From Deltaproteobacteria bacterium (GTDB taxonomy: Bacteria; Myxococcota_C; UBA6777), in NCBI GenBank assembly GCA_002731275.1, contig PCBK01000070.1:1-64000 (forward strand): a stretch of 64,000 nt of DNA, read 5' to 3'. The position numbers were made by a program, and so were the translations under genes. Shown one piece after another: positions 1 to 64,000 of the stretch; within the stretch, counting starts at the first letter, position 1, and the number at the start of each line of letters is the position of its first letter. The notes below the pieces were generated by a model that saw only the letters and a list, made by a program, of their open reading frames with translations, had not been told where the DNA came from and searched no databases.

Positions 1-307
1 CCCTTGGAACAGATGAACGGCTGAAGTTGCGCTCGAACTCATCTGGTAGCACATCTTTGATTCCCTTTAAAACGGAACTCGGGACTGTTGCTCCTTTATC
101 TTCTGATGGGCGTACTATCGGTTCACATTCCGAAGCATTTGGGATTTGTACAAAATCCGAATCAAAGGCTCCATCATCGCAACTCATCCTCCAGGACTGG
201 TATAAGGTCAACCCATCACACCATTCTATGAAACTTTCTTCGCAGCGTCTATCGTTTTTTTCGTCCCAGAATGGATAGATGTCTCTGTATAAAATGATTT
301 TTCCCAT
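1..307 (-). CDS. Partial hypothetical protein, 3' end beyond window
   Basis: An open frame runs on the minus strand from an ATG at 307 to the window edge without a stop, so at least 102 residues are seen. It starts MGKIILYRDIYPFWDE and is rich in acidic and aromatic residues with several Cys. I see no signal peptide or membrane segment in the visible part. The start is supported by AGGTGA about 8 nt upstream, which overlaps the stop codon of the upstream gene (315-806), so the two are probably translationally coupled. I do not recognise the family, and the truncated C-terminus prevents a better call. Confidence 0.6.
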   Translation of the reverse strand, partial: MGKIILYRDIYPFWDEKNDRRCEESFIEWCDGLTLYQSWRMSCDDGAFDSDFVQIPNASECEPIVRPSEDKGATVPSSVLKGIKDVLPDEFERNFSRSSVPR

Positions 308-314
308 TTTTTTT

Positions 315-806
315 TCACCTGATTCGGCAAACTTCTTCTTCATGCGTACATTGACCATAGAGAAGCTTACGACGTATTTTCTTGCTTTGTTGTATTCTTT
401 TTTTGTATTCTTTTTTTGTGAGGGGGCGACATACTCGTTCTTTAAAAGATATTCTCCATCCTGTATTTGTGCTTTTTATGCTTGCTTTTTTGGAGGTTCT
501 TATTCTCATTTTTTTGAGGCGTATGTTCACATGTGGTTGAGACTTCTTTATTCTTTTTAGTTCTTGTAGTGCTTTTTTATATAGAAAGCTTGAAGTTGGT
601 AAGCGTCTTGTTACAAATTGTAGGAGCTGGACTGCTCCTTTTGGGCTGACTTCCTGGAGTATCGTTGCGTGATTTATAAACTTTCTTGCTTTTTTACATA
701 GGTACGGATCTTTTATGCAGATATCACTTGGCGGGATTTTTGCAAATGAGATGCTTGGAATGAGAAGGGCCACAAAAAGGCTTGTTGTCAGGATGTTGTG
801 TCTCAT
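315..806 (-). CDS. Small secreted basic protein of unknown function
   Basis: 163 residues. The frame is open further upstream, but the ATG at 806 is preferred because it directly precedes a signal peptide (MRHNILTTSLFVALLIPSIS then FA) and has GAGG about 9 nt in front. The mature protein is Lys/Arg-rich with about six Cys and no further membrane segment, so a periplasmic or secreted location is inferred. It lies 7 nt upstream of the partial gene at the window edge and is probably cotranscribed with it. No family recognised. Confidence 0.6.
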   Translation of the reverse strand: MRHNILTTSLFVALLIPSISFAKIPPSDICIKDPYLCKKARKFINHATILQEVSPKGAVQLLQFVTRRLPTSSFLYKKALQELKRIKKSQPHVNIRLKKMRIRTSKKASIKSTNTGWRISFKERVCRPLTKKEYKKRIQQSKKIRRKLLYGQCTHEEEVCRIR

Positions 807-850
807 GGTTGTTTTGCCTCGAATGTTATGTCGGTCTATGACCCTGAATG

Positions 851-1051
851 CTAGCAGTCTGTGCATTTTCTTCCTGAGAGGACGAAGCGTTTGTTTAGTG
901 CCTCTGCGCGTTTTTGGCATCCTCCACATGGTTTGATGCCAACAGCACCGGTCATCTTTTTGATGGCGTCTCCCAATCCCACTTCCTGTTGACCCATGAA
1001 AGGTACTTGGATTCTTCTTGGACGGGCTGATTCTGGTTTTCGAGTTCCCAT
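851..1051 (-). CDS. Small CGGC-motif protein, possibly phage-like
   Basis: 66 residues from an ATG at 1051 with GGAG 8 nt upstream; a longer in-frame extension to 1309 lacks support. The C-terminal half contains GLGDAIKKMTGAVGIKPCGG followed by CQKRAEALNKRF, ending in a Cys-x2-Cys. From memory this GLGD...GIK..C.C..R...LN pattern occurs in small proteins of phages and phage-like clusters, but I could not check this. The Cys pairs suggest metal binding or a disulfide. It lies 44 nt upstream of the secreted protein gene on the same strand and downstream of the 125-residue gene, so a minus-strand cluster is likely. Confidence 0.55.
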   Translation of the reverse strand: MGTRKPESARPRRIQVPFMGQQEVGLGDAIKKMTGAVGIKPCGGCQKRAEALNKRFVLSGRKCTDC

Positions 1052-1113
1052 GATGTTGACTCCCTTGTTTGCACTATGATGTTTGCGATGTTCTTGGATG
1101 TCAAGAGTTCTCT

Positions 1114-1164
1114 TTGAAAAAGAACACAAAAACGGATGTTTTCGCGTCCTGTGTTCTTTTTCAA
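1114..1164. terminator. Long perfect inverted repeat between two small genes
   Basis: Arms at 1114-1128 and 1150-1164 pair perfectly over 15 bp (TTGAAAAAGAACACA against TGTGTTCTTTTTCAA) around a 21-nt loop. The A-rich and T-rich arms resemble a bidirectional rho-independent terminator. It sits between the stop of the gene at 1213-1590 and the start of the gene at 851-1051, so it could end transcription of the former or attenuate readthrough into the latter. Confidence 0.5.
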
Positions 1165-1212
1165 GTAGACAACCCTCTAGTCCAAGAATGGATGGATTGT
1201 CTTGGGAATATC

Positions 1213-1590
1213 CTATCCTCGCCCCACCACAGAGACTTGGAAGGCACCTGTACTTGCGTTCTCTATCAACTCCAACTCCAAAACCGTCCATTTTGAGATC
1301 CGGAACCACATGTTTCTCGAAGAATCGTTGTCGTTTAAGACAAAGGCGTTCGATGAAACTGTTGCGTCTGCGATCTCTGCGCTGTGGCCTGTCGGGTAGA
1401 AAAGCCTTGCCTTCCAGACAAAGGTTCCGCTATCAAGGGCGCTGATGACCATGTCGTCGATTGTAAAATCATTGTCGAATACAAATTGAATCTTGTCACC
1501 TGCGTTGAAAGCACCACTACTTGTTGATGAAGCAAACGTGTACTCTGCTGAGCCACTAAGAACGTTCTTGATCATACGAAAATCAGCCAT
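1213..1590 (-). CDS. Hypothetical 125-residue protein
   Basis: The ATG at 1590 is chosen because GGAG lies 8 nt upstream; the frame is open to 1767, but that part reads through intergenic sequence. The protein (starting MADFRMIKNVLSG) is Ser/Thr/Asp-rich, has no signal peptide or membrane segment, and its alternation of hydrophobic and polar residues suggests beta structure. Its composition recalls small phage or secreted structural subunits, but no family is recognised. The downstream neighbour on the same strand is the CGGC-motif protein, with a strong inverted repeat between them. Confidence 0.5.
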   Translation of the reverse strand: MADFRMIKNVLSGSAEYTFASSTSSGAFNAGDKIQFVFDNDFTIDDMVISALDSGTFVWKARLFYPTGHSAEIADATVSSNAFVLNDNDSSRNMWFRISKWTVLELELIENASTGAFQVSVVGRG

Positions 1591-1930
1591 GATTATTCTC
1601 CGTGTGTTTTTTGAGATAACTCCCATCCCACCCTGCGGTAGTACATAGACATACAATATGCATGTGTTTGCACAAGTCGTCTTTTTTTGAGAGCTTTTGT
1701 GATCTTGAAATGTGATCTTTTTTGTTGCAAAAACTATATTGCTCGTACCACGTTTTGTCCTTGACAAAACGTGGTACGGTTTTTTACTCTTTCAGGAGAT
1801 GATAATTACAGAGGCTTTTTCCAAAAGTTTGAGTCTGTTTTTGAGTAGCCATAAAAAAGACTTGTCTTTTTCAAGAGGATCTTGTAAGAATATTTTCAAC
1901 ATTAATCGAATAGTACGGGAGTACATCAAG
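1591..1930. other. 340-bp divergent intergenic region
   Basis: AT-rich spacer between the minus-strand gene starting at 1590 and the plus-strand gene starting at 1931. It holds a strong plus-strand terminator hairpin at 1745-1785 (listed separately). I see no convincing ORF with a ribosome binding site and no clear sigma-70 promoter in either direction. Confidence 0.5.
1745..1785 (+). terminator. Strong rho-independent terminator without an upstream gene
   Basis: GTACCACGTTTTGTC (1745-1759) pairs perfectly with GACAAAACGTGGTAC (1763-1777) around a 3-nt loop, followed by GG and TTTTTT. This is a classic plus-strand terminator, yet no plus-strand gene lies in front of it within the window. It could end a small RNA starting in 1600-1740 or act as a leader terminator for the gene at 1931. 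Confidence 0.7.
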
Positions 1931-2653
1931 ATGTCAGATGAAAACAAAACAAAGGATGTCGTTGATCAGGATGTTGTGACACTCGAACTTGGAGAGGAAA
2001 GTGAAGGTGCAAAAGAGACGTCCAACAAGCGTGGGAAGCTCGAAGAGCAACGTAAAGGAATTAACGCGCTCTTAGAGCAATCGGACAAAGCTCACGCTGT
2101 TATCGAAGAATTCCGAGGAGTGCTTCGTAAATCCGATTATAGCGAAGACGAAGAGAAGGAGTTTTTTGTCGCCGATGCTGCAGCAAGAAAAGCCGACCGT
2201 GACTATGTAAATACCCTTCGTAAGGGGGAAAAGAGCCTGAATAAGAAAAACAGATCCATCAAGCATGCTATGGATCAAATTCGCAAGGCAAAACGTAGAG
2301 GGCGTCCTCTTGTTTCCAAGCGTCCAGAACTCAAAGAAGAGTTTTGTATCGGAAACAAACTCACAAACTCTTTGTCTTCAATCCGCTTTCAAGGACCACT
2401 TGTGCTTGCTGCTGTCAAAGAGCACTTTGATGATCTTCCTAAATACACAAAGGATGCGCTTAAAGCGTTCGAAGCCTCCCTCAATACGTTAGAAAGTGAT
2501 GTCCTCCATCGAAATCGAATGTTGATCCGTATACGCCAACAGCGTGCGCTAAGGGACGAAGCGCTTGAACGTTTGCGCGAAGAACTTTCGGATCTGCGTC
2601 TCGCAGCTCAGATCGCAGCTGAAACAGACGAAGGTATTCTTTCCTTCATTTAA
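1931..2653 (+). CDS. Charged coiled-coil-like hypothetical protein
   Basis: 240 residues from ATG 1931 (GGGAG 9 nt upstream); the longer open frame to 1712 passes through the terminator hairpin and is not credible. The protein is very hydrophilic, rich in Glu, Lys, Arg and Asp with long helix-forming stretches at about residues 30-115 and 175-235. There is no signal peptide or membrane segment, so a cytoplasmic helical protein is expected. It is preceded by the orphan terminator and followed by the 21-bp tandem repeat region. No family is recognised; the helical content could serve as a scaffold, but that is a guess. Confidence 0.6.
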   Translation: MSDENKTKDVVDQDVVTLELGEESEGAKETSNKRGKLEEQRKGINALLEQSDKAHAVIEEFRGVLRKSDYSEDEEKEFFVADAAARKADRDYVNTLRKGEKSLNKKNRSIKHAMDQIRKAKRRGRPLVSKRPELKEEFCIGNKLTNSLSSIRFQGPLVLAAVKEHFDDLPKYTKDALKAFEASLNTLESDVLHRNRMLIRIRQQRALRDEALERLREELSDLRLAAQIAAETDEGILSFI

Positions 2654-2799
2654 CAGCTTGAAGTCTGGTACTTTTGACAGCCTAAAGTGATTTGCCCCAC
2701 AATAGCTCCCTACACACCCCAACTACATACCACATTCCGTTCTTTTTATCTTGTTTTGCTACTTCTTTTTATAAATTAAGTCACTGTAGAACTTTTGCC

Positions 2800-2994
2800 G
2801 AAGCTCAGCAAAACATGGATGAAGCTCAGCAAAACATGGATGAAGCTCAGCAAAACATGGATGAAGCTCAGCAAAACATGGATGAAGCTCAGCAAATCAC
2901 GGATGAAGCTCAGCAAATCACGGATGAAGCTCAGCAAATCATGGATGAAGCTCAGCAAATCATGGATGAAGCTCAGCAAATCATGGATGAAGCT
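2800..2994. repeat. 21-bp tandem repeat, nine full copies plus a partial
   Basis: The unit is GAAGCTCAGCAAAACATGGA plus T, starting at 2800 and repeating every 21 bp to 2988, with a six-base partial copy to 2994. Copies 1-4 read AAACATG, copies 5-6 AATCACG and copies 7-9 AATCATG at the variable positions, so the array grew in blocks. Because 21 is a multiple of three, several frames on both strands stay open. All variants change the amino acid in the three frames I checked, which argues against a conserved protein. Confidence 0.9.
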
Positions 2995-3211
2995 TGCTCT
3001 GTTATTTGGGGAGCTCAAGGCTCCAGCTCCTCCTGTTTAAGCCTCGATACTTTCGTTTTGCCAAGGGGAGCGATATATGAAGAACCCTCTCAGACGGGCT
3101 TTGCCCGCCAGCTCCCCCTGTACAACTTTGTTGACAAGGGGAGCGATGCATATCAAACCCTATATTGCGATATAGACGAGCGTTTCGTGTAGATGGCTTG
3201 GCTGTTTTTGA

Positions 3212-3298
3212 GGGCGGGTCTTTAGACCTGCCCATTCCGAACGATGCGAGGCCGTAGGCATCGCGTACGCTATCTATAGGCCCAGGTTTTAACCTGGG
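3212..3298. repeat. Intergenic hairpin element, copy A
   Basis: Contains GGGCGGGTCT paired with AGACCTGCCC (3212-3233), the segment GCGTACGCTATCTATAG (3263-3279), and CCCAGGTT paired with AACCTGGG around TT (3281-3298). The middle segment occurs inverted in copy B (3467-3556) with one mismatch in 17. Variants of ATTCGTATCCCAA follow at 3308-3380. It looks like a REP/BIME-type intergenic repeat and not a gene. Confidence 0.65.
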
Positions 3299-3466
3299 TG
3301 TATAGCCATTCGTATCCCAACACCCATGCATACATGGATTCATATCCCAATAACCATGCGTATATGATGTTATTCGTATCCTTATGGGGGGATTTTTTCA
3401 ACAGATGTTTCTGGAGACAAGGGTATGGCTTGGATGATTGGAAGGAGGGATGTGTTTGATTGGTAT

Positions 3467-3556
3467 CACCGGGTTAAAACCCGGTGCTATAGATAGTGTA
3501 CGCTCGCCTTAACGGCTTCGCATTGATCTGAATGCGGTGGGACTCAAAGTCCCACC
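3467..3556. repeat. Intergenic hairpin element, copy B (inverted relative to A)
   Basis: CACCGGGTT pairs with AACCCGGTG around AA (3467-3486). Next comes CTATAGATAGTGTACGC (3487-3503), the near-perfect reverse complement of the core of copy A. GGTGGGACT then pairs with AGTCCCACC around CAA (3536-3556). The order hairpin, core, hairpin mirrors copy A. It ends 25 bp from the ligA stop codon and could serve as its terminator. Confidence 0.65.
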
Positions 3557-3580
3557 TCAACACACAAACACACAAACTCA

Positions 3581-5710
<2,130 letters not shown>

Positions 5711-5717
5711 TCACACA

Positions 5718-5745
5718 ATGACATAATTGGATGATAGAGTATAGG
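5718..5745 (+). promoter_or_regulatory. Candidate sigma-70 promoter for ruvAB
   Basis: ATGACA (5718-5723), a 16-bp spacer and TATAGG (5740-5745), about 100 bp in front of ruvA. The match is moderate and was found by eye only. Confidence 0.4.
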
Positions 5746-5849
5746 AGAAGAGGAGACAATACACGCTCACCGAAAGATGGTGAGTCGTGCTTTGCCTGCT
5801 GACACCACCGGGACGACGTGCCCACACAATATGAGGAGCAGAAGACAGC

Positions 5850-6461
5850 ATGTTCGCAAGATTACGTGGAAAAGTGGCCAATAAGAGTGTTGATCGGATG
5901 ATTTTGGATGTGGGAGGAGTGGGGTACGACATCATGATGTCCCTCAACACGTACAACCAGCTTCCAGAGAATGGAGAGGAGGCGACACTTCACATTCACA
6001 CGCGGATTCGCGAAGATGCCTTTGACCTTGTGGGGTTTGCGGATCTCGAAGAGCGGGAGATGTTTCGTCTCTTGCTCGGCGTCTCGGGGATTGGACCCCG
6101 TGTGGCGTTGAATATCCTCAGCGGGTTGAGTCCCGCCGAACTTGTGGACACACTCATGCGCGAAAATCTCGCGAGCCTCACCTCGATCTCGGGGATTGGC
6201 AAGCGAACAGCCGAGCGGCTGATCGTAGAGCTTCGAGATAAAGTCAAAGATCTCGAATACGGATTGAACGCACAAGAAGCAGCACAGGCCGATCGGCTCG
6301 GAGAGACACTCAAGCAGTTGCAATCTGCGCTCATCAACATGGGCTACAAAGCCGCAACTGTCGAAAAGGTCGCCACGATGCTCAAGCCAGAGGTCGAAGA
6401 CGGTGTCGAGCTTGGCGAGCTCGTCCGACTCGCGCTGCAAAAGATGATGAAAACTCGATGA
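5850..6461 (+). CDS. ruvA: Holliday junction branch migration protein RuvA
   Basis: 203 residues, the normal length. RuvA tetramers bind Holliday junctions and load the RuvB motor. It starts MFARLRGKV, close to the family's MIGRLRG start, with an N-terminal OB fold. Two helix-hairpin-helix motifs follow (GVSGIGPRVALNIL about 76-89 and SISGIGKRTAERLI about 111-124), then a flexible linker and the C-terminal RuvB-binding domain III. AGGAG lies about 10 nt before the ATG. It is followed by ruvB after 33 bp and is certainly cotranscribed. ruvC is not in this window. Confidence 0.97.
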   Translation: MFARLRGKVANKSVDRMILDVGGVGYDIMMSLNTYNQLPENGEEATLHIHTRIREDAFDLVGFADLEEREMFRLLLGVSGIGPRVALNILSGLSPAELVDTLMRENLASLTSISGIGKRTAERLIVELRDKVKDLEYGLNAQEAAQADRLGETLKQLQSALINMGYKAATVEKVATMLKPEVEDGVELGELVRLALQKMMKTR

Positions 6462-6494
6462 GTTCCATGATCCACTCCAACCATAGGTAGCGAC

Positions 6495-7532
6495 ATGACA
6501 ACACACAATATGGAAGAAAACAGTACCTTGAGCACCTCGGCCTCATCGGAGGATCGGGTCCTCGATCGTACCCTGCGTCCGATCTCCTTTGATGATTACA
6601 TCGGTCAGCAGAAGATGAAGGACAATCTCGCGGTCTTTACAGCCGCCGCCAAACAACGTGATGAAGCACTCGATCACCTGCTGTTGTGTGGGCCTCCAGG
6701 GCTTGGCAAGACGTCGATGGCGCGCCTGATCGCGAGCGAACTTGATGTCAACATTCACATCACCAGTGGTCCCGCGCTCGAAAGAAAAGGTGATCTCGCC
6801 GGTCTTCTCACCAATCTCCAAGAACGAGACATTCTGTTTATCGACGAGATCCACCGCCTCAACCCCGTCGTCGAAGAGAACCTTTATCCCGCCATGGAAG
6901 ACTTTGAGTTTGACTACATGGTCGGTGAAGGCGCTCACGCCCGGAACCTCAAGCTGCCATTGCAACCCTTCACGTTGATCGGCGCGACGACGAGAGCTGG
7001 TTTGTTGACCTCGCCGCTGCGTGATCGCTTTGGGATCATCAACCGTCTCGACTACTACAACAACGAAGATCTCACACAGATCGTCAAACGAAGCGCAGGT
7101 TTGCTTCAGATCGAAGTGACTCCAGAAGGGGCTTCAGAGATCGGTCGACGTGCCAGAGGAACCCCACGTATCGCCAACCGTCTTCTTCGACGTGTGCGTG
7201 ATTTTGCGCAGATCAAAAATGAAGGCGTGATCGACGCTGATATCGCCGATCACGCGCTCACACGACTCGGTGTTGACAGCCTTGGCCTTGACGATATGAG
7301 CCGGAAGCTCCTAATATGTATATTGGATAAGTTCTCCGGAGGCCCCGTTGGTGTCGACAACCTGGCGGCGGCTGTTGGTGAAGATTCCCACACGATCGAG
7401 GATGTGTATGAGCCGTATCTGATCCGAGAAGGGCTCTTACAGCGGACACCTCGTGGGAGAATGGTCACCAAACGCGGCCACACACACCTCGAACGGGATA
7501 TGAAAGAGATCGAGCAACAGAGGTTGTTTTAG
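6495..7532 (+). CDS. ruvB: Holliday junction branch migration ATPase RuvB
   Basis: 345 residues, the usual length. This AAA+ hexameric motor drives branch migration with RuvA. Walker A is GPPGLGKT (about 65-72) and Walker B is DEIH. The sensor-1/arginine-finger region [18 protein letters not shown] is intact, and a winged-helix domain closes the C-terminus (KRGHTHL). The N-terminus has a Ser/Thr-rich extension of about 20 residues before the conserved [12 protein letters not shown]. It is the second gene of the ruvAB operon and is followed by a spacer with a promoter for the next gene. Confidence 0.98.
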
Positions 7533-7619
7533 CTTCTCAAATGAAGGCAGAAGAAGGAAGCTCGAAGTTCTCGTAAGAGTTTGTTGTTGAAGAAAAAAAC
7601 TTCGATTGAATGACACGTT

Positions 7620-7647
7620 TTGACATGCATTGTTTGTACTCTATTTG
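7620..7647 (+). promoter_or_regulatory. Candidate promoter for the 3D-domain gene
   Basis: A perfect TTGACA (7620-7625), a 16-bp spacer and TATTTG (7642-7647), about 90 bp upstream of the coding start. The -35 is strong and the -10 is weak. Confidence 0.4.
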
Positions 7648-7736
7648 TGTAAATGACGAAGTAAATTGAAAGGTTCTCTGAGGTTTGACGTCTCTCTTGT
7701 TAGGAGCCGTTGGAACCCATTCAAGTGGATGAAACA

Positions 7737-8378
7737 ATGCTGAGTTATCTATTCCCTCTTGCCTACGCTGTGTTGACATGTGCGACACCCTCTTCGACGA
7801 TCCAATCGAAGAAGGTGAAGGCGTACAAACTCACCTATTATTGGCTCTCTCATCAAAAAACCTTCCCAGGCCGACGTTCTACAAAGTTACTCTACAAAAA
7901 GAACAAGCGCACACGTCGCATGTGGGTGACCCCCAAATTTGCCCGCGCGATCAGGATGCAAGGTTCCGCACGTTTGCGTGATGGTCGGATTGTGCAGTTC
8001 AAGAAAAAGTGTAGAGGGCTCACGAGCAAACGGTGTCTACGTGTGCGTTTTATCAATCACAAGCGCTATCCAATGGGCGTTGGGGCAGCGGGTGTACCAC
8101 TCAAACCGATGATCTCCCTGGCCGTCGATCGTCGCCGCTTGCCACTTGGTTCGGTGTTGTACATCCCGGCACTTCGCAAGTGGCTTCGTACACAGGGCAT
8201 CAAACACGACGGTTGTTTTCGGGCGGATGATGTCGGGGGTGGGATCAAAGGCGCACATCTCGATCTGTTTGTGGGTGACTCTTTGCGATTTCGACGTCTG
8301 CCGAGACACACATTGCCCCGAAAAGTACGCATTCACACCCAACATCCTCAGTGCACGGTCATGACCGCCAAACTCTAA
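7737..8378 (+). CDS. Exported 3D-domain protein (MltA-like C-terminal domain)
   Basis: 213 residues from ATG 7737, which begins a hydrophobic export segment (MLSYLFPLAYAVLTCATPSS). A TTG at 7710 is an alternative start but lies only 3 nt from AGGAG. The C-terminal half has the three-Asp 3D fold: AVDRRRLPLGSVLYIP with Asp131, RADDVGGGIKG with Asp164/165, and HLDLFVG with Asp176. In the family this double-psi barrel forms the catalytic half of MltA and of Sps/Rpf-type muralytic enzymes, so a role in peptidoglycan cleavage or binding is inferred. A basic Lys/Arg-rich region (about 45-110) precedes it. It is monocistronic, between ruvB and the TerB-like gene. Confidence 0.85.
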   Translation: MLSYLFPLAYAVLTCATPSSTIQSKKVKAYKLTYYWLSHQKTFPGRRSTKLLYKKNKRTRRMWVTPKFARAIRMQGSARLRDGRIVQFKKKCRGLTSKRCLRVRFINHKRYPMGVGAAGVPLKPMISLAVDRRRLPLGSVLYIPALRKWLRTQGIKHDGCFRADDVGGGIKGAHLDLFVGDSLRFRRLPRHTLPRKVRIHTQHPQCTVMTAKL

Positions 8379-8511
8379 ACATATCCCCTCACTTCCCTTT
8401 GTCTGTCCCCTCCAAAAATACACTCGCCTCTTGATTTTGTTCGTCAAATGGTTTCCCCTTCATGATCGTAATCGAAAAAGATGACCACCCAATCAGAAGA
8501 TGGAGCCGACG

Positions 8512-10167
8512 ATGTCTTTGAAGGATATCTTGCAGACGATCGAAGAAGACCCCAAACTCAAGTCCGCGATGGATACCTTGCAGCTGAATGAGAAGTCATT
8601 TCGCTTGTTGCCGCTCTTTCCCCTCGTCTTTATCGCCTGGTCCGATGGTAAACTCCAACAAGAAGAGATCACCAAGATCCTCGAAGTCGCCGATGAAAAT
8701 GGGCTGAGTGAAGGGGACGGGACTGGACTCCTCTCCGTTTGGCTCAATCCCGAACAACGTCCCTCTGATGAGTTTTTTACGAGCGGTTTGCGCCTCGTCG
8801 CGGGAGTCCTCCAGTACACCGACTTGGGATACAAAGGCAATCTCCTGATGTTGTGTGAAGATGTCGCGGAGGTCGCTGGTTGGGCTGGTCGCAAGACTCT
8901 CTCTGAGAAGAAGGCGATTGGTCAGGTCGCCGAGCTGCTCGGGATCGATGGAGAGAAGGGGCTGGAGGTCTTGCTGACCAAGATGGAGCGTGAGCTTGAA
9001 CCTGAGGAGCTGATCTGGTTGTCTTCCCGTGTGAGCTTTCGCTGGGTCGTGATCAACGGGATCGTCTCCGTTTGTTCGGCGTCGACGATCCTGTTTGGGT
9101 TATGGTGGTTGTATCCTACCTTTGTCGTGACCTCCGCGCACATGACGATCTTTACGTTGCTCGGTCTGTTTCTCCCACAGATTGGATTTTTTGTGGGGAG
9201 TTTGATCACTGCGCGCCTGTCGCCGGGTGACACTTCACAAGAAGGTGTGATGGGGACGGCCTTTGCGATCGCGCTTGCGATGATGATCGGATTTGGATTT
9301 TTGAGCAGCGCGAGTAAAAAGTTCGCAGGCTATCAGGTCTTGCAACCGGAGTTTACGACATTTCCACAATGTACAGGGCTCAAAGCGTCAGGACAATCTT
9401 GTGTGCTTGTCACAAAACATCGCGATTCATTTGTCTGTCGCATCTTAAAGAGCGGCGCAGGTGAGCCTTCCAAAGAGCTCGGGACGATCTACAAGGATTG
9501 GTATCCATACGGCGCTTGTGAAGAGAAACCTGCTGATCCAGGGCTGTTCTTGGCTGGGACAAAGCAACCACGTAAGTACGCTGTCTCTGTGCGCCCTGAG
9601 CGACTGCACTCGAAGGGCTACTATCCTCTGTGTGAAGAGACGACGGACCGCTCGGCTGCGTGTATTCGGGTGTTCAAGAAGCCTGGGACGCAAAATCTGG
9701 TGTGTCGTGTTATGAAGGACGCAAAACGACCTGTGAAGGGACAAAAGCTGGGGCAGAAATTTAGCGAATGGTTCCCTGCACCTCATTACTGTCATGCGGT
9801 GTATACAAGAGTATACGCGCTTTGGCAAAAGAAAGGTGTGCAGAAGAGTTTTGTCGGATTCTTGCCAAACTGTTCGGATTTATCGCCTTCACAGCAGGAG
9901 TGTATTCATCAGACGTCCATCGTGAGGAAGGACACGACAAAGTCGGAGAAGGTGTGTCTTGTTGCGAACCATACGCGACTTGAGCCTCATCAGATTACAC
10001 CGGAACGGACGCCTTACAAAAACTGGTATCCGCGAAGTGAGTGTCGTGAGCTGTCCTCGACGACACCTATATTGGTGATGTTTTCGGTGTTGGGATTTGC
10101 GGTCTTTGCGTTCTTTGCGTCCTGGTTAGGGGGGATCGCGGGAGAGCGTTGGCAGGGAACGATTTAA
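8512..10167 (+). CDS. TerB-like membrane protein with three periplasmic Cys/WYP repeats
   Basis: 551 residues. The start at 8512 has GGAG 6 nt upstream; an in-frame ATG at 8500 overlaps that site. Residues about 25-160 are acidic, helical and TerB-like (FPLVFIAWSDGKLQQEEITK). Membrane helices lie at about 176-201, 206-235, 247-266 and near the C-terminus (about 523-545). Between them a domain of roughly 250 residues has three divergent repeats with the pattern C-x7/8-C ... C ... W(Y/F)P-x3/4-C, ending YKDWYPYGAC, SEWFPAPHYC and YKNWYPRSEC. By topology this part should face the periplasm. The function is unknown; TerB domains occur in envelope stress and phage-defence settings, but nothing here fixes a role. 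A weak terminator follows. Confidence 0.75.
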   Translation: MSLKDILQTIEEDPKLKSAMDTLQLNEKSFRLLPLFPLVFIAWSDGKLQQEEITKILEVADENGLSEGDGTGLLSVWLNPEQRPSDEFFTSGLRLVAGVLQYTDLGYKGNLLMLCEDVAEVAGWAGRKTLSEKKAIGQVAELLGIDGEKGLEVLLTKMERELEPEELIWLSSRVSFRWVVINGIVSVCSASTILFGLWWLYPTFVVTSAHMTIFTLLGLFLPQIGFFVGSLITARLSPGDTSQEGVMGTAFAIALAMMIGFGFLSSASKKFAGYQVLQPEFTTFPQCTGLKASGQSCVLVTKHRDSFVCRILKSGAGEPSKELGTIYKDWYPYGACEEKPADPGLFLAGTKQPRKYAVSVRPERLHSKGYYPLCEETTDRSAACIRVFKKPGTQNLVCRVMKDAKRPVKGQKLGQKFSEWFPAPHYCHAVYTRVYALWQKKGVQKSFVGFLPNCSDLSPSQQECIHQTSIVRKDTTKSEKVCLVANHTRLEPHQITPERTPYKNWYPRSECRELSSTTPILVMFSVLGFAVFAFFASWLGGIAGERWQGTI

Positions 10168-10186
10168 GAAGGGGTGTCGGGATTTG

Positions 10187-10210
10187 TCAGGTCTTCCTGA
10201 AGGGTTTTTT
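10187..10210 (+). terminator. Short hairpin terminator
   Basis: TCAGG pairs with CCTGA around TCTT (10187-10200), followed by AGGG and TTTTTT. The stem is only 5 bp, but position and U-run fit a terminator for the preceding gene. Confidence 0.4.
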
Positions 10211-10322
10211 CTCTCCTGTCCGAAAAAGTATGCTATGATGTGCCGGTGGATGGAGCCACCATCGTTGATGGCCAGGATGCTAGGTGTTGGGGTTCATGTG
10301 ATCATTGTATGAGGATTCGTTG

Positions 10323-13112
10323 ATGGTCGACTTGGAAATGGAATTGTTGGAAGTCTGTGAGCGTTTGCAAGAGGACGGTCGCCTCTCCAACACAGACTTT
10401 CAAAGCGCGCTGGCAGTCCAGCGTGCCGAAGGTGGTGGCATCGATGAGATCCTCGTCGGGATGGGCGTGGTCTCAGAAGAAGTCTTTCAACGCACACTCG
10501 CCAAACATCTCAAGTGTCCATTCTGGGACGCCAGCGGCCTTGAACGCCTGACCAAAGAGCACCCAGAGCCCAAACCTTTCCTCGAATCTTCCTTTATTCA
10601 CCAACACATTATCTTTCCAGTATCTTTGAACAAAGCTGAAGGGTGGATGTACATCATCGTCTCCAGGATGCCTTCACGTTCGTTTTTGGAGACCCTGCAA
10701 AAGATGGTGGGGGTCGATGATATCCGCTTTGATGTCTCGACTCGGGCGTTGGTCGCTGCGGCGATCGTGAGAGTCTACGACCGGGCACAGTCTGTCCGGG
10801 GGTTTGGTACGGAGAGCATTCCTGCTGGTGACGATATCGCCTGCCCCAAATGTGGTGAACGACAGCCCGGCGAGCTGCTCGTCTGCGATCATTGTGGGGA
10901 GCCTCTGCGTGACGAGTTAAAAGAGACGGTCCACCAGCCGGGTACACTTGTGGGTGCCTTTCGGATCGAGCGCTTGATCGCTTGCGGTGGGATGGCTGAG
11001 GTCTATCTCGCTACGGATATGAGGAATGATCAAGAGATCGCGCTCAAAATTCTTCAGAGCCAATTGTCTTCCTTGCGCAGCTCCATCCAACGTTTCCAGC
11101 GCGAAGCGCGTACACTTCGAGAGCTTAGTCATCCGAGTATTGTGCGCTTTTTGGAGTTTGGTTACCAGGAAGGGATTGGACTCTATATCGCGACTGAGTT
11201 CCTCAGAGGACGCGAGTTCCTTGAGCTGCTGCAAGGGGGAGAGCCTATTCCTCTCAGTGAATTGGCTCCATTGGTCGAAGAGATCTGTGACGCGCTCTCT
11301 TACGCACACCGTCATGAGGTGATCCACCGCGATCTGAAACCTGATAACATCTTTTTGACAGAAGACATACATGGACAGCCTGGTCCTGCCAAGCTCATCG
11401 ACTTTGGGATCGCGAAGATTCTTGATGACTCGATGGTCCGCACACAGACAGGGCTTGTGTTGGGGACACCTCGGTATATGTCTCCAGAGCAGGTCGCTGA
11501 TCAGCGCGTGGATCATCGCGCTGATCTTTACTCCTTCGCTGTCATTTTGTACGAAGCCCTCACCAATCGTTGCCTGTTTGTCGCCGACAGTGGCTACCAA
11601 ATGATGATGAAGCAGCTCTATTCACCTGCGCCGCTCATCTCCGAGACACGCCCTGACCTGGCTTTCCCTCCCTTGCTCGTACAGCTACTCCAGGACTCCC
11701 TCGCGAAGGTGCCTGATGAGAGGCCCCCCACGATGGACGCGTTCAAGGAGCGCTTCCTCGACGCAGTCGAAGAGTGGAACTTTATGTCGCTGGAACTTGG
11801 TGAATCGACGATGCTCGACTTTCGCAATCCAAGTCAAGATATGCTCCCACAAGCAGAGATGCCAACGTTCAATGAGCCAGAGGCGCAATTCTCCCGAAAA
11901 GCATCCAGCCCAAATGAGACATTTGTCCCACAGCAAGTCACACCTGTCTCACCCGATAATTTTCTCGAACAACCCGAACAAGGCCATGAGGAAGTAAGTG
12001 GATTGTTTCGCAATGAGCTCCATGAATCACTTGGCGAAGACATACAACCTCCTCCCGATGAGAGTGCATTTTTGACAGGTCCAACAAGTACTGAGTCACG
12101 CGAAGCCGAGTTGTTTCTTCCCCAAGATAGTAGCGAAGCCGTCCCTGGCGTTTTGCCTCCTGGTGAGGAGGGGACGCCACACATTGGTTTCGCTGTACAG
12201 GATCATCTCGCTGGTACAGAATTGATGCTCGAAGAAGAACCAATAGACGATGATTTCGAATTTGGGGCGGCGTCTTTTTATCACCACAAAGAGGAACCAA
12301 GTCCCGTCGGAAAGAGGGAGTTGAGTGAGCTTGAGCTGCTCGCGATCAACGAACAATTTATGGACATGGAGTTCGAAGGTGGAGGGGGTCCTAAACCCCA
12401 GAAACCGAGAAAACCGAAGAAGTCAGCGCCCAAGAATTTGACTTCGCTTGGGGATCTACACGTCGAGGCTCCAAAAAAGGTCCAAAGAAAACCCTCTCTG
12501 AAAAAACCTGTGGGGCCTGGGATTAAGCCGATCAGACGTGAGCAAATTGATCTGCCAGTCGTCGAAGGTGCGGTCGCGCTCGATGACGCTGCTCCCGATG
12601 ATCTTCGCTCGATGGGGGCTGGGTTTCGTGAGCCACAGGTGCGTATGGAGCGCCCGCCGATGAGGCACGCAGAGCCCGAGAGAGATGGACGTCGTGCAGT
12701 CTACACGTCACCGAACACGCCGAAAGGAACGTCTGGTTCTTCGACGCATGTGTTGTTGCTCGTGTTGTTTATCATCGTGATGGGAGGTGTGGGATTTGGA
12801 GGGTGGTTTTACTACTTTCGGGAACCTCAAAAAGCGACCCCTCATTCAGGAACAGAGCCCCACGTGTACTCCTCGGGAGACGATGATTTTGAGGTTGTGA
12901 AGACAGCACCCCGCAAGAAGGCCAAAGCCGGACAAGGCAAGGGAGAAGGGCGTTGGGTCAAACAATATCGCCCCGACTGGGTATGGGATGAGGGCAAGCG
13001 AAAGTTTGTGATGATTCGCAAGTGGATGAAGGTGTGGGTTCCGAAGGGACAAGAGGCGCCAAAGATCGATGACAAACCATTGCATAGGAAACCCACTCGA
13101 CCTCGTCGATGA
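10323..13112 (+). CDS. Ser/Thr protein kinase with N-terminal MshEN-like domain and zinc ribbon
   Basis: 929 residues; ATG 10323 has GAGG 8 nt upstream. Residues about 5-155 resemble the MshEN/GspE N-terminal domain of type II secretion and type IV pilus ATPases (GRLSNTDFQSALAVQ, then DEILVGMGVVSEEVFQRTLA). A zinc ribbon follows (C174-x2-C177 ... C188-x2-C191). A eukaryotic-type kinase domain (about 212-480) has Lys242 in ALK, HRD with Asp337, DFG with Asp360 and GTPRYMSPEQ, so it should be catalytically active. A long acidic, Pro-rich linker leads to one membrane helix (about 810-832) and a short basic C-terminal domain (RWVKQYRPDWVWDEGKRKF). The kinase is cytoplasmic. It converges with the other kinase gene, with 16 bp between the stops. 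Confidence 0.93.
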   Translation: MVDLEMELLEVCERLQEDGRLSNTDFQSALAVQRAEGGGIDEILVGMGVVSEEVFQRTLAKHLKCPFWDASGLERLTKEHPEPKPFLESSFIHQHIIFPVSLNKAEGWMYIIVSRMPSRSFLETLQKMVGVDDIRFDVSTRALVAAAIVRVYDRAQSVRGFGTESIPAGDDIACPKCGERQPGELLVCDHCGEPLRDELKETVHQPGTLVGAFRIERLIACGGMAEVYLATDMRNDQEIALKILQSQLSSLRSSIQRFQREARTLRELSHPSIVRFLEFGYQEGIGLYIATEFLRGREFLELLQGGEPIPLSELAPLVEEICDALSYAHRHEVIHRDLKPDNIFLTEDIHGQPGPAKLIDFGIAKILDDSMVRTQTGLVLGTPRYMSPEQVADQRVDHRADLYSFAVILYEALTNRCLFVADSGYQMMMKQLYSPAPLISETRPDLAFPPLLVQLLQDSLAKVPDERPPTMDAFKERFLDAVEEWNFMSLELGESTMLDFRNPSQDMLPQAEMPTFNEPEAQFSRKASSPNETFVPQQVTPVSPDNFLEQPEQGHEEVSGLFRNELHESLGEDIQPPPDESAFLTGPTSTESREAELFLPQDSSEAVPGVLPPGEEGTPHIGFAVQDHLAGTELMLEEEPIDDDFEFGAASFYHHKEEPSPVGKRELSELELLAINEQFMDMEFEGGGGPKPQKPRKPKKSAPKNLTSLGDLHVEAPKKVQRKPSLKKPVGPGIKPIRREQIDLPVVEGAVALDDAAPDDLRSMGAGFREPQVRMERPPMRHAEPERDGRRAVYTSPNTPKGTSGSSTHVLLLVLFIIVMGGVGFGGWFYYFREPQKATPHSGTEPHVYSSGDDDFEVVKTAPRKKAKAGQGKGEGRWVKQYRPDWVWDEGKRKFVMIRKWMKVWVPKGQEAPKIDDKPLHRKPTRPRR

Positions 13113-13128
13113 AGGCGATGAGTGGGGC

Positions 13129-15309
13129 TCAGGGGGGCGGTGTCGGTGTGGGGAGCGGCATCGTGTAGGTGAATTGTTTTTGCTCACCGTTTCGAACAAA
13201 CATCCGAAATGTTCTCGCCGTTTTGAGTTGGGGATGCTCAAGTTTGAGTGTGTGCCAGCCTGCGTAGACAGTGTAGGGAGTTTGGCTATTTTTCCCCAAG
13301 AATTGACCGTCAAGTGTGACATTGGCCCAAGGTTTGAGCTTGAGTATGAGGGAGCCCTTCTGGATTTTGATGAACTGTTTGTTCAGTTTTCCAGGCGCGA
13401 GGTTGAGGTTGAGTGGGATATACACGTACGGGCGCTTGCGTTGTAAGATAAAGCGGTGTTTTCCCGAGGGCAAACGATACCTGACAGGTGTGTATCCGAG
13501 CTTGCGTTTGCGGTTGGCCCAGTAAACAGTACAAGGGCAAGGAGGAGAGGAGGCTTCCAGGAGCAGCTTGCTGCCCAAGGAGCGTTTCTTTCGTCCTCCG
13601 GGAGGTTGAGGGATGCTTCCTCTTTGACCATTAGGGCGTTTGGCTGCGCTACCATAGGTGATCGAGGTGTCGCTTGTGTCGGGTGGGTCTTTGGGTTTGG
13701 AGGGACCTGAAAAGAACCAGTACGCACCACCTATGATCAGGACGAGGAGGACAACAATGGCGATCAGTCCGTAGATGTACTCATCATCATCATCCTCTTC
13801 CTCTTGTGCGGGGGGCGTTGGAGCGGTAGGTTGTTGTGGACGCAAGATCTCGGAAGGAGGACGCATCGAAGGCGGAGGCGTTGCCGGACGGGGAATGGAA
13901 GGCGGAGGTGTTGGGGTGCGTCTGCTCGCCGGTTGTGCTGAGTTGGTGCCGAGGTATTCTCTGGAGATCTCTTCGAGTTGTCCCATTGAAGAGACTTGCA
14001 TACTACCGTCTTCACCGATGATTAAGGCTGCAGTAGCTTCTTCTGAGGGGATTCCTGGGCTGGAAGGTTCAGGGGCGTGTTGTGGTGCACCTGCGACTTC
14101 GGAGATCGGCAGACACTTTGTCTCGACCTGCCAGGACTCTAGTGGCTCATCAGGGAGAGGTGGGCGAGAGACTGGCATCGCGTTGCGTTCGAACGGTGCT
14201 GGTGTGCTCTCCGGGATGGTCCCGAATGGGTTAAAGGGTTCATCCTCTGGTGGATAATGGTCAGCAGGGGGTTGGTAGGATGGTGTTGATGGAGGGAGCT
14301 GTCTGGAGTGTGAAGGTTCCTGGTAGAGCGGTGGTTGCTGACCCTCTGTCTCTGTCTCTGTGAAAGGGTGGACTTCATATGGTGAGCCTGCGAAGAGACC
14401 ACGGATATAGTGTGCGATATGATTGGGACCGACTTCGTAGCCAGCGATTTGTTGGATCGCGAAGTGTAGATCTTGTTCGAGCTCTGCGCCACTTTGGTAG
14501 CGTCTGTTGCGGTCCTTTTCGAGCAGACGCATGAGGATATGGTAGAGCGGTTCGGGGATGGTGGGGTTAAAGTGGTAGGGGTCTTGTGGGTGTTGTGTGA
14601 GGATGGCTTGTAACATCTGGACATCTCCCTTCGCCTTGAAGGGTTTTTGTCCTGTTAACAGCTCGTACATGACGACGCCAATGGCGAACAGGTCATGTCG
14701 CCAGTCGATCATCTCGCCGTTCAAGTACTCAGGCGACATATAGGATACTTTTCCTTTGAGGACGCCTGTTTGAGTGGGAGCTTGCCTTTCGTTTGTGGCG
14801 GCTTTGGCGATCCCGAAGTCGAGGACCTTCGCGTTGCCATCGAGGGACACCATGATATTGGGGAGGCTGATATCCCTGTGGATCAGGTTGAGGGCCTGAC
14901 CGGTGTTATAATCCTTGTAGAAGTGGGCATAATTGAGCCCTGCGGCGGCTTGTGCGAGGATGGTTGCGATGTAGATGGGAGGGATTTGTTGTCCCTTCTC
15001 CTCGCTTTGATCGAGGATTTGTCCCAGGTCATATCCTTGCACAAACTCCATCGCGATGTAGTAGCGATGATCTTCTTCGCCCATGTCGTAGATCTTCACG
15101 ATATGGGGGTGGTTGAGCAGAGCCGCGACACGCGCCTCGTTGAGGAACATGTTTACAAACTCAGCATCATCAGCTCTATGAGGGAGAATACGTTTGATCG
15201 CGACTCTGCGAGCGAGTCCCGACGCTCCTGGCTGCTCTGCCAGGAAAATTTCTGCCATGCCACCGACTGCGACACGTCGAATTAACCGATAACGACCCAG
15301 CGTTTCCAC
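13129..15309 (-). CDS. Membrane Ser/Thr protein kinase with C-terminal PEGA-type domain
   Basis: 726 residues from GTG 15309, with GGAG 6 nt upstream. The kinase domain (about 7-290) has Lys39 in VAIK, the loop HRDISLPN with Asp146, DFG with Asp164 and KVSYMSPEY, so activity is expected. The HRDxSxxN loop is common in myxobacterial kinases. A Pro/Glu-rich linker is followed by a membrane helix (about 509-531). The outer C-terminal part is basic and beta-rich, with a PEGA-like segment (KPWANVTLDGQFLGK), and may sense surface ligands. It is the last gene of a three-gene operon, 53 bp after the degenerate histidine kinase. Confidence 0.93.
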   Translation of the reverse strand: METLGRYRLIRRVAVGGMAEIFLAEQPGASGLARRVAIKRILPHRADDAEFVNMFLNEARVAALLNHPHIVKIYDMGEEDHRYYIAMEFVQGYDLGQILDQSEEKGQQIPPIYIATILAQAAAGLNYAHFYKDYNTGQALNLIHRDISLPNIMVSLDGNAKVLDFGIAKAATNERQAPTQTGVLKGKVSYMSPEYLNGEMIDWRHDLFAIGVVMYELLTGQKPFKAKGDVQMLQAILTQHPQDPYHFNPTIPEPLYHILMRLLEKDRNRRYQSGAELEQDLHFAIQQIAGYEVGPNHIAHYIRGLFAGSPYEVHPFTETETEGQQPPLYQEPSHSRQLPPSTPSYQPPADHYPPEDEPFNPFGTIPESTPAPFERNAMPVSRPPLPDEPLESWQVETKCLPISEVAGAPQHAPEPSSPGIPSEEATAALIIGEDGSMQVSSMGQLEEISREYLGTNSAQPASRRTPTPPPSIPRPATPPPSMRPPSEILRPQQPTAPTPPAQEEEDDDDEYIYGLIAIVVLLVLIIGGAYWFFSGPSKPKDPPDTSDTSITYGSAAKRPNGQRGSIPQPPGGRKKRSLGSKLLLEASSPPCPCTVYWANRKRKLGYTPVRYRLPSGKHRFILQRKRPYVYIPLNLNLAPGKLNKQFIKIQKGSLILKLKPWANVTLDGQFLGKNSQTPYTVYAGWHTLKLEHPQLKTARTFRMFVRNGEQKQFTYTMPLPTPTPPP

Positions 15310-15362
15310 GCCTTACTCCAGACTACAGGTAAAGGCCACTTCGAGAAAATAGGTACAGTGGC

Positions 15363-18300
15363 CTAAAAGGGTTGAAGAAGAACATAATGCAACGACTCCA
15401 AAGCCTTGTGCAGTTTGTGGTCGATGGAGACGTCGCTAAACAACAAGATGGGGACTTCTTTGGTCCGGGCTGAACGCCCCATCTCAATAAACAATGGTGC
15501 CCAATGGTGGAGCGGTTCATTTAAGCGCAAGACCAACAGATGAGGAGGCGCACGGTACAGGTGGTGGACACCTTGTGCGGGATTCTCCTCAGCTTGCACT
15601 TTGTATTCCATCCCGCAACAAAAACGCAGCAACAGATCGAGCTGTGGTTGTTCGGATTGCAGACCGATACTCAGGATGTCGGGTTTTTTCTTACGATTTG
15701 GGATCAATCGCACGCGCTTTAGCCAACTCATCCACTGTGTTTGGGGCAACGGCATGCTTTGGTAACCTTGCCAACACAGCCGCATATGAGAGGCCTGGGA
15801 GTCATTGCTCAACAACTCCAACATGGGCAATCTGGGGAGCGTTGGAGATTCCTCAAAGAGCTCGATCAGGCGAAACTTTGCATCACTCCCTTTGGAGGAC
15901 GAGAACATCAGTCCAGCAGGGGGTTGAGGGCGGCTGATGAGCAGCTTCAATTCTTGTGTCGAGGGGGCAGGGACGAGATGCAGCTTGAGTGGATGTGTGT
16001 CAGGGACGTGTTCGACAGGGAGCGCGTCTTCTTCTTCGAGGTAGACGATCTCCTGCATCCCTGCTGGCGTTGGAGTCGCGACCGTGTGCGTCTTGAGCGG
16101 CGCTGGTTGTGGCGGAAAGGAGAAGACTTCAGATGTCCCACCTGTCTCCTCGTCGAGCAGTGAATCAAAGGCGAGCTCCTCTTCTGAGGGAGGATATCGT
16201 TTGGGCTCTGAGGGAGGTGAGGCAAACAGTGGAGGAGGCTCTTGGATGCTCGCGTTGGGGAGGGTGGGGGGCTCCTCAAGATGAAGATCATCGATGATCA
16301 GGTCGTCGAGTTCATCTTCGGAGACGGCCGTACTTTCCTCTTCGAGGAGCATCCTGGGGTCGACACTTCCATCTTGCTTGGGCAGGGGAGGTGGTGTCAA
16401 AGGCGCTGGCGTCAAAGGTTCATGTTTGACGACAGAGAACGCAGGGAGACTGTCCCGTGAGTTGTGCAGTTGTGGCAGATCGTAGCGGGAAGGGGAGCTC
16501 TCTCGTCTGGTGGGTGGAGTGCCAAACTCTTCTGTGTGGGCCTTGGCGAAGATCCCTGGTGTGCTGAGCAGGTGTTCGAAGTCTTCTGTGTTTTTGAGGA
16601 CTTCAACTTCTGCTGTGGGCGTGACATTTGGAAAGGTCACGTGTGAGTCGAAGGGCTGTTGCCATTTGGGTGGAAGTGCGGGGAGACTGGGGAGATCGGG
16701 GAGCGCTGTTTTGCGCTCTTGTGGCGGTGTGAAGGAGACTGGCAACTTGATCATCAAGAGCAGACCACCATCGATGATCTCGGCTGAAATCTCTCCACTG
16801 TGCAGGAGGACGAGTTCTTTTGTGAGCGCGAGGGCAATCCCTGGTGGATCATCGATATCGGGGTCGAAGTCGGGACGTTGGAAGGGTTGGAAGAGTCTCG
16901 CACATTCTTCTTCGGAGATAGGCTCACTGTCGTGTTGGAGGATAAGCTCCATGTGGCCTGGTGTGTGGATACTCTCTCGGCTGATAAAATCGATACTTCC
17001 GTTTGTAGGTGTCGCATCAAGGGCGTGCTCAAAGAGCGTGTGGAAGATCTGTTTGAGAGAGCGCTCATCGGCTTCGAGTTGGTGATCTGTAAGGTTGAGT
17101 GAGACCTGGAGATTTTTTTGCCGAATGAGGGTGTGGAATAGAATGCGCGTTTCTTCGGCGATAAGTGATAGATCAAGCGTTTCAGGGATGAGATGGACTT
17201 GTCCTGCCATACAGCGGCTGTACTCGGTGAGTTGAGCGAGCAGATCGCTGATGTAGCGATTGGAGCGCAGCGCTGAGCGAAGGAAGCGTTTTTGGCGTCC
17301 ATTGATCGCGCCAAAAGAGGGGTCTTGCAAGCTCTCAAGGTGGTTGAGCAGATTGCGTGAGTTGGGCAACAGTTGGGATGTTGCGTCCATGATGAACTCG
17401 AATTGCTTGAGGATATCTTTCTCATTTCTATCGAGTTGTACCTGGAACTGCGAGTGCAGTTTTTGGAAAATTTCGTAGGTTTTGAGCAAGATTTGACGTT
17501 GTTCTTCGCCCATCTTGAGGACTTTTTGTGTCAGCTCGCTGTACGTCGTGAGCTGTTGATGCGCTGATTGTGCGAGGGCTGCGTTTTTTTGTGCCTCTTG
17601 CGATAACCTTGCGTTCTCCTCTTGAAGTTGGGAGCGCGCGCCGGACAGCTCTTGCTGGTCATTGTTGAGCTCGTCGCGTTGTTTGGCGAGCATATCGCAT
17701 TCTTGCAGGAGTTGGGAGATCTGCTGTTGTTGGACGTCGACTTTTTCCTGCAATTCCTCTTCGAGGGGGGTGGGGCCTGAAGGAATTTTGAGCTCTTCGA
17801 TGAGGCGGTTTTGTTCTTCAAGCTCCCGCTCATTTTGGGCTTGTAATTCCTGATAGGCGAGGATTGGTGCGAGGTTATCGGTGATAAGCTGCCCAATCAT
17901 CAGGTAGTTTTCGTGGAAGAATGAGGGTTGTCGGTGGCAGATATGTAGCGTCCCGATCCACTGGTCTTGGAAGTAAAGGGGGAAGAGCAGGACACTTTGA
18001 CTTTCGCTGCCCCAAAATTCGTTTCCAAACCATTTTTTGGCTTCAGGGCACTGTTGATCCACATGTTGGATCAGTCGAGCGTGAGCGCAGAAATCTTCGT
18101 ACATGAAGCGCTCTTCGAGGATCATCATCAACTCTTCAGGGGGCTCACCTTCTTCGAAGAGCCAGTAACGAAGGCTCTCGCCGTCCCCATCAAAAGGGAA
18201 GCTCAGGCAGAGATGTTCAAATGAGAAGATCTCTTGCAACAAAGGGGAGAACCGTGGGGAGAGGATCGCCCCTGTTTGGTTCATTTCTGCGAGGATGATG

Positions 18301-18410
18301 GGAAGTCGTGCGATGTGAGAGACGAGTAAGCTGGCGTCTTCACAGCGTTGGCGTAGAACTTGTGTTGGTATTTTGGCGCTTGAACGGGGCTTTTGAGCTT
18401 CTTGGGTCAT
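15363..18410 (-). CDS. GAF/coiled-coil protein with degenerate histidine-kinase core
   Basis: 1015 residues; ATG 18410 has AGGAG 8 nt upstream. A GAF-like sensor (about 25-190) is followed by a long coiled coil (about 190-335), a HisKA-like helical pair (about 335-400) and an HATPase-like fold (about 410-557). The core looks inactive: the dimerisation helix has FIMDATSQLLPNSRN where a phosphoacceptor His is expected, the N-box reads FEHALDAT with His462 for Asn, and the G1 box reads DSEPIS where DxGxG is expected. A long Pro/Glu-rich linker and a C-terminal alpha/beta domain of about 150 residues follow, which might be receiver-like. No membrane segment is seen. It probably signals by binding, perhaps to the downstream kinase. 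The next gene starts 53 bp later. Confidence 0.8.
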   Translation of the reverse strand: MTQEAQKPRSSAKIPTQVLRQRCEDASLLVSHIARLPIILAEMNQTGAILSPRFSPLLQEIFSFEHLCLSFPFDGDGESLRYWLFEEGEPPEELMMILEERFMYEDFCAHARLIQHVDQQCPEAKKWFGNEFWGSESQSVLLFPLYFQDQWIGTLHICHRQPSFFHENYLMIGQLITDNLAPILAYQELQAQNERELEEQNRLIEELKIPSGPTPLEEELQEKVDVQQQQISQLLQECDMLAKQRDELNNDQQELSGARSQLQEENARLSQEAQKNAALAQSAHQQLTTYSELTQKVLKMGEEQRQILLKTYEIFQKLHSQFQVQLDRNEKDILKQFEFIMDATSQLLPNSRNLLNHLESLQDPSFGAINGRQKRFLRSALRSNRYISDLLAQLTEYSRCMAGQVHLIPETLDLSLIAEETRILFHTLIRQKNLQVSLNLTDHQLEADERSLKQIFHTLFEHALDATPTNGSIDFISRESIHTPGHMELILQHDSEPISEEECARLFQPFQRPDFDPDIDDPPGIALALTKELVLLHSGEISAEIIDGGLLLMIKLPVSFTPPQERKTALPDLPSLPALPPKWQQPFDSHVTFPNVTPTAEVEVLKNTEDFEHLLSTPGIFAKAHTEEFGTPPTRRESSPSRYDLPQLHNSRDSLPAFSVVKHEPLTPAPLTPPPLPKQDGSVDPRMLLEEESTAVSEDELDDLIIDDLHLEEPPTLPNASIQEPPPLFASPPSEPKRYPPSEEELAFDSLLDEETGGTSEVFSFPPQPAPLKTHTVATPTPAGMQEIVYLEEEDALPVEHVPDTHPLKLHLVPAPSTQELKLLISRPQPPAGLMFSSSKGSDAKFRLIELFEESPTLPRLPMLELLSNDSQASHMRLCWQGYQSMPLPQTQWMSWLKRVRLIPNRKKKPDILSIGLQSEQPQLDLLLRFCCGMEYKVQAEENPAQGVHHLYRAPPHLLVLRLNEPLHHWAPLFIEMGRSARTKEVPILLFSDVSIDHKLHKALESLHYVLLQPF

Positions 18411-18434
18411 CTAGCTGGCTCCTGGAACATCAAT

Positions 18435-20345
18435 TCAGGGATTCTCCGAGAACTGATAGAGCTTGTTTTTCTTGGTACGGAGCAGGAGAATGTTTCCTTC
18501 ATTCCCCCAAACTGCATGTTGTACAAAGACCTTCTCTCCAAACGGGTATGATTTGATTGGGGTGAGGGTCCCTCGTGACATACGGTAGGTCACGAGTTTT
18601 GTGGAATGTACGACCAACAAGCGCCTTCCTTTGAGCTTGACACGTACTATATCTTTTGAAGGTACACGAGCACCGGATTTTTTGATGTTTCCGTTGGAGG
18701 TCGCGTACAAGATGTCGCCGGTACTTGTGTCGGCAAAGTACCATTTTTTCCCTGTTGGGGTCATGTAGGTTGCGTAGCGAAGCTGAGCAGCGAGGCTTGA
18801 AGAGGATTTGCTGCGGGCACGTTTGCGCAGTGTGATCTTGCGGGAGCCTGCCATGAGGGTCCCGTGGATGCTGATTTTTTTACGACTTTGAAGCAGGTGG
18901 AGTTTGACGCCGCGTTCCATACGAAACCCTGTCAGGCAGAATTTGGGGACAACACCCAAACTTGACGCGGCCGCTGCGCAGCTTCCAGGGCCTACAAGGA
19001 TGACGTCTGGGCGCAAAATATAGCCGGGGACTTGGGAGCTACCACATGAGGGATCTTCGTCGTCGGACTTTTTACGTTTTTTCTTGCGGTTAGGGGCTTT
19101 GAGTGGATTGCCTACGAGTGGGTAGAGGAGCAACCACCATTGGTGTCCAACTTTGCCACGTAGCGCGAGGTAGCTCGAACCGGCGCCTTGTAGGATCTCC
19201 GAGTAGGTCGTTTTCACTGGAGGGGTGATCTTGGCAAATTCGAGTCCGTCGGGATCGGGACGGTCTAGATAGTCTTTGCTTTTGGGTCGAATGACCCCTT
19301 CTGCGACGTAGAATTTATTGTTTTCGACGGCGTACAGAGAGCGACAATCGCCGCGTCCTGCGAGTGACACGTTGCGCCAGGGCAGACTTTTCAGTGTATC
19401 ATCTTTGAAGAGCAGAGGTCTGAGATACTTGGAGTTTTTCTCTTTGTCGAGTCCGAGCATTTTGCGGCGAAGCGCTTCTTCCTCTGCTTTGCTCATGCCT
19501 GTCGACGCATCTTTGTCCATGTCACCGAGCCGGCGTTGTGTTGTGGGGGGTTGGTTGGCGATGTAAAGGCCTGTCACCGCGCCACCAAGGATGAGGAAGC
19601 CAAGTAGCCAAAACCATGCACCTCCACCACCACCTTCGAGGTTGGCGTCGGCACCCCATGGCTCCATATCCATGTCAAAAGAAGCGGCAGCGTTGGCTTC
19701 GGCTGCTGCAAAGGGATCTGCCATGGGAGGCTGCCCTCCCATCCCTTGCTGCATGTTGGGGTCAAATCCCTGCTGCATGTTGGGGTCAAACCCTTGCTGC
19801 ATGGGCTGCTGATAGCCTTGCTGGACGGGCTGTTGATAGCCCTGTTGCATATTGGGGTCAAATCCCTGCTGCATGGGCGGTTGGTAGCCTTGCTGCATGT
19901 TGGGATCAAATCCTTGCTGCATGGGTTGCTGCATAGGCTGCTGATAGCCCTGTTGCATGGGCTGCTGGTAGCCTTGTTGTGCGGGCTGTTGGTAGCCTTG
20001 TTGCATGTTGGGAGCGACCGCTTGCTGGCCACCTTGTACTTGTTGGACGATCAGTTGGAAGGCTTGGTAGGCTTGGCCGTAGAGCTGCTGTGCTTGTAAT
20101 GCCTGCTCGTAGGCTTGTTGTGCGACATCGGCCTGTCCTGCTTGCTGGGCTTGCAGGTAAGCTTGATGTGCTTGTGTGTACATATGCTGAGCTTGCATGG
20201 CCTGTTGGTGAGCGTGCTGATAGGCTTGTTGTTGCTCTGGACTAAATGATGATAAATCCGGAACTTCGTGGCCTGCCATTTGGCCCGTTGGGAGGGCGCC
20301 TTGTGCTTGGTGTGGATTGGCTGAGCTATCCCAGTCTGCTGACAT
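18435..20345 (-). CDS. Gln-rich repeat membrane protein, first gene of kinase operon
   Basis: 636 residues; ATG 20345 has GGAGG 6 nt upstream. The N-terminal third is Gln/Ala-rich and helical (about 35-105), then comes a low-complexity array of alternating GYQQPMQQ and GFDPNMQQ units (about 113-205). One membrane helix (about 243-263) separates this cytoplasmic part from a C-terminal domain of about 370 residues. That domain is beta-rich with repeated short strands and a Ser/Lys-rich loop, somewhat like a WD/beta-propeller fold (an impression only). No catalytic motif is visible. It is followed after 24 bp by the degenerate histidine kinase gene, so it likely acts as a membrane scaffold or sensor in the same system. 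Confidence 0.75.
   Translation of the reverse strand: MSADWDSSANPHQAQGALPTGQMAGHEVPDLSSFSPEQQQAYQHAHQQAMQAQHMYTQAHQAYLQAQQAGQADVAQQAYEQALQAQQLYGQAYQAFQLIVQQVQGGQQAVAPNMQQGYQQPAQQGYQQPMQQGYQQPMQQPMQQGFDPNMQQGYQPPMQQGFDPNMQQGYQQPVQQGYQQPMQQGFDPNMQQGFDPNMQQGMGGQPPMADPFAAAEANAAASFDMDMEPWGADANLEGGGGGAWFWLLGFLILGGAVTGLYIANQPPTTQRRLGDMDKDASTGMSKAEEEALRRKMLGLDKEKNSKYLRPLLFKDDTLKSLPWRNVSLAGRGDCRSLYAVENNKFYVAEGVIRPKSKDYLDRPDPDGLEFAKITPPVKTTYSEILQGAGSSYLALRGKVGHQWWLLLYPLVGNPLKAPNRKKKRKKSDDEDPSCGSSQVPGYILRPDVILVGPGSCAAAASSLGVVPKFCLTGFRMERGVKLHLLQSRKKISIHGTLMAGSRKITLRKRARSKSSSSLAAQLRYATYMTPTGKKWYFADTSTGDILYATSNGNIKKSGARVPSKDIVRVKLKGRRLLVVHSTKLVTYRMSRGTLTPIKSYPFGEKVFVQHAVWGNEGNILLLRTKKNKLYQFSENP
19737..20010. 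repeat. Coding repeats of Gln-rich protein
   Basis: Units of about 24-27 bp encoding GYQQPMQQ or GFDPNMQQ on the minus strand alternate irregularly. Their near-identity at DNA level suggests recent slippage or unequal exchange. Confidence 0.8.
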
Positions 20346-20672
20346 GAAATGCCTCCATAAAACCTATCAAATCGCCCTTAAGGCGGGGAAGAAAGTCTCT
20401 TTCTATGAACATTACTTCGGCATCATACCAGCAACGCGACAGCTTGACAAGGAACAGAGAGGCCACATCATATTCTTTTTCTTTTTCGCGGAGGGGATCG
20501 TTCTCTATGGATTGATTTGTCCCTTCCTTTTTGCTATGCAATGTTGTCTGTTGTGCTAGGCAGCTTGTTGTGGGAGTTTGTTTTTATCCATACCCCATGT
20601 GTTTTGTGTCTCAGAGCGTGGACAGTTGATGCGTGATTTGGGGGAGGGATACCCTTCTTTTAAGGTGTTAGG
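20346..20672. other. 327-bp divergent intergenic region
   Basis: Spacer between the kinase operon and mfd. It carries the minus-strand promoter listed separately. A plus-strand promoter for mfd is not clear; TTGATG near 20628 lacks a good -10. No credible ORF or hairpin seen. Confidence 0.5.
20422..20450 (-). promoter_or_regulatory. Sigma-70 promoter of the minus-strand kinase operon
   Basis: Read on the minus strand: TTGTCA (20450-20445), a 17-bp spacer and TATGAT (20427-20422), both one base from consensus. It lies about 77 bp upstream of the Gln-rich protein start. This is one of the best promoter matches in the window. Confidence 0.65.
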
Positions 20673-23600
20673 ATGAGTCAGGATCGAAAAAAGTTGATAC
20701 AGGAGCCTTCTCTTTGGGGTGGAGGGACTGTTGAGGAGCTGGTGAATCGCGTCAAGCACGGTGCCAGTCGGATGGTGATTTCCGGTGTGAGGGGAGGAGG
20801 ACTTGCGTTTCTTGCGGGTCGGATGATCGAGGCGATGCCAGAGCGCGCGTTTGTACTCGTCGCAGCGTCCCATCAGAAGGCATTTCAGTGGTACGAGGAG
20901 CTGCTCTTTTACATGGGGGTGAAACATCAAGAGTCATCCTCTCGTGTACTCTACTACCCGGCAGATGAGGTGCTCCCCTACAGCGAGATGTTGCCCGACC
21001 GTGGGGCCATGCAGAGTCGCATGGGAGCCTTGTTAAAGCTCCAAGAGAAGCAGCATCCAGTCCTCGTCATGCCTGTTGCAGCGCTTGCTCGTCGTGTGAC
21101 CCCTGCAAAAGAACTCAGCTCTCGGAGTGATCTGATCGTCATCGGAGAAGAGGAAGATCGCGACATCATGCTCGAAAAGTTGGTCGCGAGTGGTTACCGA
21201 CGTACACCTGTTGTCGAAGATCGTGGAACATTCTCTGTACGTGGTGGCACCATCGATATCTTTTCGCCACTCTACCGCAATCCTTTGCGGATTGAGTTCG
21301 ACGATGTGATCGTCGAGTCCATTCGGTTTTTTGATCCCAACACGCAGCGTACCCTCGAAGAAGTCGAAGAGATCCTGATCGGACCTGTCGATGAAATCTT
21401 TGTGACCAAGCAGAACCTGCCACAAATACGTAGTCGCCTCGCGACAATTGCCGATGAGTTGGAATTTCCCACGAAGGAATTCAACCAATTGATCGACGAT
21501 CTCTCTTCTGGAATGCGGCCCTTTGGTTTGCAGGCGTTGATGCCCGGGTTTCACGATGAGTTATGCACACTCTTCGATTATACTCCCCGAGATACAGTGT
21601 TTTTCGTCGAAGAGCCTCACGATGTTCACATCGAGCTTCAACAGTATTTTGCCCGGATGCAAGGTGGATACGAGTCGCTTACAAGTGGAGGGGGCTTGGC
21701 CTTCTCGCCAGAGCATTTTTTGTTGACGACTGAGGAGCTTGAAGCAGCCCTCAAAAAACAAAGCCGTGTTGAGCACAAGGCAGTGCTCGTCCTAGACGAG
21801 GCCAAAGAAGACGAAGAGACTGTTGAAGAGAGCTCTGACGGACCTGCGCTGGAGAAGACAGAGGATGGGAAGATTCGCGTGAAAGCCCAGGTCCGACGTG
21901 CGACGTGGGGGAGCGCTGGTGAGTTGGTGCTGCCTTTTGCGACTGATTCGCATATGGCGTTGAAGCAACATCTCCAATCCATCCCCGTCAACCAGGATTT
22001 TCGCTTTCAGCCTCTCGTCGATAAGATCCGGGGATGGCGGGATGAGCGCATCCGTGTCGTGATCGTGTGTGGTGCCAAAGGTCAGGCTCTTCGGCTGATC
22101 GAGTTGCTCGAATTGTACGATATGAGTTGTCGTTTGTGGGAGGACTCTTTCCACTTTGACATCGAGCGATTTGGGAAGGGTGTCGATGTCGATATCTTTA
22201 TCGGCCGTATCATGGAAGGCTTTTTGTTCCCGAGAGCATATCTATGTGTGATCTCTGAAGAGGAGATTTTTGGACCAAAAGCCCGACGTCGCAAGTCCAA
22301 AAAGAAGAGTCCACTGCACCAGATGGAGCTGCACACGCTCGAAACAGGCGACTTCATCATCCATAAGGAGCATGGTCTCGCGCGTTATGGTGGGCTTCAT
22401 ACGATCACGATTGGCGGCGTCACGAGTGACTTTGTGTTGCTCGAATACAAGGGGAAAGATAAACTCTACTTGCCGGTCACAAGGCTGTCACAGATCGAGC
22501 GCTACACAGGTGGTGGCACCCCCTCTATCGATCGGCTCAAGAGCAACTCGTTCGAGAAGAAGAAGGGGAAAGCTCGTAACGCGATTCGGGCGATGGCGGG
22601 TGAACTCATTCAGCTCTATGCAGAGCGGAAGGCGCGCGTCCGTGAGCCGTATCCGATCCCCGATGATATGTACGCACAGTTCGAATCCTCATTCCCATTT
22701 GTCGAGACGACGGATCAGCTCCAGGCGATCGAGGATATCACCGAGGATATGAAGTCCCATCAGGTGATGGACCGATTGATCTGTGGAGATGTTGGGTATG
22801 GTAAAACAGAGGTCGCGATGAGGGCGGCATTTCACGCTGTCTTCAGTGGGAAACAGGTTGGCGTCTTGGTGCCTACCACTGTTCTTGCACAACAACACGG
22901 TTTGACCTTTCGCGAACGCTTTGCCGGCTACCCCGTCAAGATCGGTGTGTTGTCTCGTTTTCAGACCAACAAAGAGAAGAAGAAGGTCGCAGAGCAGCTC
23001 AAAGAGGGTGCCCTTGATATCGTTGTAGGAACGCATCGATTGCTCTCTCGGGATATCCACTTCAAAGATCTGGGCTTGTTGATTATCGATGAAGAGCATC
23101 GTTTTGGTGTCCGCCATAAAGAGCGGATCAAGCAGATGCGAAAAATGCTCGATGTGTTGACGCTTACAGCGACACCTATCCCCAGGACGTTGGAGATGTC
23201 GATGATGGGGATACGTGATCTCTCGTTGATCACGACCCCTCCACATGACAGGTTGGCGATTCGGACGACCATCGCTCCCTTTAACGATCAAGTCATTCGC
23301 GAGACGGTGATGAGGGAGCTGAACCGAGGTGGTCAGGTGTTCTTTGTCCACAACAGGGTTGAGAGCATCGGTAAACTCAAGATTAAGCTCGAAGCGCTTG
23401 TCCCCGAAGCCCGCTGTGTGATTGCACATGGTCAGATGCCGGAGTCAGAGCTTGAGCGCGTCATGCTCGACTTTATCGAAGGTCGTTTTAACCTACTCCT
23501 GTGTACTTCAATCGTCGAGTCTGGTTTGGATATCCCCCGCGCCAACACGATGCTCGTCGATCGCGCAGATGCCTTTGGTCTCGCACAGCTTTACCAAATT

Positions 23601-24353
23601 CGTGGGCGTGTTGGACGCGGAAAGGAGCGGGCATACGCGGTCTTGCTTGTCCCTGCGAACCGCCGTGTAACACCTGAAGCCAAGCAGCGTCTCTCGACCC
23701 TTCAGCGTTTTAGTGAGTTGGGGGCGGGGTTTGAGATCGCTCGACAAGACCTTGAGCTGCGAGGGGCTGGGAACATTCTCGGGAAGGAGCAATCTGGCCA
23801 TGTCCACGCGATTGGGATGGAGTTGTACTTCGAGATGCTCGAAGAGGCGATCAACGAGTTGCAAGGCAAGCCAGTACGTCCCAAAGTGGATCCAGAAGTC
23901 AAGCTTGGCCTTGACGCCTACATCCCCGATTCGTTCATTCCTGATATTCAGTTGCGGTTGCAGTGTTACAGACGTCTCTCTTCGGCGGAGACTGTTGAGG
24001 AGCTTGATGAGCTTTCAAGTGAGTTCCAGGATCGGTTTGGTCCTGTTCCTCTTGAGGTGGACGCTTTGTTCCAGATGACCGAGATCAAACAGATGTTAAT
24101 GGCGATCGACGCGACAGCTGGGACGCTCTCTGGGAGCAAGTTTCGTGTCTTCTTTCACCCCGAAGCCCCTTTGGATTTGGACAGACTCATGGTACATGCA
24201 CAAAAGAAAGATGCTCCTTTCCGTTTGCTGCCGAATCATGGTTTGGAGACGACAGAACCCCTCTCTGGTGGGGAGCTGCAGCTTAAAGATATCCGTCAAT
24301 TTTTGCGTACATTGCCCGATTTGATCATGAAAAAAGCAGAGGAAACCTCATGA
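20673..24353 (+). CDS. mfd: Transcription-repair coupling factor Mfd
   Basis: 1226 residues, slightly above the usual length of about 1150. Mfd removes RNA polymerase stalled at lesions and recruits UvrA. The N-terminal UvrB-like module (about 1-350) contains YYPADEVLPYSEMLPD and RGGTIDIFSP. An acidic insertion (about 373-395, rich in Glu) follows. The CarD-like RNA-polymerase interaction domain starts near 554 (GDFIIHKEHGLARYGG). The helicase/translocase part has Walker A GDVGYGKT (about 705), DEEH (about 805), the TRG region and the C-terminal regulatory domain. All key motifs are intact. The start has AAGG about 7 nt upstream. The stop overlaps the next gene by ATGA. Confidence 0.97.
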   Translation: MSQDRKKLIQEPSLWGGGTVEELVNRVKHGASRMVISGVRGGGLAFLAGRMIEAMPERAFVLVAASHQKAFQWYEELLFYMGVKHQESSSRVLYYPADEVLPYSEMLPDRGAMQSRMGALLKLQEKQHPVLVMPVAALARRVTPAKELSSRSDLIVIGEEEDRDIMLEKLVASGYRRTPVVEDRGTFSVRGGTIDIFSPLYRNPLRIEFDDVIVESIRFFDPNTQRTLEEVEEILIGPVDEIFVTKQNLPQIRSRLATIADELEFPTKEFNQLIDDLSSGMRPFGLQALMPGFHDELCTLFDYTPRDTVFFVEEPHDVHIELQQYFARMQGGYESLTSGGGLAFSPEHFLLTTEELEAALKKQSRVEHKAVLVLDEAKEDEETVEESSDGPALEKTEDGKIRVKAQVRRATWGSAGELVLPFATDSHMALKQHLQSIPVNQDFRFQPLVDKIRGWRDERIRVVIVCGAKGQALRLIELLELYDMSCRLWEDSFHFDIERFGKGVDVDIFIGRIMEGFLFPRAYLCVISEEEIFGPKARRRKSKKKSPLHQMELHTLETGDFIIHKEHGLARYGGLHTITIGGVTSDFVLLEYKGKDKLYLPVTRLSQIERYTGGGTPSIDRLKSNSFEKKKGKARNAIRAMAGELIQLYAERKARVREPYPIPDDMYAQFESSFPFVETTDQLQAIEDITEDMKSHQVMDRLICGDVGYGKTEVAMRAAFHAVFSGKQVGVLVPTTVLAQQHGLTFRERFAGYPVKIGVLSRFQTNKEKKKVAEQLKEGALDIVVGTHRLLSRDIHFKDLGLLIIDEEHRFGVRHKERIKQMRKMLDVLTLTATPIPRTLEMSMMGIRDLSLITTPPHDRLAIRTTIAPFNDQVIRETVMRELNRGGQVFFVHNRVESIGKLKIKLEALVPEARCVIAHGQMPESELERVMLDFIEGRFNLLLCTSIVESGLDIPRANTMLVDRADAFGLAQLYQIRGRVGRGKERAYAVLLVPANRRVTPEAKQRLSTLQRFSELGAGFEIARQDLELRGAGNILGKEQSGHVHAIGMELYFEMLEEAINELQGKPVRPKVDPEVKLGLDAYIPDSFIPDIQLRLQCYRRLSSAETVEELDELSSEFQDRFGPVPLEVDALFQMTEIKQMLMAIDATAGTLSGSKFRVFFHPEAPLDLDRLMVHAQKKDAPFRLLPNHGLETTEPLSGGELQLKDIRQFLRTLPDLIMKKAEETS

Positions 24354-25507
24354 GGCGTCGATACACCAGTCTTTGTTTGTACTTGTTTCTCTTTGTCGTG
24401 ATGTTCGCGCTCGGTGGTTGTTTAAAGCTTGATAAAAAGCGAGGAAATGTCGCACGTAAGGATATTTTGGCGATTGTTGGAGGGCGGGTCATCACGATCA
24501 ACGATTTTAAACAGGCGATGCGTTACCAGACGCCGTACTTTCGAAGTCGCTACATTCCACTCTCTCACAAGAAGGTGTTTTTGCGCCAACTCGTTCGTTT
24601 TGAGTTGCTGAAGTTGGAAGCCAAACGCCGCAAGCTCGACACACATCCTGTGGTGAAACAGACGGTGACTGAGAGTATGATCAAGCTTTTGTTACGTCGG
24701 GTTGTGCAGCGTTTAAAGACATTTCAGGTCAGTGAAAAAGAGATGCGTATGCACTACAAAAAGCATCTTCAGCGCTATCACAAACCAGAACGTCGCCACG
24801 TCAGACAGATCGTCATTCGCGTCCCTGATGGCTCGACTCGGCCGTTTTGGTCGACGAAGAGACAGCTCGCATATCAGATCTTTGAGCAAGTCCAACAACA
24901 CGGCAAGACGCGCAAGGGTTTTGTGCGTATGGTGAACAAGTACTCCGAGGATCAATACAGTCGCAAAAGAGGCGGAGATATTGGTGCTGATAAGCGCTCT
25001 GAGCTTGGCGGTAAGTGGGAGCGTACTTTCTCGGACGCAGTGTTCCAAATGAAGAAAGTAGGGGACATCACTGGTCCGATCCTGACCTCTTGGGGATTTC
25101 ATATCATTCGACTTGAGCGTATCCTTCCTCCTGTCAACAAGACCTTTGCGGATGTGAAAGCAGAGCTTCGCGAGGAGCTTGTGAAACGAAAGCAAAAAGT
25201 CCTCTACGACGATTTGATGGCGAAGTTGTACAAAAAACACCCCGTCAAAATGGCCAAAGGTTGGAAAGAGAAGCTCCAAGTGTTTCGCAAGGCTTACGAG
25301 AAGGCTAAGAGCGACGCACCTGCAAAGCGTTCGGCTGTGAAGAAGCGCGTCGTTGTGAAGCGAAGCGCGCCGAAGAAGAAACCCACGACACGACGGACAC
25401 AACCTGCGCACAAGACCTCACGCCCTGCACCCCAGCGCAAAGTCTCGCCTACAACGCGACCTGCGACGAGTCGTCCTGCTTCGGGGCCTGCGTCAAGACC
25501 TTTGTGA
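24350..25507 (+). CDS. PpiC-type peptidyl-prolyl isomerase lipoprotein
   Basis: 385 residues, overlapping mfd by 4 bp (ATGA), so translation is coupled. A lipoprotein signal ends in LGGC with Cys24. A SurA/PrsA-like N-terminal chaperone part (about 40-140) precedes one parvulin domain (about 140-260) with RHVRQIVIRV, KYSEDQYSRKRGGDIG and ILTSWGFHIIRLE. The tail (about 300-385) is Lys/Arg/Pro/Ala-rich and probably disordered, perhaps to reach or bind the cell wall. The expected role is folding of exported proteins while anchored to a membrane. The link to mfd is positional and recalls the surA-like genes found near repair genes in related genomes, but I cannot verify that. Confidence 0.88.
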   Translation: MRRRYTSLCLYLFLFVVMFALGGCLKLDKKRGNVARKDILAIVGGRVITINDFKQAMRYQTPYFRSRYIPLSHKKVFLRQLVRFELLKLEAKRRKLDTHPVVKQTVTESMIKLLLRRVVQRLKTFQVSEKEMRMHYKKHLQRYHKPERRHVRQIVIRVPDGSTRPFWSTKRQLAYQIFEQVQQHGKTRKGFVRMVNKYSEDQYSRKRGGDIGADKRSELGGKWERTFSDAVFQMKKVGDITGPILTSWGFHIIRLERILPPVNKTFADVKAELREELVKRKQKVLYDDLMAKLYKKHPVKMAKGWKEKLQVFRKAYEKAKSDAPAKRSAVKKRVVVKRSAPKKKPTTRRTQPAHKTSRPAPQRKVSPTTRPATSRPASGPASRPL

Positions 25508-25534
25508 AATGTGATTTTGAATGTGGTGGGGAGC

Positions 25535-27469
25535 TTAGAGGGAAGCGTTCTCACGTCCGGTACCGATGAGTGTGTCGAGGTTGTCGACACGATCGACGTT
25601 GACACCGAGCTCCAACTCGTGGTTGTCGACCTGGACAATGGCTTTGCGGATGGGGAGGACAAAGCGTCGATCCACACCCAATCCAAGCAAGAAGTTTTGT
25701 CGTTCGAGGAGTCGGGCACGTAGCAACTCGTAGTAGACTTGTGAGTCTTCGACGTTGAGTGGATTGAACTTTTGATCGAAGTCGGAGATGATGTGGTTAA
25801 ATGTACCACTCTCCGGGATTTGTACGCCTGGGAAGTGAGGCCAGGGGATCCATTTGATCTTGTTTCGTGCGAGCATGGGGTAGACGGAGAGGGAAAACTC
25901 CTTGGGGACTTTGTGTGTGTTGCCTTTGGCGTTGTTTTCGACGTCGATAAAGAAACCGCCCGTGTTGAGAATGAGCCCACGACACCCAACTCTTTCGAAG
26001 AGTTTGGCGAGCGATTCGGCTTCTTGTTGGAGGCCCCACGTGTTGAATGGGTTGGCGCCGGGGACCATCTTGAGCTTGTTCATCTCCTCGATGGGGATGT
26101 TTTCGGCGGAAGTGGAGCGACTCGCAAGACACATATACATCGAGACCATGAGCTGTTCATCGTCGATACGCATGAGGGGAGGGAGCGTCTCGTCTTTCAT
26201 GAGGAGGCTGATGTAGTCAGGCCATGGAGTGTTGAGGTTGTCGTCTGCACCTTCGAGGAGGTGTCGTGCGGTCTGGACACGTCCGTTTCCGTTGAGGACG
26301 TCTTGGTGGATCGCGAGCAGTCGGTCATTTTCGTCGTAGCTGACCATTACGTTTTCTGCTGATTGTACGGTTTTAAGGTACTGTGAGCCGGGTGTGTAGT
26401 CGTTGGATTTGTTGTAACAGCCATCTTCGAGTCCGACGGTCCCATGTTGTGTGTCGGATGGATCATATAGAATGACGAGCGCGTCGTCATTTCCAATGCG
26501 AACGCCTTCACCTAAGTCGGTGTCGAGGTGTTCGTGGTGGGGGTTGTTACCGATGGTGGATTTCCCTGAGCCGGAGAGGCCGATGGTGATGAACGTTGTC
26601 TGATCTTCTTTTGGTGTGGCTTCGGGATGATCGGGGTTGTATGTCTTGGTGAAGAGGGTTTTGGAGCTGCCGTGAATGGGCATTCCGAGCTGTGAGTTGA
26701 TAGCTGCGTCCCAAATCATCGTGAGACACGCTTTTTTGACTTCCCCAAAGTATCGGGCTCCGAGGAGGTACGCGGTGTAGTTCGCGATGTCAAAGATCAT
26801 CATGATGCGTTTGGGTTCGGGATCACGTGAGAGGGTTTTGGCGTTTCCGGGTTGGACGCGGTGACGCCATGCCTCCCAGACGGGGTTGACCCAGTCGGGG
26901 TAGCAGACGAGCCAGAGGTTTGGGATGGACAGCTCAGAGCTCTTTTCGTAGAGGGCTTCTGTTTCGTGGGTGATACGAATGAAGTTGAGATTGAGATCCA
27001 GCGCGAGCTTGGCGTACTTTCGTGGGACGACAAAGTGGATCTTTCCCATAAAGTCGGTGTTTTTCCCGAAGTACACGTTGGTGTGGATAAGATCGTTTTG
27101 CATCATTTGGAAGTTGACCTCGCGGGTCAAGCGCTCTGTACGATCTTTGATGTCGAGGAGTTCTGGGTGTTTTTGGCACTCAGCAGGTTGAGGGACGATC
27201 ATCCGTGCCCAAGCGGAGCGTGCAGTGTCCTGTCCTGTGTAACTGACGAGCAATCTCCCTTGTTCTTTGGAGAGACCTGCGGCTTTGGGATCGGCCATGG
27301 GGACGTCTGTAACGATCGTGGTGGGTTGCTCTGCAGCCCATCCATAAATTTCTTCCATGGAGGGGTTGTGAAAGACTCTTTTAGAGCAGCTCAATGTGAT
27401 GGCTGATGCGCGGATATGACTGATCTCGTCTTTGGCTGTCTGGGGACAAATCCGGCTTTTGGTGCTCAT
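25535..27469 (-). CDS. pckA: Divergent ATP-type phosphoenolpyruvate carboxykinase
   Basis: 644 residues, about 100 more than the typical ATP-dependent enzyme, which makes PEP from oxaloacetate and ATP in gluconeogenesis. The P-loop is IGLSGSGKST (296-305, Lys303), followed by DTDLGEGVRIGNDDALV in place of the usual kinase-2 segment, and GLEDGCYNKSNDYTP in place of the family's FEGGCYAK. The match is clear in outline but divergent in the metal and substrate segments, so activity on oxaloacetate should be treated as probable only. ATG 27469 has GGAG 6 nt upstream. It converges with the PpiC gene (27 bp between stops). Confidence 0.78.
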   Translation of the reverse strand: MSTKSRICPQTAKDEISHIRASAITLSCSKRVFHNPSMEEIYGWAAEQPTTIVTDVPMADPKAAGLSKEQGRLLVSYTGQDTARSAWARMIVPQPAECQKHPELLDIKDRTERLTREVNFQMMQNDLIHTNVYFGKNTDFMGKIHFVVPRKYAKLALDLNLNFIRITHETEALYEKSSELSIPNLWLVCYPDWVNPVWEAWRHRVQPGNAKTLSRDPEPKRIMMIFDIANYTAYLLGARYFGEVKKACLTMIWDAAINSQLGMPIHGSSKTLFTKTYNPDHPEATPKEDQTTFITIGLSGSGKSTIGNNPHHEHLDTDLGEGVRIGNDDALVILYDPSDTQHGTVGLEDGCYNKSNDYTPGSQYLKTVQSAENVMVSYDENDRLLAIHQDVLNGNGRVQTARHLLEGADDNLNTPWPDYISLLMKDETLPPLMRIDDEQLMVSMYMCLASRSTSAENIPIEEMNKLKMVPGANPFNTWGLQQEAESLAKLFERVGCRGLILNTGGFFIDVENNAKGNTHKVPKEFSLSVYPMLARNKIKWIPWPHFPGVQIPESGTFNHIISDFDQKFNPLNVEDSQVYYELLRARLLERQNFLLGLGVDRRFVLPIRKAIVQVDNHELELGVNVDRVDNLDTLIGTGRENASL

Positions 27470-27922
27470 CCCTTTCTCCTCTTTATGGGTTGTCTTCGTC
27501 CTGTTCGGGACTTATCTTGCAACAAAGGTGATTGTTTGAACGCGAACGCTGCGTTTGTTTGTTCCCCTAACCGACGAGAGGGTTGACGAAATGATATTCA
27601 AGAGCAGCGCTCATTCATCATTTGTCATGCATTGTCCGCATCTTGCGGTGCCCTTCTATGGGGGCATGCTTAGCGCTTATACCATACTCCTGTTATTCTG
27701 TCGCACTTGCTTCCCTGTGACTTCTCGTGAGTTGTTGAAAAAACAGTACAATTTTTTGTTTACCGGGCACGGGTTTGGTAACCTTGTAGGCTCTTTTCGG
27801 AGCCTGTATCATCTCGTGGTACGGTGTGTTTGTGTGCCACCTGACCTACACGCACAACGTGCAGTTGGATGTATATGCCAGAGGATGAAACTCGTTGAAA
27901 GGGCACAGGCTACGCGTTTGGG
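27470..27922. other. 453-bp divergent intergenic region
   Basis: Spacer between pckA and the transglycosylase gene. It contains a 6-bp hairpin AGGCTC/GAGCCT (27788-27805) without a U-run, and several AT-rich stretches. A TTG-initiated frame here has no ribosome binding site and no recognisable product. No promoter is convincing in either direction. Confidence 0.5.
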
Positions 27923-30406
27923 ATGGATGGATGGATGATGTTGAATTCAAATGTGCTTGCTTTATGGTTGATTACACTTTTAGGGGGAGCCGCTCCTGAA
28001 CAAGCGGCGATCAAGTCGTTTCGCCAACAAGAGCTCTCAAAAGCCGCGCTCCTTGTCTCTCTTGCACAAGGACGAAAGAGAAAGCGCCGAGAGCGTTGGT
28101 CTCGGTGGAACGATGAACAGGTCCGATTGCTATACTTTGGTGGGCGTATCGCGATGTTGAGAAAGCGCCCACGAGAAGCAGCCTCACTCTTCGAACAGGC
28201 CGCCAAAAAACCTACATTTTACCCCAAGTTTATTTACACGCACTGGATCGATGCGTTGATCGCTTCCAAGCAGTGGGACAAAGCGGTCAAAACGGCAGAG
28301 AAAGCGAAGACCGAGTACGGGGGGCGTTTATTTCGTCGTGAGATGAGGCGAAAGATCGGAGAAGCCCTCCGTAAGGGGAAAAAATGGTCTGCACTCGCAG
28401 AGCACTGGCGCAAACTACTTTGGTATCCCAACCCCTACGGTGGACGCCGTCGTGTTATGTGGAAGATGACATACGCATACCTGAAAGCCAACGACATCAA
28501 AAACGCCGCGCGTCATCTTCGCAAGTTCGAGCTCGACTATCCACTCGGTTGGGAGGCAAAGCGCGCAAAACAGCACCTGACTCGATGGGCCAAAGCGGGA
28601 AAGACAAAGTACAAGCCCTTCACAGCGAATGAGACACTGCACCGTTACTACAGGATGTCCGTCATCTATCCAACCAAGGGAATCGCGATCTTGAAAGATG
28701 CTCTTCAGAAGATCCGCGCCTCCAAGGACAAAGATCTCGAAGAGTACTTGATGTTGCTCTATGCAAAAGCCTTGATGAGAAAGAGAAGGTATAAGCAAGC
28801 CCTTCCTGTTTGGAGAGCGCTCAAGAAAAAAACAGGCTCTCTCAAGATGGCGCGTCGTGCGATCAAAGGGATGACGACATCGTTGATCGAGCTTGCCCAA
28901 TTCAAAGAGGCACATAAGATCCTGCACAAATTCGCCGAGGAGTTTCCCGAGACCAAGCTCGCGGAACGAGCCTCTCGATATTCCGCGTGGTTAGCGATGC
29001 GTCTGCAGCGCTATGAGGACGCACGTAAACACTTTCGCGATTACCAGGCGATCTATCCATACTCACACTTTACCAAGGGGATGGACTGGTATATCCCGTG
29101 GACACTCTTTCGTCAGGGAGAGTACCGAAAGGCCATTCGGGCCTTTAAGAAGTGGGGACGCAAACGACCGAGCTATAAACGGATGAGAAAGGTCCGCTTT
29201 TGGAGCGCGAGAGCTTACGAGAGGATGGGGAAGTGGGAGCGCGCCAAGCGTCTCTACGTACGTATCTCCAAAGGCAAACCGTTTAGCTACTACGGTATCC
29301 TCTCGCAATATCGTCTCTACCTGCTCGAAGCACGCCTGAAGATCCTCGCGCGGCCTCCGACCTGCGCACACAGGAAGTCCAAAAAACACAAGCGACTCTC
29401 CTTGCGTGTTTCGAGGATGCTCAAACACCACAAAGGGAAACGTCAGAAAAAACCTCTATGGACACCTGTCCTCGACAAGCGCTTGTTTGGCGTCTCCAAT
29501 CTATTTGGGTACAACAAAGCGTTTATGTCCAAAAGAGCCCTGAAGCTCAGAAAACAACAGGTCACAACGGCCAAAGCGCTGCTCACGAATGTCTCTTTTC
29601 CGAAGGCACCAGCTTTTTGTCGTCGTTCTCCTGGGAGTCGGAGCTGTCGTTACTTGAGAAAGGCCACACTCTTCGAACGTCTTGGCTTCCAAAAGGACGC
29701 CATTCAGCAGTTGTACGGTGCGCGCTGGTTGCTGCGACACCACCAAGATGAACTCTTGCAGTCTGTTCGTTGGTTGCTCTCAGTGGGAGGGTTTCACGAG
29801 GCGCTACGACTATCTTTTTATCTCAAGCGTCGCATTACTCGCAAGCGCCTCAAGCTCGATTTTATGCAAGTGCTTCGACTTCATTATCCACAGGCGTATC
29901 GCAGCTTGCTCTTCCAGAACAGTCGACGCTATGGTGTTCCTTTTGCATTTGCTTGGTCGATTATGCGGACAGAGAGCCATTTTCGGAAGCGAGCGACTTC
30001 TTGGGTGGGTGCACGTGGGCTGATGCAGATCATGCCCTCTACAGGCCGAAAGATCGCTCGTCGGATTGGCATGCGTCCTTTTCATTCGGGGATGCTGTAC
30101 ACGCCCAAAGTCAATGTTCGGATGGGATGTTGGTATCTCGGTGAGCTGCTCAAAAAGTTTGAGGGGAATGTCATGTTGGCGGCTGCGAGCTATAACGCCG
30201 GTCCACATAGGGTCGCTGCTTGGTTGACCTTTCAACAAGATCTAGACGCCGACGAATTTGTCGAAGAGATCCCTTTTCGGGAGACCAGACGCTACGTCAA
30301 AAAGGTCTTTCGTACCTATATTCTGTACAACTTCCTCTACCTTCAGAAGTTGCCTCCTCCTCCTTACACTGTCGCGGTCAGGGTCGGACAAAACATCAAT
30401 TTTTGA
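27923..30406 (+). CDS. Soluble lytic murein transglycosylase (SLT family)
   Basis: 827 residues counted from ATG 27923; ATGs at 27935 and 27938 are equally possible, the latter directly before the export signal (NVLALWLITLLGGAAP). A long, very basic helical superhelix with TPR-like repeats (about 40-640) precedes the SLT catalytic domain (about 655-800). Glu684 in IMRTESHF is the expected catalytic acid, and ARGLMQIMPSTG and AAASYNAGPHRVAAWL complete the signature. It cleaves the MurNAc-GlcNAc bond in peptidoglycan to give 1,6-anhydro products, in the periplasm. The overall form matches Slt70-type enzymes with a larger superhelix. It is followed tail to tail by the Rrf2 gene after 12 bp. Confidence 0.92.
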   Translation: MDGWMMLNSNVLALWLITLLGGAAPEQAAIKSFRQQELSKAALLVSLAQGRKRKRRERWSRWNDEQVRLLYFGGRIAMLRKRPREAASLFEQAAKKPTFYPKFIYTHWIDALIASKQWDKAVKTAEKAKTEYGGRLFRREMRRKIGEALRKGKKWSALAEHWRKLLWYPNPYGGRRRVMWKMTYAYLKANDIKNAARHLRKFELDYPLGWEAKRAKQHLTRWAKAGKTKYKPFTANETLHRYYRMSVIYPTKGIAILKDALQKIRASKDKDLEEYLMLLYAKALMRKRRYKQALPVWRALKKKTGSLKMARRAIKGMTTSLIELAQFKEAHKILHKFAEEFPETKLAERASRYSAWLAMRLQRYEDARKHFRDYQAIYPYSHFTKGMDWYIPWTLFRQGEYRKAIRAFKKWGRKRPSYKRMRKVRFWSARAYERMGKWERAKRLYVRISKGKPFSYYGILSQYRLYLLEARLKILARPPTCAHRKSKKHKRLSLRVSRMLKHHKGKRQKKPLWTPVLDKRLFGVSNLFGYNKAFMSKRALKLRKQQVTTAKALLTNVSFPKAPAFCRRSPGSRSCRYLRKATLFERLGFQKDAIQQLYGARWLLRHHQDELLQSVRWLLSVGGFHEALRLSFYLKRRITRKRLKLDFMQVLRLHYPQAYRSLLFQNSRRYGVPFAFAWSIMRTESHFRKRATSWVGARGLMQIMPSTGRKIARRIGMRPFHSGMLYTPKVNVRMGCWYLGELLKKFEGNVMLAAASYNAGPHRVAAWLTFQQDLDADEFVEEIPFRETRRYVKKVFRTYILYNFLYLQKLPPPPYTVAVRVGQNINF

Positions 30407-30418
30407 TATGTGAGACGT

Positions 30419-30865
30419 TTACAGATGTGTCTGCTGCATGGGTACAGGGGGGGTCAATAAGGAAGGCCGCTCAACTGCGTCTGCGAGTGTGTGTGTTTGT
30501 CCCCAATTCCAGAAGCACTCTCTTAACTCCATCCATGTATCGTGCATAAGGCATGGGTTGTCTGTATCACATTCATGTTTTCCAAAAACACAAGGGAACG
30601 CGACTAGATCATGATCGATCGCCTCCAACACTTCGAAGAGTGTGATGTCGTGAGGGGGGCGTGAGAGTCGAAACCCACCATTATGTCCTTTTTGTGCTTT
30701 GACCAGCTTGGCTTTACCCAAACGACACATGATCTTTTGTAAATAAGATGTGGGGACACCTGACCACTCTGAGAGTGAACGTGAACGTTGATATCCCTTG
30801 CCGTCATGTGCTGCCAAGGTGCTCATCGCGCGTAATGCATAAATTGCTGTCTGATTAAAGACCAT
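30419..30865 (-). CDS. Rrf2-family regulator with IscR-like Fe-S cysteines
   Basis: 148 residues; ATG 30865 has GGAG 7 nt upstream. The winged helix-turn-helix at the N-terminus (YALRAMSTLAAHD, then SYLQKIMCRLGKAKLV and KGHNGGFRLSRP) is typical of Rrf2. Cys92, Cys99 and Cys105 (C-x6-C-x5-C) with His108 nearby match the IscR/NsrR/RsrR cluster site, so Fe-S or NO/redox sensing is likely. There are no isc, suf or NO-detoxification genes in this window, so its target is unknown. The divergent gene is the matrixin protease, which is a candidate target through the shared 262-bp promoter region. Confidence 0.9.
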   Translation of the reverse strand: MVFNQTAIYALRAMSTLAAHDGKGYQRSRSLSEWSGVPTSYLQKIMCRLGKAKLVKAQKGHNGGFRLSRPPHDITLFEVLEAIDHDLVAFPCVFGKHECDTDNPCLMHDTWMELRECFWNWGQTHTLADAVERPSLLTPPVPMQQTHL

Positions 30866-31040
30866 TTTCGGGCTCCTTTACTCTATTCTTCTGTTTATCT
30901 CCACCGCTTCTTCCTTTCCACTTTACATAGAGACTTCAGCTTATCCTTTCGATGCAATTCATCACCTGCTCCACCTTCATCCCGAGAAGGGTGTTCGTTT
31001 GAGGCTCCATGTACCGCGAGGATATTCTTTATGTAGACAA

Positions 31041-31069
31041 TTGCGCTTTTGATGCAAAATGTGTAATAT
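31041..31069 (+). promoter_or_regulatory. Candidate promoter for the matrixin gene
   Basis: TTGCGC (31041-31046), a 17-bp spacer and TAATAT (31064-31069), giving a leader of about 50 nt before ATG 31128. It lies in the region shared with the divergent Rrf2 gene. Confidence 0.4.
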
Positions 31070-31127
31070 CACCCGAACACTCGTTTCCATTGGTGAAAAC
31101 GCAAACATACCTCTCAAGGTGGATGGA

Positions 31128-33752
31128 ATGAAGAGATACGTCATGGCATGTATACAACAGAAACTTCTTTTTCGCGTTTTGTGTCTTGTTTTCTGTATGT
31201 TTTTTACATCAGCGTCGGCTTGGAGCTGGCATCCTTTGCGGATTGGTGGGGCGTCTTGTAAAAGGGATGGATTTCGCTGTGACACAACGATCGGGAATGC
31301 TGGCGGTGGGGGCGCGTGTTGTGACCCACAAAGTCCATCGATCGGCACATGTGAAGTGCAAAATGTGTGTCAGGGAGGGTATGCTAAAAAGTGGGCGAAT
31401 CTTCCGATGCGGTGGAGTTTAAATGTCAATGGCATGGCTGGTCAGGCTGGCTACACAGGACTCTCGACATCCCAGATTGAGACCGCAGTCAAGACCTCAT
31501 TTGATGTGTGGACCAAGCCCTCATGTACTGGGTTTCAGCACCAGTACAGCGGGCAGACGACCTCACCTCCATCGATCAGTGACAACAAGACGATCTTGTA
31601 CTTCCCTTCTGATTCGCAGTGGGCGCAGCTTGGTGGGGGGCCGTATACATTGGCCTATGCACTGCCAGCGTCAGATAACCAGGGAAATATGTTTGATGCG
31701 GATATTGTCTTCAATCCGCGACCAGGGGGGGCTTCTGGTTGGGGGATTCATCCAAATGTCCAGAGCAACCAACAGGACTTTATCGCGACCGCAGCCCACG
31801 AGATCGGTCACTCCATGGGATTTGGTCACACCGCCCCCAAAAATACCTTGATGTATTACGCGGCGTTGGGGAATGGACCTTCGTTTAATCTCCAGCTACC
31901 TCAAGATGAGATCAACGCTGTATGTACGACATATCCTCCCACTAAATGTACGAGCAATTCGCAATGTGGTGTGTGCAAAAAGTGCGACGGCAACGGAAAG
32001 TGTGTGGATGATTTTCCAACACGAAACAGCAAGGCTTGCCTTGGTTGCCAGACCGACGCTGATTGTGCAGGAGGCAGTTGTCTTGCGCCGAATGGTCGGT
32101 ATCGCTGTTTCCAGGCGTGCACGTCGTCGAGCTGTTGTCCGCAAGGGTACAAGTGCGCCAATTTTTCGGGCAAGTCGATCTGTGTTCCTGACAAAAATGT
32201 ATGTCCAACAGTGACGTGTTCGGCGAATACTCAGTGTGGTAAGGGTGAGACTTGTACGGGTGGACAGTGTGTGAAGTCATGTTCTCAAAACAGTGAATGT
32301 CAACCCGGATCGTTATGTCAGGCAGGCGTTTGTAAGCAGGTTCCGGCAGGAGGGATTGGAGATTCGTGTGCCAACGGAGTGACCTGTCAAAGTGGTTTGC
32401 AGTGTTACACTACTTCAAAAGGGTCCGTATGTTCGAGAGTTTGTGGTACAGGATCTTCGACGACCGGGCCCGGAACACCAGGCTCTCTTTGTCGCTCTGG
32501 CGCTTGTGATTCAGGTGCGACCTGTAAAACGTTGATCAGTGATCAAGTCTGTGTGTATTCGTGTGGTCCTCAGTATGACTGTTCGCAGTACGGTGGGACG
32601 TGCTACATCATCGATAACCAGAGCTCTTGTAGTTGCAAGTATGACTCCGATTGCAAAAACGGCGCAAAGTGTAACAAGTCCGCGATGGGGAGTATCTTGA
32701 ATATCGGTACGTGTGTCACACAGCAGGCGGCACCATGTCCGAGTGGGACGACCTGTCAGGATCCTGGTACTGGGACGAAGATCTGTATCAGCTCTGCGCC
32801 GGCACCTGTCTGTGGTGATGGCACCTGCAATGGTACGGAGAATTGTGGGACGTGTGCAAAAGACTGTTCATGCCCAAGTGGTCAATCCTGTCAGTCGAAC
32901 ACCTGCCAAGCAACGAGCACCTGCGGCAATGGGACATGTGATGGTACGGAGAATTGTGGGACATGTGCGAAGGATTGTCCATGTCCGGGTACACAAACCT
33001 GTCAGGCCAATGTCTGCAAAGCTCCTCCCAACACCTGTGGCAATGGTACATGTGATGGCACGGAGAATTGCGGCACGTGTGTGAAAGATTGTCCTTGTCC
33101 AAGTGGTCAAGCTTGCCAATCGAATGTCTGTAAGACTGTTGATCTGTGTGGAAATGGACAGTGTGACGCAGCCGAGAATTGCGGCACGTGTGCGAAGGAT
33201 TGTCCATGTCCAGGCACACAAACTTGTCAGGCCAACACTTGCAAAGCCCCACCGACGACATGTGGGAATGGAAAGTGCGACGCGACAGAGGATTGTGGAG
33301 CGTGTCCTCAAGATTGTGCTTGTGAGACTGGGAAGGCCTGTCAATCAGGAAAGTGTGTCGAAGGAGAGCGGTGTGGGGATGGGACTTGTGGGGCTTCTGA
33401 GAACTGTGCGAATTGCATTGAGGATTGTCCTTGCAATGCAGGTCAACGTTGCTTCAACAAAACGTGTCAGATCGATCCGAACTTTGAAGGCTCCCAACCA
33501 GATGCAGGCTCCCCGTCCAACGCTGGAAAACCCGGTGGACCCTGTCTACCTGGAAACAAATGTACAGAAGGGTATTGTGCAGAGCTCGACGGGAAAGTGC
33601 TCTGTGTGGGGGGCGGAGATGATAAAATCCGTCCTGCTGGCTTTGGTTGTACTTGTTCGGTGAGTGGGGATGCACCACAGTGGCCTATTGAAGGCCTCTT
33701 CTTTTTGGTGTTGTTACTTGGGTTGCGGAGTCTTCGGAAGCAAGATTTGTAA
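31128..33752 (+). CDS. Secreted matrixin-type zinc metalloprotease with Cys repeats and MYXO-CTERM-like tail
   Basis: 874 residues from ATG 31128 (AAGG 9 nt upstream), chosen because it precedes the signal peptide (LLFRVLCLVFCMFFTSASA). The protease domain (about 85-280) has HEIGHSMGFGH with His224, Glu225, His228 and His234, then the Met-turn at Met242 in LMYYA, which is the metzincin/M10 pattern. After it come disulfide-rich segments and, at about 555-790, seven units of the form CGNGTCDGTENCGTCAKDCP. The C-terminus has a CTC motif, a hydrophobic helix and a basic end (LRSLRKQDL). This resembles the MYXO-CTERM surface-sorting signal, although the helix is followed by only a short basic stretch. 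A surface or secreted protease is inferred. Confidence 0.9.
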   Translation: MKRYVMACIQQKLLFRVLCLVFCMFFTSASAWSWHPLRIGGASCKRDGFRCDTTIGNAGGGGACCDPQSPSIGTCEVQNVCQGGYAKKWANLPMRWSLNVNGMAGQAGYTGLSTSQIETAVKTSFDVWTKPSCTGFQHQYSGQTTSPPSISDNKTILYFPSDSQWAQLGGGPYTLAYALPASDNQGNMFDADIVFNPRPGGASGWGIHPNVQSNQQDFIATAAHEIGHSMGFGHTAPKNTLMYYAALGNGPSFNLQLPQDEINAVCTTYPPTKCTSNSQCGVCKKCDGNGKCVDDFPTRNSKACLGCQTDADCAGGSCLAPNGRYRCFQACTSSSCCPQGYKCANFSGKSICVPDKNVCPTVTCSANTQCGKGETCTGGQCVKSCSQNSECQPGSLCQAGVCKQVPAGGIGDSCANGVTCQSGLQCYTTSKGSVCSRVCGTGSSTTGPGTPGSLCRSGACDSGATCKTLISDQVCVYSCGPQYDCSQYGGTCYIIDNQSSCSCKYDSDCKNGAKCNKSAMGSILNIGTCVTQQAAPCPSGTTCQDPGTGTKICISSAPAPVCGDGTCNGTENCGTCAKDCSCPSGQSCQSNTCQATSTCGNGTCDGTENCGTCAKDCPCPGTQTCQANVCKAPPNTCGNGTCDGTENCGTCVKDCPCPSGQACQSNVCKTVDLCGNGQCDAAENCGTCAKDCPCPGTQTCQANTCKAPPTTCGNGKCDATEDCGACPQDCACETGKACQSGKCVEGERCGDGTCGASENCANCIEDCPCNAGQRCFNKTCQIDPNFEGSQPDAGSPSNAGKPGGPCLPGNKCTEGYCAELDGKVLCVGGGDDKIRPAGFGCTCSVSGDAPQWPIEGLFFLVLLLGLRSLRKQDL
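32812..33460 (+). repeat. Seven Cys-rich repeat units in the protease
   Basis: Units of about 90 bp code for CGNGTCDGTENCGTCAKDC followed by PCPSGQACQSNVCK or close variants. Several are nearly identical in DNA, which indicates recent duplication. Confidence 0.8.
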
Positions 33753-33830
33753 GAAGGGGCGTGCTTTTGCACCATTTGTCGAGGACTTAGGGGACATTTC
33801 TCTATCGTTTTCTGAAATCCAGATCAGATA

Positions 33831-36485
33831 TCAGTCACGCTCAAGAATGTCGAAGTGGCAGGTCTTTTCGCGGAATTGAGTGGAGTCGTTGTTAAAACGC
33901 CAGCGATACAGAGGCTCAAAGCTCTGGAAGGCAGGACCTTTCGGGAAGTTTGTCCGAATGGGGGGGTGTGTTCTAACGTTGATGTCTTGCTCCGATGTGA
34001 TCACTGTGGGGCAGGATGTCCCGTTGTGTCCTGTGACACAGAACGAGTTACCACTACAATCCACACAAACAGGAAGCGCGCTCGCACAACCCAGGTTGGG
34101 GCCTGCACTCAGTGGTCCAAGAGACATCAAGAGGTTGATGTTGTAGGTACACTGGTTGCTTGTGTTGCGGTAGTTGTCGAACTTCAATTTGACCTTGAAG
34201 GAGTAGGCGGCGCCTGTTTTGCGGACAGGTAACGTTCCGATGCCAGGAGTCAGTGAGAAGTTGCTGTCTGTACATTGACCCACTTTGTAGCTGACGGGGA
34301 TGAAGGCTTGCTGTCCAAAGGCGTCTTGTACTTCGACGAGGAATCCATAGATACCGGGTTTGTTTGCGTTTGTTGGTGTCCCTGTGAGTGTACAGCCTGA
34401 GGTCTGGATATTCCGTGAATCCGTTCCAAAGCTGATCCCACGTGGGAGAGTTCCTCGTCCAGCACCGGCGCTGAGACCACAGCTATAAGGTGGTTTTCCG
34501 CCCTTGATGGTGGTGTTAAGTTCTACGGCTTTTTTGCCATTGCTACCATCGAGGAATGGATTGACGAGGGATTCGAGTTTGGGCCAGATCTTGATGGGGA
34601 CTTTTACTTGGTTGGTACACTTACCAATTGTGATCTCAACTGTTGCGTTGAATGTCCCTGCGCTTGGTGCTGTTGCGTCGACGCGTGCTTCTGTGTCCGA
34701 GACGCGCGTGACTTTTGTCCAGGTGGGGCCATTACCGAGTGTCCACTTGGCACCTGTTGGCAACGCACCTGTGGGGATTTGCAAGGTAAAGGAGAAGGGA
34801 ATGCCTTCGACACCTTCAGCAGAACCTGTCAGGCTGAGGTTGAGTTTGGGGCAGGAGACGCACTGTTGATTGACACAGATATCTGTGCCTGTGCAATCTT
34901 CGTGTTTGCGACATGTTCCTGTGAAGCAGCGTTTGGTCGTCGTGTCACAGAGTTTGCCAGTGCCACACTCTGCGTCTGTAGCGCAGTCTGTACATTTGTT
35001 GGATTTACAAACGGTACCATTTGCGCAGTGGGTGTTATCGACACACTCATGACAGAGCTTGTTACCTGGATCGCAGTGTTTGCCGTTGGGGCAATCTGCG
35101 TCTGTTGCACAATCCGAACAGGTGTTGTTTTTACAAACTTTTCCACCTGAACATTGTGTGCTGTCGACACATTCAACGCAGGTCGCGGTGTTGGTGTCAC
35201 AGACTTTACCTGCTGCACACTCGGAGTCTTTGCGGCATCCATCGCGGCATACTTTCTTGGTATCGTCACAGATAAGTGGTTTCGTGCAGTCTGTGTCCTT
35301 GGAGCAGGCGACACATTTGTTTTGGCGACAGATCTGTCCGCCGGGGCAGTTTTCGTTTTTGAGACACTCATAGCAGGTGGAGTCTGTTGTATCGCAGAAT
35401 TTGCCGTTGGGGCAGTCGCCGTCCGCTTTGCAACCTTTGCGGCAGCGTTTGCTGCCTGGATCACAGACGAGCGCAGCGTCATTACAGTCGGCATCGTCGG
35501 AGCAATCTGTACACTTATTGTCTTTACAGACTTTTCCATCCTGACAATCGCCGTTGTCACGACAACCACTGATACAGAGTTGGTTTTTGCAGACAGTTCC
35601 TTTGGGGCACTCTTCGGTTTTTTGGCAGCCTACGCACTTGCTCTCTTTACAGAGTTGTCCGGTGGGGCAGTCCGCGCGGTCGAGACAACCTTTACAAACT
35701 TTCTCGTTGGTATCACATTTTTGGTTGTTGGCGCAGTCTGAATCGTTGATACAGCCAGCTCTACAGCGTTTTGTGCTGTTGTCACAGACCTGTCCTTTTT
35801 CACAGTCCGTGTCGACTGAACAGTCAGCACATTTGTTGTCTTTGCAGACCTGCCCGTCTTTGCAAGCGCTGTTGTCTTTGCAGTCACCGACCTTGCACTT
35901 GCCGCTGACACAGACCGAGCCGCTGTCACACTGTTCGTCTTTTTCGCAGTCAGCACATTTGAGGTCGATACAGGCTTGGCCATTTGAACAAGCGCTGTTG
36001 TCTTTGCACTCACCTTTTTTACAGGCACCTTCGACACAAAGCTCACCTTGACCACATTCGCCATCGCTACATGCAGAGCATTTGAAGTCCTTGCAGAGCT
36101 TCCCGTCAGGACAGGAGGTGTCATTTGGTCCGGTACAATCACCTTCTTTACACTGACCACTCACACAGACTTTGCCAGCACCACATTCGAGGTTTTTCTC
36201 ACACGGGACGCATTTGCTCTCTTTGCAAACTTTTCCGTCTTTACAGGTTGTGTTGTCCGTACAACCGTCGGATTTACATACGCCATCTTGGCATAGACCG
36301 CCTGTGGGACAATCTGCATCATTTTTGCAGCCTCCGGCGCAAGCGCCGTCCTTGCAAAACTCGCCATCTTTACATTGATCGTTTGAAGTACATGTACCGT
36401 TACCGACAGCTGGACCGCCGCAGCCGGGCGTAAATGCGATCGCCCACAGTCCAACCAGCAAGATCGCTGGAAATATACGTCTCAT
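33831..36485 (-). CDS. Cys-repeat lipoprotein, paralog 2
   Basis: 884 residues; ATG 36485 has AGAGG 7 nt upstream. A lipoprotein signal ends FTPGC with Cys22. Residues about 30-530 consist of many short units such as CKDGKVCKESKCVPC and CPTGQLCKESKCVGC, each with paired Cys (Dickkopf/EGF-like spacing). The C-terminal third (about 535-884) is beta-rich with an Ig-like segment containing GGKPPYSC and ends TCHFDILERD. The same layout and the same ending occur in the gene upstream (36719-40189). It converges with the matrixin gene. It is probably a surface-exposed structural or adhesive protein; I see no catalytic motif. Confidence 0.85.
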   Translation of the reverse strand: MRRIFPAILLVGLWAIAFTPGCGGPAVGNGTCTSNDQCKDGEFCKDGACAGGCKNDADCPTGGLCQDGVCKSDGCTDNTTCKDGKVCKESKCVPCEKNLECGAGKVCVSGQCKEGDCTGPNDTSCPDGKLCKDFKCSACSDGECGQGELCVEGACKKGECKDNSACSNGQACIDLKCADCEKDEQCDSGSVCVSGKCKVGDCKDNSACKDGQVCKDNKCADCSVDTDCEKGQVCDNSTKRCRAGCINDSDCANNQKCDTNEKVCKGCLDRADCPTGQLCKESKCVGCQKTEECPKGTVCKNQLCISGCRDNGDCQDGKVCKDNKCTDCSDDADCNDAALVCDPGSKRCRKGCKADGDCPNGKFCDTTDSTCYECLKNENCPGGQICRQNKCVACSKDTDCTKPLICDDTKKVCRDGCRKDSECAAGKVCDTNTATCVECVDSTQCSGGKVCKNNTCSDCATDADCPNGKHCDPGNKLCHECVDNTHCANGTVCKSNKCTDCATDAECGTGKLCDTTTKRCFTGTCRKHEDCTGTDICVNQQCVSCPKLNLSLTGSAEGVEGIPFSFTLQIPTGALPTGAKWTLGNGPTWTKVTRVSDTEARVDATAPSAGTFNATVEITIGKCTNQVKVPIKIWPKLESLVNPFLDGSNGKKAVELNTTIKGGKPPYSCGLSAGAGRGTLPRGISFGTDSRNIQTSGCTLTGTPTNANKPGIYGFLVEVQDAFGQQAFIPVSYKVGQCTDSNFSLTPGIGTLPVRKTGAAYSFKVKLKFDNYRNTSNQCTYNINLLMSLGPLSAGPNLGCASALPVCVDCSGNSFCVTGHNGTSCPTVITSEQDINVRTHPPIRTNFPKGPAFQSFEPLYRWRFNNDSTQFREKTCHFDILERD

Positions 36486-36587
36486 GAATTTGCCTCTTTA
36501 CACATGTAGGGTCGAAAAAAACGAAGATCCTATCTATACGATTCCAAATAGAGAATGATGGTCTCACTTTTCATTTCAATCCCCTAC

Positions 36588-36615
36588 TATATACGAAGAT
36601 CCCACGTAAACTCAA
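36588..36615 (-). promoter_or_regulatory. Candidate promoter for the second Cys-repeat lipoprotein
   Basis: Read on the minus strand: TTGAGT (36615-36610), a 16-bp spacer and TATATA (36593-36588), about 100 bp before the start. GGATCTTCGT occurs twice nearby, once overlapping the spacer, and could be a regulator site. Confidence 0.35.
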
Positions 36616-36718
36616 TGGGAATTCGTGCTCTTTACGGGAAGATTCAATGGACTTGAGAGGGGCTTTGTGCGTAGTTTGTGCGGAAGAGTGGAGAGCTTCT
36701 ACGTTTTGCAGGTGATGC

Positions 36719-39700
36719 TCAGTCCCTTTCGAGGATGTCAAAGTGGCAGGTTTTGGATTTATTGAGGGTGTAAGAGTATGTCGGTTCGAGGGTGACAAAT
36801 GCGGGGCCTTTTGTTCGGCCTGAGCGGATGGGCGCATGTTGACGAATCCGAATGAACTGCTTGGCGCTCGCTGTGACCGGGCATCCACTCGGTGATGTGA
36901 CGCATGTGGTCTCCGCTGCGTTGCAATTCACACAGACAGGGTCACTCGCTGTACAGCTCAGATTCTGGGCACCACTGAGACCGTTAAGTGAGAGGAGGAG
37001 GTTGATGCTGTGGTAGCACTGGTTTTGTCCATTGACCTGTCTGATGTAGCGATCGAGGTCTTTGATGTTGACTTCAAAGTTGTACGCGGCTCCCGTCTTT
37101 CTCACGGGGATGGTGTCCACTGACGGAGTGATCGAGAACACACTGTCATTGCAGGATAAGTGTTTGTATCCTACAGGGATCTCGACTTGCTGGAAGAAGG
37201 CATCCCTCACCACCATGATAAATCCATAGCTGCCGGGTTTATTGGCGTTACTTGGGACCCCTGAGAGGGTACACCCTGACTGTTGAATGTTGACGTTATC
37301 ACCAGAGTTGAGTTGGACACCGGCGGGGATCGTACCTCGTCCATTTCCATTGAGGAATGCACAGCTGTAAGGGGGTTTTCCGCCTTTGATCGTCTGGTTG
37401 AGATCGACGACTTTGAGACCATTTTTGCCGGTCAAGTACGTCGTGACGAGTGATTCAAGAAGAGGGTAGATCTTGATGGTGTATGTTTTCTCATGTTTGC
37501 AATTCCCAACACTCACCTCAACAGTGACCTGATAGGAACCTGTATTTGGTGGGATCCCACCAAGCTGAATGGCGTTGTCGTTGACTTTTGTCAGCGTCAC
37601 CCAGCTCGGTGTACCTGTTTTCAAACGCCATGATGTGGGGGGGGGGAGGGCGTTTGAGGGGCTGTAGTAGATGAACTCATTGATGGCCTGTCCGACATAA
37701 CCATCCATTCCAGTTGTGGTGCCGAATGTGATAGATGGACACCCACTGCACAGGTTTTGGATACAGACTTGTGTTCCTGTACAGTCTGTGTGTTGGCGGC
37801 AGTTTCCGGCAAAGCAGAGACCTGTGTTGGTGTTACAGAGGCTGTTGGTGCCACACTCTGTGTCGTTGGTGCAATTGGCGCAGACGTTGCTTTTACAAAC
37901 GCGGTTGATGCAATCGCTGTTATTGCGACAATTGCCGTTGACACAGCTACCGGAGACGCACAGTTGTCCAGTCGCACATTGAAGATCAATGACGCAATTT
38001 GAACAGGTGTTGTTGATGCAGATTTTTCCGCCCTTACAATCGTTTGTTGTGCGGCAATCTCCTACACGACAAGCGCCGTTGAGGCAGATTTTTCCAGCAC
38101 CACAGTCAGGGTCATTTTTACAATTGGTACACTTGTTACTCTGACATATTTGTCCGCTCAAGCAGTCATTTGCGCTCAAGCAACCTTTACATTGTAAGTC
38201 GCCAGGATCGCACTTTTGTCCGGCCTGACAGTCCCGATCTTGACGACAGCCTGGTTGGCATCGGTTTTGTTTGCAGATGTTCCCTGTGGTGCACTGTGTG
38301 TCTTGGCTACAGGGGGAGCAGACATTGCTGAGGCAGACCTGACCATTACTGCATTCTGAAGACGCGCGACAATCGCCTGTTTTACAAAGTGTCCCGAGGC
38401 AAAGTTCTGTGGACGCGCAGTCTGTGTCTTTGCGACAACCTGTACGGCAGCGTGAGGTGTTGGCGTCGCAGATTTCGCCTTGTTTACACTGACTGTCTTT
38501 GCGACAACCTGTACGGCACAATGAGTTGTTTGCATCACAGATTTGATCGGCTGCATTGCACTCGAGGTCATCTTTGCAGTTGACACACGCAAATTGGCGG
38601 CAGACCTTGCCGTTTTGGCAGTGTGTGTTGTCGAGGCAGGCACGACACAGGAAGGTTTTGCTTTCACAGTATTGTCCTGTCGGACACTCAGCGTCTTTAC
38701 GACAACCTGCGCGGCATCGTTTGGTCGAAGCGTCGCAGACTTGGCCTTTGAGACATTCGCTGTCTTTGAGGCAGTCGAGGCATGTCTCGTTGCGACAGAC
38801 CTTTCCACTCGAACAATGAGCTGTCTCTGTACACTCCTTGCAGAGGGCTGCTTTTGTATCGCAGACCTGATTTGTTTTACATTCGAGATCTCGGCGGCAG
38901 CCTGCGCGACAGAGGGATGTGCTCGCGTCGCAGATTTGACCAGAGGGACACTCGTTATCCTGAGTACAACCGGAGCAGGTGTTGTTTTTGCAGAGTTTTC
39001 CTGTTGGGCAGTCCTTTCCTTCGAGACAATCACCTGCCTTACAGAGCTGGCTGACACAGACCGATCCTGACGGACAGTCGCTATTTTTGTTGCAGTTGGT
39101 GCAGCGGCTTTGGACACAGATCAAGCCGTAGGTGCAATCGGTATGTTTGACGCACCCTTTGCATAGTTTTTCGGTCGGGTCGCATTTTTGGTTGTTGCTA
39201 CAGTCAGCGTCTTTTCGACAACCACTACGACAGATGTTGCCTTCGCAGATCTGGCCATTTCCACATTCGCTATCTTGCGCACATGGGGTACAGTTGTTGT
39301 CTTTGCAGATCTCGCCACCTTTGCATTCGCTGGTGTCCCTGCAGTTTCCAGTCTTACAGAGCTTGTTGAGGCAGAGCTTTCCTGTGGGGCAATCTTTGTC
39401 TGTGCTGCAACCTGTGCACTTGTTATCAACACAGATCTGTCCGTTGGTACAGCTCGTGTTGTCTTTGCAATCGCCTTCTTTGCAGCGTCCTTTGATGCAG
39501 AGCTTATCTGTGCCGCACCGTTGGTCGCTGGTACAATCCAAACACTTGTTTGCACCGCAAACTTGGCCGTCTTTACAGTCACCGTCTTTGACGCACTCCT
39601 GACATGTGTTGGTGTTTGTATCACAGACCTTATCGCTACAATCGTTGTCTGCAGCGCATTCTTTACACTGTTTATCCTTGGGGTCACAGACTTGTCCGTT

Positions 39701-40189
39701 TTGACAGCCTTTGTTGTCTCGGCAGCCAGATTGACACTTCCCACCTTCACAGATGCCACCACGACACTCAGTGTCTTCTGTACAAGCCGAACACTTTAAG
39801 TCCTTGCAGATGAGTCCATCTTTGCAGGTGTCGAGTTCTCCGTGACAGTCGCCTGTTTTACAGACACCACCAACGCAGACATTGCCTGCATCACATTGCT
39901 GGTCTTGTGTACACGGAGCGCATGTGTTGCCGAGGCAAACGGTCCCACTGCGACAGGAGGAGTTGTCCTTGCAAGAGGATGAAGAACATGCTCCATCCAG
40001 ACAACGTCCATTGTCAGGGCAATCTGCGTCATTTCTACAGCCCTCTTTGCAGAGGCCTTGAAAGCAGATCTGTCCCTGACAGTCAGCATCACTTTGACAC
40101 TGTCCTTGTGTGGTCGCGACATCACAGCCTTGGAGCAAGGTGAATTGGAAACATAGGAGAACACAGACGTAAAGACATCGATTCAACAT
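36719..40189 (-). CDS. Cys-repeat lipoprotein, paralog 1 (larger)
   Basis: 1156 residues; ATG 40189 has AGAGG 6 nt upstream and directly precedes a lipoprotein signal ending LLQGC (Cys22). The frame is open further upstream, but that part lacks a start site. More than twenty Cys-rich modules (for example CKNNTCSGCTQDNECPSGQI) fill about 30-810. The C-terminal domain matches the paralog closely: CSGCPSITFG, LESLVTTYL, IKGGKPPYSC, SGCTLSGVPSNANKPGSYGF, IPVRKTGAAY and the last residues KTCHFDILERD. The pair therefore arose by tandem duplication followed by repeat-number change. A cell-surface role is inferred; no enzyme motif is visible. Confidence 0.85.
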   Translation of the reverse strand: MLNRCLYVCVLLCFQFTLLQGCDVATTQGQCQSDADCQGQICFQGLCKEGCRNDADCPDNGRCLDGACSSSSCKDNSSCRSGTVCLGNTCAPCTQDQQCDAGNVCVGGVCKTGDCHGELDTCKDGLICKDLKCSACTEDTECRGGICEGGKCQSGCRDNKGCQNGQVCDPKDKQCKECAADNDCSDKVCDTNTNTCQECVKDGDCKDGQVCGANKCLDCTSDQRCGTDKLCIKGRCKEGDCKDNTSCTNGQICVDNKCTGCSTDKDCPTGKLCLNKLCKTGNCRDTSECKGGEICKDNNCTPCAQDSECGNGQICEGNICRSGCRKDADCSNNQKCDPTEKLCKGCVKHTDCTYGLICVQSRCTNCNKNSDCPSGSVCVSQLCKAGDCLEGKDCPTGKLCKNNTCSGCTQDNECPSGQICDASTSLCRAGCRRDLECKTNQVCDTKAALCKECTETAHCSSGKVCRNETCLDCLKDSECLKGQVCDASTKRCRAGCRKDAECPTGQYCESKTFLCRACLDNTHCQNGKVCRQFACVNCKDDLECNAADQICDANNSLCRTGCRKDSQCKQGEICDANTSRCRTGCRKDTDCASTELCLGTLCKTGDCRASSECSNGQVCLSNVCSPCSQDTQCTTGNICKQNRCQPGCRQDRDCQAGQKCDPGDLQCKGCLSANDCLSGQICQSNKCTNCKNDPDCGAGKICLNGACRVGDCRTTNDCKGGKICINNTCSNCVIDLQCATGQLCVSGSCVNGNCRNNSDCINRVCKSNVCANCTNDTECGTNSLCNTNTGLCFAGNCRQHTDCTGTQVCIQNLCSGCPSITFGTTTGMDGYVGQAINEFIYYSPSNALPPPTSWRLKTGTPSWVTLTKVNDNAIQLGGIPPNTGSYQVTVEVSVGNCKHEKTYTIKIYPLLESLVTTYLTGKNGLKVVDLNQTIKGGKPPYSCAFLNGNGRGTIPAGVQLNSGDNVNIQQSGCTLSGVPSNANKPGSYGFIMVVRDAFFQQVEIPVGYKHLSCNDSVFSITPSVDTIPVRKTGAAYNFEVNIKDLDRYIRQVNGQNQCYHSINLLLSLNGLSGAQNLSCTASDPVCVNCNAAETTCVTSPSGCPVTASAKQFIRIRQHAPIRSGRTKGPAFVTLEPTYSYTLNKSKTCHFDILERD

Positions 40190-40352
40190 GAAAAACCTCT
40201 TTGGGATGATGCAAATCATAGGTCGGCGAGAGAAAAAGCACTCACATGTGAGGGTCTTGTTCTGGGCGCTTTTCATTCATCAACCTAACGTGTTGGCTGA
40301 TGGTATCAAAAGGGAAAATGGGGGGATTTGTAAAGGGGGTGTGGGGAGGAAA

Positions 40353-43106
40353 TCAGGGTTTGATCTTGAGGACGATGGAGCGGACGCGGTTTTGACCATC
40401 GTGGTAAACGCTGGAGCGGCCGACCGCGAGACGGTCCGAGCCGAGCCAGAAGCCCATGTAGACGTGAAGTCTTGAATAGTGGCTTGGGAAGTTCCTCGGC
40501 AAGGTGCGTACGACAATATCTTGGACGTACTCTCCAGGTTTCCACTCCGAAGTGGGGTAGAGGCCTTCTGCCGCTTCGTGGTCCCAGTTTTGACGGTGAC
40601 GTGTCCACTTCACTGGATCAGCGTGAATGAAGATACGCCAGTTCTTTTTCATCCTCTTGAGGACCTTGAACAAGAAGCGAATCTTGACCTTGTCTCCACG
40701 TTTGTAACCATTTGGTTTGTCGATCCAGACACCAACCATGCGGACTTTTCCGCCAAAGTCGACGTTGACCTTCTTCCAGTTTTTGGTGGCCATGTTGGGC
40801 AACTTTTTGAGGCGGATTTTATCGCCTGCGCTGCGCTTTTTACTGACCATCAGCTTCGTCGAGACCAGCCACATATCGTAGTGTGGACGATCCAGGATGT
40901 AGATCCGCTTACCCACGGCCTTGGCGAGACGACGGAGTGTTGGAATCTTGCGCTTGGAGACCATGATGAAGACGGGCCCTTTACGGCGCAAGAAGTTCTT
41001 GGCTGTACGTGTACGTCCGAGATAACGGCTCTTATTCTTGAAGTAGTACGACGTTGAGCGCTCGTCCCAGTTGCTATACTCACCAAACGGTAGGTTACGC
41101 CCCTTATCGAAGGCTTTGTACGCTGTGTAGAGTGATTTGTACGAGAAGTTGACCCCAACAGCAGGGATCAAACGTACGTTCACAAACAGGACAAACATCG
41201 CGATGGGGATCATCAACGCACCAAATTGCAGGAAGCGTACACGACGGACCATCATAATGCTCACCCACACGAGGAAGATCAGCACAAACAAGAAGGTGAA
41301 CGTCGTCTTTGGATAGACTTCACCGGGCGTCACACGTGTCGTGTAGTAGGTGAACAGTTGGTGCAAAGGTTTGTAGTTGGTCGCGAGATCTTTCGCGAGT
41401 AACGCAAACAACATCAGCGAAGCGCCGACACCAATGCGTTCTTTAAGCACACCATCTTCTTTGAAGAGACGACTCAACCAGTAAGCGATGATGATCGCGA
41501 GTGGTGGGACGACTGGGAAGATGTAGTGGTGGAACTTCGTCGATGAGTACGTGTAGAACACGTAGGGGAAGAAGAACCAACAGAAGAAGAAGAAGTGACG
41601 ACGACGTGTCAGTGTCGTGAAGTCCTTCCAGCTCCAACGCAAGAAGCGAACGAGCGCGATGGGGATCAAGACGGACCAAGGGAACATCCCGAAACCAATT
41701 TGCTTGATGTACAAGTCAAAAGAGTTGTTGGGTTTTTCAATCGTCCCCGCGAGGCGAGAGAAGTGGTGATAGATAAACCACTCACGCATAAAGGGCAGGC
41801 CGTGTTTGAAGTTCATCACACAGCACCAGCTACCCGCGACGATCAAGTAGATGAGCATTCCTGGGAAGAGATAAGCCTTGAGGTTTTCTTTCCAATTGTC
41901 TCGACCAATCGCTGCGATGAGAATACCAACACCTGCGAAGACGGCGAGGAAGATCCACAACTGTGTCGCAAGTGGTGCTTTCGTCAGCGGGTAGATCACG
42001 CTCTTATCGAGGCTTACAAAGACACCCTTCAGCCACGCGAAGGGATACATCTGTGATGAGCCTGTCTTGATTCGAAATGCCAACAAATCCTTGAAGACAC
42101 CTGTCAGTCCGCGTCCTTTGAACATCGGATAGCTGATCAACCAGACCGCCAACAGCGAGCTGATGGTCCCGATGATGACGGATGTTCTCGTCTTGATCTT
42201 GTCGGAGATGTAGACCAATCTCATGCGACGCAAGAGATCCCAGTCACCAGTCAAGAGGATGTAGAAGAGGGCAATACCGCCAGGAAGGACGATGGAGAGC
42301 AGTCCTTTCGCGAGGAAGGAGAGGCCACTCCAAAAGAAGAACAGGTAGAAGAAGCGCGTTTGTGGCGTTGTGACGTACTGGCGGACAACAGCCCAAACGA
42401 GGAAGAACGCCGCGATCGCAAACCAATGCAGACTGCTCTGTTGGAATGATACAGAGAAGGTCTGTTTGAGCTGGACTTGCCAGTAGATGACTTCGATAAA
42501 CTGGGCGGCTGCAAAGCCGGCTGCGAGATACAGTGAGGTCTTGACACCAAACTGCTTCTCTTCATCGCTGTCAACAGGGGCTTTGTCGAACATCCCCAGC
42601 GCCAGGAAACCAATCGCGATGGATTGGATGACCACAAAGGGGATGTCCACCATGACCTGACGAGAGATCAAGAAGTACTGCGGTGAGGTCATGAGGACCA
42701 AACTCGCGAGTACACCCATGGTACGGTTCCACAAGCGGCTGACGAAGAAGTAGATGTAGCCAATCCCAATCGCGCCAAACAGAGCGATGGGCATACGCAG
42801 ATAGAACTCCGCGTTGGCAAAGTCGCCGACCTGTGCGATGCGGAAGGTCTTCAGGGAGCTGATCATCAACCAAAACGTAAAGATCGGCTTGGACCAAAAG
42901 CTGCGGTTGGAGTTTCTGTACCAGGGCTCCCACCAGCTGCCTTTTTGGACCATCTCCATGGCCACCTGGCTGTAGTGAGCTTCCCAGGGGTCCCAGAGTG
43001 CATAGGAACCAATATATGGGAGAAAAAGAACACCTGCGAGGATCACCAGCGCGAGGGTGATCCAGGCGTCCAAATAACGATCTTGTAAGCTAGATTGCTG
43101 CGACAT
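40353..43106 (-). CDS. GT39/ArnT-type membrane glycosyltransferase
   Basis: 917 residues from ATG 43106, with AGGG 13 nt upstream; an upstream TTG at 43133 is less likely. The first membrane helix (about 13-35) leads to LWDPWEAHYSQVA with Asp39 and Glu42, the acidic periplasmic motif of PMT/ArnT enzymes, followed by about a dozen helices to about residue 650. These enzymes move sugars from polyprenyl-phosphate to protein or lipid A. A soluble C-terminal domain of about 270 residues is rich in Lys/Arg and beta strands and looks like a jelly-roll (HADPVKWTRHRQNWDHEA); it is longer than usual. The acceptor cannot be told; neighbouring Cys-rich surface proteins are one option. A strong promoter lies upstream. 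Confidence 0.88.
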   Translation of the reverse strand: MSQQSSLQDRYLDAWITLALVILAGVLFLPYIGSYALWDPWEAHYSQVAMEMVQKGSWWEPWYRNSNRSFWSKPIFTFWLMISSLKTFRIAQVGDFANAEFYLRMPIALFGAIGIGYIYFFVSRLWNRTMGVLASLVLMTSPQYFLISRQVMVDIPFVVIQSIAIGFLALGMFDKAPVDSDEEKQFGVKTSLYLAAGFAAAQFIEVIYWQVQLKQTFSVSFQQSSLHWFAIAAFFLVWAVVRQYVTTPQTRFFYLFFFWSGLSFLAKGLLSIVLPGGIALFYILLTGDWDLLRRMRLVYISDKIKTRTSVIIGTISSLLAVWLISYPMFKGRGLTGVFKDLLAFRIKTGSSQMYPFAWLKGVFVSLDKSVIYPLTKAPLATQLWIFLAVFAGVGILIAAIGRDNWKENLKAYLFPGMLIYLIVAGSWCCVMNFKHGLPFMREWFIYHHFSRLAGTIEKPNNSFDLYIKQIGFGMFPWSVLIPIALVRFLRWSWKDFTTLTRRRHFFFFCWFFFPYVFYTYSSTKFHHYIFPVVPPLAIIIAYWLSRLFKEDGVLKERIGVGASLMLFALLAKDLATNYKPLHQLFTYYTTRVTPGEVYPKTTFTFLFVLIFLVWVSIMMVRRVRFLQFGALMIPIAMFVLFVNVRLIPAVGVNFSYKSLYTAYKAFDKGRNLPFGEYSNWDERSTSYYFKNKSRYLGRTRTAKNFLRRKGPVFIMVSKRKIPTLRRLAKAVGKRIYILDRPHYDMWLVSTKLMVSKKRSAGDKIRLKKLPNMATKNWKKVNVDFGGKVRMVGVWIDKPNGYKRGDKVKIRFLFKVLKRMKKNWRIFIHADPVKWTRHRQNWDHEAAEGLYPTSEWKPGEYVQDIVVRTLPRNFPSHYSRLHVYMGFWLGSDRLAVGRSSVYHDGQNRVRSIVLKIKP

Positions 43107-43223
43107 GAAGTGTATTTCCCTTGGTATGTGCAAAGGTCATGGTTCAATGAACGGTGTGCGTTCCTGTTCCTCTCTTGTCATGTGGGCACGATTTCTTATG
43201 ATTCTACCTGCCCAAGCATGCAG

Positions 43224-43252
43224 GGTATAGAAGATCACCACCGTGATGTCAA
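43224..43252 (-). promoter_or_regulatory. Sigma-70 promoter for the glycosyltransferase gene
   Basis: Read on the minus strand: perfect TTGACA (43252-43247), a 17-bp spacer and TATACC (43229-43224), giving a leader of about 110 nt. It lies just upstream of the start and downstream of the dyad at 43273-43318. Confidence 0.65.
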
Positions 43253-43272
43253 GCATCACCACGTTGGATGTC

Positions 43273-43318
43273 TTTGGTGTCTCTTGTGCACGCTGACGCG
43301 TGCATTTCGTTCACCAAA
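43273..43318. repeat. Two-armed dyad next to glycosyltransferase promoter
   Basis: Outer arms TTTGGTG (43273-43279) and CACCAAA (43312-43318) enclose inner arms TGCACGC (43287-43293) and GCGTGCA (43298-43304), each pair perfect, with 7-nt internal loops on both sides. It lies 21 bp upstream of the -35 element. It may be an operator or the end of the lipoprotein transcript (43416-44228), though no U-run follows. The rest of 43107-43415 shows nothing else. Confidence 0.45.
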
Positions 43319-43415
43319 AACACACAGGGGCGGCTATGTTGTCTGGCTTTGTCGCTTTGGTTGGGGATTTCTTTCGTTGGGAGTCGATTTTTATTGGCTG
43401 GAAGAGAGGATTGCT

Positions 43416-44228
43416 TCAAGGAGACCCTGGAATACAGTACTTTGCGGTGAATTTCCCAGTGAAGGACCCATTGGCAAACTTGATCGTGTAGGTCCCCTTC
43501 AGTTCTTGTCCCGGTGTATATGAGGTGATGGTTAATGAACCATCTGTCGCGTCGAACACCTGTTTTCCGTTGCTTGCTGTTGACCAAATGAAGGCTCCTC
43601 CCACTGTACCTGGACCGATTTTTTGCGTTGGGCTGTAAGTCTTTCCTGCCTGTAGCTGGACGCCGCTGGATGTAAACCCCAATACTTTGGAGGGGACAGG
43701 AGGATTTTGACTCCCTGATGCTTTACAAGCGCCTGAGAAGTTCGTGAGTGTGATGAACCATGTTGTCTGTGCACCAAAGAAGACGGCGTCTTGCACCTTC
43801 ATGCTCTCACCGGCAAACTGTCCATTGGCGACATTCTCGGATGATGACGTTGTGTCCGGAGCCTGCTCTGTGAATTGCTCAGGTACACTGTCTACAGATG
43901 CTTCGGGGGTTGGCTCTCCTGCATCTGTGATGGGAGGAGGTTCTGGACTGGAGGGTTCCGTCTGTGGCTCATCAACAGGCTCTGTTTGTGGCTCGTCAGC
44001 GGGCTCTGTTGGTGTGGGTTCCGTTTGAGGTTCAGAGCCGACTTCTTCTTTGTGTCCTGCGTCGGGGGAAGAAGCTTCTTGTTGAGCTTCTTGTGTGATT
44101 TCTTTCGTTGCTTCTACAGATGTCTCTGTTGGGACTTCATCTTTTTGTGGCCCTGCACATGCAGTCAACATCCATGCGAACGTACACAATAGAGCCAACA
44201 TTGCTTCTCTGGTTCTGCCTGATAACAT
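43416..44228 (-). CDS. Lipoprotein with Pro/Glu/Thr linker and C-terminal beta domain
   Basis: 270 residues from ATG 44228 (GAGG 6 nt upstream); ATG 44240 is a possible alternative. The signal ends MLTAC with Cys24. A long linker (about 30-130) is rich in Glu, Pro and Thr and carries repeats of EPQTEP. The compact C-terminal domain (about 135-270) is beta-rich, starts GQFAGESMKVQDAVFF and ends FTGKFTAKYCIPGSP. Two Cys may form a disulfide. The linker would span peptidoglycan or hold the domain away from the membrane. No catalytic motif and no named family recognised. Divergent from the MopE/NHL gene. Confidence 0.75.
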   Translation of the reverse strand: MLSGRTREAMLALLCTFAWMLTACAGPQKDEVPTETSVEATKEITQEAQQEASSPDAGHKEEVGSEPQTEPTPTEPADEPQTEPVDEPQTEPSSPEPPPITDAGEPTPEASVDSVPEQFTEQAPDTTSSSENVANGQFAGESMKVQDAVFFGAQTTWFITLTNFSGACKASGSQNPPVPSKVLGFTSSGVQLQAGKTYSPTQKIGPGTVGGAFIWSTASNGKQVFDATDGSLTITSYTPGQELKGTYTIKFANGSFTGKFTAKYCIPGSP

Positions 44229-44672
44229 CTTTTTCCTCATCTCTTCTATTTTGTGGCGGGGCTGTTGCCTTTTGTTAGCAACGCACATGCCAGAATGCGC
44301 TGAGGGGGCGTGGTAGCTGAGCAGCATAGGCCTCTTCGTCCGGTATATATAGGTTGTAAGTGATTAGAGTGGCGAATCTGGATGACAGAGAAGTAGAGGA
44401 TGTCGGCCCATGTCTTGTAGCAAATTCGTCACAAGGTGGATAGTTCTTTATCCTCTCGTGTTGCGGTGTCGATGTCTTTGAGAGAGAGGCGGTCATGTGG
44501 TCTTTTGCAGTCCCTTGATTTGGTGCTTCTTTTGTGTATGATGAAGACAAACCGATTCTGTATGAGTTACATATAGATGATGTCTGAGAAGTCAAAGCCC
44601 ATAGAGAAGGGGGTTGACTTTCTGCTGAGGGTGGGCCTCACACCGAAAAATCCAGATAAGCAGGAGCTTTTG
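44229..44672. other. 444-bp divergent intergenic region
   Basis: Spacer between two lipoprotein genes. It carries the plus-strand promoter at 44515-44542. The in-frame extension of the downstream gene to 44577 has no ribosome binding site. Nothing else clear. Confidence 0.5.
44515..44542 (+). promoter_or_regulatory. Candidate promoter for the MopE/NHL lipoprotein
   Basis: TTGATT (44515-44520), a 16-bp spacer and TATGAT (44537-44542). With the start at 44673 the leader would be about 125 nt. Confidence 0.5.
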
Positions 44673-47474
44673 ATGCGTCGTAGTATGCGAAACGTGTTGT
44701 TTGTGTTGTGTTCCTTTTTGTGCGTGATGGTCTTGGGGCCGAGTGCGTGTTCTCCACCACAAATATGCGCGGAAGGCGAAGATCTTCCGGCAAACCCGAC
44801 CTCTTTGAATGCAGGTGGGAGTCCATGTAAGTCCGATTGTGAATGTAGTAACCAAGTCTTCGAAGGGTATTGCAAAAAAGAGACACCTGACGCCGAAGAG
44901 GGGATCTGTGTCGTCATCCAACGTGAGACTTGTAATGGTGTAGGACGCATCGCGACCTGTATTCCGCAACTGCCTCCACTGCCTGCCGATGCAGCCTGCC
45001 GTACTGGGTATCGGATCTGCAAACCTGATTATCTTGAGACTTCGATGTGGGGGAACTGTGAACCTCTTGAAGCGTTTCGTAAACGCAACAACATCACCGC
45101 GACAGAGTCCGATGAGAAGACCTGTGGAGACGGCGTCGATAACGATTGTAACGGGAAGACCGATAAGTCAGATCCCGCTTGCAAAGACTTCTGCGATCCA
45201 GGGCAACGTCGGGTTTGTTTTACGGACAAAGATAACAAGATCGTAGATGGTCGCTTTGGTGACGCGCAACAACAAGCGGCAGCTGCTAACACGGGGAGCT
45301 GCTCGACAGGTTTTCAGTTTTGCAAAGATGGCAAGTGGGATGAGGAGTGTGTTGGGGAGAAGAAGCCTGCTGCTGAGGTCTGTGACGGTGTTGATAACGA
45401 CTGCGACGGGAAAATCGACAATGGTGTAGATGACTGTAAATGTACGCCTGGTACAAAAGAACCCTGTTATGATGGACCTTCAGGGACACAAAACGTTGGT
45501 CCCTGTAAAAATGGCATTAGGACGTGTGGCGGAGATGGCCTTTGGGGAGCATGTGAGGGCGCGGTCTATCCTACGACACAAGCGTGTAAAGGGGTTGACG
45601 ATGACTGTGATGGTTTGGTCGATGAAGGGTGTCCATGCTTGGGAGAAGCGCCTCGGGATTGTGGATCAAGCCTCGGAAGCTGTCAGGCTGGGAAACAGCG
45701 CTGTGAAAGTAATATTTGGTCCTCCCTCTGTTATGCGTATCGTGGACCCACGCCAGAGGTCTGTGACAACGATGATAATGACTGTGACGGTCAAGTTGAC
45801 GAAGGACTACGTCGCTCATGTTCATACGGTTGCAAAACGGACGATGGCAAAGCGATTGTCGGTGTTGAGCGTTGCGAAGGGGGAAGCTGGACGGGATGTA
45901 GTGCCCCCAAGCCACCCCAAGAAGAGTGCAACGGGAAAGATGATGATTGTGACGGAACTATCGACAATATGACACCTAAGGCCTGCAAACATCCGACTTG
46001 CGGCGATGGATTGCAATTCTGTGCCAAGGGAGTGTGGAGTTCTTGTTTTGTCCCCCCTTCGGGCAAAGAGGTGTGTAACAACAAAGACGATAACTGCGAT
46101 GGCAACATCGATGAAGGACTGGTCCGGACGTGCAAAAACAGTTGCAATGTTGAAGGGGCTGAATTTTGCTTGGGAGGTCAGTGGGTTGGGTGTACCGCGC
46201 CGACACCCCTCCCGTTCGAATACTGTGACGGTAAGGATAACGATTGTAACGGCCAAATCGATGATAACGTGACGGATATTGGACGTTCATGTGCGATTCC
46301 GCAAGGCAAAGGTGTTTGTGGAACCGGAACGATCACCGCTTGTAATGGAGGCAAGCCACTTTGTACTGCCAACACCGCGACGGCTGAATCGTGTAATGGG
46401 TTGGACGACGACTGTGATGGTCAGGTGGATGAGGGGACGTCGAGCTGTGTCTCTGTCTTCGCTGGTAAGTGTGGTGTGGAAGGATACAAAGACGGTACGC
46501 TCGATGTGGCGATGTTCTCGTCTCCTGCTGGTATGGCAGTGAACCCCTCAAATAGTAGCCTCTATTTGGCCGATCCCGGCAACAAACGCTATCGTTTGAT
46601 CACAAGAAGTGGGGTTGTCTCGACGATTGCGGGAGATGGGACGAGTGGTTACCTGGAAGGTCCCGCCTTAATGGCGAAGTTTATGTTTCCGATGACCATC
46701 CTCGCGCCGGATGAGTCGATGACCAAAATGTACTTGCTTGATACGAGCAATTCGATGATACGAGCGTACGTATTCAAAACATCGACAAAGGGAGCATACA
46801 TCGAGAGCATCGCAGGTACAGGAAAGACCGGCTCAGCAGATGGTCTTGTGGGTGGTGCGACCTTTACGTACCCTGGGGATATCACAAAGGGAAATATTTC
46901 GGGAGGGATTCTATATGTTGCGGATACCTCCAACAACAAAATCCGCACAGTTGTCGTTGGTTCCAATGTGACGACATTGGCAGGCCAGGCTGGTGGAGGA
47001 TTCCTTGATGGGACGCTCTCTACGGCGAGATTCAATATCCCAAGCGGTGTCTCGTTCGACTTCGCGACAGATACACTTTATGTTGCGGACACAGCGAATC
47101 ATCGCGTCCGGGCGATCGATATCAGCAAGAGTTTGGTCTCGACTTTGGCTGGGGATGGTAAGTGTGATCCTGCAACGGGTATGGACTGCTACAAGGATGG
47201 CTCGACTGCGATCGCGCAGTTTATCCGGCCACGTAAGGTGCTCGTGCATGGTAATGTTCTTTACGTGTTGGAGGAGCATCGCATCCGCGCGATCAATTTG
47301 ACGACAAAGATGGTGTCGACTATTGCGGGAGATGGCAAGAAGGGTTACAAAAATGGTCCTGCTTTACAAGCACAATTTGGAAGGCTCTCCCACATGGTGG
47401 TGGGTCAAAATGGAGATTTGATCGTCTCGGATGCCGGTAATCACTGCCTGCTACGAATCTCTTTGACACCATAA
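44673..47474 (+). CDS. Lipoprotein with eight MopE-type metal-binding repeats and NHL repeats
   Basis: 933 residues from ATG 44673 (GGAG 6 nt upstream), directly before a signal ending GPSAC (Cys26). Residues about 130-590 contain eight copies of the MopE motif, for example CDGVDNDCDGKIDNG, CKGVDDDCDGLVDEG and CNGLDDDCDGQVDEG, spaced by Cys-rich stretches. In the family these resemble EF-hand DxDxDG loops and bind metal (calcium or copper; which one cannot be told). Residues about 595-930 form NHL repeats (ADPGNKRYRLITRSGVVSTI, VADTANHRVRAID, SDAGNHCLLRI), probably a six-bladed propeller. It is a surface or periplasmic binding protein with no enzyme motif. The MFS gene follows after 36 bp. 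Confidence 0.88.
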   Translation: MRRSMRNVLFVLCSFLCVMVLGPSACSPPQICAEGEDLPANPTSLNAGGSPCKSDCECSNQVFEGYCKKETPDAEEGICVVIQRETCNGVGRIATCIPQLPPLPADAACRTGYRICKPDYLETSMWGNCEPLEAFRKRNNITATESDEKTCGDGVDNDCNGKTDKSDPACKDFCDPGQRRVCFTDKDNKIVDGRFGDAQQQAAAANTGSCSTGFQFCKDGKWDEECVGEKKPAAEVCDGVDNDCDGKIDNGVDDCKCTPGTKEPCYDGPSGTQNVGPCKNGIRTCGGDGLWGACEGAVYPTTQACKGVDDDCDGLVDEGCPCLGEAPRDCGSSLGSCQAGKQRCESNIWSSLCYAYRGPTPEVCDNDDNDCDGQVDEGLRRSCSYGCKTDDGKAIVGVERCEGGSWTGCSAPKPPQEECNGKDDDCDGTIDNMTPKACKHPTCGDGLQFCAKGVWSSCFVPPSGKEVCNNKDDNCDGNIDEGLVRTCKNSCNVEGAEFCLGGQWVGCTAPTPLPFEYCDGKDNDCNGQIDDNVTDIGRSCAIPQGKGVCGTGTITACNGGKPLCTANTATAESCNGLDDDCDGQVDEGTSSCVSVFAGKCGVEGYKDGTLDVAMFSSPAGMAVNPSNSSLYLADPGNKRYRLITRSGVVSTIAGDGTSGYLEGPALMAKFMFPMTILAPDESMTKMYLLDTSNSMIRAYVFKTSTKGAYIESIAGTGKTGSADGLVGGATFTYPGDITKGNISGGILYVADTSNNKIRTVVVGSNVTTLAGQAGGGFLDGTLSTARFNIPSGVSFDFATDTLYVADTANHRVRAIDISKSLVSTLAGDGKCDPATGMDCYKDGSTAIAQFIRPRKVLVHGNVLYVLEEHRIRAINLTTKMVSTIAGDGKKGYKNGPALQAQFGRLSHMVVGQNGDLIVSDAGNHCLLRISLTP

Positions 47475-47510
47475 CCCGGCGTAGGGCTCGATTTTACTTG
47501 GAGGACAAGA

Positions 47511-48812
47511 ATGAGCCGGATGTCACAGTTTCTTTTTGGTGCAGGTGGTTTTGCCATGCACGCGAGCAATTTTTTGATCGTTACGTGGCTGACAAAGTTC
47601 TATACCCCTGGAAATGGAAAGGATCTTGTGGATCCGTGGTTGTTTGGATTGATCTTCTTGTTCGGTCGTATCATCGACGCGGTCGCCGATCCCGTTGTGG
47701 GGTATTGGTCGGACCACCACGAGGGAAAATTGGGGCGTCGTATTCCCTTCATCCGTTGGGGGGCGCCCTTCTTGGCGCTGTTCCTGTTTTTGTCCTTTAC
47801 ACCCATCACCAAGACGGCATCATTGGCTAACGGCATCTACCTTGCGGTCATTATGGCTGGGTTTTTCTTCTTCTATACCGTCGTCATTACACCTTACCTG
47901 GCTTTGATCCCAGAGATCACAAACGATCCCAAAGAGCGTGTCAATCTCACGACCATCCAAGCGGTCTTCATCTTGATCGCGACAGTGTACGTCGCTGCGC
48001 TCTCAGGGCCGTTGATTCAGGCGTTGGGGTATGTGTACTTTATGCTCCTCTCCAGTCTGCTCGTCTTGGCTGCCTCTCTCGCGCCTCTCTGGGCGGCCAA
48101 ACCGCAACCCTATACTCGACCCAAAGGGAAAGAGGAAGCGACTATCGGCCAGATCGTCAAGTGGACGCTCTCAACTTGGAACAACCGACCTTTTCGTCAT
48201 GTCCTGTTGTCCACATCGTTTTTTTGGTTTGGTTTGAACCTCTTGATGGCTGCGATTGCGTTGTGGGTGACCAACGTGCTTGGCGGAAAAGAGGCGGATG
48301 TTGCGTTGGTTATGGGGCCGTTGATCGTGTCCAACCTGCTCGGTTTTTGGTTGTTCAACATCCTCGCACGTCGAAGAGGCAAGTACTTTGCGTTTATTTT
48401 GATGTTCATCGGGATGATCCTCGTGACACCTTCATGGTTTTTTGTGCAGAGACTTACTGGAGATATGCCCTACCTTCACGCGATGATCATGTCTTTTTGT
48501 TTGGGGTTCCCGCTCGCAGGGTTCCAGTCTTTGCCATACGCTGTGTTGGCAGATGTGATCGACCACGACGAAGAGCTCTCTGGAGAACGTCGCGAGGCGA
48601 TCTTCTTTGGAATGCAAGCGATCTTTCAGAAATCGATGATCGGCTTGTCGATGGTCGTGTTGCAGCTGATGAGGAGCAGCTTTGGCGAGGTGATGGGGCT
48701 TCGTCTTCTCGGGCCTGTTGCGGCGATCTCTTGTCTGATTGGTTTGATCTCTTTCCTTGGTTATTCACTGCGAGAGCTGCCCGAAAATCCCTCTACTACC
48801 GAAGCCTCCTGA
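47511..48812 (+). CDS. GPH/MelB-family MFS transporter
   Basis: 433 residues with GGAGG 6 nt before the ATG. Twelve membrane helices are apparent. The signature DAVADPVVGYWSDHHEGKLG (about 61-80) then RRIPFIRWGAP is characteristic of the glycoside-pentoside-hexuronide group of the major facilitator superfamily. Bacterial members import sugars with cations; eukaryotic members include the lysolipid and sphingosine-phosphate carriers MFSD2A/B. The substrate cannot be read from the sequence. The gene directly downstream (173 bp) is the sphingolipid-type fusion enzyme, so a lipid substrate is possible. It lies 36 bp after the MopE/NHL gene and may be cotranscribed with it. Confidence 0.88.
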   Translation: MSRMSQFLFGAGGFAMHASNFLIVTWLTKFYTPGNGKDLVDPWLFGLIFLFGRIIDAVADPVVGYWSDHHEGKLGRRIPFIRWGAPFLALFLFLSFTPITKTASLANGIYLAVIMAGFFFFYTVVITPYLALIPEITNDPKERVNLTTIQAVFILIATVYVAALSGPLIQALGYVYFMLLSSLLVLAASLAPLWAAKPQPYTRPKGKEEATIGQIVKWTLSTWNNRPFRHVLLSTSFFWFGLNLLMAAIALWVTNVLGGKEADVALVMGPLIVSNLLGFWLFNILARRRGKYFAFILMFIGMILVTPSWFFVQRLTGDMPYLHAMIMSFCLGFPLAGFQSLPYAVLADVIDHDEELSGERREAIFFGMQAIFQKSMIGLSMVVLQLMRSSFGEVMGLRLLGPVAAISCLIGLISFLGYSLRELPENPSTTEAS

Positions 48813-48985
48813 ACGTCTCACGCCTCTTTTGACCTTTTTCGTGCTCGCTCCTTGCGTGCTTTCATGGGCCGTACTCTTGCACTTGTGCGCGTTCTGCTCT
48901 ATACAGGACGCGCAACAACATTTGATTGTATCCATCAAAGAAAAGGCCCGCATGGTTTTGTGTCTTCATCGTTTTAGGGAAAAGA

Positions 48986-51211
48986 ATGTCCTGGTTACAT
49001 GAACAAACAACAGAATTTTTGACGCGTATTCGAGAGGCCAAGTCTCTCGATGTCTATCCATACTTTCGACAATTTCAGGATGTTGGCCCTCGGGTCACGA
49101 TCGATGGACGGCAATATATCAACTTCACGTCCAACGATTATCTCGGATTGTCACAAGATCCACGCCTGATTCGCGCAGCGAAAAGAGGCGCCTCGGAGTA
49201 CGGTACTGGACTTGGTTCCTCCCGTGTACAGGCTACAACGGATCGCCATGTCCTGCTTGAGAAGAAGCTCGCGGAGTGGTTTGGATATCCTGCGTGTGCG
49301 GTCTTTACGACAGGGTATCAGTCTTTGGTGGGGTTGATCTCGACATTCGCTGAGGCGGAGTCGACGATGATCCTGGATCAGCTCAGCCATGCGTCCATTC
49401 TCGATGGAACATTTATGGCGAAGGGGCGGTATGGACAGAAGCTTGAGACCCGCTTTTTCAAGCACAACAGCGTGCGAGGGGTCAAACGTATCCTGAAAAA
49501 CTCGACGTACGACAAGCGATTGTTGATGATCGAGGGGGTGTACAGTCTCGATGGTGACATCGCGCCACTCGATGAGTTCGTCAAACTCGCCAAAGAGCAC
49601 AACACACCTGTCATGGTGGACGATGCGCACGGGATGGGGACACTTGGTGCGACGGGGCGCGGTATTCTCGAACACTTCAACCTTCAACCGAGCGATGTTG
49701 ATTTTCTGGTCGGTACATTTAGTAAGTCCTTCGGTGGTGTCGGTGGTTTTGTCCTCGGAAACGAAGAGCTCATCGAGTACATGAAGAACTCCGCGCGTTC
49801 CTTTGTCTTCTCTGCGTCGTTGCCGGTCCCGATTGTCGAGGCGATGATCACGTCGCTTGATATTATGGCCAACGATCTTTCTTATCTGCGTCGGCTCAAA
49901 GAGAACGAGCAGATGATGCGTGATGGCCTGCGCACACTTGGTTTTGATCTCGGTACAAGCAACACCCACATCATGCCGTTGGTGTTGCGAGACGAGTCCA
50001 AAACGGTTGAGTTTGGTGCGTGGTTGAGGGCGCTTGGTGTGATCATGATCCCCATCTTGTACCCCGCAGTTGGGCGCGGTGAAGAGCGATTGCGATGCAA
50101 CATCACCGCCGCACATACCAAGCAAGATATTGGTGTGACCCTTGAAATTGTCGAATATGTGGGCAAAAAACTCGGCTTCATTCCGCGAGCTGCCAAGAGC
50201 CCTCATTCGACGCGTGAGCGTGCGTTGTGGGCCGGGCGCGAGGTCGTCCGTCGGGCTGGTGAGCTACGACCAAGGCACCTTCAACAAGCGTCTCGCTTTG
50301 TCACGCAAAAAGCCGAACGCCTCGTCAAGCAAGTCGTCGAGGGCGAGCAACCAGAGTGGACTCCGGAGGAAGAAATGAACGTGCGTCGTCATTTTCATCG
50401 AAAAAATGTCATCATCACAGGTGGTTCGAGCGGGATCGGTCGTGCTCTTGCGCTCCAACTCGCAGAGCTAGGGGCCAACTTGTTTTTGATCGCTCGCCGA
50501 CAAGAACCCCTCGAAGAAGTACGCAAGGAGCTCGACATCGTCCGCCAACACGAAGATCAGGTGTGCGAGGTGTTTAGCGCTGATATCTCCGATCGAGAAG
50601 CGATTGAGACGACCATCAACGAGATCTGTGAACGTCACCACCCTGATTTTCTGTTTAACAATGCGGGGATCGCCTACGCAAACTATCTCGATGAGACCAA
50701 GCCTGAAGTCTTCGAAGATATGATGCGGGTGAACTATCTCGGTACTGTGTGGGCGACGAGAGCGACCTTACCCTTCTTTAAGAAGCGACAACGAGGACAC
50801 GTCGTCAATGTCTCCTCTATTGCTGGCTTGATTGGGATCTTTGGATATGCAGCGTATGCACCAAGTAAATTCGCTGTGATGGGATTCTCTGATGTCCTGC
50901 GTAACGAGGTGACTGCACAAAACATTCGTGTCTCTGTGGTCCTTCCACCGGACACTGACACTCCACAGTTGGCCGCAGAAAATCGTCTGAAGCCACCCGA
51001 GACCAAGGCGCTCGCCGGGACATCTGGCTTACTCGATCCGAAAGATGTCGCACGCTCCATTCTCAACGGTGTCGCTGCTGAACGTTACCACATCGTCCCT
51101 GGCCTCAATAACAAATTCCCATACTGGGCGGCACATTGGGTTCCTGGCTTGATGAGATGGTTTCTCGACAAAGAGATCGTGTCGTTTCAGCGCAAAAAAG
51201 ACAACCCCTGA
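48986..51211 (+). CDS. Fusion of serine palmitoyltransferase-type enzyme and 3-ketosphinganine reductase-like SDR
   Basis: 741 residues from ATG 48986 (AGGG 6 nt upstream). Residues 1-400 are a PLP alpha-oxoamine synthase: NDYLGLSQDP, LDQLSHASILDG (His135), VDDAHGMGTLG (Asp212, His215) and TFSKSFGG with the PLP Lys247. A helical basic linker (about 400-470) follows. Residues 472-741 are a short-chain dehydrogenase: TGGSSGIG (478-485), NNAG (558-561), Ser610/611 and YAPSK with Tyr624 and Lys628. Its LPPDTDTP (653-660) and NRLKPPETKAL match what I know of eukaryotic 3-ketodihydrosphingosine reductase (KDSR/Tsc10). The first domain could make 3-ketosphinganine from serine and an acyl thioester, and the second reduce it to sphinganine. 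The alternative of a biotin or threonine-type oxoamine synthase is less consistent with the reductase. No acyl carrier protein or ceramide synthase is nearby. Confidence 0.85.
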   Translation: MSWLHEQTTEFLTRIREAKSLDVYPYFRQFQDVGPRVTIDGRQYINFTSNDYLGLSQDPRLIRAAKRGASEYGTGLGSSRVQATTDRHVLLEKKLAEWFGYPACAVFTTGYQSLVGLISTFAEAESTMILDQLSHASILDGTFMAKGRYGQKLETRFFKHNSVRGVKRILKNSTYDKRLLMIEGVYSLDGDIAPLDEFVKLAKEHNTPVMVDDAHGMGTLGATGRGILEHFNLQPSDVDFLVGTFSKSFGGVGGFVLGNEELIEYMKNSARSFVFSASLPVPIVEAMITSLDIMANDLSYLRRLKENEQMMRDGLRTLGFDLGTSNTHIMPLVLRDESKTVEFGAWLRALGVIMIPILYPAVGRGEERLRCNITAAHTKQDIGVTLEIVEYVGKKLGFIPRAAKSPHSTRERALWAGREVVRRAGELRPRHLQQASRFVTQKAERLVKQVVEGEQPEWTPEEEMNVRRHFHRKNVIITGGSSGIGRALALQLAELGANLFLIARRQEPLEEVRKELDIVRQHEDQVCEVFSADISDREAIETTINEICERHHPDFLFNNAGIAYANYLDETKPEVFEDMMRVNYLGTVWATRATLPFFKKRQRGHVVNVSSIAGLIGIFGYAAYAPSKFAVMGFSDVLRNEVTAQNIRVSVVLPPDTDTPQLAAENRLKPPETKALAGTSGLLDPKDVARSILNGVAAERYHIVPGLNNKFPYWAAHWVPGLMRWFLDKEIVSFQRKKDNP

Positions 51212-51351
51212 GTGGTGCGCTCGCGACATCCATACGACACAAAGATCAAACACAAGATCCAACCTATAAAGTGACTCACAGCATGTATGCCTGTGCTTTC
51301 TATAAGTGATCCTATGGGATAGAAGGCGCAGTGTCACAAACATGCGCTGAG

Positions 51352-51378
51352 TTGACAAGAGTGAGCACTTTATAACCC
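51352..51378 (+). promoter_or_regulatory. Weak candidate promoter for def
   Basis: A perfect TTGACA (51352-51357) stands 15 bp before TAACCC (51373-51378). The spacer is short and the -10 poor, so the call is tentative. Confidence 0.25.
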
Positions 51379-51453
51379 AAAATATGTACACAAACATGCA
51401 GAGCGTGCGGATTTGTGTCCTCTGTATGACACCTGGAAAATAAGGATACCCTC

Positions 51454-52032
51454 GTGGAAGAATTTGATAGAGAAGATCTTTTAGAAATTGTGCGCCTTGG
51501 ACACCCTAGCCTTCGTACGATCGCTGACCCTGTCCCTACAGCTGTTCTTGGGACGCCTGAGTTTCGACGCTTTGCTGACCAGTTGATTTATACAATGATA
51601 CACGCAGAGGGGGTTGGACTCGCCAGCCCACAGGTCGCCGAACCTCTTCGATGTTTTGCGTACTTTGTGCCCGGAGATGGCGAGGATAATGAGGTTCAGC
51701 CTTGTGTGATCGTCAATCCTGAGATTCGCTCCATTGGCTCGGAGGGCGAGTTTGGTTGGGAGGGCTGTCTCTCCATTCCCGAGCTTCGTGGGATCGTGCC
51801 TCGCTTTGGGAAGATTGAAGTCGAAGGGCTCGACATCGAGGGCAATCCGCTGTCTTTTATCGCTGAAGGTTTCCATGCGCGCGTGATTCAACACGAATTT
51901 GATCACCTCGATGGGGTGATTTTTCTCGATAGAATGGAAGATATGAGTTCACTGGCTTACGAAGAGGAGTGGCTCGACTACGTCATCGCTCCAGAAGGCG
52001 AAGATGACGATGAGTGGGAAGAGGACGAGTAG
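51454..52032 (+). CDS. def: Peptide deformylase
   Basis: 192 residues from GTG 51454 with AAGGA 7 nt upstream. It removes the N-formyl group from new proteins. Motif 1 is GVGLASPQ (53-60; family usually GVGLAAPQ), motif 2 EGCLSIPE with metal ligand Cys105, and motif 3 QHEFDHLDG with His147, Glu148 and His151. All catalytic residues are present. The C-terminus ends in an acidic tail (GEDDDEWEEDE), which is unusual. It is alone: the next gene is on the other strand, 30 bp beyond the stop, with a possible GACGCT/AGCGTC hairpin between. Confidence 0.95.
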   Translation: MEEFDREDLLEIVRLGHPSLRTIADPVPTAVLGTPEFRRFADQLIYTMIHAEGVGLASPQVAEPLRCFAYFVPGDGEDNEVQPCVIVNPEIRSIGSEGEFGWEGCLSIPELRGIVPRFGKIEVEGLDIEGNPLSFIAEGFHARVIQHEFDHLDGVIFLDRMEDMSSLAYEEEWLDYVIAPEGEDDDEWEEDE

Positions 52033-52062
52033 AGAGGGGGAGAGAAGGACGCTGAAGGGGGA

Positions 52063-52815
52063 TTAGCGTCGAGAGAATCGAGGCTTCATCGTTTTTTGTT
52101 GTTGGGGCTTTTCGAGACCAAATTGGTACCATTGCTCACCGTACTGTTTCATCTTCATCTTCTTTTTGTTTTGCAACGCGACGAGATTGTTGGTGAGTTG
52201 GTTGTTGTTGGGCAGGACTTTACATGCGCGACCGAGGACTTCGATGGCTTTGTCTCGTTGTTTGATCTTTTGCAGACAGTACGCGTAGGTTTGCCAGAGC
52301 AGGTCTTGTTTTTTGTTGAGGCGTACAGCCATCTCGAAGGTCTCTTCCATCTTCTCAGGTTTGTGTTTTTTCATGTACACAACACCGAGCATGGCTTGTG
52401 CGATCCAGTTTCGTGAGAAAGAGTTTTCGAGGTAGGGCTGTGCAGCGTTGATGTCTTGCTTCATGCTAAAGAGCAGGATTCCGATCTGTGCGTCAACTTG
52501 TGAGCGGACAAGGAATTGCCATGAGGCGTATTTGTAGCTCTCTTTGAGCTTCTTGATCGCTTCATCGAGCAAGGCGTTGCGTTGTTCTGTACGCTGTGCG
52601 ATGTCTGGTCTATTTTGCATGGGTTCGAGGACACTCAAGGAGTGCTTGATGTGTGCTTCGAGTTGCTTCCAGGTGCGGCGTGAGAGCATGACGTAGGCGC
52701 CGACTCCGACGAGAAGCGCTGGAGGCAGTGCTTGCCACCAAACAGGGAGCCAGCCAAAGTAAAATCCCACGAATACAAGAATGCCCGAAAGCAATGAAAG
52801 TGCTAAGTTGATCAT
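52063..52815 (-). CDS. Small membrane protein with TPR-like repeats
   Basis: 250 residues. Two N-terminal membrane helices (about 2-20 and 26-45, MINLALSLLSGILVFVGF and LPPALLVGVGAYVML) are followed by a helical region (about 75-220) with TPR-like pairs (AQAMLGVVYMKKHKPEKMEE and LLWQTYAYCLQKIKQRDKAI). The C-terminus is basic and Gln-rich. The helices and repeats suggest a membrane-tethered scaffold; no family is recognised. It converges with def, and a good promoter lies at 52957-52985. Confidence 0.75.
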   Translation of the reverse strand: MINLALSLLSGILVFVGFYFGWLPVWWQALPPALLVGVGAYVMLSRRTWKQLEAHIKHSLSVLEPMQNRPDIAQRTEQRNALLDEAIKKLKESYKYASWQFLVRSQVDAQIGILLFSMKQDINAAQPYLENSFSRNWIAQAMLGVVYMKKHKPEKMEETFEMAVRLNKKQDLLWQTYAYCLQKIKQRDKAIEVLGRACKVLPNNNQLTNNLVALQNKKKMKMKQYGEQWYQFGLEKPQQQKTMKPRFSRR

Positions 52816-52956
52816 GAAATGTTTTCCTCGTCTCCCATGTGGTGGTTTGAATTGTCGATGCTCAGGCCGCTAGAAGAGACTATCAAAAGCAGTGCTTTTG
52901 TGGAGTTTCCTTCTGTGACACGGTCCTGTGCTCTTTTGTCGTCAAAAAGACGAGAT

Positions 52957-52985
52957 AAACTAATGGCCTGTATTTCGTTTGTCAA
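52957..52985 (-). promoter_or_regulatory. Candidate promoter for the TPR membrane protein
   Basis: Read on the minus strand: perfect TTGACA (52985-52980), a 17-bp spacer and TAGTTT (52962-52957). It lies about 140 bp before the start codon and just after the stop of the upstream gene at 53017. Confidence 0.45.
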
Positions 52986-53016
52986 GGGAGTTTCTAAAGG
53001 TGCACAAAGGGGGGAC

Positions 53017-54186
53017 TTATTGAGGGGGAGCGAGCAGGCGTCTTGAGCGACGGTGTGCTTTTCCTTTGGGGATGGGTACAGGAGGGAAGCGTAGTCTTGG
53101 GATTTTGCGTAATGGGACCAATCTGACCGTTGGTTTTGAGGCTGGGCGCGATGCCGGACGGGGCTGAGCTAGCGCTGTGACCGTGGTCGGTCGCGATGCT
53201 GGTGTGCTTCTTCGTGGCGGTGCAGGGCGTCTATGTGCGTGTTTGAACGCACCGAGCATCGCAGCGTGTTGAAGACTCTTTAGACGCATTTTGGCGACTT
53301 TTTTGTGACGGCGTAAGGCGCGCTTGACGCCTTCTTTTGCATACGAGAGGGCTTTCTTTGTGTCTCCCAAACGCATATGGAGCTCTGCGAGTGTGTTAAG
53401 GATTGCGAAGCGCTTTCCTCTTGTCAGCTTGTTTGCGCGCTCTGCGTAAGTGAGGGCGTGTTTTAGCTGTTTTTTGTTGGTGCTTCGATCCAGCGCGATG
53501 GTCCACGCGTACCCTCCAAGAAGAGCCGGGTGTTTGGGGTATTTTTTGAGGCCTTCCTTGTACAACGCGAGCGCTTTTTGAAAGGAGCGAATGCGACCGT
53601 AAGAGTTCCCGAGCTCTATGTAGGTCTGTGAACCTTTTCCAAATTTCTTCTTGTACCGTTTTGCGAGCGCGTCGATCTTCGCCTCTTGTTTCCCGACTGA
53701 GTAAAGATACAAAAGCATTTGGTAGGCCAGTGGACTTCTCCAGCTGGGGTAGGCTTTGAGCGCAGCCTCACCGTGTTTGATCGCCAGCGCGCTTTGTTTG
53801 AGGTAGACATGACAGAGAGCGAGTTTGTAATGCACCATCCCCCTCTCACGACCCCCACGTCGTTTGCTAAACAATGTTCCTTGGGTGAGGGATGTTTTGT
53901 ATCGTTTGATAGCTTCTTTGTATTGTTTTTGCTCAAAGAGTCGGTCCGCCTGTCGCTCTGTATATGCGCCTGGATCGACTTTTTTTTCGAGAGCCGGGAA
54001 TTGTTTCTTGAGATAGGGGTAGAGCACAAATCCCAACACCAGGAGGAACAGCACAAATTGAAAGAGGAAGGGACGTGCTTGCTCTTCTTGGTAAGGTTGG
54101 TTGAGAGGTTGATCACACTTTGGGCAGACGTCGAGCCCGAATGTATCTTCAAAGCCACAGTGTGGGCATGGTTTGCGTGCGGACAA
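53017..54186 (-). CDS. Zinc-ribbon, membrane-anchored TPR protein
   Basis: 389 residues from TTG 54186; the TTG is supported by AAGGAG 6 nt upstream. The N-terminus is a zinc ribbon (CPHCGF ... CPKCDQ, four Cys at about 7, 10, 21 and 24), followed by one membrane helix (about 41-59). Five or so TPR-like repeats (about 75-310) follow, for example YKEAIKRYKTSLTQG and FQKALALYKEGLKKYP. The tail is basic and Pro/Arg-rich. The ribbon is cytoplasmic and the repeats are on the outer side if the positive-inside rule holds. Function unknown; probably protein-protein binding. Confidence 0.78.
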   Translation of the reverse strand: MSARKPCPHCGFEDTFGLDVCPKCDQPLNQPYQEEQARPFLFQFVLFLLVLGFVLYPYLKKQFPALEKKVDPGAYTERQADRLFEQKQYKEAIKRYKTSLTQGTLFSKRRGGRERGMVHYKLALCHVYLKQSALAIKHGEAALKAYPSWRSPLAYQMLLYLYSVGKQEAKIDALAKRYKKKFGKGSQTYIELGNSYGRIRSFQKALALYKEGLKKYPKHPALLGGYAWTIALDRSTNKKQLKHALTYAERANKLTRGKRFAILNTLAELHMRLGDTKKALSYAKEGVKRALRRHKKVAKMRLKSLQHAAMLGAFKHAHRRPAPPRRSTPASRPTTVTALAQPRPASRPASKPTVRLVPLRKIPRLRFPPVPIPKGKAHRRSRRLLAPPQ

Positions 54187-54289
54187 GATCTTCTCCTTTA
54201 TGGTGAAAACGACGTGTTGATTTCAGCCACATCATAGAGGTCTGTATCGGGGGGGTCAACAGCGGACATCAGATTTTCTTGGACGGGCT

Positions 54290-54682
54290 TTACGGGAGGG
54301 GGTCGATTTTGGAGAGCCAAAATGTGTTGCTAGGTTCGGTTCCTGTACTTTTCCTCAGCTCACCTGTGACGACAACCCAATCTCCATTGTTGTACGCGCT
54401 CACATCGACGGGGGGTTTTTGTTCTTTGCCATCCTCTACCATCAAACCGTACCAAACGTCGAGCTGTTTGCCTTCTGAAGTCAGGAAAAAGCATGGGCAA
54501 TTTAACTCTTTGAGCGCGCTGATCTGTCCATATACTGTTGTCTCTTCGTAGACGGGGTTGGAGAGTAGGCTCGCTACACTGAGTGTCCCGGCTGGAGGCG
54601 TCGGCGCGCAGCTCACAAGCAGGACCAGAAGACATGAACTGAGAAGAGCTCGTATCATGAGTGATATTCGACGGATATGCAT
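54290..54682 (-). CDS. Small lipoprotein, possible OB-like fold
   Basis: 130 residues; ATG 54682 has GGAGG 6 nt upstream. The signal peptide ends LLVSC with Cys25. The mature part is beta-rich (TTVYGQISAL, CFFLTSEGKQLDVWYGL, DWVVVTGELR), in the order of an OB fold, and has a Cys-x-Cys (CPC) near its centre. No enzyme motif or named family recognised. It lies between the TPR gene and the GAF/GGDEF gene on the same strand, with about 100 bp or more on each side, so it is probably expressed alone. Confidence 0.75.
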   Translation of the reverse strand: MHIRRISLMIRALLSSCLLVLLVSCAPTPPAGTLSVASLLSNPVYEETTVYGQISALKELNCPCFFLTSEGKQLDVWYGLMVEDGKEQKPPVDVSAYNNGDWVVVTGELRKSTGTEPSNTFWLSKIDPLP

Positions 54683-54811
54683 TGTGGACCTCCTGAAAAC
54701 GATGAAGCAGTCCCATCCCCACTCCTTCTGCCAACTGCGGAGAAAGAGGGCGCATAGGTTCTGTCGTAGATTGTAGGAGGTGTGTGGAGAAGGGAGTTGA
54801 GTTAGATCAAC

Positions 54812-55906
54812 TCAGCTGCGGTTTCCTTGGAACACAATGACGCGGTTTCCACCAGCGTTTCGTGCTTGCTCAAGGGAGCGTCTGGAGCGGGAGAGGATCC
54901 CCATGGCGGGGTCATCTTCAACGGGGATGAGGCCAGCGATACCGATGCTCGCGGTGAGTGGCATCGCGACACGCTGGTTGGCCGGGTTGGTGAATCGGTG
55001 CGTCGATATCGTCGTGCGGATCCTGTCACCGACGATGGCGGCACCAGAGATATCAGTTTGCGGTAGCAAGATCGCGAAGATCTCTTCTGTGTATCTTGCT
55101 GCGCTGTCGATATTCCGTAGGTGTCGTCTTAACAACACACCAATTGAGCTGAGGATCGTGTGCCCAACTTCCATACCCCATTGTCTGACAAGTGGCTGGA
55201 ATCCATCGGGGTACAAGAGCAACAAGCTGAGGGGATAAGCGTGTCGTCTTGCCCGTGCGGATTCTGTTTGCAGCATCTTGTTGAAGTAACGGCTGTTGAG
55301 CAGATCTGTGATTGGGTCCCTGATGGAGCCTTGCTCCACTTGGGTATGCAACCTCTGAAGCTCCTGTGAGAGAGCGGACAGGCGGTTGTTTTTGTTGGCG
55401 AGCTCTTTGTTGAGTTGTCGCAACTCGATCTCTCTTGAGAGCCATCGTCCAAGCACTCCGAGTTTGACGAGTTCTTCTCGCCCTAGATCGTGTGGACGTT
55501 TGTCACAGAGAGACAGGACACCATAGACCTGTTTGTTGCTGAGGATGAGGGGCGTGCCGATGTAGCTTCGGATGCCAAGCTGTGTGGCAGCCGGGTGGCG
55601 TGCAAAGGGAGACTTGCTCAGATCGGGGATGACGATACTGTCGCGTTTGTCGAGCAACGTCCCGCTGAGGAAGCTGGAGATCGCAAACTCGTCCCCTGCG
55701 CGGTAGCCAATGCCCACTGTATCCGCGAGCGCTTCGACTCTCAGATGCGTTTCGTGGCGCAGACGTGTGACCTCAGCGACAGGTAGGCCAGTGATCTCAA
55801 TGGCTGCCTGAAATGCGTTCTCAAACATCTGCGAGACAGCGTCGGTCTCCTGTAAGAGAAATTCCATCCACCGCTCTTGAAGCGTGTTATCTCGGAGCTC
55901 TTGCAC
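54812..55906 (-). CDS. GAF protein with degenerate GGDEF domain
   Basis: 364 residues from GTG 55906, with AGGAG 7 nt upstream. A GAF domain (about 20-165) contains RSYIGTPLILSNKQVYGVLS. A coiled linker leads to a GGDEF-fold domain (about 195-360) recognisable by DPITDLLNSRYF and the later SIGIAGL. The catalytic motif is degenerate: YTEEIF (272-277) stands where GGDEF is expected, and one of the metal-binding Asp is replaced (LLLYPDGF at 229-236). It should therefore not make c-di-GMP and may act as a receptor or scaffold. The gene lies 51 bp from the Cys-rich lipoprotein. Confidence 0.85.
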   Translation of the reverse strand: MQELRDNTLQERWMEFLLQETDAVSQMFENAFQAAIEITGLPVAEVTRLRHETHLRVEALADTVGIGYRAGDEFAISSFLSGTLLDKRDSIVIPDLSKSPFARHPAATQLGIRSYIGTPLILSNKQVYGVLSLCDKRPHDLGREELVKLGVLGRWLSREIELRQLNKELANKNNRLSALSQELQRLHTQVEQGSIRDPITDLLNSRYFNKMLQTESARARRHAYPLSLLLLYPDGFQPLVRQWGMEVGHTILSSIGVLLRRHLRNIDSAARYTEEIFAILLPQTDISGAAIVGDRIRTTISTHRFTNPANQRVAMPLTASIGIAGLIPVEDDPAMGILSRSRRSLEQARNAGGNRVIVFQGNRS

Positions 55907-55957
55907 TCGAGTTCTCCTGGCTTGGGTGAGTGATCAGAGAAAGCTGATCCATTCTAA

Positions 55958-57565
55958 TCAGATCTTGGGTCCACAAACTTTAACGCCTTGTGAGACTTCT
56001 GTACAGATCGTGTCTGTCAAACAGTCCCCATTTCCTGCGCAAGTACGCCCACAAATACCCGTTTTATTTTGGAGGGGTACACAAGTGTGTTTGCTGTCAC
56101 ATGCACCGGCAGTGCATTGTGCGACACCTTTCATACACACACCTGCGGGGTTGCCTTGCTTGAAGGTTACGCAGTTGAGTCCACCTACACATGAGTTGGA
56201 GGTGTTGAGTTTGGCACCACCGACTTGTGGTCCTGTACAGGCTTCGTCTTCTTTTTTGGGGCCGACAGGGATACAGACAGGGGTTCCACCTGCATCGACA
56301 CAAGCACCATTTCCGGGGCATTGGATATTTTGTGGGTTACAACGTGTCAGACAGTAGCGTTTCTGTGCTTGGGATGAGTCTGGCGCGACACATGCCATGT
56401 TTCCGCATTCTGCGTCACCTTCACAAGCATCACCGATGTTGACTTCGACACATTTCCCTTCGGGGTCATTTTCAGCGTTGGGCTTGCAACGGAAGAGTTG
56501 GCCGCTTGCTCCGACACACAGTCGGCGCTTGGTCAAGTCGCAGAGTTCGTCTTTTTTGGCCGCGATCACACACGCTTTGATGGGCTCTCCATCGTTGGGG
56601 TGGTCTGTACAGACTTCGCCATTTGTACAGTCCGCAGCGGCAGTGCAAGCCTTGTAGCACATGGAGCGGTTGAACGTGACGCCGAGACACACGAGTCCTT
56701 GCTCACAGTTACCTTGTTTGTTTGTGGGGTCGAAGCTCTGTGCGCAATCTTCTCCAACGGCTTTTTTGTCCGAAGCAGAGACGCACTTGCTGGTCGAAGT
56801 GTCGCATTTAACGGGCTTGTTGACTTTGTCATCTGTGTAGCAAAACTCGAAGTTGAGACGATCACATGAGTCCCCAATTTTGGCGGCTGTGAGGCAGACT
56901 TTTTTGTTGAGGGGTTCTTCCCAACATTTTTTACCTGTGGGGCAATCTGCGTCTGCGGTACATGTTTTGACACATTTAAAGAGGTTACTCGCGAGGGACA
57001 CACATGCGAGCCCCGCTTTGCAGTCACTTTGTTCGCTACCACCGGATGGAGAACAGTTTTGTCCTTCTCCCCAACCGTCTTTGGGACGGGCGGTACATTT
57101 CCCTTGGATGCAGTATTCGGGGGGTTCGACGCTGTCTTCGCGACAGGTGGTGCGTGTCTCGATTGAGCATGCTTCGCCTTTGTTGGCGAGCTTAAAGCAG
57201 GCCTTGAAGCTTCCACTATATGGTTTGCAAATTTCGTCTTTTTGGGAGCATTCGCCGCTCGTGCAGCTCTCAAAACAGATCCCGTTGGTGGAGTCTGTGA
57301 TGACGCACGCGAGCCCTGTCCCTGGACAGTTGTGGCGTCCACCACCACCAGAGCGGCACTTCTCTCCAACTCCTGCTGGAGGACCTACTTGTTCGGGAGC
57401 TTCTTCTTTTGGCGCTTTTTCAGGTGCCTTCTCGGCAGCGTCAGGAGTTGTCTTCTCTTGGGTCGGCTCTGTGGTGTTGTTGTCACCGCACGCCGCGCTT
57501 TGCAGGATGAATCCCGCGAAACAGAATATGAGGCACAATTTGGATAGAGAAATAAGTCTATACAT
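55958..57565 (-). CDS. Cys-rich lipoprotein
   Basis: 535 residues from ATG 57565 (GGAG 8 nt upstream), directly before a lipoprotein signal ending QSAAC (Cys26). A short Lys/Glu/Pro linker is followed by about ten Cys-rich segments (for example DADCPTGKKCWEE, GLVCLGVTFNRSMCYKACTA, CVDAGGTPVC) with mixed spacing. They differ from the tighter repeats of the pair at 33831-40189, so this is a separate family. No catalytic motif. It is divergent from the ECF sigma gene across a 207-bp spacer and could be one of its targets, though I see no clear ECF-type promoter. Confidence 0.8.
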   Translation of the reverse strand: MYRLISLSKLCLIFCFAGFILQSAACGDNNTTEPTQEKTTPDAAEKAPEKAPKEEAPEQVGPPAGVGEKCRSGGGGRHNCPGTGLACVITDSTNGICFESCTSGECSQKDEICKPYSGSFKACFKLANKGEACSIETRTTCREDSVEPPEYCIQGKCTARPKDGWGEGQNCSPSGGSEQSDCKAGLACVSLASNLFKCVKTCTADADCPTGKKCWEEPLNKKVCLTAAKIGDSCDRLNFEFCYTDDKVNKPVKCDTSTSKCVSASDKKAVGEDCAQSFDPTNKQGNCEQGLVCLGVTFNRSMCYKACTAAADCTNGEVCTDHPNDGEPIKACVIAAKKDELCDLTKRRLCVGASGQLFRCKPNAENDPEGKCVEVNIGDACEGDAECGNMACVAPDSSQAQKRYCLTRCNPQNIQCPGNGACVDAGGTPVCIPVGPKKEDEACTGPQVGGAKLNTSNSCVGGLNCVTFKQGNPAGVCMKGVAQCTAGACDSKHTCVPLQNKTGICGRTCAGNGDCLTDTICTEVSQGVKVCGPKI

Positions 57566-57772
57566 GCATCCTTCTCCTTGAGTATTCCTTTCATCAGTAT
57601 CAAACGTTTTGATGGTAAAGTAGGCTTTCATTTGGGTCAAGCTCGTTTCTTTTTTCAAAAAAAATTAATGGCAGGTAAACCACTTTTTGGTAGGGGCGTC
57701 CAAGAGTGTGAAAGGCAAGGAAGTCAATGTTCTCTTCCACTTTGTGGTGTCTTGCAAATAGGAACGCAACAT

Positions 57773-58399
57773 ATGTTTACCATCAACGAGATGCAAAACG
57801 CACCGACCACCCACTCACAGCACGAGCAGGAGAGCGCTGCGTTGGATGTACAAAAAGACGTTGCATTTCGTGAGCTGGTTGAACGTAACCAGAAGCGGGC
57901 GTTTTGGATGGCGTTGGACATCCTTGGTTCAGAGGCCGAGGCCGAAGATATCAGCCAGGACGCTTTTATTCGTACCTATGAGCGCTGGGATGAATTTCGA
58001 GGCGATGCTTCGAGGGATACGTGGTTTACACGTATCCTGATCAACCTTTGCCTGAGCCGAAAACGCAGACACGGGATCTGGAATCGAATCCGTGACTGGA
58101 TGCAACAACAACCCGAAAAAAACCCTCTCGTCTCACAGAGCGTTCAATTGTTACACGACCCAGAGTCTTTGGCCAACGATCGTGACACGGCAGATGCCAT
58201 TCGAGAGGCACTGCAAAGTCTGTCTGAGCGCCAGAGGACGGCATTTGTTTTGCGTTACCTTCACGACTTCTCCATCCAGGAGATCGCGGTCGCGACGGAC
58301 AGCGCACCTGGGACGATTAAGTCTCATTTGTTTCGGGCAATACGTACACTGCGCACCCAACTGGATGCGCTTCAGCCTGACGGTGGAGGACGATCATGA
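57773..58399 (+). CDS. ECF-type sigma factor (sigma-70 family)
   Basis: 208 residues from ATG 57773 (AGGA 9 nt upstream); the frame is open to 57578 but has no supporting start. The sigma2 region (about 30-100) has ALDILGSEAEAEDISQDAFI, and the sigma4 region (about 140-195) has LSERQRTAFVLRYLHDFSIQ then EIAVATDSAPGTIKSHLFRA, the helix-turn-helix for the -35 element. There is no sigma3. The following gene overlaps by ATGA and codes for a zinc anti-sigma factor, so the pair forms a standard envelope-stress switch. Its regulon is unknown, but the third gene (CpxP-like) suggests envelope or metal stress. Confidence 0.93.
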   Translation: MFTINEMQNAPTTHSQHEQESAALDVQKDVAFRELVERNQKRAFWMALDILGSEAEAEDISQDAFIRTYERWDEFRGDASRDTWFTRILINLCLSRKRRHGIWNRIRDWMQQQPEKNPLVSQSVQLLHDPESLANDRDTADAIREALQSLSERQRTAFVLRYLHDFSIQEIAVATDSAPGTIKSHLFRAIRTLRTQLDALQPDGGGRS

Positions 58400-59061
58400 A
58401 TCAAACATGTCGATCTATTCAACACGAAATCGTCGATGCCTCTTCTTTTGAGGCGCTGTCTACCTCATCTCAAGAGCACATCTCCACATGTGAATCATGC
58501 CAATCTGTGTGGAAGCTACATACACAATCGTTGCAACTCGGTCGCTCTTTACGCAAAGAGCGGGAGCGTGAGCTGTTCCCGTCGACTGATGCGTATATGC
58601 AACGCTTGCAAGCCCGACGGCGCGCGAAAAGCGCACCTGCTTTTCGCGCCGCACGGGGCTTCTTTACTTCCGCGGTTGTCGGAGCTGTCGCTGCGCTCGC
58701 GGTCTTTTTTGGAGGCCCCCAACTCTCTATGTGGTTGGAGCAGGGCAAACCCCAAAAAAGACGTGGGCATGCGGCGAAAAAACTCTTGCCTACACAGACA
58801 ATCGCTGATCCCTTCTTATCTCAGGAAGAGCCTTCTGCTCTCGATGAGGCTCTCGCGCGCTATCAATCATGGGGCATCAACGAGAAGCCTGACTCTCTGA
58901 GTTTTTACGATACATGGTCTGCTTCCCTCTCAAGAGATGCGCAGACCTCACTCGTCGTTGATGATCCAGCCCCCATCCCACAAACCGTACCTGGCGTGGA
59001 TGATGAGGACACGACAAACGAAGACGACCAAGTCAGCTCATTCGATGAGCCGACACCCTAG
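58396..59061 (+). CDS. Zinc-binding transmembrane anti-sigma factor
   Basis: 221 residues, overlapping the sigma gene by four bases. The N-terminal anti-sigma domain has HISTCESC (about 28-35), the His-x3-Cys-x2-Cys zinc motif. One membrane helix (about 88-107, FFTSAVVGAVAALAVFFGG) separates it from an acidic outer domain (about 115-221) with many Asp/Glu/Ser. It should hold the sigma factor at the inner membrane until a signal releases it. No protease site can be assigned. The Spy-like gene follows after 156 bp. Confidence 0.88.
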   Translation: MNQTCRSIQHEIVDASSFEALSTSSQEHISTCESCQSVWKLHTQSLQLGRSLRKERERELFPSTDAYMQRLQARRRAKSAPAFRAARGFFTSAVVGAVAALAVFFGGPQLSMWLEQGKPQKRRGHAAKKLLPTQTIADPFLSQEEPSALDEALARYQSWGINEKPDSLSFYDTWSASLSRDAQTSLVVDDPAPIPQTVPGVDDEDTTNEDDQVSSFDEPTP

Positions 59062-59125
59062 AGTCACTGCTCATGAAGCAAAAGTGACCTGTTCTCTAAC
59101 TGGTTCCCACACGCCGAGCTATGCC

Positions 59126-59144
59126 GTGGAGAGTGGTTCTCCAC
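59126..59144 (+). promoter_or_regulatory. Hairpin in the spacer before the CpxP-like gene
   Basis: GTGGAGA (59126-59132) pairs with TCTCCAC (59138-59144) around five bases. There is no U-run, so it may be an RNA processing or attenuation site and not a terminator. Confidence 0.3.
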
Positions 59145-59217
59145 ACCCTGGGGCAAAGGTGTCGTGTGTCTGGACCTTCATTTGAAAAGAAAACCTACAA
59201 TATCAGGAGATATGTAC

Positions 59218-59787
59218 ATGAAACGCATGATGACAACTGTGATGGCACTGTGCCTCGGCTTGGTGCTCCTGCTCCCCCAACAAGCAAGCGCCCAGAGATG
59301 GCTCCTTCGTGTCGCTGACAAGCTCAATTTGACCGAAGCACAACAGACCAAAATCAAAACCCTTGTGTACAACATGCAACGCGACAATATTCGCGCCAAA
59401 GCGGCACTTCAACTTGCGAGACTTGACCTCAAACAACTCCTCGATCAGCACAGACCCGATCTGAAGAAGGTCAAAGCTGCGGCTGAGAAAGTCGGAAAAC
59501 TCGAAGTTCAACGCAAAACCAGCCGCATCTTGATGTTCGTCAAGATCAAGGCCGTGTTGACAGCGCAACAAGCCAAGCAATGGACCAAGATCCAGCGCCA
59601 ACGACGTATGAAGCGTCGCCGTCGCTGGGGACGTCGTGGTCGCTGGGGTCGTCGTGGTCGACGTGGCATGTGGCGTCATCGACGACGTCAAATGCGTCGT
59701 AAACGTCGTATGCGTGGTATGGGTGGTGGGATGGACATGCCCAAAGAGCCTGCGCCCAAAATGCCCGAACCTGAGAACAAAAAGTAA
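59218..59787 (+). CDS. Periplasmic CpxP/Spy/ZraP-like protein with Arg-rich tail
   Basis: 189 residues from ATG 59218 (AGGAG 8 nt upstream), directly before a signal peptide (ALCLGLVLLLPQQASAQ). A helical domain (about 30-125) with LNLTEAQQTKIKTL and VLTAQQAKQW carries the LTxxQ motif twice, as in the CpxP/Spy and ZraP periplasmic chaperones or metal sensors. The tail (about 125-175) is an extreme Arg/Gly/Trp low-complexity stretch (RRRRWGRRGRWGRRGRRGMW) and could bind polyanions such as LPS or nucleic acid. It is third in the sigma/anti-sigma cassette and is likely a target of it. Confidence 0.85.
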   Translation: MKRMMTTVMALCLGLVLLLPQQASAQRWLLRVADKLNLTEAQQTKIKTLVYNMQRDNIRAKAALQLARLDLKQLLDQHRPDLKKVKAAAEKVGKLEVQRKTSRILMFVKIKAVLTAQQAKQWTKIQRQRRMKRRRRWGRRGRWGRRGRRGMWRHRRRQMRRKRRMRGMGGGMDMPKEPAPKMPEPENKK

Positions 59788-59829
59788 GCTCTCCCCCACA
59801 CTCTTTTCTTGAGGTGTTTTCACAACCCC

Positions 59830-61356
59830 TCAAAATGAAAAGATGACCCCCAATTTGGCCCACGGGCCAAGATGCCATACTTTCCCCACAAACTCCTCCG
59901 AAAACGAGAGCGGTATCATCGCTCGAAGCCCCACATTCAACCGCAAACTAAACCCTTGCAGGAAGAAATACTCAATCCCTGTCAGGACATCCCCTCCGAC
60001 CAAGAGCGTGTCAAAGGTGCTCTCTGTCGAAGTGTTTGTGCTGCTCATCAAGCCGATATTGGCACGGGCACCGACGGACCAATAGACTTGGCGGAAGTTC
60101 CACTTCTTGAGCAAACCAAACCCCCCAATAAACGATGGCCCCGCAGAAAAAGATGCTCCTGAGACCTTCCACGTTGTCATCTCCAACTGTACATCCCCAT
60201 ACAACTCATTCCACCCGGTCTTGTGAGAGAGGTCAAAGCCAATGGACAAGATCAACGACAAACCCAGGTGCAATGTGTCTGTGAGGGGGAGTCCTTGGTT
60301 GGCTGTGTCGCGCTGTAAAAGTTCCGAATACAGCGGCACCATCCCGACAAGAAGACCTATATTCCAGCCCATCACAGGGGTCTCTTTGAGCACCATCCCT
60401 TTGCGGATGTCGAGCGTACCCTCTGTCATAAAGATCTGAGCGCGGCTGTAATAGGGCACGTCAGACCGGACTCTGCGTCTGCGTCCCTTTTTGAACACCA
60501 TTCGATTGTCCCCGATGCTCCTGATTTTGACGAGTCCTCTGTACAGATGATATCCCTGTGTGTGCAATTCGTAGAGTTTGAAGAGCTGATTTCGTTTGAT
60601 CCCTTCACGTTTTCCGAGGGGGATATAGACATCGTGAAAGTTTGCGTGAGATACGACAGAGACAAGAGGGAAGACGCGGCGGAGTTTGTTGAGCAAAGAG
60701 CTCCTGAGGTAGGCGAGATACTGCTCTTTTCGTTTCTCTGGACGCAATCCTTCGAGACGTTCGGATGTGTGCAAAGAGATCTTAAATGTCAGTGTCGTCT
60801 GTTTGCGTTGAAACCCCACAAATGTCCGCTCTTTTTTCCCCTCACACTGTTGACGAAAGCGTTTCCCACGTGCTCGGTTGGCTGGACTGCAATCGAAGAT
60901 CACCCAGCGCCCAATCTCGATCACAAAACGACGCTCCCACCAGTGACGCTCTTTGTACGGAAAGATGATCTTGTAGGTGTAACTGTTGTTTTGAACATTG
61001 CGCAGATCTTCCATCGTGATGGAGGGAGCCTGGAACTGGCTGCTCCAGGATGCCCGTTGTTTTGCGAGCGCAAATGAGCGTCGGACGATCTGCTTGAGCA
61101 CTTGTTGACGATATGCTGGATCGTTGAGGGTTTTTTTATTGGCCTTGATGTGTAAGAATCGTTTGAGCTCGACCGTTTTGCGAATGTGCTGCTCCAAAAA
61201 GGAATGGATGTGTGTTGGGAGTCCATCGAGTCCCTTACCCTCCATCCCAAGATAGACCAACATGGGAGCCTGAAAAAACCATTTGGTGGTAGATTTGGCG
61301 TGGACATTGGCTGACATGATGAGCATATACAAACAGATACCAGCACAAAAGCGCAT
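59830..61356 (-). CDS. Predicted outer-membrane beta-barrel protein
   Basis: 508 residues from ATG 61356 (GGAG 8 nt upstream), directly before a signal peptide (MRFCAGICLYMLIMSANVHA); the open frame to 61683 is not credible. The N-terminal half (about 30-300) is basic with mixed helix and strand and includes DVYIPLGKREGIKRNQLFKL. The C-terminal part (about 310-508) alternates hydrophobic and polar residues in about ten strands and ends in Phe (LGVIFSF), as outer-membrane barrels do. No named family. The divergent gene (61450) is a lipoprotein, which could be its partner. Confidence 0.75.
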   Translation of the reverse strand: MRFCAGICLYMLIMSANVHAKSTTKWFFQAPMLVYLGMEGKGLDGLPTHIHSFLEQHIRKTVELKRFLHIKANKKTLNDPAYRQQVLKQIVRRSFALAKQRASWSSQFQAPSITMEDLRNVQNNSYTYKIIFPYKERHWWERRFVIEIGRWVIFDCSPANRARGKRFRQQCEGKKERTFVGFQRKQTTLTFKISLHTSERLEGLRPEKRKEQYLAYLRSSLLNKLRRVFPLVSVVSHANFHDVYIPLGKREGIKRNQLFKLYELHTQGYHLYRGLVKIRSIGDNRMVFKKGRRRRVRSDVPYYSRAQIFMTEGTLDIRKGMVLKETPVMGWNIGLLVGMVPLYSELLQRDTANQGLPLTDTLHLGLSLILSIGFDLSHKTGWNELYGDVQLEMTTWKVSGASFSAGPSFIGGFGLLKKWNFRQVYWSVGARANIGLMSSTNTSTESTFDTLLVGGDVLTGIEYFFLQGFSLRLNVGLRAMIPLSFSEEFVGKVWHLGPWAKLGVIFSF

Positions 61357-61449
61357 ACTTTCATCTCCAAGAAGGCAAGAGTGTGGTGCGGGCAAGTATT
61401 TGTAACATCGATTGGTCACATGCACCAGTCCAAAGAGGAAGGATCGAGC

Positions 61450-62487
61450 ATGCGAAAGATATGGATGGTGTTGGTCATTGTTCTTGTGTGCGGGGGGTGC
61501 AAGCCCTTTTCGATGACGACCAGAGTGCAACAGCCTCTTTATCACGCTCCTTCGAAAATCGATGTCGCGATCGTGATGATCGACACTGGAGCAAGCGCTT
61601 CGACTGCGCCACAGAGCTTCCGAGATGTCAAAAAGAACATCGTCACCGCGATCAAGAGAGCCTTTCGGGAGACCTCTTTTCACTTCGTTGATCGCACCGC
61701 GTCTGGCGGATCTTTGTCGATATATCCTACACGGCGAGAGTCCAAAGATTCCCTCTTTGCCAACTCTCTCAATCGCCCATCCAGTATGAGACAGAGAGCG
61801 CTACGTGTGTATAAGTCGAAGCAGCCAAAGCTCCCCGTTTCGATCAAGGAGCAGTGGTGCTTGGGGGTCAAAGTTTTGCGTTGGGGGATCACACGTCGAC
61901 CAGATCCAAGGCTACCAGGAAGAAGCCTGCTTCAAGCACACATCGATATTGTGTATGCGTTGTGGGGGCGTGGGCGTCATGTGGAGACGCGCAGGATTGT
62001 GTCGCGCCCTGTTGGAGGGGATATGAGTAAGTTCTTCGTTCGTTCTATCCCGGTTTATCCGTATTGGTTGTGGTGGGGGCAACGTGTGGAGTATCGCAGC
62101 TTTGCGCCGAGCAAGAGGGACAACCTATTCCGATACGCGTTACGTGCGAATGCCTTTGCCTTCGCGTGGCCTTTTGGTCGACGTAAGGTCTCCGTGACGG
62201 CTGTGTGGGACAATTCGAGTCCTTTTGTGAAGCCGGGGATTGAGCTTGCCAAAGAGAAACAGTATCAGGCCGCATACGACGCTTGGAAAGATGTGCTCGC
62301 GCAGCGCCCTTCATCTTTGCCAGCGTTGCGCAATCTTGCGGTGGTTTGTGAAGTGTTGGGGAAGGAGAAGGAGGCGTTGGCGTTTTACAAGCGCGCCAAC
62401 AAGATCAAAAAAGAAGGCTACTACACAGGAAGGCAAAAGAGTTTGCGCTTGCGTTTGCAAAAGCGCGTGTCCTTCAAAGTGAAGTAG
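61450..62487 (+). CDS. Lipoprotein with C-terminal TPR
   Basis: 345 residues from ATG 61450 (AAGG 7 nt upstream), directly before a lipoprotein signal ending CGGC (Cys17). Residues about 35-220 are mixed alpha/beta (SKIDVAIVMIDTG and SLLQAHIDIVYALWGRGRH), roughly like the CsgG/TolB-N type of outer-membrane lipoprotein, though this is a weak impression. Two TPR units lie at about 270-330 (KQYQAAYDAWKDVLAQRPSS and NLAVVCEVLGKEKEALAFYK). It diverges from the barrel protein and may act with it in export. The stop is 12 bp from that of trmB. Confidence 0.75.
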   Translation: MRKIWMVLVIVLVCGGCKPFSMTTRVQQPLYHAPSKIDVAIVMIDTGASASTAPQSFRDVKKNIVTAIKRAFRETSFHFVDRTASGGSLSIYPTRRESKDSLFANSLNRPSSMRQRALRVYKSKQPKLPVSIKEQWCLGVKVLRWGITRRPDPRLPGRSLLQAHIDIVYALWGRGRHVETRRIVSRPVGGDMSKFFVRSIPVYPYWLWWGQRVEYRSFAPSKRDNLFRYALRANAFAFAWPFGRRKVSVTAVWDNSSPFVKPGIELAKEKQYQAAYDAWKDVLAQRPSSLPALRNLAVVCEVLGKEKEALAFYKRANKIKKEGYYTGRQKSLRLRLQKRVSFKVK

Positions 62488-62498
62488 TGGGTTGGTGC

Positions 62499-63248
62499 TC
62501 AGGGTTTGAGAACGTAACGAAATTGCCAAAAGGGGATCCCCTCTTGCAAGCAAAATGCTTCTCGCTCTGTGGGGTGATCGTCGGCGAACAGATGATCGAA
62601 GGAGGCGTCTGCCTTGATGTAGCGGCCATCTGATTCGAGCAGTTCTTCGATCACATGGCTGTACTCCTCAACATCTGTTTTGATGTGCAGGACGCCATCC
62701 GGGAGAAGCTTTTGTTCCATCAAATCGAGGAATGAGGTCGTGAGCAGGCGGCGTTTGATATGACGTCGTTTCCACCATGGATCGGGAAAGAACACGCTGC
62801 AACGTCGCAAGCTCTGATCGGCGATCATCGGGGGCATGGATTGGCGGACATCTTCGTAGCAGACGCGGAGGTTGGGGACGTTGTCTCTGGCGATTCGTTT
62901 TACGAGTGAGAGGCAAAGATGGCGCCTGATTTCGAAACCTACAAAGTGTGTATCAGGCCGAGATTTAGCTCTGTTGAAGATCGACGCGCCGCCTCCAAAA
63001 CCAACCTCGACTTCGAGGGGGCGGTGGGCGAGAAAAGCCTGCTGCTCTTCCAGTAACTCTGGATCTTCGCAGGTCCGGACGACCTCAGGGACGTCTTCCA
63101 GCTCTATGTAGGGACGCAATCCTCGTCTGGGGTGGGGGACGCGATCGATATCACCACCAAACAGTCCGGCTCCTTCTTTACGTCGGGCTTCTGTCTTGGC
63201 GAGTTTTTCTTCATCAATGACAAACTTTCTACCTTTACCTGTGCGCAT
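62499..63248 (-). CDS. trmB: tRNA (guanine-N7)-methyltransferase TrmB
   Basis: 249 residues; ATG 63248 has AAGGA 9 nt upstream. It methylates G46 of tRNA with S-adenosylmethionine. The SAM site is VEVGFGGG (80-87), the acidic loop FVGFEIRR (102-109), and the motif FFPDPWWKRRHIKRR (153-167) matches the family's FPDPWPKxRH. TDVEEYS (191-197) and the C-terminal TEREAF follow the family. The N-terminus has an extra basic stretch of about 70 residues before the SAM fold. It converges with the lipoprotein gene and diverges from mutM. Confidence 0.95.
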   Translation of the reverse strand: MRTGKGRKFVIDEEKLAKTEARRKEGAGLFGGDIDRVPHPRRGLRPYIELEDVPEVVRTCEDPELLEEQQAFLAHRPLEVEVGFGGGASIFNRAKSRPDTHFVGFEIRRHLCLSLVKRIARDNVPNLRVCYEDVRQSMPPMIADQSLRRCSVFFPDPWWKRRHIKRRLLTTSFLDLMEQKLLPDGVLHIKTDVEEYSHVIEELLESDGRYIKADASFDHLFADDHPTEREAFCLQEGIPFWQFRYVLKP

Positions 63249-63345
63249 GGCGCGAATTCCTTTCTATCCCTGAGTGGGGCAAACGTTGTATTTTGGAGTG
63301 GAGCATACCATATTGTTTCGAAACGATGGATAAAGGAGATAGCCA

Positions 63346-64000
63346 GTGCCTGAATTACCCGAAGTCGAAACTGTCCGTCTGGGCCTTGAGCGGGTCCTTT
63401 TGGGAGAAAAAATAAAGCGCGTCGAGGTCCTGTTAAAGCATTGCTTTCATGGACGTGCGAGCGTGTTAAAAAAGGGCGAAGTGGAATCTCTCACGCGCCG
63501 AGGAAAATTACTTCAGATTCATATGACGAGTGGCTGGTCCATTCTGGTTCATCTTCGGATGACTGGCCAACTGATCTACGTCTCCTCCACGGAAGAACGC
63601 GAGGGAGGAGGGCACCCTGATGATTCACTGATCAACAACCTGCCGAACAAACACACCCGCGTTGTGTTGTCATTGTCGTCGGGAGCGACATTGTACTTCA
63701 ACGATCAGCGTACATTCGGCTCGTTGAAGCTATGGAAAACAGACGCCCTTGATGAAGAACCCTTTTTGGCCAAGTTGGGACCTGAACCTTGGGCCAAAGC
63801 CTTTCACAAGAACTACTTAGGTGACATCCTCGCGAGGCGCAAGAGGTCGACGATCAAAGGGGTCCTGTTGGACCAAGAGGTCGTCGCCGGGCTCGGAAAT
63901 ATCTACGTCGATGAGGCACTGTTTCTCGCGGGAGTCCGACCAAGTCGAAAGGCTGGTGATGTCAAAAAGCGCGAACTCTCGAAGCTGATGAAGACCATCG
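63346..64000 (+). CDS. mutM: Formamidopyrimidine-DNA glycosylase MutM, 3' part missing
   Basis: The first 218 residues are in the window. It excises oxidised purines such as 8-oxoguanine. The start is GTG 63346 with GGAG 7 nt upstream. After Met removal the N-terminus is PELPEVETV, so Pro2 (catalytic amine) and Glu3 are present. The MutM segments RRGKLLQIHM, LVHLRMTGQL, YFNDQRTFGSL and KGVLLDQEVVAGLGNIYVDE are intact. The C-terminal zinc finger lies beyond the window. The gene is divergent from trmB across 97 bp. Confidence 0.97.
   Translation, partial: MPELPEVETVRLGLERVLLGEKIKRVEVLLKHCFHGRASVLKKGEVESLTRRGKLLQIHMTSGWSILVHLRMTGQLIYVSSTEEREGGGHPDDSLINNLPNKHTRVVLSLSSGATLYFNDQRTFGSLKLWKTDALDEEPFLAKLGPEPWAKAFHKNYLGDILARRKRSTIKGVLLDQEVVAGLGNIYVDEALFLAGVRPSRKAGDVKKRELSKLMKTI

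Follow-up and report, generated by a model that had tools for sequence, protein, structure and literature searches.

Known routes to long-chain bases

In eukaryotes, serine palmitoyltransferase (SPT; LCB1/LCB2) and 3-ketodihydrosphingosine reductase (KDSR, or TSC10) are separate proteins, of which KDSR is membrane-bound. Bacteroides uses the SPT BT_0870 together with BT_0972, for which KDSR activity was shown; the two genes are unlinked, and 3-ketosphinganine is proposed to be reduced before N-acylation (PMC9278070). In P. fluorescens MYb115, SgaB, an experimentally tested alpha-oxoamine synthase (AOS) with SPT activity, and the KDSR homologue SgaC are encoded by separate genes of one cluster that includes an iterative polyketide synthase (PKS); in the same study the KDSR step was called unusual in bacteria outside Bacteroides and Prevotella (PMC12134224). 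Separate bacterial KDSRs have therefore already been described (PMC9278070, PMC12134224). A different solution is CerR of Caulobacter and E. coli BL21, an epimerase-type periplasmic protein proposed to act after N-acylation. This acylate-then-reduce order has been described, and the sequence of reduction and N-acylation in bacteria is disputed (PMC11087976).

Here we analyze a gene that joins an SPT-like AOS to a KDSR-type short-chain dehydrogenase/reductase (SDR) in one polypeptide. It lies within a stretch of 64,000 nucleotides of contig PCBK01000070.1, referred to as the window, from a deltaproteobacterial metagenome-assembled genome (G000, assembly GCA_002731275.1). The reactions proposed for it are those of the eukaryotic pair, and its reductase half belongs to the TSC10 clade; as in Bacteroides, reduction would precede N-acylation. 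Like SgaB and SgaC, it combines an SPT-type AOS and a KDSR-type SDR for one bacterial long-chain-base pathway, but as one protein and with no PKS beside it. CerR, too, is expected to reduce a sphingolipid intermediate at its 3-keto position, whereas the enzyme considered here is a classical SDR joined to an SPT-like partner. A row of PKS, AOS and SDR genes on Sinorhizobium pSymB, presumably RkpA-RkpG-RkpH, likewise brings AOS and SDR together, the SDR being of the same KDSR clade; its genes are unfused, however, with an AOS of another branch (about 35% identical) and capsule genes alongside. The same SDR clade is also paired with an SPT at loci L202, L204, L206, L209 and L212, but there the genes are separate and divergent and the AOS is of another family (SerpalmtaseCFB, 542-561 bits). 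No published description of an AOS-KDSR fusion was found in the open literature, subscription papers and preprints aside. The chemistry is known, but the domain architecture is new and, within the searches made, confined to one small phylum.

Architecture of the fusion gene

A preliminary description had placed an AOS, a basic linker and an SDR on a single polypeptide, with Lys247 as the PLP lysine and Tyr624 and Lys628 as the reductase pair. The 741-codon frame and its Pfam domains confirm this arrangement (Table 1), and the residues named are retained in a second fusion from a related genome (G001). Aminotran_1_2 was matched at residues 43-386 (E 1e-46) and adh_short at residues 473-664 (E 7e-49); homology to AOS proteins extends from residue 1 to about 400, beyond the Pfam bounds. 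An in-frame TTG is present upstream at 48,926, and homologues start at the same MSWLH as the frame from the ATG.

Table 1. Features of the fusion gene and its neighbours; positions refer to the window.
Feature	Position	Strand	Remarks
MFS_2 transporter, directly upstream, same strand, 174 bases apart	47511..48812	+	Pfam PF13347
Fusion gene, 741 residues, ATG start, TGA stop	48986..51211	+	single open frame
AOS domain, residues 43-386	49112..50143	+	Pfam PF00155; PDB matches to S. multivorum SPT
PLP lysine K247 in GTFSKSFGG	49724..49726	+	invariant in alignments
Linker, residues 397-466	50174..50383	+	two predicted helices; basic amphipathic stretch ~429-446
KDSR-type SDR domain, residues 473-741	50402..51208	+	Pfam PF00106; clade with TSC10, 100/99
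SDR catalytic Y624..K628 (YAPSK)	50855..50869	+	read from sequence; invariant with G001
KDSR-clade motif PPDTDTPQLAAENRLKPPETK, residues 654-674	50945..51007	+	one or both halves found only in the KDSR clade in the sample compared
Peptide deformylase, synteny marker common to G001, G002 and G004; outside the proposed function	51454..52032	+	

In the AOS half, H135, D212, H215, K247 and R370 all align with conserved AOS residues, so that the PLP lysine, the PLP-stacking histidine, the Asp/His pair and the carboxylate-binding arginine of the fold are present. The SDR domain opens with the cofactor motif TGGSSGIG and shows the TGxxxGxG and YxxxK motifs of a classical SDR; PPDTDTP and ENRLKPPETK both occur in it. 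An arginine after strand 2 is the usual mark of NADP(H) use in SDRs, and the one in LIARRQ suggests that this half probably prefers NADPH. AlphaFold2 modelled the AOS half with pLDDT values mostly over 90, whereas the SDR half was not well modelled. The linker between the domains spans about 70 residues; in comparisons with the tails of stand-alone AOS proteins, two of four tails scored above most shuffles, which is only suggestive of kinship.

An SPT-like synthase of its own clade

The AOS half missed the cut-off of every curated SPT profile (NF047600, 316 against 640 bits; NF047599, 296 against 500; NF047603, 247 against 670) and is therefore not filed in any described SPT family. It also stayed below the cut-offs for BioF (TIGR00858, 342 against 426 bits) and Kbl (TIGR01822, 256 against 493 bits). 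Both identities were rejected on these scores and on trees in which E. coli BioF and Kbl fall outside its group; the fusion genome carries a separate Kbl of 682 bits.

In the trees, the half joins stand-alone proteins of L104, L105, L116 and L117 (support 100/98); next to join them (100/99) is a clade in whose gene neighbourhoods two ketosynthase-type genes are found. Together they group with the SPTs of S. multivorum, S. wittichii and E. coli BL21 and with RkpG, apart from BioF and Kbl, with support of 93/88 in one tree and an SH-aLRT of 98 in another. Within this sample, which leaves eukaryotic SPT sequences outside, the fusion's half forms a sister branch to the characterised SPTs and does not fall inside their clade. 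SPTs are likewise its best PDB matches by sequence and those with the lowest rmsd, the modelled domain superposing on S. multivorum SPT with 1.4 A over 388-390 residues; the fold Z scores (52.6 for SPT, 52.9 for Kbl) do not separate the two. At the PLP lysine, GTFSKS is common to the three characterised SPTs aligned and absent from BioF, Kbl and the Thermus AOS. Clade-specific features are the loss of one residue after SR80 and an insertion in the region of residues 147-153. Taken from sequence and model, the AOS half probably works like an SPT, and the SPT-like clade that carries it is undescribed.

The distribution of this clade was surveyed in 377 genomes of the phylum that holds L021 (Polyangiaceae). 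As a query for the bacterial ceramide synthase bCerS we used E. coli yghO, which is listed as the N-acyltransferase gene of the bacterial sphingolipid pathway (PMC9386255). The AOS clade was found in 49 genomes, a CFB-type SPT in 92 and bCerS in 159. With shared ancestry ignored, the clade coincides with bCerS in 47 of its 49 genomes against 20.7 expected (p ~1e-17), and with a canonical SPT in none against 12 expected (p ~5e-7). A gene of the clade and a bCerS gene are divergent neighbours in G320. On the simplest reading, the clade would be the SPT of those 49 genomes, replacing the canonical enzyme. The earlier SPT-type call for the AOS half thus stands as a relationship, with the SPTs and outside BioF and Kbl, and by profile, but the half remains below all SPT cut-offs.

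Two further observations were made. Seventy of the 377 genomes carry bCerS but lack, at the thresholds used, both a CFB-type SPT and a member of the fusion's AOS clade; they may hold a further SPT type. At L188, L190, L192 and other loci, the gene of the sister AOS clade forms a conserved row with those for a FabF-like ketosynthase and for another, divergent ketosynthase-like protein, and these two are possibly a dedicated chain-making pair for an SPT-like enzyme.

The substrate of the synthase deserves separate consideration. The same two steps could be run with alanine, glycine or cysteate, yielding a 1-deoxysphinganine-, desoxymethyl- or capnine-type amino alcohol. AOS enzymes for these amino acids share the fold and catalytic residues of SPT, and the cysteate enzyme 7u7h is also among the PDB matches; moreover, SPT specificity is not transferable to a half that forms its own clade with its own deletion and insertion. 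The closest structural matches, the GTFSKS motif and the association of the clade with bCerS speak against another amino acid, which we consider unlikely, albeit the strongest competitor to serine.

A reductase of the KDSR line

The best single-domain PDB match of the SDR half is the 3-ketodihydrosphingosine reductase TSC10 of Cryptococcus with 107 bits; for comparison, the best PDB match of TSC10 besides itself reaches 51 bits. In a tree of 52 sequences, with retinol-type SDRs and BT_0972 outside the sample, the fusion SDRs, the stand-alone SDRs of the phylum, the SDRs found with the query, those of Sinorhizobium and Shinella, and TSC10 itself, on a long branch, form one clade (100/99). FabG and other SDRs fall outside it. 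Within the sample compared, the motifs P.DT.TP and EN..KP..T, or one of them, are found in this clade only. Clade support and clade-limited motifs together place the SDR half in the KDSR line, so the KDSR-like assignment is well supported and a FabG-like origin is not.

The preliminary description had further taken the two motifs as marks of eukaryotic KDSR. They are indeed confined to the TSC10 clade in our sample, but the wording was too narrow since the same clade is common in bacteria. For the same claim of kinship to the eukaryotic enzyme, the clade level holds, while a special closeness is unsupported. Across the 377 genomes, an SDR of the KDSR clade occurs in 45 and does not track SPT genes overall. 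It lies divergently beside a CFB-type SPT gene in G122, G132, G181, G394 and G414, which amounts to about two independent SDR-SPT loci because four of them are syntenic. Neither SPT type was found at the thresholds used in 36 of the 45 genomes; 23 of these 36 carry bCerS, and another SPT may be present there.

Genomic context and ceramide synthesis

The MFS_2 transporter upstream of the fusion is of a broad family to which the MFSD2 lipid transporters also belong. Further upstream, positions 44,577-47,474 encode a protein of 965 residues in which NHL repeats come after a large number of MopE-type metal-binding motifs.

The fusion genome is about 95% complete. A search for a ceramide synthase, suggested earlier as a check, was negative in it for both known kinds: no bCerS was detected with a query that works in G060, G293 and G397, and no TLC-type enzyme was found. 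With no CerR homologue at 1e-12 either, G000 shows neither component of the Caulobacter-type ceramide pathway (bCerS plus CerR). The absence of CerR agrees with a fused KDSR in its place, and the organism possibly contains free or otherwise modified long-chain bases.

An alternative is a more specialised lipid route: the AOS would draw its chain from a dedicated fatty-acid or polyketide synthase, and the reduced base would be used as an anchor or a secondary metabolite, in line with proposals for RkpA-G-H-type and Sga clusters, and not as a membrane sphingolipid backbone. Sinorhizobium and Shinella carry adjacent PKS, AOS and SDR genes with capsule genes next to them and an SDR of the KDSR clade, related stand-alone AOS genes adjoin ketosynthase, acyltransferase or dehydratase genes, and the lack of a recognised ceramide synthase in G000 would fit as well. 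Yet the window genes scanned around the fusion included no recognisable ketosynthase, acyltransferase or capsule gene, and the stand-alone AOS clade tracks ceramide synthase. We judge such a route improbable, slightly more so than the use of another amino acid.

Conservation of the fusion

The phylum of the window comprises only five genomes, all of one family. In G001 the fusion recurs with 63% identity over the two domains plus the linker, its copy being cut only by the contig start. Identity to the G000 protein is 72% in the AOS, 59% in the SDR and 32% in the linker, all catalytic residues are kept, and the two linkers align with a score of 118 against a maximum of 51 after shuffling. Differences concentrate at third codon positions in both domains. 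The second copy, the conserved linker and the third-position differences indicate that the fusion is real and under selection. That assembly or binning joined two genes in a genome with an estimated contamination of 5.5% can be set aside, because the fusion in G001 is independent, its linker is conserved and no stop interrupts it.

In G002 and G004 the SDR (50% identical) is unfused and occupies the same chromosomal place, flanked by the same deformylase, TPR and mannosyltransferase-like genes as the fusion. Elsewhere, both genomes encode a separate AOS of the SPT/RkpG group, which was not found in the two fusion genomes and which has acyltransferase, ketosynthase and SDR genes beside it. Hence, the two functions occur once fused and once separate within one family. 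G003, 86% complete, gave no match above threshold. As a separate observation, the SPT-group AOS of G002 (L291; contig C99, 11,000-23,000) adjoins acyltransferase, ketosynthase and SDR genes, possibly a dedicated fatty-acid cluster in a sister genus with an unfused KDSR-type SDR.

No other AOS-SDR fusion was found in 60 genomes, mostly of other phyla, in the 377 genomes surveyed above, or among the best 80 loci listed in a genome scan with two peptide patterns; two-part matches at L024 and L068 were rejected as separate frames. A second AOS fusion of a different kind exists in the same genome at L103 (contig C116, 1,393-3,966), where 858 residues combine an AOS with a GNAT domain (PF13480) at the C terminus. 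In G001 (C517, 941 codons) and G003 (C25, 903 codons), long frames found at AOS matches may be of this kind too.

Proposed function and implications

We favour, with a probability of roughly 60%, the reading that the fusion is a bifunctional long-chain-base synthase that makes a 3-keto base and reduces it at once. At the N-terminal PLP domain, a long acyl chain bound as a thioester to CoA or ACP would be condensed with an amino acid, in all likelihood L-serine, with release of CO2, to form a 3-keto long-chain base of the 3-ketosphinganine type. The C-terminal KDSR-type domain of the same polypeptide, probably with NADPH, would then reduce this product at its 3-keto group, yielding a sphinganine-type base; the fusion would raise the local concentration of reductase near the reactive amino ketone, and the direct passage of product between the domains proposed earlier may occur. 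Through its basic amphipathic stretch, the linker may keep the enzyme at the membrane, the destination of the product. Since known bacterial AOS enzymes are dimers, the protein would carry at least two of each site. Such a reduce-first order is that of eukaryotes and the one proposed for Bacteroides, not the acylate-then-reduce order proposed for Caulobacter.

A broader and more tentative scenario, which we would rather doubt than endorse, sees in the AOS clade an independent third bacterial SPT lineage that takes the place of the canonical SPT in many genomes. Its fusion to a KDSR in one small phylum would have created a reduce-first route in a single protein, one that does without bCerS and CerR and needs a not-yet-described N-acyltransferase; this bacterial SDR clade would also be the source of the eukaryotic KDSR.

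Because the SPT-like clade tracks ceramide synthase where canonical SPT is missing, the number of sphingolipid makers may be underestimated in surveys that rely on known SPT profiles. The wide bacterial distribution of the KDSR clade also bears on the origin of eukaryotic KDSR. As for the disputed order of steps, the natural joining of a KDSR to the pathway's first enzyme speaks for a reduce-first order in this lineage. Altogether, the genomic evidence suggests that a little-known lineage makes sphingolipid backbones with one two-headed enzyme.
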